Under the pieces are notes generated by a model that saw only the letters and a list, made by a program, of their open reading frames with translations, was not told the DNA's origin and searched no databases. The position numbers and the translations under genes are program-made. A DNA stretch of 22,818 bases from a virus: positions 1-22,818 of the IMG/VR virus record IMGVR_UViG_3300049491_000107; one strand, written 5' to 3'. Below, one piece after another: positions 1 to 22,818 of the stretch (positions are counted from its first letter, which is position 1; every line of letters starts with the position of its first letter).

Positions 1-201
1 TTCCTTTCCGATCACCGGGATTTCCGGATCCTCGGCGCGCCGGCGGCGTGTTGCGTCGTTGACGGTTGCCTCGACACGGCGCTAGGCCCCATGCAAAAAT
101 GTACGGAGCACGGCGGCCGGTTGACCAGGGCCGACGTCACGGCCGGCGACCGACCGCCCGAGCGGGTCCGACCGCTTACCCCCGAGGACCTCCGCCCATG
201 A
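1..201 (+). CDS. C-terminal part of a CysHis (zinc-ribbon-like) protein, cut by window start
   Basis: Frame 1 is open from the first base to a TGA at 199-201, giving the last 66 residues of a protein that begins outside the window. The stop overlaps the next start as ATGA (198-201), the same coupling used by other genes here, which supports a real reading frame. Residues 17-39 contain Cys-Cys, then GC, then KCxxHG, a spacing that resembles small zinc-binding C..C..C..H modules in phage proteins such as HNH nucleases. The remainder is polar and ends in a proline- and arginine-rich tail. The family cannot be named from this fragment, and zinc binding is an inference. Confidence 0.6.
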   Translation, partial: FLSDHRDFRILGAPAACCVVDGCLDTALGPMQKCTEHGGRLTRADVTAGDRPPERVRPLTPEDLRP

Positions 202-470
202 TCAACGTCATGTCATTCGGGGAAAACCCTGGCCTCGCCTTTGCCGACCTGGTCCTCGGCCATGTCCCGTACGCCGAGCTCATGGCCGCGATCAGCGAGC
301 AAAAGCTCAAGGGCAAACCGTTGCAGGGGATCCGCGCGTCGCAACTCCGTTACGAGTGGGCGGTTTTTCAGGCCGACGAGTCGGTCATTTTCAACGTGCG
401 TCCCAGCGAGCCTGGCGCCAAGCCCGTGACCGTCGCATATTACCAGTGGATCCCCGGCCAAGATCCTTAG
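198..470 (+). CDS. hypothetical protein, 90 aa
   Basis: This small soluble protein has no family I recognise. The ATG at 198 is preferred because GAGGA at 184-188 lies at good spacing and because it overlaps the preceding stop as ATGA. The frame stays open further upstream to a TTG at 66, but that extension is arginine- and proline-rich, lies in the shadow of the preceding gene and has no ribosome binding site. The protein has an amphipathic N-terminal half and a C-terminal half with beta-like alternation (near 'YEWAVFQADESVIFNV'). There is no signal peptide or membrane segment. It is probably co-translated with the upstream CysHis gene. Its function is unknown. Confidence 0.65.
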   Translation: MINVMSFGENPGLAFADLVLGHVPYAELMAAISEQKLKGKPLQGIRASQLRYEWAVFQADESVIFNVRPSEPGAKPVTVAYYQWIPGQDP

Positions 471-507
471 TAGGCTTGGCCGAAACGCAAACTAGAGGAG
501 CGAGAGC

Positions 508-1062
508 ATGATCGAGGACGTCGATGAGCAACCGGCTTGGCGCGCAAACTTTGACCTAGTGGTCGAGGCCGCGACCAAACGCAAAAAGTCCGGCGCCAGC
601 ATGACCATGCCGGACATTGTTGAGGCCGCCGGCGTCGACATGGCCGATTGGTACAAGGCGATCAACAAGGCCAAGCGCGAGGTCCCGGACGAGGCGCGCG
701 AGTTTTACGAGGAGGTCCTCGGACGCAAGATGCGCGAGCCCGGCACGACGCGCAGGGCAAGCGCCGGCGACGAGACCGAAGCCGAAGCCGAAGAGACCGA
801 AGAGGAGGACGACGCAGAGGACACCGAGGAGATCGTCGAGGTAAGCGCGGCCGAGGTCCTCGCGGCCGTGATCGACGCGCTCGCCAACTACGGCGACGAC
901 AAGGCCGGCATGGTCCGCACGATCAAGACCGTCGCCATGTTTTACGAACTCGAGCTCGGTGAGTCGCGGCCAGTCGAGGCGGCAATCGCCGAGACGTTCA
1001 AGGCCAAGCGTCCGTACAACCGCAAAAAGCCCGAACCGAAGAGACGCGGCGCCAGGGCTTGA
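508..1062 (+). CDS. hypothetical protein with acidic linker, 184 aa
   Basis: The start is supported by GAGGAG at 495-500, eight bases before the ATG. Residues 1-80 are helical and mixed in charge, and might include a helix-turn-helix-like stretch around 35-55 (MPDIVEAAGVDMADWYKAIN). Residues 88-111 are almost entirely Glu and Asp. Residues 112-155 are again helical, and the last 20 residues are Lys/Arg-rich. An acidic linker followed by a basic tail suggests a nucleic-acid or protein-assembly role, but nothing identifies it. It is the last rightward gene before the hairpin at 1109-1153, beyond which the convergent fibre operon ends. Confidence 0.7.
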   Translation: MIEDVDEQPAWRANFDLVVEAATKRKKSGASMTMPDIVEAAGVDMADWYKAINKAKREVPDEAREFYEEVLGRKMREPGTTRRASAGDETEAEAEETEEEDDAEDTEEIVEVSAAEVLAAVIDALANYGDDKAGMVRTIKTVAMFYELELGESRPVEAAIAETFKAKRPYNRKKPEPKRRGARA

Positions 1063-1108
1063 GCTCGGGCCGGTCCGCGTGTTACGTAATTCTTGAATGA
1101 TTGAAACA

Positions 1109-1153
1109 GGCGCCGGATCCCCTCGCATGCGTCTCGCGAGTTGGTCCGGCGCC
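1109..1153. terminator. inverted repeat between convergent genes, likely bidirectional terminator
   Basis: A perfect 9-bp inverted repeat, GGCGCCGGA (1109-1117) and TCCGGCGCC (1145-1153), encloses 27 bases that hold a second stem, CTCGC (1122-1126) with GCGAG (1136-1140). It sits in the 94-base gap between a rightward gene ending at 1062 and the leftward fibre gene whose stop is at 1157-1159. Both flanks are only moderately T-rich, so this is not a classical long-U terminator. Its position at a convergent junction is the main argument for a terminator in either direction. Confidence 0.5.
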
Positions 1154-1156
1154 ATT

Positions 1157-3679
1157 TCAGTATTCGAAGCAAACGGCCCAGGCGGTACAGTCGCCCGTGG
1201 CAAGCGTGTATTCGCAATTCCAAGTGTCGGCGGCCGTCGGATACGATCGGTACAAGTTGAGCGCGACCGTGTTGTCGCAACCCCCGCCCGTCGCAACCTG
1301 GCCGCCCGGGCATACCGCGGCGCATGACGCGGAGCTCGTCGACGTATTGCTCACCCGTGAATGACCGTGAGGCACGTTGCCGCCGTTGCCGCCGGCGTCG
1401 TTGATCTTGGCCGATCCGTTGACGTCAAGCCGCACGGTTGGCGACCCCGTTCCTATGCCGAGATTCTTTGAGACAACGACGTCGCCGGTCGCGCCCTTCA
1501 CGACGAGGCTATCCTCCTGATACGACCCGCCGGAGTCGAAGCGAGCAACCCCCCATTGATCGCCGAGCGTCGTATTCATGCCCATCGCCCATCGGCCAAC
1601 GCCGCTTTTTTTGTACCAAACGCCGCCAAAGTCGCCGGTCGTGTCGGCCGAGAAGAACGGATTGGAGCTCTTGATTTCAAGCTGCTCGCTCGGCGCCGTC
1701 GTCCCGATCCCCATCGCACCGGTCGCCGTGATCGCGGTGGTAAAGCTCGACCCATCGACCTCGAGCTTGTTGGTTCCCGACGTCCGGTCGGTCGACCCGT
1801 CCGTCCCGCCGATCTTGAGGGAGTTTTTGAACCAGTTGTATTTGCCGTTGGCGTCGTGAAATCCCCATGAGTTTGTCGAGGGATCTCCGGCCAGGAATTT
1901 GGTCTTGTAAAGGTACAGGTTGTCGATCGTTGTCGTCGCGCCGACGTTTGCCGCAATGCTGAGAAACCCGGTCAGGTTGTCGATATGACCGGCGCCGGCG
2001 GGTAGGACGTGCGCGTTGAAAAACCCCGTAACGTTGTCGGCTGTCGCATTGGTCCCAAGCTGGAGCAGGTTGATCGCGCCGAGCGACGCCAGGCCGAGAC
2101 CAAAACCGCCGCTCGTGACGTCCGAGTTGTCGCCCAACGTCACGCTCATGATCGGGCCGAAGCCAAAGTGGTCGTCGTTGGCGACGTCGACGTTGTTGGC
2201 GGTCGTAAAGTTGGTGTTGATCGTGTTGATTGGCGATGGGTTGCCGCCGTTGTCGACGAGCGGGAATTCAGTACCGGCGTTGATCCTGCCTAGGTTGACG
2301 CGGTAACCTCCCGAGTCGAATGCAATTATGTTGTCGGCGGCGTATCCGGATATCTGGCCGGCGCCGACGCTGATCGCCTTGTATGACCCGTCGCCGCCGC
2401 CGCCAGTAATGACGGTTGAGGAAAAGCCTGAGTCGCCAGGATCCGACCGTCCCGACCTGCCGGCCGTGTCCTCGGTGATCGTGACAACGCCGGCGTCGTC
2501 ATCGGTTGCCGACAGGTGAGCGACCCCGTCGACCGCGTCCTGGGTCGCGTCGCCAACCGATGCGGCCGGGTCGTCGGTCTCGATGTCGATCTCGACGAGG
2601 GTTGATCCTGGCGAGCTCGGCGCCGACCCCGAACCACTGACCTTGTACCAAAAGGCATAGCAAACGTTTGGGTTGTTGGCGTACGCAGAGCATTTCCGGA
2701 AGTACTTGCCAGCCAAGTCGCCGCCGACGTCGGCCCTGACCGTGAGCTCCTCGACCTGCGCCGTCAACCCGCGTTGAGTGATTTGCTGCGTTACGACCAG
2801 GCCGTAGGCGTCGCCAGGTACGCTCGACTTGTTGTTGAGACTGATCCCTTTGAGGTCACCGGAAACCAGCGTCGTCGCCTCGTTTGAATCGCTGTAACCC
2901 GTGTACCCGTCGCGGAGCTCGTTTACCTTTTTATGCAGGTTGAACGGCAACCAACTCCTCTCGACCAGGTCGACCTCATTGCCGCTGTCGACGAGCGCCA
3001 GGTTGTTCCTGATCGTGTCGCCGTGAATGTTGTCATTGAGCATGGTCGAGGCGCTTAGGGTCGTGAAGCCTGAATTTTCATTGACCGCCGCGTACAGCGT
3101 GTTTTGTTCCTGAGTCCCGAGGGTTCCGAATATGTTGAGGACGTTGAGGCTCGGAAATGTCCCGAGGTTTGGCGCGACGTTGAGGACGCCGTTGTTGCCC
3201 TCGAGCGTGGTCACTGTCGGCGCGGCGTTGATCACGACGAGGTTGTCCCTGGTCGCAAAGGAATCGGTATCGGTGATCGGTAGGTCGACGGACGGAGCGA
3301 CCCAAGTCAAAGCCCCGGCGCCGTCGGACGTGAGGACGTCTCCGTCGTTGCCGTCGTCACCGGGAAAGGTGTAAGCGACTCCGGCGATCGTCACGACGTT
3401 GGGATAGGTAAGCCGCAGAATCTCGGTGCAGTTGGCGCGGAAGGCGAGGACGCCGTCGCCGGGGCTCTCCATTCCCGAGTCGTCGTCGCCCGGGCTTGAG
3501 AAGGTAATGCCGGCAACGTTTGACGAGCAATTGATCTCGCCGCCCTTGGCGCGGACCCCGCCGTTGACAAGGACCCCGACCTGAGGCGTGAGTTGGTCGA
3601 AGTGTCCGATCCGATCCTCGGCCGCGGCGACGCCGGTATGCAGGCATAGCAGGGCGATTGCGAGATGCTTATATGTCAT
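1157..3679 (-). CDS. tail-fibre-like adhesin with N-terminal signal peptide, 840 aa
   Basis: This is a long, Gly/Ser/Asn/Asp-rich, beta-structured protein with fibre hallmarks. A 'GDVLTSDGAGALTWV' type motif lies near the N-terminus. Two 'GIGT..P...L.V/I' repeats in the C-terminal quarter (nt about 1710 and 1445) are typical of tail fibres and related trimeric surface proteins. The last ~60 residues form a compact six-cysteine module ending in AVCFEY. Unusually, residues 1-20 look like a Sec signal peptide: a Lys, a hydrophobic core (LAIALLCL), then VAAA before Glu-Asp. The start overlaps the 147-aa gene by 11 bases and has GAGG eight bases upstream. It is the last gene of the leftward operon. 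A receptor-binding or host-surface role is inferred. A secreted phage-encoded adhesin is the alternative. Confidence 0.75.
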   Translation of the reverse strand: MTYKHLAIALLCLHTGVAAAEDRIGHFDQLTPQVGVLVNGGVRAKGGEINCSSNVAGITFSSPGDDDSGMESPGDGVLAFRANCTEILRLTYPNVVTIAGVAYTFPGDDGNDGDVLTSDGAGALTWVAPSVDLPITDTDSFATRDNLVVINAAPTVTTLEGNNGVLNVAPNLGTFPSLNVLNIFGTLGTQEQNTLYAAVNENSGFTTLSASTMLNDNIHGDTIRNNLALVDSGNEVDLVERSWLPFNLHKKVNELRDGYTGYSDSNEATTLVSGDLKGISLNNKSSVPGDAYGLVVTQQITQRGLTAQVEELTVRADVGGDLAGKYFRKCSAYANNPNVCYAFWYKVSGSGSAPSSPGSTLVEIDIETDDPAASVGDATQDAVDGVAHLSATDDDAGVVTITEDTAGRSGRSDPGDSGFSSTVITGGGGDGSYKAISVGAGQISGYAADNIIAFDSGGYRVNLGRINAGTEFPLVDNGGNPSPINTINTNFTTANNVDVANDDHFGFGPIMSVTLGDNSDVTSGGFGLGLASLGAINLLQLGTNATADNVTGFFNAHVLPAGAGHIDNLTGFLSIAANVGATTTIDNLYLYKTKFLAGDPSTNSWGFHDANGKYNWFKNSLKIGGTDGSTDRTSGTNKLEVDGSSFTTAITATGAMGIGTTAPSEQLEIKSSNPFFSADTTGDFGGVWYKKSGVGRWAMGMNTTLGDQWGVARFDSGGSYQEDSLVVKGATGDVVVSKNLGIGTGSPTVRLDVNGSAKINDAGGNGGNVPHGHSRVSNTSTSSASCAAVCPGGQVATGGGCDNTVALNLYRSYPTAADTWNCEYTLATGDCTAWAVCFEY

Positions 3680-4112
3680 TGCGAGATACCTCGATCCAAA
3701 GGGTTCCGTCCCAAATCAGCTCGAGGACCGAGCCGTTGCGCAGCGTACAAGGCCCGTTGAGCTCGACCCCGTCGCTACCTCCCAGGCCGAGCGTGAAAGT
3801 ATTGGTGTTGTCGGTGCCGCGAAACGTGAGGGCTTGGCCGATCACCGTCCCGGCCTGGATTTGCGGGACGCCGCCGGCATTGAGCGGCGCGCTGTCGCCG
3901 CGGCATATGATCAACTCAAAGATTTTGTTCGCCGTGATCGGGACCGTCACCGTCGAGAGCTCGACCGGCGAGGCAACCGTCCCGGTGACCTTGCGCGCGA
4001 GGACCTGGCTACGGGTTACCCGTTTGGTCGTGCCGCCTTGGTTGACCGGGAATTGATCCGTGTCCGCCGCGTTGGCGGCCGCCGCGAGTTGGGATATTTT
4101 TTTCGCCGTCAT
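3669..4112 (-). CDS. tail fibre-associated structural protein, 147 aa
   Basis: Residues 3-38 (KISQLAAAANAADTDQFPV, then NQGG, TTKR and SQVLA) match a motif common at the N-termini of phage fibre and appendage proteins ('KISELPAA...FPVVQGG.TKR.T.SQL'), which often serves as the virion-attachment segment. The C-terminal two thirds alternates hydrophobic and polar residues and ends with 'SVLELIWDGTLWIEVSRN', like a small beta-sandwich. The ATG is preceded by CAGGAG at seven bases. The gene lies seven bases after the 49-aa gene and overlaps the 840-aa fibre gene. I infer a fibre base or connector encoded next to the adhesin. The exact role is unproven. Confidence 0.65.
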   Translation of the reverse strand: MTAKKISQLAAAANAADTDQFPVNQGGTTKRVTRSQVLARKVTGTVASPVELSTVTVPITANKIFELIICRGDSAPLNAGGVPQIQAGTVIGQALTFRGTDNTNTFTLGLGGSDGVELNGPCTLRNGSVLELIWDGTLWIEVSRNDI

Positions 4113-4116
4113 GAGC

Positions 4117-4266
4117 TCACTCCTGTATCAGGACGTCGTCATTTTCGGCCGCAAGCTCCTCGCCTGCCTCCGTCAAGATCGCCTCGGGGGTTTCCGCGCC
4201 GTCGTCAACCGCGACGACATTTTTTGTTACAATGAAAAGCAGGGCTCGGCGTTGACGTATGGTCAT
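4117..4266 (-). CDS. small hypothetical protein, 49 aa
   Basis: On the minus strand, an ATG at 4266-4264 opens 49 codons ending in TGA at 4119-4117. It fits exactly between two operon genes, 5 bases after the 156-aa gene and 4 bases before the 147-aa gene. Its last codons carry the CAGGAG that serves the following gene. AGGAC/AAGG lies upstream of its own start. The protein has a basic N-terminus (MTIRQRRALL), a short hydrophobic strand, then a very acidic C-terminus (EAGEELAAENDDVLIQE). It has no recognisable family. Tight packing within the operon is the main evidence that it is a gene. Confidence 0.6.
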   Translation of the reverse strand: MTIRQRRALLFIVTKNVVAVDDGAETPEAILTEAGEELAAENDDVLIQE

Positions 4267-4271
4267 TTGCC

Positions 4272-4742
4272 TTAGTCCTGCAAGACGCCGAGCTTGACGA
4301 CGAGATCCGTCGCGCTCGCGTAGGTTGGCGTACCACGCGATTGCACGACGGCATGCAAGATTTTTTTCGCCGGCGTCGTCGCCTCGAGCATGAGGCCGAC
4401 GCCGTTGATCGTCGCGACGGAGCAGTTGGCGAGCTCGCTGTAATCGTCCGCGGTCACACGGATACGGCCCAAAAATTTAGCCGCCATGTTGGCGGCGGAA
4501 ATGTCGAGGGGAGCGTTGTCGGCGGAAACCAGTGTTGGTGAGTCGCTGAAGAGAAGGACGTCGATCGGAGCATTCTGCTTTGCCTTGTCGACGATCGTGA
4601 GCGAGAGTACCGACGCCGAGTCGTTGCCGTCGTCGAGCGCCGCGGCGAGATCGTTGACCGCGCCGATTTGGTCGCCGTCGTCGTACGCGGCCGGCGTGAT
4701 CGCAGGGACAAAGGTCAAGACTCGCGAGTAGAGGGCCGGCAT
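4272..4742 (-). CDS. predicted phage structural protein, 156 aa
   Basis: The first gene of the leftward operon starts at an ATG with AGGAG six bases upstream (4749-4753). The sequence pattern, a 'GD.IG....' segment, then 'LSLTIVDKAKQNAPIDVLLF', then 'DNAPLDISAAN', recalls a small protein widely found in tailed phages near fibre or head-decoration genes and usually left unnamed. It is soluble, beta-rich and has no signal peptide. Its place upstream of the fibre-like genes suggests a virion component of the fibre or decoration system. The pattern match is from memory, so the family relation is moderate and the role is inferred. Confidence 0.6.
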   Translation of the reverse strand: MPALYSRVLTFVPAITPAAYDDGDQIGAVNDLAAALDDGNDSASVLSLTIVDKAKQNAPIDVLLFSDSPTLVSADNAPLDISAANMAAKFLGRIRVTADDYSELANCSVATINGVGLMLEATTPAKKILHAVVQSRGTPTYASATDLVVKLGVLQD

Positions 4743-4770
4743 GCGTCGCTCCTATGGCTTTTTTCTTTTC

Positions 4771-4779
4771 ACTATACCA
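4771..4779 (-). promoter_or_regulatory. candidate extended -10 promoter for the leftward fibre operon
   Basis: On the minus strand the sequence reads TGGTATAGT, an extended -10 element (TGn followed by TATAGT) about 28 bases upstream of the first gene of the leftward operon. A weak TTGCTC lies further upstream but at poor spacing (14 bases), so recognition would depend on the extended -10. The region is an AT-rich island in GC-rich DNA between divergent genes, where a promoter is expected. On the plus strand the same bases read CACTATA, like the downstream half of T7-family promoters. Confidence 0.45.
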
Positions 4780-4819
4780 CTATGAGCAAAGAGCAAGACC
4801 ACACTCCGGAGGACAGCTA

Positions 4820-4924
4820 ATGCGCGATATGACGCAGGCGATCAAACGTGACCAGGCATCGGCGGGGAGCGCGCTCAACATGAGCCCGGCCCGCCCTGCC
4901 CGCTGCGCCGCGCGGTCGCCATGA
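4820..4924 (+). CDS. possible small protein, 34 aa
   Basis: A perfect GGAGGA at 4808-4813 sits six bases before an ATG at 4820. The 34-codon frame ends in a TGA that overlaps the next start as ATGA at 4921-4924. These initiation and coupling signals are better than those of the following gene, which has no Shine-Dalgarno of its own and therefore probably depends on this frame. The peptide has a polar N-terminal half and an Ala/Pro/Arg-rich end, with nothing recognisable. It may be a leader whose translation drives the 100-aa gene. A still shorter 12-codon frame (4782-4820) ends at a TAATG overlap with it. Confidence 0.45.
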   Translation: MRDMTQAIKRDQASAGSALNMSPARPARCAARSP

Positions 4925-5223
4925 GCAACCGGCAACCCATTCCTCGTCTTTGCTTGGTGTCCCGGGACACTACCTCAAAGACGAAAGATTTCAACAGTAT
5001 CTTGGAAAACTCTAAACGTTTCGAGCTCCGCGCCGAATACAGGGCCGCCGACTGCGTCGTCGTCCTGTCGCTATGGCGCCGGGGGGAACCAGACAAGGGC
5101 GGCGACCCAGTCGACGAGACCCTCGTACCACTATGCAACGGTTACCCCGTGGCGATGCGACTGGCGCGGCGTGTCATGCTTGAGAGGCACGGCCTCCGCG
5201 ATCTCGAGGTCCTGGGAGCTTAG
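4921..5223 (+). CDS. hypothetical protein, 100 aa
   Basis: This is a small soluble protein without a recognisable family. The start overlaps the 34-aa frame (ATGA). The stop overlaps the GTG start of the small terminase gene by one base (TAGTG), so it belongs to the packaging operon by position. The first third (nt 4950-5030) uses AT-rich codons such as AAA, AAT, TCT and ATT, unlike its neighbours, which hints at a different origin. The rest is basic and helical, ending in MRLARRVMLERHGLRDLEVLGA-like sequence. Genes in this spot sometimes encode accessory packaging or DNA-binding proteins, but nothing here shows that. Confidence 0.65.
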   Translation: MSNRQPIPRLCLVSRDTTSKTKDFNSILENSKRFELRAEYRAADCVVVLSLWRRGEPDKGGDPVDETLVPLCNGYPVAMRLARRVMLERHGLRDLEVLGA

Positions 5224-5654
5224 TGGGACGCAAGAGCAAATATGACCCAAGATTCTGCGAGGACATGATCGAGCTCATGGCCGGCGGACTTTCCTTTGAG
5301 GCGTGCTGCGGTCACCTTGGCGTAAGCAAGGACACCGGGTACGAATGGGCGAAAAAGTACCCGGAGTTTGCCGAGGCGAAAGAGATCGGCACGGCCAAGT
5401 CCCAAATGTTTTGGGAGGAGGAGGCGATCAAGGGCCGGTGGGGGTCCAAAGATTCGCAATTCAATTCGACGGTTTGGATCTTTACGATGAAAAACCGTTT
5501 CGGTTGGCGCGACAAAAAAGAGGTCATATCCTCCGGGAGCGTCGGCGACCTGTATAAGGATTACACCTTGCCGCAAGTCGAGGCCAAGATCGGCGAGCTC
5601 CTCGGCCGCCTCCCCATCGCGGAGATCATGCAACGTCTCAAGACCCAAAAATAG
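5223..5654 (+). CDS. terS: terminase small subunit
   Basis: This is the DNA-recognition subunit of the packaging motor, 143 aa, starting at GTG with GGGAG four bases upstream. The N-terminal region (about residues 6-47) reads as a helix-turn-helix: 'FCEDMIELMAGGLSFEACC' followed by 'LGVSKDTGYEWAKKYPEF'. This is typical of small terminases that bind the pac/cos region and oligomerise. The middle (WEEEAIKGRWG..., then FTMKNRFGWRDK) matches the helical core and short conserved block seen in this family. The C-terminus (residues 105-143) is helical and would contact the large subunit. It is immediately followed by the large subunit gene, as expected. Confidence 0.85.
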   Translation: MGRKSKYDPRFCEDMIELMAGGLSFEACCGHLGVSKDTGYEWAKKYPEFAEAKEIGTAKSQMFWEEEAIKGRWGSKDSQFNSTVWIFTMKNRFGWRDKKEVISSGSVGDLYKDYTLPQVEAKIGELLGRLPIAEIMQRLKTQK

Positions 5655-5707
5655 CGACGCCGAGCTCGGAGCTCTTTGGAGCCAACCCGCTCGAGCTCCT
5701 CGGCCAG

Positions 5708-7144
5708 TTGACCGAGTTTGACTATGCGCTCGCCGAGCGGAGCTTTTCGCATTTCTACCGCGCGGCCTGGTCGGTCCTCGAGCCGACGACCGAGCTCAAA
5801 TGGAATTGGCATATCGAGTGTATCGCCGAGTACCTCGAGGCCGTCGACCGCGGTCAGATCAAGCGGCTCATAATCAACATGCCGCCGCGCAATTCCAAGT
5901 CGATGACCGTCACCGTCATGTTTCCCGCTTGGTGTTGGATCCGCCGCGCGAGCCGTCGCTTTATCAACGTGTCGTACAGCGAGAGCCTGGCCGTCAAGCA
6001 CAACGTCGACCGCCGTCTCCTGATCAACTCGCCGTGGTACCAGGCGGCATGGGGCGATCGTTTCAGTTTCAGCCCGGACCAAAACCTCAAGAGCGAATAT
6101 ACCAACGACAAGCGCGGCCATTGCGTCGCGGCCGGCATGCTCGGCACGATCACGGGTAAGGGCGGCGACGTGATCATATGCGACGACCCGCACAACCCGC
6201 AAAAGGCGGAGTCCGACGTCGAGCGCGAAAAGACCGTCGACACGTTTGACTCGACGCTCACGACACGGCTCGACGACAAAAAGACCGGCGCCATGATCCT
6301 GGTCATGCAACGCTTGCACGAGCGGGACCTCACGGGTCACCTTCTGAAAAAGGGAGGATGGGAGCACCTTTGCCTCCCGGCCGAGGCGCCGACCAGGTCG
6401 GTCATCACGTTCCCGATCAGCGGTAAAGAAGTCGTCCGCGAGGAGGGCGAGATCCTTCACCCCGAGCGCGAGGGCCCGGTCGAGCTCGCGGCGCAAAAGG
6501 TCGCGCTCGGATCGTACGGGTACGCCGGCCAGTACGACCAAAACCCCGCGCCTCGCGCCGGCGGCCTGTTCAAGCGCAGTTACTGGCGGTACTACGTCAC
6601 CTTGCCCGAGCGCATCGACATTTGGATCCAGTCTTGGGACATGGCCTTTAAGGACAAGGCAACGAGCGACTACGTTGTCGGCCTGGTCATGGCTCGCGCC
6701 GGCGCCTCGATTTACGTTGTTGACATGGTCATGGACAAGCTCGGTTTCAGTAAGTCGAAAGACGCGATCCGGTCGCTCTCGCAGAAATGGCCAAGGGCTT
6801 TGCTCAAGGTTGTCGAGGACAAAGCCAACGGGACGGGGATCGTCGACGACCTCAAGAGTGAGATCGCTGGCCTTGTGTTACAAAACCCCGAGGGATCGAA
6901 ATGGGAGCGCGCGAGTCGCTGCGAGCCCATGCTCGAGGCCGGCAACGTTTACCTCCCGACGCCGGAAACCTGCGCAAAGATTATGGTCGACGGTAAGCCC
7001 AAGACGATCACCGACGCGATCATGGACCAATGCGCCGTGTTCCCGAACGGCGCCAACGACGACATTGTCGACGCCTTGACACAAGGCTTGGATCGCTTGC
7101 GGCCCAAGGTCCACGACCGCACCAAGGCCTTAGGCGTGCTTTGA
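5708..7144 (+). CDS. terL: terminase large subunit (ATPase and nuclease)
   Basis: This is the motor ATPase and headful/cos nuclease that pumps DNA into the prohead. Residues 59-65 (PPRNSKS) are the variant Walker A found in large terminases. Residues 155-160 (VIICDD) are Walker B with its catalytic acidic residue. Residues 197-210 (ILVMQRLHERDLTG) form the coupling motif. The C-terminal nuclease of RNase H fold shows Asp311 (SWDMAF), the Glu370-Asp371 pair (VVEDKANG) and Asp451/452 (NDDIVDAL). At 478 aa it is of normal length. The start is uncertain: the first usable codon is TTG at 5708 with no good Shine-Dalgarno, and the frame stays open back to 5558 inside the small subunit gene. ATA at 5651 is the only other near-start codon. 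Confidence 0.93.
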   Translation: MTEFDYALAERSFSHFYRAAWSVLEPTTELKWNWHIECIAEYLEAVDRGQIKRLIINMPPRNSKSMTVTVMFPAWCWIRRASRRFINVSYSESLAVKHNVDRRLLINSPWYQAAWGDRFSFSPDQNLKSEYTNDKRGHCVAAGMLGTITGKGGDVIICDDPHNPQKAESDVEREKTVDTFDSTLTTRLDDKKTGAMILVMQRLHERDLTGHLLKKGGWEHLCLPAEAPTRSVITFPISGKEVVREEGEILHPEREGPVELAAQKVALGSYGYAGQYDQNPAPRAGGLFKRSYWRYYVTLPERIDIWIQSWDMAFKDKATSDYVVGLVMARAGASIYVVDMVMDKLGFSKSKDAIRSLSQKWPRALLKVVEDKANGTGIVDDLKSEIAGLVLQNPEGSKWERASRCEPMLEAGNVYLPTPETCAKIMVDGKPKTITDAIMDQCAVFPNGANDDIVDALTQGLDRLRPKVHDRTKALGVL

Positions 7145-7172
7145 GATCGACGCGGAGCTCGGTTACAGTTAA

Positions 7173-7187
7173 TAATACGACTCACTA
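7173..7187 (+). promoter_or_regulatory. exact match to the T7 RNA polymerase promoter core (-17 to -3)
   Basis: The 71-base gap between the large terminase and portal genes contains TAATACGACTCACTA, identical to positions -17 to -3 of the T7 consensus promoter. This includes the GACTC specificity block. After it the sequence departs from consensus, with GTC instead of TAG at -2 to +1 and no GGG at the start site. An exact 15-base match in a 22.8-kb GC-rich window is very unlikely by chance. The element lies 29 bases before the portal start and just upstream of its GAGG. Function is unproven, and no T7-type polymerase gene is in this window. Confidence 0.5.
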
Positions 7188-7215
7188 GTCAACCGAAAAT
7201 CCCGAGGCCAAAGGC

Positions 7216-8817
7216 ATGAGCGAGAAGGCAAAGCCCTCCGCGGTTGCGTCGTTTATTAAACGAATTGCGCACGCCGACGGTTGGAAAAACATTGCTACGG
7301 GCCTAGGCCTGGCCGCCAAAGACAAGCGCATGAGCGCCTCGGTCGAGTACTCGCGCATGAGCGAGTCCGAGGTCGAGGACCTTTACGCCGCCGACGACGT
7401 CGCCGCGACCATGGTCGACACGCTCCCCGAGGACGCGCTCCGCCAATGGGTTGCCTTTCAGGGTTTTGAGCCGGACCAGGCCCGCGCCGTCGAGAATGAG
7501 CTCGACGCTCTCGGCCTCCCGCAGCGACTCGACCTCGCATGGAAATGGGCCCGCATGTACGGCGGGTCGGCGATCTTTATCAACGTCGACGACGGCCGTT
7601 TCCTCGACCAGCCGCTCGAGCCAGGCCTCGTGCGCTCGGTCCGGAGCCTGGTCGTTTTCTCGCGGTATGAGCTCCAGCCGCGCGAGATCGACACCGACAT
7701 AAATAGTCGGACGTACGGCCGGCCGCTCCAGTACATGTTCACGCCGCGCCGCGCCGACACGAGCGGCAACGGGACCATGATCCACCATACGCGCCTCATG
7801 CGGTTTGACGGCGCCAAGCTCCCGCTCCGCCAGGAAATGGCCAACAATTATTGGGGCGAGTCGATCCTCGGCCGCGCTTTCAACGCGATCAGAAATTACA
7901 ACGTGTCGCACGACGCCGCGGCGACGATCCTCCAGGAATTCAACCAAGGCATTTTCAAGATCAAAAACCTCGCCGACCTGCTCATGGGCGGCGACGAGGG
8001 CGAGAAGGCCGTACAAAATCGCCTCGAGACCGTGCAACTCTCGCGGTCCGTTTGCCGCGCCGTCGTGATCGACCGCGATGAGGAATTCCAAAACATGGCG
8101 GCGAGCGTGACGGGCATTCCCGAAATGCTGGCCAAGGTCGGGCAACGGCTCGTCGTCGCGTCCAAGATGCCTCATACCAAGATCCTCGGCGAGAGCCCGA
8201 GCGGGCTTGGCGCGACCGGCGACAGCGAGCAAGGCAACTGGTACGACCACGTCCAGGCGCAGCAAGAGCAGGTCCTCCGGCCCAAGATCTCTTACGTCGT
8301 CACGCTGCTCTTGCGCTCGAGGCAAGGCCCGACGAGCGGCAAGGTCCCGCCAAACTGGACCTTTGAGTTCAACCCGCTCGAGCAAGAGTCGGAAGGCGAG
8401 CAGGTCAAAAACCGCAACACCCAAGCGCAAACCGACGAGATCTATATCCGTAACGGCGTTGTCGATCCGGACGAGGTCGCCGCGTCGCGCTTTGGCTCCG
8501 GTAAATACTCCTTTGAAACGACGATCGACAACGAGGCGCGCGACACCGCGACGACCCCGGAGATCGGCGGCAAACCCGGGACCGCGGCGAGCGGCCTCGA
8601 GAATGTCCAAACGCAGGCGCTCAACGGCGCGCAGGTCGCAAGCCTGCTCGAGACCGTCGGCCAGGCCGCTCGAGGCGACATACCTCGCGACGCCGCCGTC
8701 GAGATCATAATCGCCGCGTACCAAGTCGATCGCGCCACGGCCGAGCGCATGCTCGGATCCGCGGCATTTACCCCAACGCCTCCGCCGGCTAAACCGCTTG
8801 CCGGAGGCGCGACCTAA
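7216..8817 (+). CDS. portal protein (DUF1073 type)
   Basis: This protein would form the dodecameric ring at the capsid vertex through which DNA enters and leaves. At 533 aa it fits the DUF1073 portal family. Supporting blocks are 'WARMYGGSAIFINVDDG' near residues 111-127, 'YWGESILGRAFNAIRNY' around 214-231, and the family signature 'PHTKILGESPSGLGATGDS' near 319-338, followed by the WYDHVQAQQE helix. The C-terminal ~100 residues are Ala/Glu-rich and end with a proline-rich tail. The start ATG has GAGG eight bases upstream. The gene follows the large terminase after a gap with a T7-promoter-like element and precedes the MuF gene, the usual order. Confidence 0.88.
   Translation: MSEKAKPSAVASFIKRIAHADGWKNIATGLGLAAKDKRMSASVEYSRMSESEVEDLYAADDVAATMVDTLPEDALRQWVAFQGFEPDQARAVENELDALGLPQRLDLAWKWARMYGGSAIFINVDDGRFLDQPLEPGLVRSVRSLVVFSRYELQPREIDTDINSRTYGRPLQYMFTPRRADTSGNGTMIHHTRLMRFDGAKLPLRQEMANNYWGESILGRAFNAIRNYNVSHDAAATILQEFNQGIFKIKNLADLLMGGDEGEKAVQNRLETVQLSRSVCRAVVIDRDEEFQNMAASVTGIPEMLAKVGQRLVVASKMPHTKILGESPSGLGATGDSEQGNWYDHVQAQQEQVLRPKISYVVTLLLRSRQGPTSGKVPPNWTFEFNPLEQESEGEQVKNRNTQAQTDEIYIRNGVVDPDEVAASRFGSGKYSFETTIDNEARDTATTPEIGGKPGTAASGLENVQTQALNGAQVASLLETVGQAARGDIPRDAAVEIIIAAYQVDRATAERMLGSAAFTPTPPPAKPLAGGAT
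8777..8809 (+). other. hairpin over the portal gene end and the ribosome binding site of the next gene
   Basis: CGCCTCCG (8777-8784) and CGGAGGCG (8802-8809) form a perfect 8-bp inverted repeat with a 17-base loop. The 3' arm contains GGAGG (8803-8807), the only good Shine-Dalgarno ahead of the MuF start at 8823, although the spacing is long (15 bases). The stem lies in the last codons of the portal gene, so ribosomes finishing portal translation would melt it. This arrangement would couple MuF synthesis to portal synthesis. No T-run follows, so it is unlikely to be a terminator. Confidence 0.4.
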
Positions 8818-8822
8818 AGTAC

Positions 8823-9713
8823 ATGGTCAACCTCGCCGACCAAATCAGGACCCGCAACTTAACCGCGGCGCGCCGGGCCTCTCGAAAGGCCGGAGGCCGG
8901 AGGCAGCGGTTGAGACGTCCGCTTAGAGTCCCCTGGCCTGCCGGTATCGAGAGAAGTTTCCGGAAATCACTCTTGAATATTCTCTCAAAGACCCGGTCCC
9001 TCGTCGACCAACGGCTCGTTCCCGAGCTCGAAAAAATCATAAATCAGGCTCAAGCCGAGCGGCCTCGCGCCGACAACGCTAGGGTCGATGCATATGGCGA
9101 CGAGATCGCACGGCTCATGTCGTTGATTCGCTCCCGTATATTCGGGGAATTCAGCGACAGAGAGATTGCAGACTTAACCAGGCGGGTTGCGCAAGCGGTA
9201 TCCGAGCAAAATAAGAGAGGGATCGGCGGCGTGTTCAAGGACGTTCTAGGCGTTGACGTTTTCGCGGCCGAGCCCTGGCTCGCCGCCGAGACGCGCGCTT
9301 TCGTCGAGAGCAACGTCAACCTGATCAAGACGATCCCCGAGCAGTACCTCGGACGGGTCGAGCAAATGGTTTACGACGGCGCTCGCCGCGGCACGTCATG
9401 GCGCGACGTCGCCGCCAACCTCGAGGACGGTCCTTACGACTCGTCCAAGTACCGGGCCGAGCGCATCGCCCGGGATCAGATTGGAAAATTCAACGGGCAA
9501 CTGACCGAGCTCCGCCAAACTCAGGCCGGGGTCTCGTCGTACGTTTGGCGCACGTCCCTCGACGAGCGAGTCCGGGACGAGCACGCCCAACGCGAGGGCA
9601 AAAAATTCGATTGGTCCGATCCTCCGGCCGACGGTCACCCCGGCGAGGCGATCAACTGTCGCTGTTACGCCGAGCCCGTTCTCGAGGACCTGATCGACCA
9701 GGGGGACGAATGA
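8823..9713 (+). CDS. MuF-like minor head protein
   Basis: This is a minor capsid/head-morphogenesis protein of the Mu gpF / SPP1 gp7 type, 296 aa, expected to bind the portal. The diagnostic C-terminal domain (about residues 200-287) shows 'YRAERIARDQIGKFNGQL', then 'VWRTSLDERVRDEHAQREGK' and 'HPGEAINCRCYAEPVL', the conserved D-x-R...H and GE.INCRC blocks. The N-terminal half is basic and helical. Its codons (nt 8823 to about 9240) include AGA, AGG, TTA, ATA and TCA, nearly absent elsewhere, while the second half returns to the phage norm. A recombination joint inside the gene is therefore likely. The stop overlaps the DUF2213 start as ATGA. Confidence 0.87.
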   Translation: MVNLADQIRTRNLTAARRASRKAGGRRQRLRRPLRVPWPAGIERSFRKSLLNILSKTRSLVDQRLVPELEKIINQAQAERPRADNARVDAYGDEIARLMSLIRSRIFGEFSDREIADLTRRVAQAVSEQNKRGIGGVFKDVLGVDVFAAEPWLAAETRAFVESNVNLIKTIPEQYLGRVEQMVYDGARRGTSWRDVAANLEDGPYDSSKYRAERIARDQIGKFNGQLTELRQTQAGVSSYVWRTSLDERVRDEHAQREGKKFDWSDPPADGHPGEAINCRCYAEPVLEDLIDQGDE

Positions 9714-10891
9714 CCAGGGTCAAGCGTTTCGATACGGGCAACATGACAAAGAAGGCCGAGCGGACGCCGCAAGGGTATCTCCGCGCGCCGGCGTTTGCGA
9801 CGCGGACCGGAGTCCTGTCGTACCGCATGCCCGACGGATCCGTCCGCCGCGAGCTCCGTCACCCCGACGACGTCTTTGACCCGAAGTCGCTCGCGACCCT
9901 CGCCGGCGTCCCGGTGACCGACGATCACCCCAATTTCAAAGATCCGCGCGTCATGCTGCTCGACGCCGCCAACACGCACGAGTACATGGTCGGGTATACT
10001 GGCGACTCGGTCGAGCGGATCGACGACAAATTCGTCGGCGTCGTGCTGACCCTGACCAAGCTCGACGCGATCGAAAAGGTCGAGTCCGGCAAAAACCAGG
10101 TGTCGTGCGGTTACACCTGCGAGCTCGAGGACGCCGTCGGCGAGTACGAAGGCGAGCCGTACAACTGTCGCCAGCGCGACATTGAGTACAACCATTTGGC
10201 CGTGGTCGACCGCGGCCGCGCAGGTCGTCAAGTAAGTTTGCATCTTGACTCGGCGGACGCCGTGCAAGTCGATCCCAGTCAACCTTTGGAGGAACCGAGA
10301 ATGGAAAAGATCACCCTCAACGGCGTCGAGTACAGTTGTACGCCCGAGCTCAAGGCCGCAATCGAGAAGGCCATGAGCGCGACGGCGGACGCCGCCAAGC
10401 CCGTGGTCGCCGCGGCCGAGCAGAAGGCGACGGAGCAAACGGCCCGCGCCGACAAAGCCGAGGCCCGCGCCGACGGCCTGCAAGTCGAGCTCGGCAAAGC
10501 CAAGGACGAGCTCAAGACCCGCAACGACTCGGCCTCGCCGGACAAAGTCCGCGCCGCGGCGAAAGAGCTCGTGCGCGTCGAGACCGTCGCGCGCCGCGTC
10601 CTCGACAAAGACACCGTCGCCAAGCTCGACAGCATGGACGAGAAGGCGATCAAGATCGCCGTGGTCAAGGCGGAGTCCAAGGACCTCAACCTCGACGGCA
10701 AGTCGGACGAGTACCTCAATGCTCGCTTCGACATGATCGACGAGGCGCTCAAGGCCGACCCGGCCGCCGAGCTCGGCTCGAGCGTGATCAAGGCCCGCGC
10801 CGACGGCGCCGAGGATCCGGTCGCCGCCGCGAGAAAACGTCAGCAAGAGCGCAACGCCAATGCCTGGAAAGGCGAGGCGGCCGCCAAGTAA
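9710..10891 (+). CDS. DUF2213 prohead protease-scaffold protein, 393 aa
   Basis: The DUF2213 domain spans about residues 1-185 and the rest is a coiled-coil, Ala/Lys/Glu-rich scaffold. The start ATG at 9710 overlaps the MuF stop (ATGA) and has AGGGGG four bases upstream. The frame is open further upstream to 9398 only as a shadow of MuF. In the first domain, His73 (TDDHPNF), Ser132 (QVSCGY) and His162 (EYNHLAVVDRGRAG) are placed like the His-Ser-His triad of assemblin-type capsid maturation proteases. The catalytic role is inferred from spacing and context. A second start at 10301, with its own strong ribosome binding site, would yield the scaffold part alone, as in lambda C/Nu3. It lies between the MuF and decoration/capsid genes. 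Confidence 0.82.
   Translation: MTRVKRFDTGNMTKKAERTPQGYLRAPAFATRTGVLSYRMPDGSVRRELRHPDDVFDPKSLATLAGVPVTDDHPNFKDPRVMLLDAANTHEYMVGYTGDSVERIDDKFVGVVLTLTKLDAIEKVESGKNQVSCGYTCELEDAVGEYEGEPYNCRQRDIEYNHLAVVDRGRAGRQVSLHLDSADAVQVDPSQPLEEPRMEKITLNGVEYSCTPELKAAIEKAMSATADAAKPVVAAAEQKATEQTARADKAEARADGLQVELGKAKDELKTRNDSASPDKVRAAAKELVRVETVARRVLDKDTVAKLDSMDEKAIKIAVVKAESKDLNLDGKSDEYLNARFDMIDEALKADPAAELGSSVIKARADGAEDPVAAARKRQQERNANAWKGEAAAK
10288..10293 (+). promoter_or_regulatory. internal Shine-Dalgarno for a nested scaffold start
   Basis: GGAGGA at 10288-10293 is followed after seven bases by an in-frame ATG at 10301 inside the DUF2213 gene. This is as strong as the site before the capsid gene, and a chance occurrence at perfect spacing exactly at the domain boundary is unlikely. 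It decides an additional translation start. Confidence 0.75.
10301..10891 (+). CDS. nested scaffold protein from internal start, 196 aa
   Basis: In the same frame as the DUF2213 protein, this start gives residues 198-393 as a separate product. It begins 'MEKITLNGVEYSCTPELKAA' and continues as a long, highly charged helical region (residues 22-75 are Ala/Lys/Glu-rich with heptad-like spacing) and a Lys/Arg/Gln-rich end (AARKRQQERNANAWKGEAAAK region). Scaffolds typically have a coiled coil and a basic C-terminus that binds capsid protein. Lambda uses the same in-frame trick (protease C with scaffold Nu3). The nested product would be made in excess over the protease fusion. Evidence is sequence-level only. 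Confidence 0.65.
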   Translation: MEKITLNGVEYSCTPELKAAIEKAMSATADAAKPVVAAAEQKATEQTARADKAEARADGLQVELGKAKDELKTRNDSASPDKVRAAAKELVRVETVARRVLDKDTVAKLDSMDEKAIKIAVVKAESKDLNLDGKSDEYLNARFDMIDEALKADPAAELGSSVIKARADGAEDPVAAARKRQQERNANAWKGEAAAK

Positions 10892-10902
10892 GTAGAGGCC
10901 AA

Positions 10903-10928
10903 CGGCCATGTCGGCCGGAGTTTTCTTT
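10903..10928 (+). terminator. weak rho-independent terminator or attenuator before the decoration gene
   Basis: CGGCC (10903-10907) and GGCCG (10913-10917) form a 5-bp GC stem with a five-base loop, followed by GAG and TTTTCTTT (10921-10928). It lies in the 60-base gap after the scaffold gene and just before the ribosome binding site (AGGAG, 10940-10944) of the decoration gene. The short stem and interrupted T-run suggest partial termination or attenuation, or an RNA-end signal. Confidence 0.4.
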
Positions 10929-10951
10929 AAACCTTAGTCAGGAGTCCCGTA

Positions 10952-11719
10952 ATGTCTCAGTTGATTTACTCCCAAAGCATGGCCCTAGCGCGCGCGGGCA
11001 TGGTCGCCGACAACGGCGATAAGCATGTCGCGTCCAAGGTCAACCCCGTCGTCGCGATCCCGTTCGGCCTGGCCGTATGCCTTGGCGTCGATCCGGACCG
11101 TGACGTCAAACTCCCGACGTCGGCCGCCGAGGCCGCCGCGGCTTGCGGCGTCGCGCTCGTCGACACGATCGAATGCTCGGCCTCCGGTGACCCGCAATAC
11201 CCGATCGGCTCGGCCGTCGCGGTCCTGCGCAAAGGCCGGGTTTGGGTCAAGGTCCTCGAGGCCGTGACCGCTGGCGACGACGTTTACGTCCGGTACGCCG
11301 ACGGTATCAACGATACCAACGACGACCAAAAAGGCGCCTTCGGCAAGTCCAAGGACGGCACGGCGCAGGTGACGACCGTCACCCCGACCGCCGTCAACTC
11401 GACGCTCTATTACATGACGATCAACGGCATGTACTTCGAGTACACGTCGGACGGCTCGGCGACTGCCGGCGAGATCGCCGCGGCATTCGTCGCCCTGATC
11501 AACGCGCAAGACACGCTCCCCGTGACCGCCTCCGGCACCGTGACCGTGATCTTGACCGCTGACGTCGCGGGCACGTCTTTCGAGGTCGACGTCGGCGCCA
11601 ACCTGGCGGCCGTCGCGACGACCCCCAACGCCGGCGCTGCGGCGAAATGGGAAAGAGCCAAGTACCTGACCTCGGCCGCGGCCGACGGCCTGGCAATGCT
11701 CGAAGTCAACATGCCGTAA
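10952..11719 (+). CDS. capsid decoration/cement protein with inserted beta domain, 255 aa
   Basis: Residues 1-136 resemble small phage head-decoration (DUF2190-like or structural-cement) proteins: an N-terminal 'MSQLIYSQSMALARAGMVAD', a 'KVNPVVAIPFGLAV' strand and a block 'GSAVAVLRKGRVWVKV', as expected for a trimeric beta-tulip protein on the shell. Residues 138-228 form a distinct Thr/Ala/Gly-rich module that is closely similar to residues 89-178 of the tail sheath in this window. The last 25 residues return to the decoration fold. AGGAG lies seven bases before the ATG. Its position directly before the major capsid gene supports the call, though the family name is moderately certain. Confidence 0.7.
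   Translation: MSQLIYSQSMALARAGMVADNGDKHVASKVNPVVAIPFGLAVCLGVDPDRDVKLPTSAAEAAAACGVALVDTIECSASGDPQYPIGSAVAVLRKGRVWVKVLEAVTAGDDVYVRYADGINDTNDDQKGAFGKSKDGTAQVTTVTPTAVNSTLYYMTINGMYFEYTSDGSATAGEIAAAFVALINAQDTLPVTASGTVTVILTADVAGTSFEVDVGANLAAVATTPNAGAAAKWERAKYLTSAAADGLAMLEVNMP
11363..11635 (+). repeat. copy 1 of a ~90-residue domain shared with the tail sheath
   Basis: This codes for residues 138-228 of the decoration protein. The pattern is V.TVTPTA.N...Y..TIN...F..TSDGSATA.EI...., then ALINA, P, VTASGT.T.ILTAD.AG.SF.V..G.NL..V......G. By hand alignment about 54 of 91 positions equal the copy at 15314-15583. The codons differ at many third positions, so the copies have diverged for some time. Confidence 0.85.
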
Positions 11720-11802
11720 GGCAGGCAAGCTCAAACGGACCCGCTCAACCCAATACGCGCGCCCATAAAAACAACGAGGCAAAGCCTCCGGAGGATCCTA
11801 GA

Positions 11803-12726
11803 ATGTCCCGCAAGTTTATCAACATGGACGCTGACGAAAGCGTCTTCTTCAGTCGCCAACTCGAGCACGTCAAGGCCGCAACCTATGACGTCCAATACCC
11901 CGAGCTCAAGGCTCGCCAATTCATTCCCGTTTCGTCCGAGGCCGGCCCCGGCGCCGACACGATCACGTACCGCCAGTACGACATGCTCGGTTTCGCCAAG
12001 ATCATTTCCAACTACGCTCTCGACCTCCCGCGCGTCGACCTGAAAGGCAAAGAGTTTACCGCGAAAATCCGGTCGATCGGCGCCGGGTACGGCTACTCGA
12101 TGCAAGATATCCGTCGCGCGAAAATTACGGGCATGCCGCTCGAGCAACGTAAAGCTACGGCCGCCAAAAAGGCGATCGAGCAGTTGGTCGACGAGCTTGC
12201 TTGCAACGGCGACGCGGACCACGGCCTCGTCGGCCTGTTCGGTCACCCCAACATTCCTGACGTCGCGATCCCTGCCGACGGCACCGGCGCCTCGGCGCTT
12301 TGGTCCGCCAAGACCGCTGACCAAATCCTCCGCGACATGAATCTTTTGGTCACCGAGATCGTCGTCAACACGCACGAGGTCGAGGCACCGACCACGATGT
12401 TGGTCCCGCTCTTTCACTTCAACCTGATCTCGACGCTCCGCGTCGGCGACACGGGCTTGACCGTGAAAGAACTCTTCCTCAAAAACTCCCCGTACATCAA
12501 GGAAATCCTGCCCTGGAACAAGCTCAAAGGAGCCGGCGCCGGCGGCACCGATCTTTTCATGGCGTACAACAAGAGCCCGGACAAGCTGACCCTCGAGATC
12601 CCGCAAGATTTCGAGCAATTCCCGGTCCAGGAAAAAGGCCTCGAGTATGAGGTGAACTGCCATGCCCGCATCGGCGGCGTCCTCGTCTACTACCCGCTGT
12701 CTCTCGCCAAAGGCGACGGGATCTAA
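11803..12726 (+). CDS. major capsid protein (DUF2184 type)
   Basis: This is the shell-forming subunit, 307 aa. The sequence fits the DUF2184 major capsid family: 'MSRKFINMDADESVFFSRQL', the block 'TYRQYDMLGFAKIISNYA' near residues 60-77, 'GAGYGYSMQDIRRA' near 94-107 (start of the spine-helix region), and a C-terminal 'YEVNCHARIGGVLVYYPLS' that matches the family's closing strand. The ATG at 11803 is chosen because GGAGGA (11790-11795) lies seven bases upstream. The frame is open further upstream only through the end of the decoration gene. A strong terminator follows at 12744-12782, as expected for a very highly expressed gene. No N-terminal cleavage site can be read with certainty. Confidence 0.88.
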   Translation: MSRKFINMDADESVFFSRQLEHVKAATYDVQYPELKARQFIPVSSEAGPGADTITYRQYDMLGFAKIISNYALDLPRVDLKGKEFTAKIRSIGAGYGYSMQDIRRAKITGMPLEQRKATAAKKAIEQLVDELACNGDADHGLVGLFGHPNIPDVAIPADGTGASALWSAKTADQILRDMNLLVTEIVVNTHEVEAPTTMLVPLFHFNLISTLRVGDTGLTVKELFLKNSPYIKEILPWNKLKGAGAGGTDLFMAYNKSPDKLTLEIPQDFEQFPVQEKGLEYEVNCHARIGGVLVYYPLSLAKGDGI

Positions 12727-12743
12727 CAGCGTCATCCGGTTTT

Positions 12744-12782
12744 GTGAGGCGTCCGGACAATCAAAACGCCTCGCCATTTTTT
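12744..12782 (+). terminator. rho-independent terminator after the capsid gene
   Basis: GTGAGGCGT (12744-12752) pairs with ACGCCTCGC (12766-12774) in a 9-bp stem containing one G-U pair, with a 13-base loop. CA and six T's (12777-12782) follow. It starts 18 bases after the capsid stop. This is the best intrinsic terminator in the window and should cut or reduce transcription between capsid and neck genes. Confidence 0.8.
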
Positions 12783-12816
12783 CGACCCAACGCGATCCAA
12801 AAGGGAAACCCAAACG

Positions 12817-13230
12817 ATGCAAAACAAAATCCTGGTCAAGTACAACAGGCTAAACATTTTCACTTTCGGGGAATCGAAACTGATCCCTGGGATCAACAAG
12901 GTCGATCCGAAGGCCTGGGAGGACGGGCTCAAGCTGTACCCGCGCCTTGCCCATTTCGTCGAGGACGGCACGATCGAGACGCTCAACAAGTCCGGCGTCA
13001 CGCGCGACGACAGCGAGGCGGCCAACACCAAAGGCGCGCTCACGGTCGACGACATTACCAAGCTCAACGACAAGCGAGCGATCAAGCTCGTCAAGGATAC
13101 GGCCGACATTGACCTCCTCACCCTTTGGAGCGAGATCGAAAAACGTAAGCCCGTGCTCGCCGCAATCGACGCCCAATTCGAGGCGATCGCCAAAGCGGCC
13201 GAGCCGATCCAGGCGGACGCGACCAAATGA
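12817..13230 (+). CDS. hypothetical protein between capsid and neck genes, 137 aa
   Basis: This is a soluble 137-aa protein without a family I can name. The N-terminal ~50 residues are mixed ('FTFGESKLIPGINKVDPKAW', then 'GLKLYPRLAHFVEDGTIE'). The middle holds a Thr/Asp-rich linker and the C-terminal half is helical and charged (KAIKLVKDTADIDLL-like and EIEKRKPVLAAIDAQFEAI). Proteins of similar size and shape are often found just after the capsid gene in contractile phages. The ATG has AAGGGA upstream at slightly long spacing. The stop overlaps the next start (ATGA at 13227-13230), so it is co-translated with the neck gene. A virion role is only inferred. Confidence 0.7.
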   Translation: MQNKILVKYNRLNIFTFGESKLIPGINKVDPKAWEDGLKLYPRLAHFVEDGTIETLNKSGVTRDDSEAANTKGALTVDDITKLNDKRAIKLVKDTADIDLLTLWSEIEKRKPVLAAIDAQFEAIAKAAEPIQADATK

Positions 13231-13577
13231 CCGTCAACAAGGCATACCTGATCATTCGATACCCCGAGTTTGCGACGACCGACGCAACCCGGATCGACAC
13301 GTTGGCGGCCGACGCGGCCCTCGAAATGTCGGTGTCCAAGTGGGGATCCAAGTACGACCGCGGCCTCGCGGCGCTCGTCGCCCATATGATCAAGGTCGCC
13401 GACCAGGCCGCCAGCGGCGCGGCCGGTCCCGTCACCTCGGAAAAGATCGGCGACCTCTCTCGGTCGTACGGTCAGGTCGGCGGCACGACGGGCGACGAGC
13501 TCCTCATGACGACGGCGTACGGGCAAGAGTACCTAAGGCTCCGGCGGCAACTGGTCGCCGGGCCGCGCGTAACGTAA
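13227..13577 (+). CDS. DUF4054 head-tail connector protein
   Basis: At 116 aa this matches the DUF4054 type of neck/adaptor protein, which is thought to sit under the portal ring. It begins with the family's 'F/Y.R.YPEFA' start (LIIRYPEFATTDATRID), has a central 'ALVAHMIKVADQ' helix and ends with 'SYGQVGGTTGDELLMTTAYG...YLRLRRQ', the small-residue-rich loop followed by the 'T.YG..Y..L' motif of the family. It starts in an ATGA overlap with the previous gene and is followed after seven bases by the HK97 gp10-like gene, the usual neck order. Confidence 0.8.
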   Translation: MTVNKAYLIIRYPEFATTDATRIDTLAADAALEMSVSKWGSKYDRGLAALVAHMIKVADQAASGAAGPVTSEKIGDLSRSYGQVGGTTGDELLMTTAYGQEYLRLRRQLVAGPRVT

Positions 13578-13584
13578 GGGCACA

Positions 13585-14130
13585 ATGGCAGGCACGGCGA
13601 AAACAACTGAGATCGACCGCGGCGAGAAAGAGATCCGCCGTCGTATCGCCGAGCTCGCCAAGACGCCCGGCGGTCCTTACGTCAAGGCGGGGATCCTCGC
13701 CGACGCCGGCGCGCACAAGGACGCCGACGGGCTCACCGTCGCCGAGATCGCCATTTTCAACGAGTTTGGTACGCCGACGATCCCCGAGCGGGGTTTCATG
13801 CGGGCCGCCGCGGTCGAGCTCACGCCGATCATGAAGGCCCTCGGCGCGCGCATGCTCTCGGCGTATATCTCGGGCAAGCTGACCCTCGACCAGGCGCTCG
13901 ACACGATGGGCCTCAAGGCCGTCGCCGTGATCAAGCGCACGATCCGCGACTGGGAGGACCCGCCCAACGCACCGTCGACGATCCGAGCCAAGGCGCGCAA
14001 GACCGGCCGCGCCAAGCTCGCAAAGGCCAAGTCCAAGGGCGGCGAGGCCGAGCTCCTCTCTCAGTACAACAACCCGCTCGAGGATACCGGGCAACTCCGT
14101 AACTCCGTCCAACACGAGAAGGTCAAATAA
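13585..14130 (+). CDS. neck / tail-completion protein (HK97 gp10-like)
   Basis: At 181 aa, it shows the pattern typical of HK97 gp10-like and related virion-morphogenesis proteins: a strand 'YVKAGILADAG' (residues 33-43), then 'TVAEIAIFNEFGTPTIPERGFMR' in the middle, with the conserved EFG...IP.R.FMR block. A helical region and a basic linker (APSTIRAKARKTGRAKLAKAK) follow. The end 'LEDTGQLRNSVQHEKVK' matches the family's closing 'L.DTG.LR.SI'. It probably acts in joining head and tail. Its stop overlaps the next start (TAATG). Confidence 0.8.
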   Translation: MAGTAKTTEIDRGEKEIRRRIAELAKTPGGPYVKAGILADAGAHKDADGLTVAEIAIFNEFGTPTIPERGFMRAAAVELTPIMKALGARMLSAYISGKLTLDQALDTMGLKAVAVIKRTIRDWEDPPNAPSTIRAKARKTGRAKLAKAKSKGGEAELLSQYNNPLEDTGQLRNSVQHEKVK

Positions 14131-14492
14131 TGGCCAACTCGCTGATCAACAAATACGGAGAGCCAATCACGATCCTCCGGCCGGCAACCGGCGCTTACGT
14201 CGACGGCGTCTTTGTCCCTGGCGGCGCGCCGGCGTCGTCGACCGCGACCGCTTGCGTCATGCCTCTCAGCGAGGAGGACATTGCGCTTTTGCCCGAGGGT
14301 CAGGAGGACAAGGACGGGATCGTCGTTTACACCGAGACCGAGCTCAAGAGCGGGGGCGAGGTCAGTCAAACGACGCCCGACCTGATCGAGTGGGACGGCA
14401 AGACTTGGCAGGTCATGCAAAGCAAATACCGCTCCCAGATCCCGAGCCTTGCCCATTGGAAGGTGATCGCGCTACTGGAGGACGTCGGCTAA
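14130..14492 (+). CDS. head-closure / stopper-like neck protein
   Basis: This 120-aa beta-rich protein begins 'NKYGEPITILRPATGAYVDG' and later has 'GIVVYTETELKSGG', 'DLIEWDGKTWQVMQSKY' and 'HWKVIALLEDV'. That series of short strands is typical of small head-tail joining proteins (SPP1 gp16/lambda FII type) that plug the portal after packaging. It is translationally coupled to the gp10-like gene by TAATG, and the tail-terminator-like gene starts directly after its stop. The function is inferred mainly from position and fold pattern. Confidence 0.65.
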   Translation: MANSLINKYGEPITILRPATGAYVDGVFVPGGAPASSTATACVMPLSEEDIALLPEGQEDKDGIVVYTETELKSGGEVSQTTPDLIEWDGKTWQVMQSKYRSQIPSLAHWKVIALLEDVG

Positions 14493-15029
14493 ATGGACAT
14501 GACCGCCGTCAAAAAAGCAATTTACGACTGGGTTGTCCTGGCTCTCTCGACCCCGACGCCGCCGCCCATTTATTGGGGCGACCAAAACGCGCCGCGTCCC
14601 GACAACCCGTCGGTCCGTCTCAAATTCATTGCCGGACCCAACATGGTTGGGCTCGACGAGATCCGCGACGTCGAGGGCGACCCCGACCTTTTCGCGATAG
14701 TCGGCCCGCGCACGTTCCTCCTCTCGGTCACCGGCCAGGGCGACACGGCGATCAACCTCGTCTCGCAACTCCAGACGAGCGTGAGCGATCCGTCCAAGGT
14801 CGCCAAGCTCGGCGAGGACGGCGTGTCGATCCTGTCGATCGGGACCTCGCGCGACGTGACCCAACTCATGGAAACGAAATACGAGACGCGGCACCAAGTC
14901 GACGTCAACCTGCTCGTCACCGAATACGTCGAGACCGAGCTCGGCGTGATCGAGGACCTCGAGCTCGGCTCAACTTTGGAAACCCCCGCCGGCGACGAGA
15001 TCGACGGCGGATTTACGACGACAGATTAA
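14493..15029 (+). CDS. neck/tail terminator protein (gp12-like)
   Basis: This 178-aa protein is similar in outline to the phage neck terminator gp12-like family. It has an N-terminal helix 'AVKKAIYDWVVLAL', an early 'PPIYWGDQNAPRP....VRLKF' segment, and the block 'METKYETRHQVDVNLLVTEYV' followed by 'GVIEDLELGSTLE' near the C-terminus, which is the diagnostic part. It would cap the tail tube and sheath where they meet the head. The ATG immediately follows the previous stop. The sheath gene begins 20 bases later with a strong GGAGGA. Confidence 0.75.
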   Translation: MDMTAVKKAIYDWVVLALSTPTPPPIYWGDQNAPRPDNPSVRLKFIAGPNMVGLDEIRDVEGDPDLFAIVGPRTFLLSVTGQGDTAINLVSQLQTSVSDPSKVAKLGEDGVSILSIGTSRDVTQLMETKYETRHQVDVNLLVTEYVETELGVIEDLELGSTLETPAGDEIDGGFTTTD

Positions 15030-15049
15030 CGGCGCCTTAGGAGGACTCC

Positions 15050-16348
15050 ATGTCATTGAATGATGTTGTAAACCTGCAAATTTCCCGGAGCGCCGCGGCC
15101 GTGTCGCGTCAAGGCTTTGGGACCATGCTGATCCTCGGGACGACGATCACGACCGAATGGGGGGCCGACAGGATCCGGTCGTACACGTCCGCGGCCGCGC
15201 TGCTCGAGGACGGATTTGCCACGTCCGACGCCGAGTACAAAGCGGCGCTCGTCGCCTTCTCGCAGGACCTCAAGCCGACCCGCGTCAAGGTCGGTCGTCG
15301 CCTGACCCCGGTCGCGCAGGTGATCACCGTCACGCCGACGGCGGCCAACACGTACATTTACTCGGTCACGATCAACGACACGGAATTCTCTTTCACGTCC
15401 GACGGCTCCGCCACGGCCGCGGAGATCGTCACGGGCTTGATCGCCCTGATCAACGCCGGCTCGGAGCCGGTCACGGCAAGCGGTACGTCGACGCTGATCC
15501 TCACGGCCGACGAGGCCGGCGTCAGTTTCACCGTGACCCTCGGCGGCAACCTGTCAAAGGTGACGTCCGTCGCCAACGTCGGGATCGCGACCGACCTGGC
15601 CGAAGTCTCGGAAGAGGATGACGACTGGTACGCGCTCGTCTCGACCTCGCGTGACCCCGACGTGATCATGGAGGCGGCCGCCTATATCGAGTCCGTCCGC
15701 AAAATCTATATCGCCTGCTCGGGAGACGCCGGCGTGATCGCCGCGGGGTCGACCGACGTCGCCTCGTTGCTCAAGGCGAAAGCGTACGCGCGCACGGCGT
15801 ACCTTTACTCGGGTAACCAGGCGGCCATGCCCGAGGCCGCTTGGCTCGGCGGCAACCTGCCCGATGACCCGGGATCCGCAACGTACAAATTCAAGACGCT
15901 TACCGGCGTCACGGCCGACGACCTCACGTCGACCCAATACACGGTCGCCAAGGCAAAGAATGCCAACATTTACACGACCGTTGGCGGCGCCGGCATGACC
16001 GAAGAGGGGGTCATGGCCGAGGGCGAATTCATCGACGTCATCATTGGGATCGACTGGCTCCATAGCAACATGCAAGCCGACGTGTTCCAGGTCCTCCGCG
16101 ATCAACCGAAAGTCCCGTACACCGACGCCGGCGTCGCGACGATCGAGACCGCGGTCCGCAACCGCCTGCGCCTGGCCGTCCTGGCCAACGTGCTGGCCGA
16201 GGATCCGGCTCCGGTCGTGACCGTGCCTAAGGTCGCCGACGTCGCGCCGTCGGACAAGGCCGCGCGCCTCCTCAAGGACGTGACCTTTACGGCAACCCTC
16301 GCCGGCGCCGTCCATGCCGTCGAGATCACTGGCAACGTGTCGGTCTAA
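15050..16348 (+). CDS. tail sheath protein (DUF3383 type)
   Basis: This is the contractile sheath subunit, 432 aa. The N-terminus 'MSLNDVVNLQISRSAAAVSR...GFGTMLILG' and the C-terminal part, with 'AKNANIYTTVGGAGMTEEG', 'DVIIGIDWLHSNMQADVFQ' and an arm-like end, fit the DUF3383 sheath family. Conserved residues of the sheath core run from about 1-88 and 180-432. Between them, residues 89-178 hold the module also found in the decoration protein. GGAGG lies five bases before the ATG. The tail tube gene follows. This gene defines the phage as contractile-tailed. Confidence 0.85.
   Translation: MSLNDVVNLQISRSAAAVSRQGFGTMLILGTTITTEWGADRIRSYTSAAALLEDGFATSDAEYKAALVAFSQDLKPTRVKVGRRLTPVAQVITVTPTAANTYIYSVTINDTEFSFTSDGSATAAEIVTGLIALINAGSEPVTASGTSTLILTADEAGVSFTVTLGGNLSKVTSVANVGIATDLAEVSEEDDDWYALVSTSRDPDVIMEAAAYIESVRKIYIACSGDAGVIAAGSTDVASLLKAKAYARTAYLYSGNQAAMPEAAWLGGNLPDDPGSATYKFKTLTGVTADDLTSTQYTVAKAKNANIYTTVGGAGMTEEGVMAEGEFIDVIIGIDWLHSNMQADVFQVLRDQPKVPYTDAGVATIETAVRNRLRLAVLANVLAEDPAPVVTVPKVADVAPSDKAARLLKDVTFTATLAGAVHAVEITGNVSV
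15314..15583 (+). repeat. copy 2 of the shared ~90-residue domain
   Basis: This codes for residues 89-178 of the tail sheath. It shares TVTPTA, TIN, TSDGSATA, ALINA, PVTASGT, LTAD and GNL with the decoration protein at 11363-11635. It has one residue fewer, at a single gap before PVTASGT. Confidence 0.85.
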
Positions 16349-16387
16349 CAACAACTCCGGCGCCGCCGGTCTTTGGAGGAAACTTAG

Positions 16388-16813
16388 ATGAGCGTCAAGC
16401 ATTACGACCCCAAAAAGGTCTCGGTGATCTACGGGTCGCAAATCATTACCGGCTTTGCCGACGGCGACTTTGTCACGGTCGAGCGCAACGAGGATGCATT
16501 CTCACTCCTCGTCGGCGCCGACGGCGAGTCGACCCGGTCAAAGAATTCCAACAAGTCCGGCAAGGTCACGCTGCGCCTGCTCTCCTCGAGCGCGTCCAAC
16601 GATTACCTTTCGGAAATGCAACTCGCCGACGAGTTGAGCGGCAACGCGCCGTCGGGCCTCATGATCAAGGACACTTTCGGGACGTCGATCGCGACGGCCG
16701 CGACGGCCTGGATCACCAAGCAACCGAGCTCGGCGTACGGCAAAGAGGCCGGCACGCGCGAATGGGTCATCGAGACCGACGAGCTCATTCAATTCACTGG
16801 CGGCAACAGCTAA
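16388..16813 (+). CDS. tail tube protein (DUF3277 type)
   Basis: This is the inner tail tube subunit, 141 aa, a normal length. The sequence 'KHYDPKKVSVIYGSQIITGFADGDFVTVERNED' style start (YDP..V.V...G..I.GFADG.FV...R) is the recognised start of DUF3277 tube proteins. It is followed by 'SGKVTLRLLSSSASNDYLS' and 'GKEAGTREWVIETDEL', which match the closing strands. GGAGGA precedes the ATG. It lies between the sheath and the tail-assembly chaperone genes, as in other contractile phages. It should assemble around the tape measure. Confidence 0.87.
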   Translation: MSVKHYDPKKVSVIYGSQIITGFADGDFVTVERNEDAFSLLVGADGESTRSKNSNKSGKVTLRLLSSSASNDYLSEMQLADELSGNAPSGLMIKDTFGTSIATAATAWITKQPSSAYGKEAGTREWVIETDELIQFTGGNS

Positions 16814-16840
16814 CACGCAACGCGCTAACTGAGGACCCAA

Positions 16841-17341
16841 ATGAAAAACGTCACCGCAAAGACGATCGACGACCGGGAGTATGAGTTTTACCCGCTCGCG
16901 CCAAAGCAGGCGACCATGATCCTGGTCCGCCTGTCGCGGATCGTGCTCGAGCCTCTCGGCTTTGTCGGCGACGCGCTCGCCGGCGCCAAGGGAAAGCCCG
17001 ACCTCGAGGGCGAGGCCAAGCCGGCCGGCGTGCTCGACATGAAATTTGGTAAGGACCTCCCGGCCGATATGTTTGCCAAGGCCGCCAAGGCCCTGGTCAG
17101 TCGGCTCGACGAGGACCAGGTATGGACGACGATCGAGCAGGTCCTCGCCAACGTCATGGTCAAAACGGCCGCCGACGCGGGGTCGCGCAAGATCTCAATG
17201 ACGGTCGATTTTCAGGGACGTACCGGGCATATGCTCAAGGTTTTCGTCGCGGCGCTCGAGGTCAATTACGCCGATTTTTTCGGCGGCGAGGGCGGAGGGC
17301 TCTCCGCTCTGATCGACAAAGCGAGGAGCGGGTTGACCTAG
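16841..17341 (+). CDS. tail assembly chaperone, short form (gpG-like), 166 aa
   Basis: This is the unshifted product of the tail-assembly chaperone locus. It is a mostly helical protein with a Lys/Glu/Gly-rich central linker (about residues 47-66) and the C-terminal stretch 'GHMLKVFVAALEVNYADFF'. The small gene between tube and tape measure is the standard place for this chaperone, which coats the tape measure before tube polymerisation. A slippery T TTT TTC at 17275-17281 and a stem 7 bases later allow a -1 shift before its TAG at 17339-17341. The ATG at 16841 follows the tube stop by 27 bases. Confidence 0.8.
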   Translation: MKNVTAKTIDDREYEFYPLAPKQATMILVRLSRIVLEPLGFVGDALAGAKGKPDLEGEAKPAGVLDMKFGKDLPADMFAKAAKALVSRLDEDQVWTTIEQVLANVMVKTAADAGSRKISMTVDFQGRTGHMLKVFVAALEVNYADFFGGEGGGLSALIDKARSGLT

Positions 17342-17499
17342 GGAATGTCGACTGGTTTTTCTGGCGGCCAATCTTACGCGGAGTCACGACGCTCGAGGAG
17401 ATCGAAAGACATTGGTCACTCAACGACCTGCTCGACGCGCACGAGGCCCTTGACGTCCAAGACGAATTCGACGATCTCGCAAGAAGGAAACCAGGCTAA
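16841..17499 (+). CDS. tail assembly chaperone, frameshifted long form (gpGT-like), about 219 aa
   Basis: If ribosomes slip -1 at T TTT TTC (17275-17281), translation leaves the short frame after Phe147 and continues in the frame that ends with TAA at 17497-17499, adding 72 residues. That added segment has no start of its own. Its last ~50 residues are clearly protein-like: 'DWFFWRPILRGVTTLEEIE' followed by 'HWSLNDLLDAHEALDVQDEF'. This is the usual composition of the T part of gpGT-type fusions in many tailed phages. Its stop overlaps the tape-measure start (TAATG). The mechanism is established in lambda and Mu-like phages. Here it is predicted from sequence. Confidence 0.8.
17275..17310 (+). 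promoter_or_regulatory. -1 programmed ribosomal frameshift signal
   Basis: The slippery heptamer T TTT TTC (17275-17281) is exactly in the zero frame (codons GAT, TTT, TTC). Seven bases separate it from a 9-bp stem, AGGGCGGAG (17289-17297) with CTCCGCTCT (17302-17310), containing one G-U pair and a GGCT tetraloop. Slippery site, spacer and stem are all within the known ranges for bacterial -1 frameshifting. Confidence 0.82.
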
Positions 17500-19331
17500 T
17501 GGCCGACGGCCTCACAATCAAAGAGCTGATCACCAAATGGGGTTTCCAGGTCGACGACAAGTCGCTCGACGCGCTTGATCGCAAACTCGACAACCTCAAG
17601 AGCTCGGTCAAAGTCGTCGGCGGTCTTGCGATCGGCGCCGCCGGCGCGATCTTTGGCATGGCCAAGTCAGCGGCCAACGCCGGCGACGAGGCAAAGAAGG
17701 CGGCCGAGCGTCTCGGGATCAGCGTCGAGGCATTCCAGGAATACGCTTACGCCGCCGACCTGGCGGGGATCGAGTCGGGCGCCTTCCAAGGCTCGCTCCG
17801 TAAAATGATCGTGACGCTCGGCGACGCGCGCAACGGGTCGCAGGCCGCCAAGGATCAACTCAAGGCCATGTCCAAGGTCATGGGTTACGACGTCGTCAAG
17901 TCGGGCAAGCCCGCCGAGGACCTGCTCGTCGACATGGCCGACGCCTTCGCCGGCATGACCGACTCGACAAAAAAGGCGGCGATCGCCCAAGACGTTTTCG
18001 GTCGCGAGGGCGGCCGCATGATCAACCTCCTCAACCAAGGCGGCGACTCGCTCCGCCGGCAACGCGAGGAGGCCCGAGCCCTCGGCGTCGTCATGTCCGC
18101 CGAGACGGCGGCGGCCGCGGAGGAATTCAACGACTCGCTGACCCGCGCGCATTACGCCGTCAAGGGCCTCCGCAACGTCGTTGCCGTCGGCCTATTCCCG
18201 GTCCTCACCAAGCTCGCCAACCGCTTTACGCAATACGTAGTTGCCAACCGCGCGCTCCTCAAGCTCAAGGTCGACAAGGCGATCGAGCTCATGACCAACT
18301 ATCTCGAGCGCGCGCTTTGGACGCTAGAGCGCATGGTCCGCGTCGTCAACAGCTTGGTCAAACTCTTCGGCGGTTGGGAGAAGGTGATCGGCTTTGTCAC
18401 GACGGCGATCGTCGTCCTCATGGGCCTGCGCTTTGTCGCATTCCTTGGCTCGCTGATCCAGGTCCTCGGCAAGGCCGTATTCGCCATGCGCCTGCTCGGC
18501 CAAGCCGGCCTCCTCGCACAACTCCAAATGGCCGCCGTACCGCTCGCGATCGGCGCCGCTTTCATCGCCCTGCTCCTGATCATTGAGGACGTGGTCGCTT
18601 ACTTCCAAGGCCGGAAGTCCATGACCGGCCTGATCCTCAACAATTTCGAGGAGCTCGAGGGCAAGCTCACCGAATGGATCGACTCGATCCTAACCAAGGT
18701 CAAAGAGTTTGGCCGCGGCCTCGGCAAAGCGATCGTCGACGGGATCGAGGCGTTGCAGGATGCCGACTGGAAAAAGATCGGCGACTTTTTACTCAAGGCG
18801 CTCAAGCTCGCGCTCGACCTCGGCACGATCCCGTTTCAAATCGGCATGGCGATTGCGGCCGGGATCATGGAAGGCCTCGAGGCAAACCTCAAGGGCAAGC
18901 ATCCCTGGCTCCACGGCCTCCTGTTCGGCCAGGACAACCAAGCCAAGGACGCCGTCATGACGCCGGCGCCGGACGCCAAGGGCAACGTCAGCACGCTCGA
19001 CCGCGTCGCCGCCTCATTCATGAATATGGGTCAGGGCGAGAGCCTTACGGGGATCGCCCTTGAAAAGATCGGCGGCCTGATCGGCGGCGCCGCGACCATG
19101 GCCGGCAAAGTCGCGACCTCGCCGGCGCTCAACGGCGCGTCGCTCCCGGATCTCGGCGGTCGCCAGTACGGCGGCCAGCCGATCAACGTCACGTCGCCGA
19201 TCAACGTCACCGTCCCCGCCGGCACGCCGCCCGAGGCGGTCGGTCCGTACGTGCGGGATGGGATCAAGGACGGCCTCGACTCAGTGTTGCGGGAAACGGC
19301 TCGAGCGGGCAAGCCCGCGGTCGCTTACTAG
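17499..19331 (+). CDS. tail tape measure protein
   Basis: At 610 aa this is the largest protein of the tail module. It follows the frameshifting chaperone pair with a TAATG overlap. The N-terminal third is helical (e.g. residues 70-100 around 'LGISVEAFQEYAYAADLAG', a pattern common in tape measures). Hydrophobic segments lie at about 39-53, 295-323 and 346-363, as expected for a protein ejected into the host membrane. The C-terminal end has 'INVTSPINVTVPAGTPPEAV', a typical tape-measure ending. Tape length implies a fairly short tail, on the order of 90 nm at about 1.5 angstrom per residue (a rule of thumb). No lysozyme or peptidase motif is seen. Confidence 0.85.
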   Translation: MADGLTIKELITKWGFQVDDKSLDALDRKLDNLKSSVKVVGGLAIGAAGAIFGMAKSAANAGDEAKKAAERLGISVEAFQEYAYAADLAGIESGAFQGSLRKMIVTLGDARNGSQAAKDQLKAMSKVMGYDVVKSGKPAEDLLVDMADAFAGMTDSTKKAAIAQDVFGREGGRMINLLNQGGDSLRRQREEARALGVVMSAETAAAAEEFNDSLTRAHYAVKGLRNVVAVGLFPVLTKLANRFTQYVVANRALLKLKVDKAIELMTNYLERALWTLERMVRVVNSLVKLFGGWEKVIGFVTTAIVVLMGLRFVAFLGSLIQVLGKAVFAMRLLGQAGLLAQLQMAAVPLAIGAAFIALLLIIEDVVAYFQGRKSMTGLILNNFEELEGKLTEWIDSILTKVKEFGRGLGKAIVDGIEALQDADWKKIGDFLLKALKLALDLGTIPFQIGMAIAAGIMEGLEANLKGKHPWLHGLLFGQDNQAKDAVMTPAPDAKGNVSTLDRVAASFMNMGQGESLTGIALEKIGGLIGGAATMAGKVATSPALNGASLPDLGGRQYGGQPINVTSPINVTVPAGTPPEAVGPYVRDGIKDGLDSVLRETARAGKPAVAY

Positions 19332-19343
19332 GATATTTATCCC

Positions 19344-20033
19344 ATGGCTCTTATCTCACTGTTTTTCCAAACCAAAGCCAAACTCGATCAAATGGAGCTC
19401 GACTGCTCCATGACCGAGTCGCACGAGGCCGCGGCCGTGGTCTCGGAAAATGAGATCGAGGACGGCTCGAGCGTGAGCGACAACGTCGTCCTTTCCCCGC
19501 TCCGCCTGACGCTTGAGGGGGTCGTGTCCAAGACCCCGCTCGGCGCCGCGGCCCTGATCGGATCCGCCGCCTCGGCCGCCGCCGGCGCGGTTGGCGCGGC
19601 GCAAAAGGCCGGCGCCGCCCAAGCGATTGCGACGATCGGCCTCGCCAGCGTCGGCGGCCTGGTCGCCAACTCATTCGGTCCGGACGGGCCCAAGTCCCGC
19701 GCGCCGGCCGACGTGCTCGATTACTTGCACGAGCTCCGCGCCAAGCGCCTCCCCTTCTCCGTCCTGACCGCGCTCAAGCTGTACGACAACATGATCCTTA
19801 CCAACCTCTCGGTCCCGCGCTCGGTCGCGACCGTCAACATTCTCCGTTTCACGGCGACCTTGCAGCAAGTCAAGCTCGTCAAGTCCGAGACCGTCGACCT
19901 CGGATCGGCGAGCTCGCTCGGCGGCGCGGCCGGCGCGACCAAGGCCCTCGGCACGCAAGCGGTTTCCGAGGCGGCGAGCAAGACCGGGAGCAACGCCTCG
20001 ATCCTTTACGGCATTTTCGGCGGGGGCCTCTAA
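19344..20033 (+). CDS. Dit-like baseplate protein
   Basis: At 229 aa, the N-terminal and C-terminal parts match the Dit-like tail protein domain: 'MTESHEAAAVVSENEIEDGSS', then 'DNVVLSPLRLTLEGVVSKTP' (the 'ENPVEDGA.I.DHV...P..L.IEG' pattern), and later 'DVLDYLHELRAKRLPFSVL', 'LYDNMILTNLSVPRS' and 'ILRFTATLQQVKLVKSETV'. An Ala/Gly-rich hydrophobic insertion lies at about residues 70-108. This domain links tail tube end and baseplate hub. The stop overlaps the next start (TAATG). A role in the tail distal end is well supported, while the Ala-rich insertion is unexplained. Confidence 0.78.
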   Translation: MALISLFFQTKAKLDQMELDCSMTESHEAAAVVSENEIEDGSSVSDNVVLSPLRLTLEGVVSKTPLGAAALIGSAASAAAGAVGAAQKAGAAQAIATIGLASVGGLVANSFGPDGPKSRAPADVLDYLHELRAKRLPFSVLTALKLYDNMILTNLSVPRSVATVNILRFTATLQQVKLVKSETVDLGSASSLGGAAGATKALGTQAVSEAASKTGSNASILYGIFGGGL

Positions 20034-20356
20034 TGGCAATCCTCAACCTCCCGGTCCGTTCCGACGTCGAGTCGTACAACTTCTCGGCCGTCCTCGAGGG
20101 GACGACGTACCTCTTTCGCTTCCGTTTCAACCGGCGCGCCGGCCGCTGGTTTATGGACATTGCGACGAGCGACGGCGTCGACCTGGTTTGCGGGATCGTC
20201 ATTCAAACCAACGTCAACTTGATCGGCCGCTTTGAGATCGACGGCATGCCGCCCGGCCTCATGCTCGCGTACGACGAGAGCGGTCAGGCGGCCGACGCCG
20301 GGATCCTCGACCTCGGCGTAACCGTCAAGCTCACTTATCAGGAGTCGACGGGTTGA
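20033..20356 (+). CDS. baseplate plug protein (DUF6983-like)
   Basis: At 107 aa this matches the small baseplate plug family found between Dit-like and hub genes in contractile phages. It shows alternating strands, 'YNFSAVLEGTTYLFRFRFN', then 'RWFMDIATSDGVDLVCGIV' and 'TNVNLIGRFEID', which fit the 'F.V.LDG..Y.....N...W.LDI...DG..I..G..L..G.NLL' pattern. It starts within the preceding stop (TAATG), and its own TGA overlaps the TTG start of the hub gene. The role is inferred from family pattern and position. Confidence 0.72.
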   Translation: MAILNLPVRSDVESYNFSAVLEGTTYLFRFRFNRRAGRWFMDIATSDGVDLVCGIVIQTNVNLIGRFEIDGMPPGLMLAYDESGQAADAGILDLGVTVKLTYQESTG

Positions 20357-21192
20357 CGACTCTCTTTAACCGCGCCGCGACCCTGATCGTCGGCAAAACG
20401 AAAACGACCGGCACCAAGTACGCCGGCTTTCGCATTTCGTTTGAGGTCGACAAGACGAGCGAGTCAACGCCCAACCCGGCCAAGGTTTCCATTTACAACT
20501 TGAGTCGAGACACGCGGTCGGCGCTCGAGCAAAAGGGCCTGATCATGATCCTCGAGGCCGGGTACTCCGGGATCGAGGACGAGCCCAACGTCGCGCAACT
20601 TTTCGTCGGCGACGTCCGCCGCGTCAAGACCGTCCGCCAGGGTCCCGACCTGATCACGACGCTTGAGGCCGGCGACGAGGAGGTCAAGCTCACGACGACC
20701 CATGTCGACCAGTCATTCAAAGAATTTACTTCCGTCACGACCGTCGTCCAATCGCTCGCCTCAAAGCTCGGCGTTGGGATCGGCACGATCTCGGCCGCGG
20801 TCAAAGACGTGTTTCAAAACGGGGTTAGCCTAAGCGGCCTCGTCTCGACACAACTCGACGTGATCACCAAAAAGATCGGCGTCGAATGGAGCGTGACCGA
20901 CGGTCAACTCAATATCCTCGCGCCGACCGAGTCGACGACCGAGCCGGCCGTCCTCCTTGACGCCTTTACCGGCCTGATCGGTTTCCCGTGCAAGCGTCAC
21001 GACGGCGACGAAAAGACCAAGTCCTTTACCGGGATCGAATTCTCGAGCCTCCTCAACCCCGAGATCCGGCCAGGCCGCGCCGTGCAAATCGTCAGCGGCG
21101 AGATCCAGGGGATCTTTCGCGTACGCCGAGCTCGGTACCGCGGCGACACGCACGGCGGCGACTGGCGCGTTGACGTGGAGGCCGTGCAATGA
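20353..21192 (+). CDS. baseplate hub protein (gp27-like)
   Basis: This 279-aa protein begins at TTG (20353) in a TTGA overlap with the plug gene. The first half is a tube-like fold: 'GFRISFEVDKTSESTPNPAKVSIYNLS' type sequence with 'AGYSGIEDEPNVAQLFVGDV', a recurrent feature of phage hub proteins. The second half, with 'VVQSLASKLGVGIGTI', 'LDVITKKIGVEWSVTDGQL' and the end 'FRVRRARYRGDTHGGDW', matches the lysin-motif-like and hub regions that hold the spike. It is followed by the gp138-type spike with a 4-base overlap (ATGA). It should form the trimeric adaptor between tube and spike. Confidence 0.8.
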   Translation: MTTLFNRAATLIVGKTKTTGTKYAGFRISFEVDKTSESTPNPAKVSIYNLSRDTRSALEQKGLIMILEAGYSGIEDEPNVAQLFVGDVRRVKTVRQGPDLITTLEAGDEEVKLTTTHVDQSFKEFTSVTTVVQSLASKLGVGIGTISAAVKDVFQNGVSLSGLVSTQLDVITKKIGVEWSVTDGQLNILAPTESTTEPAVLLDAFTGLIGFPCKRHDGDEKTKSFTGIEFSSLLNPEIRPGRAVQIVSGEIQGIFRVRRARYRGDTHGGDWRVDVEAVQ

Positions 21193-21860
21193 CGGACACC
21201 CCAAGCCTCCGCCAGGTGATCGCCGATCAAATCGAGGGCCGGCTTGCCGACCTCCATACCGCCATGCCCGGGACGATCGAGTCGTACGACGCGACGACTG
21301 GGATCGCGACCGTCGCGCCATGCCTCAAGCGCAAGTACAACGCCGACGGTACGGTCGTCGACTTGCCGCCCGTCGTCGGCGTCCCGGTCCTCATGCCTCG
21401 AGGCGGCGGCGCGCTGATCTCGCTCGCCCTGGTCAAGGGCGACCCCGTCGTCCTGATCTTTTCCGAGCGGAGCCTCGACCGTTGGATCTCGACCGGCGGC
21501 AAGGTCGACCCCAAGGATCCGCGCAAGCATGCCCTGTCGGACGCTTTCGCTTTCCCCGGCGGTTACCCGAAGTCGCGGCCGCTGGCGCAAGCCACGGTCA
21601 AAATGGAATTCTCCGCGACCGGCGTCAAGATCAGCAACGCGATCGGAAACTTTTGGTTTAAGGACAACGCCGACGTCACCTTTGACACCGGCACGGTCGA
21701 GGGTCGCTTTGGAAACCTCGGCAAGGTTGAATTCGAGAATGCCGCCGGCAAGCTGATCGACGCGATCTTTACGCTCCTCACGACCGCGACGGCCGCCGGC
21801 TTTCCCCTTGTGCTCGACCCGACCGCGCTCGCAACCCTTACCGCGTTCAAGGAGGTTTGA
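21189..21860 (+). CDS. baseplate spike protein (Gp138-N type)
   Basis: This 223-aa protein shows an N-terminal OB-fold-like domain of the Gp138 family (about residues 10-110): 'MPGTIESYDATTGIATVAPC', 'PPVVGVPVLMPRGGGALISL', 'KGDPVVLIFSERSLDRW'. This is the cell-puncturing spike base. The C-terminal half repeats beta-helix-like strands ('MEFSATGVKISNAIGNFWFK...DVTFDTGTVEGRFG'), as in spike tips, and ends in a hydrophobic helix. No His-x-His metal site at the tip is seen, unlike many spikes. The start overlaps the hub stop. It would be mounted on the hub and pierce the outer membrane. Confidence 0.78.
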   Translation: MTDTPSLRQVIADQIEGRLADLHTAMPGTIESYDATTGIATVAPCLKRKYNADGTVVDLPPVVGVPVLMPRGGGALISLALVKGDPVVLIFSERSLDRWISTGGKVDPKDPRKHALSDAFAFPGGYPKSRPLAQATVKMEFSATGVKISNAIGNFWFKDNADVTFDTGTVEGRFGNLGKVEFENAAGKLIDAIFTLLTTATAAGFPLVLDPTALATLTAFKEV

Positions 21861-21861
21861 C

Positions 21862-22086
21862 ATGGCGCTCAACAACGGCACGGCCGACGCCGTCGCAACC
21901 GCCATAGCCTCCGCCCTCGGCGTCGTCGACGCGCCGTCGATCGCGAAATACAAGCAAGTGTACGAGATCCTTTACGCTGCGCTCAAAGCCGACATTACGA
22001 TCAACGTCTCGGTCGCGAGCGTGAGCGGCGTCACCGCCGGCGGCGCCGTCTCCGGCCCGGGCACCGGCACGGGAGTACCGCTATGA
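21862..22086 (+). CDS. small hypothetical baseplate-module protein, 74 aa
   Basis: ATG at 21862 has an excellent GGAGGT (21851-21856) five bases upstream, directly at the end of the spike gene. The longer open frame from 21808 lies inside the spike gene and is not needed. The protein has an Ala/Val-rich helical N-terminal half (ALNNGTADAVATAIASALGV..) and a Gly/Ser-rich end (SGVTAGGAVSGPGTGTGVPL). Similar short proteins occur between spike and gp25 genes in other phages, but I cannot name a family. The stop overlaps the gp25-like start (ATGA). Confidence 0.65.
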   Translation: MALNNGTADAVATAIASALGVVDAPSIAKYKQVYEILYAALKADITINVSVASVSGVTAGGAVSGPGTGTGVPL

Positions 22087-22442
22087 CCGACCTCAAGCTC
22101 GACGACGACGGGGACCTCGCGCTCGAGGGCAACTCGTTGGTCCTGATCTCCGGCGGGGACGAGGTCGCGCAACGGCTCCTCAACCGCCTCCGCCTTTGGC
22201 GCGGGGAATGGTTCCTCAACCTCAACCGCGGGACGCCGTACCGCGAGGAAATCTTTGTCAAACGTACGGCCTTGTCGCGGATCGAGTCGGCGATCAAGCG
22301 CGAGATCCTGACGACCTCCGGCGTGCTCGAGCTCCTCGAGTATACCCAGGATCTCGATATCGCGACGCGCAGGCTCACGGTAAGCTTTAAAGCAAAAGCA
22401 ACCGACGGGACAATTGTAGAATTCAACGAGGTATTGCCGTGA
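22083..22442 (+). CDS. baseplate wedge protein, gp25-like (GPW/gp25)
   Basis: This is a lysozyme-like wedge protein of the T4 gp25/P2 gpW family, 119 aa, that connects baseplate and sheath. Characteristic are 'GDEVAQRLLNRLRLWRGEWFLN' with the W.GEWFLN block, 'RGTPYREEIF' (the 'D...G.PY.E.I' motif) and 'ESAIKREILTTSGVLELLEY' in the core, then 'RRLTVSFKAKATDG'. It starts in an ATGA overlap with the preceding gene and is followed by the J-like gene overlapping as GTGA. The last 60 bases use AT-rich codons (GCA, GTA, ACA, ATT, AAA), a change from the rest. Confidence 0.83.
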   Translation: MTDLKLDDDGDLALEGNSLVLISGGDEVAQRLLNRLRLWRGEWFLNLNRGTPYREEIFVKRTALSRIESAIKREILTTSGVLELLEYTQDLDIATRRLTVSFKAKATDGTIVEFNEVLP

Positions 22443-22818
22443 CCTATGGCGTAACGACCGCGGGCTTTGTCACCAAACGCCTGGCCGACGTAAAGGACGA
22501 GCTCGAGGCCGACCTCAAGAGCGTGTTCGGCGACGGCGTCAACCTTTCCGAGGAAAGCCCGCTCGGCCAACTCGTCGGCATTCTTTCCGAGCGCGAGGCG
22601 GCGCTTTGGGAGCTCGCCGAGGGGGTTTACAATTCGCAGTACCCGGACACGGCGGAGGGGGTCAACCTCGACAACGCCGTCGCCCTGACCGGGATCACGC
22701 GCCAGGCCGCGACCTTTTCCAAGGTCCTCGGCGTCGAGCTCACGGGCGACCCCGCAACCGTGATCCCGGCCGGCTCGGTCCTCTCGGTCGCCGGCAACGT
22801 GGACGCGCGCTTTGCGCT
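22439..22818 (+). CDS. baseplate J-like protein, N-terminal part (runs off window end)
   Basis: The start GTG at 22439 overlaps the gp25-like stop (GTGA), and the frame is open to the window end, giving the first 126 residues. The pattern 'TTAGFVTKRLADVKDELEAD', 'NLSEESPLGQLVGILSEREA', 'ALWELAEGVYNSQYP', then 'AEGVNLDNAVALTGI.R..A' and 'VIPAGSVLSVAG' is typical of the baseplate J-like (wedge) family in contractile phages. It is the outer wedge component that contacts fibres. The remainder of the protein and any following fibre genes lie beyond the window. Confidence 0.85.
   Translation, partial: MTYGVTTAGFVTKRLADVKDELEADLKSVFGDGVNLSEESPLGQLVGILSEREAALWELAEGVYNSQYPDTAEGVNLDNAVALTGITRQAATFSKVLGVELTGDPATVIPAGSVLSVAGNVDARFA

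Follow-up and report, generated by a model that had tools for sequence, protein, structure and literature searches.

A sheath extension domain inserted in the capsid cement protein of a contractile-tailed phage and recurring in exterior virion proteins of its relatives

The window, meaning the whole stretch of DNA analysed in this work, covers the 22,818 bases of an IMG/VR virus record and encodes head and tail proteins of a phage with a contractile tail. Terminase, portal, cement, major capsid, connector, terminator, sheath, tube, chaperone and tape measure genes are present, together with Dit-like, hub and spike genes and the 5' part of a baseplate J gene. The capsid cement (decoration) gene, on the plus strand, encodes the N-terminal part of the cement core (residues 1–137; 10952–11362), an inserted domain (residues 138–230; 11363–11641) and the C-terminal strands of the core (AKWERAKYLTSAAADGLAMLEVNMP; 11642–11716), which resume past the insert. 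The core was assigned through PF22758, phrog_563 and 8hdt_G, with the profile match in two pieces flanking the insert. The gene lies directly upstream of the major capsid gene (11764–12723, plus strand; Pfam Major_capside, E = 2e-67), as membership of the cement family requires. The head-closure protein (14130–14489, plus strand; phrog_939) and the tail terminator (14493–15026, plus strand; PF23961) are both without the domain in the window. The tail sheath gene, also on the plus strand, begins with the N-terminal part of the sheath body (residues 1–88; 15050–15313; DUF3383 PF11863, phrog_205), followed by the sheath extension domain, the second copy of the shared domain (residues 89–181; 15314–15592; AlphaFold), and the body and handshake part (15593–16345), assigned by profile and by AlphaFold and Foldseek. 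The baseplate J-like wedge gene (22439–22818, plus strand) is cut by the contig end; profile positions 2–122 are matched, and the contig stops about 20 profile positions short of the site at which the domain of relatives starts, from about residue 145.

Two other reading frames of the window were observed. The tail assembly chaperone gene (16841–17496, plus strand; PF21822) has a 51-aa reading frame directly past its stop, perhaps a frameshift extension. On the strand opposite to the head and tail genes, positions 1160–3679 (minus strand) encode an 840-aa protein with a signal-like start, fibre-like GIGTTAPSEQLEI repeats and no Pfam match.

A preliminary description of this DNA had counted 54 identities in 91 positions between a segment of the decoration protein and one of the sheath, and held the remainder of the two proteins to be unrelated. 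Both points were borne out, as were the segment boundaries. BLASTP of the whole proteins aligned cement residues 131–230 with sheath residues 82–180 at 56 of 100 identities (E = 2e-27), with noise-level similarity only beyond the shared segment. By MAFFT the two segments are 60% identical (55 of 92 aligned pairs) with one gap of a single residue. A search of the window with the cement copy matched itself and the sheath segment alone (E = 4.6e-25), so that no third copy was found there. At fourfold sites, 15 of 36 are equal between the copies against 16.3 expected from codon usage. Synonymous sites are thus saturated and the split between the cement and sheath copies is old; a recent duplication was rejected on this ground.

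To compare the folds, AlphaFold models of both proteins were used. The cement copy was predicted with strands at residues 140–145, 152–157 and 160–165, a helix at 172–184, and strands at 191–194, 199–203, 212–214 and 218–223; the sheath copy with strands at 91–96, 103–108 and 111–116, a helix at 123–136, and strands at 141–144, 149–153, 162–164 and 168–174. The order of elements, three strands, a helix and four strands, is therefore common to both, and the different folds that would have spoken against a shared domain did not appear. Confidence is high for the sheath copy (pLDDT mostly above 90) and for the cement copy (pLDDT about 97 over residues 140–210). The insert is thus well predicted beside a cement core that is itself modelled poorly (overall pLDDT 64), from which it follows that it folds on its own; its exposure has to be taken from the protein family.

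In Foldseek, the best match of the cement segment was the A-1(L) sheath (1.6 Å over 94 columns, probability 1.00), followed by the Pam3 cement, through the core, and then by the Mu, Milano, 7-7-1 and PhiTE sheaths and the Bas63 baseplate wedges. The sheath model matched the Bas63 (E = 3e-35), Sf14, PhiTE and XM1 sheaths, and the window protein is a sheath by profile as well (phrog_205 over residues 1–430, E = 7.7e-107; DUF3383 PF11863, E = 1.5e-35). A beta-sandwich with one helix lying inside the sheath body, which defines the sheath extension domain, is predicted in the window sheath, and the same fold is predicted in the cement copy. On these models the shared segment is the sheath extension domain, a beta-sandwich that folds by itself and includes a single helix, and the proposal of one homologous, independently folding domain inside both proteins agrees with BLASTP, AlphaFold and Foldseek alike. 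The segment falls under no curated domain of Pfam or NCBIfam. The domain consensus scored 15.9 bits against Big_2 (cut-off 22.8) and 18.4 bits against Flagellin_IN PF07196 (cut-off 22.7), placing it outside both families; at E values up to 0.1, Big_2 matched 9 of 61 domain members (best 1.1e-4) and Flagellin_IN two of 61. The cement model also matched flagellin 9atl (E = 0.03) and FliD 5h5w (E = 0.29), both weak scores.

The domain has been described in sheaths under several names: the external sheath extension domain, or SED, of Milano gp20 (PMC10811340), the InD of the XM1 gp6 sheath, linked by Dali to FliD D3 (PMC10457771), domain III of the Mu gp39 sheath (PMC11915804) and the additional domain of 'type 2' sheaths (PMC9230969). 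All four occupy the same N-terminal place in the sheath body and have the same fold as the window segment. The preliminary description had taken the segment to be an insert in both proteins. This holds for the cement, where it is a true insert, whereas the sheath segment is the usual extension domain of most DUF3383-type sheaths; hence only the cement holds real novelty. The Pam3 sheath (384 aa) matches the window sheath from residue 180 onward alone.

To determine which other proteins carry the domain, 67 loci were fetched by a sheath-alignment scan and the domain was found in them with an iterated profile, copies being accepted at 17.9 bits or more; reversed and shuffled ORFs never exceeded 10 bits. 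The fetch words, [TY][LI]YSVTIN and [IV]N[GA]G[SA]EPV, come from the domain itself and inflate both the apparent conservation of GSEPV and the share of domain-bearing sheaths, while inserts in non-sheath proteins and empty sites are independent of this bias. Sheath alignments worked for the scan; single-protein scans with the cement or the bare domain gave no matches, as exact words are needed, nor did tblastn of the consensus domain against phages, probably through low-complexity masking.

The profile gave 111 matches, redundancy included, spread across five virion protein classes: sheath, cement, head closure (phrog_939), tail terminator (PF23961) and baseplate J (PF04865, phrog_6). Where the preliminary description saw two carriers and suggested a search with the domain alone, at least five carrier proteins thus exist across related phages. 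Among non-redundant homologues the domain is carried by 12 of 30 cements, 5 of 49 head-closure proteins and 8 of 55 terminators, and among about 70 fetched loci by about 11 baseplate J proteins; the domain region is missing from the J proteins of L061, L065, L067 and L072. It was absent from the tube (0/58), tape measure (0/49), chaperone (0/54), Dit-like (0/46), hub (0/42), spike (0/38), wedge 1 (0/32), neck 1 (0/45), major capsid (0/28) and portal (0/15) proteins. When 45 IMG/VR contigs were searched as whole records, the listed copies, second copies in G043 and G016 left aside, agreed with the five gene classes. Among cultured phages, Vibrio phages eugene 12A10 and 424E50-1 and Pseudomonas phage vB_PsaM_M1 carry the domain in sheath and baseplate wedge; none with a copy in the cement turned up. 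The core folding residues are the same across all five carrier proteins. The domain is confined to five virion proteins, at fixed sites that occur with and without it. The sheath of L055 (7923–9536, plus strand) contains two tandem extension domains (residues 106–185 and 191–271). A related sheath was also seen in L108, whose contig had been assigned to a Nanoarchaeota MAG and is probably a viral contig binned in error.

The insertion sites are clearest in the cement. The window decoration core belongs to Phage_cement (PF22758, E = 3e-21, 76.5 bits against a cut-off of 27), the family of E217 gp24 and Pam3 gp6, and matches the Pam3 cement 8hdt_G by sequence and by fold; the Pam3 protein is insert-free at 166 aa, in contrast to the window cement. 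Cement homologues of 160–170 aa are without the domain, and the AKWERAKYLTSAAADGLAMLEVNMP-type ending of the window cement recurs in such insert-free proteins, while in carrier cements the cement profile splits into two pieces on either side of the domain. By alignment, the window and L042 inserts occupy the same late loop, and the L111–L114 cements, 77–80% identical to the L042 cement, are insert-free at this point (EIGAFRNDAD^TASCDQ, with the caret at the site). A second, early loop is occupied by the domain in at least nine cements of other phages. From these alignments, the cement domain was genuinely inserted, and at a fixed loop. In the window cement copy the GSEP part of the commonest loop has been lost and the sequence reads AQDTLP.

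Further arrangements were observed among the cements. Those of L005, L007, L015, L016, L030 and L037 have early-loop inserts of about 100 aa that the domain profile missed and that are perhaps distant relatives; in single hhalign comparisons with the domain, the L030 insert gave an E of 3.5e-5 and that of L005 0.19. Tandem cement genes occur in L007 (1425–2198 and 1975–2691, plus strand), one with a different early-loop insert, and three in L066 (3316–4809, plus strand). The L110 cement (6001–7422, plus strand; 474 aa) has three N-terminal halves of the domain at the late site (TPT at 142, 181 and 220), followed by three C-terminal halves (TLxLTGQ at 285, 349 and 413). The equal number and the order of the halves suggest nested copies, one domain inside a second that itself lies inside a third, with the interruption at the loop that precedes the helix. 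Alternatively, the two halves may have been amplified separately.

It might be argued that each segment belongs integrally to the core of its protein, or that an Ala/Thr-rich beta sequence arose twice by chance convergence, and both the composition of the segments and the sporadic Big_2 and Flagellin_IN matches would suit such an origin. An E value of 2e-27 across 100 residues, the failure of every shuffled or reversed ORF to pass 10 bits, the equal fold order in both segments and the empty insertion sites in relatives render it scarcely credible, and both forms of the argument were ruled out.

The relationships between the copies were examined by similarity and on a domain tree of 79 columns with many weak forks. 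The own sheath ranked first of 54 sheath copies for the window cement copy, the L016 J copy and the L037 and L038 terminator copies, and the mean within-record similarity across proteins exceeded that of shuffles (p = 0.0066). Carrier protein changes on the tree number at least 14, against a shuffled mean of 34. Sheath copies are paraphyletic, with well-supported branches forcing at least three changes for the sheath, and the other copies group by carrier, with head closure as one clade and the cement early loop as nearly one. Several independent insertion events have therefore occurred. The likeliest direction is from a sheath-type domain to the cement, and the window cement copy stands beside the sheath on the tree, in a poorly supported placement. 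A duplication within the structural operon, as had been suggested, is plausible given that the own sheath is the best of 54, but it would have to be old, as the saturated synonymous sites indicate. As the late loop of L042 is also occupied, the insertion may predate this phage. The window cement insertion may thus have taken place in its own line, have been inherited, or have been received by transfer from a related phage.

The reading preferred here, held with middling confidence, is that the extension domain was put into the cement and other exterior proteins and acts as an accessory display module making weak surface contacts. On this reading, the beta-tulip cement long ago took up a sheath-type copy at a late loop that is held to be exposed, its core staying intact, and transfers of the domain, for the most part out of sheath-like copies, have happened again and again, the recipients being loops of exterior virion proteins, namely two loops of the cement and loops of head closure, terminator and baseplate J. 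Copies on head and tail would face outward. The extension domain is external in the Milano sheath (PMC10811340), domain III of Mu reaches outward (PMC11915804), and cement is found on the capsid surface, where E217 gp24 forms trimers at the icosahedral and quasi threefold sites (PMC10329688). The domain would be dispensable for capsid assembly and contraction; the extension domain is reported to have no direct part in contraction (PMC12846349). By analogy with Ig-like domains, a hypothesis quoted in PMC9230969, it might offer the particle a large number of equal, weak points of contact with surfaces of the host or of the environment, which is a guess. The loss of GSEP in the window cement copy speaks against a single conserved ligand site. 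In baseplates the neighbouring wing domain contacts hub and fibres (PMC10966104), so that a structural role is possible for some copies.

Structural reinforcement, in which the domain pads or bridges subunits of sheath rings, capsomer joints, neck and wedges against pressure, drying or premature contraction, is doubtful, even though every carrier is a subunit of an ordered assembly at an exterior joint. The Milano sheath is held by a disulfide linking the SED to the sheath body (PMC10811340), the phage 812 sheath domain may stabilise the disk, as quoted in PMC9230969, and the A-1(L) wedge insertion domain touches hub and long tail fibre (PMC10966104). However, close relatives freely vary in the presence of the domain, the Pam3 sheath does without most of it, and interfaces would demand a different sequence in each protein, yet the core residues are shared by all five. 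Tandem copies, and possibly nested ones, are likewise easier to accommodate in a non-essential, outward module. A further reading is mostly neutral spread, in which a well-folding domain tolerated in loops is copied between structural genes by recombination and kept because it is harmless. This is unlikely: many independent placements, loss in close relatives, reuse of the same tolerant loops and the half-domain repeats of the L110 cement would be expected of it, but all five carriers have retained the folding residues while synonymous sites diverged to saturation, and the copies in head closure and in the early cement loop make up clades of long standing, indicating that they have been maintained. 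The present data do not separate display, reinforcement and neutral spread, which stand as candidates for test.

Recurrence of the fold was already known. The Adele paper noted that a lateral beta-sandwich recurs in sheath, podovirus nozzle, auxiliary capsid proteins, FliD and flagellin (PMC12846349). The window domain belongs to the same fold group: 8giu, 8i4m, 5h5w and flagellins match the cement model, with weak scores for the last ones. That observation is structural and made across viruses, whereas sequence-level kinship within one virion, empty sites and repeated insertions are described here. Promiscuous accessory domains on phage particles are also of a known kind. Ig-like domains, Hoc-type and others, are likewise small exterior accessory domains on heads and tails that are swapped between genes (cited in PMC9230969); the present domain differs in the helix between its third and fourth strands, in belonging to no curated Pfam Ig family and in being inserted into loops rather than attached at ends. 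The earlier descriptions under the four names given above concern the sheath; the window adds the cement copy, and relatives extend the range to baseplate J, terminator and head closure. A search mainly of the openly readable literature yielded no description of J, cement, terminator and head-closure proteins holding copies of the sheath domain that are recognisable by sequence.

The window and its relatives provide a case, visible in the sequence, of one small domain that has spread among the proteins making up one kind of virus particle, where occupied and vacant sites exist side by side. The domain profile accounts for many long 'hypothetical' versions of the carrier proteins, and the insertion loops show where cement, terminator, head-closure and wedge proteins can accept an extra domain. 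A virion-wide mobile domain, with a reservoir of extension domains copied into exterior loops, even into its own loop, and head and tail forming one coat, is put forward tentatively; if it is true, head and tail would offer the same surface to the environment. The case makes it testable whether accessory domains on phage particles are surface tools, padding or passengers.
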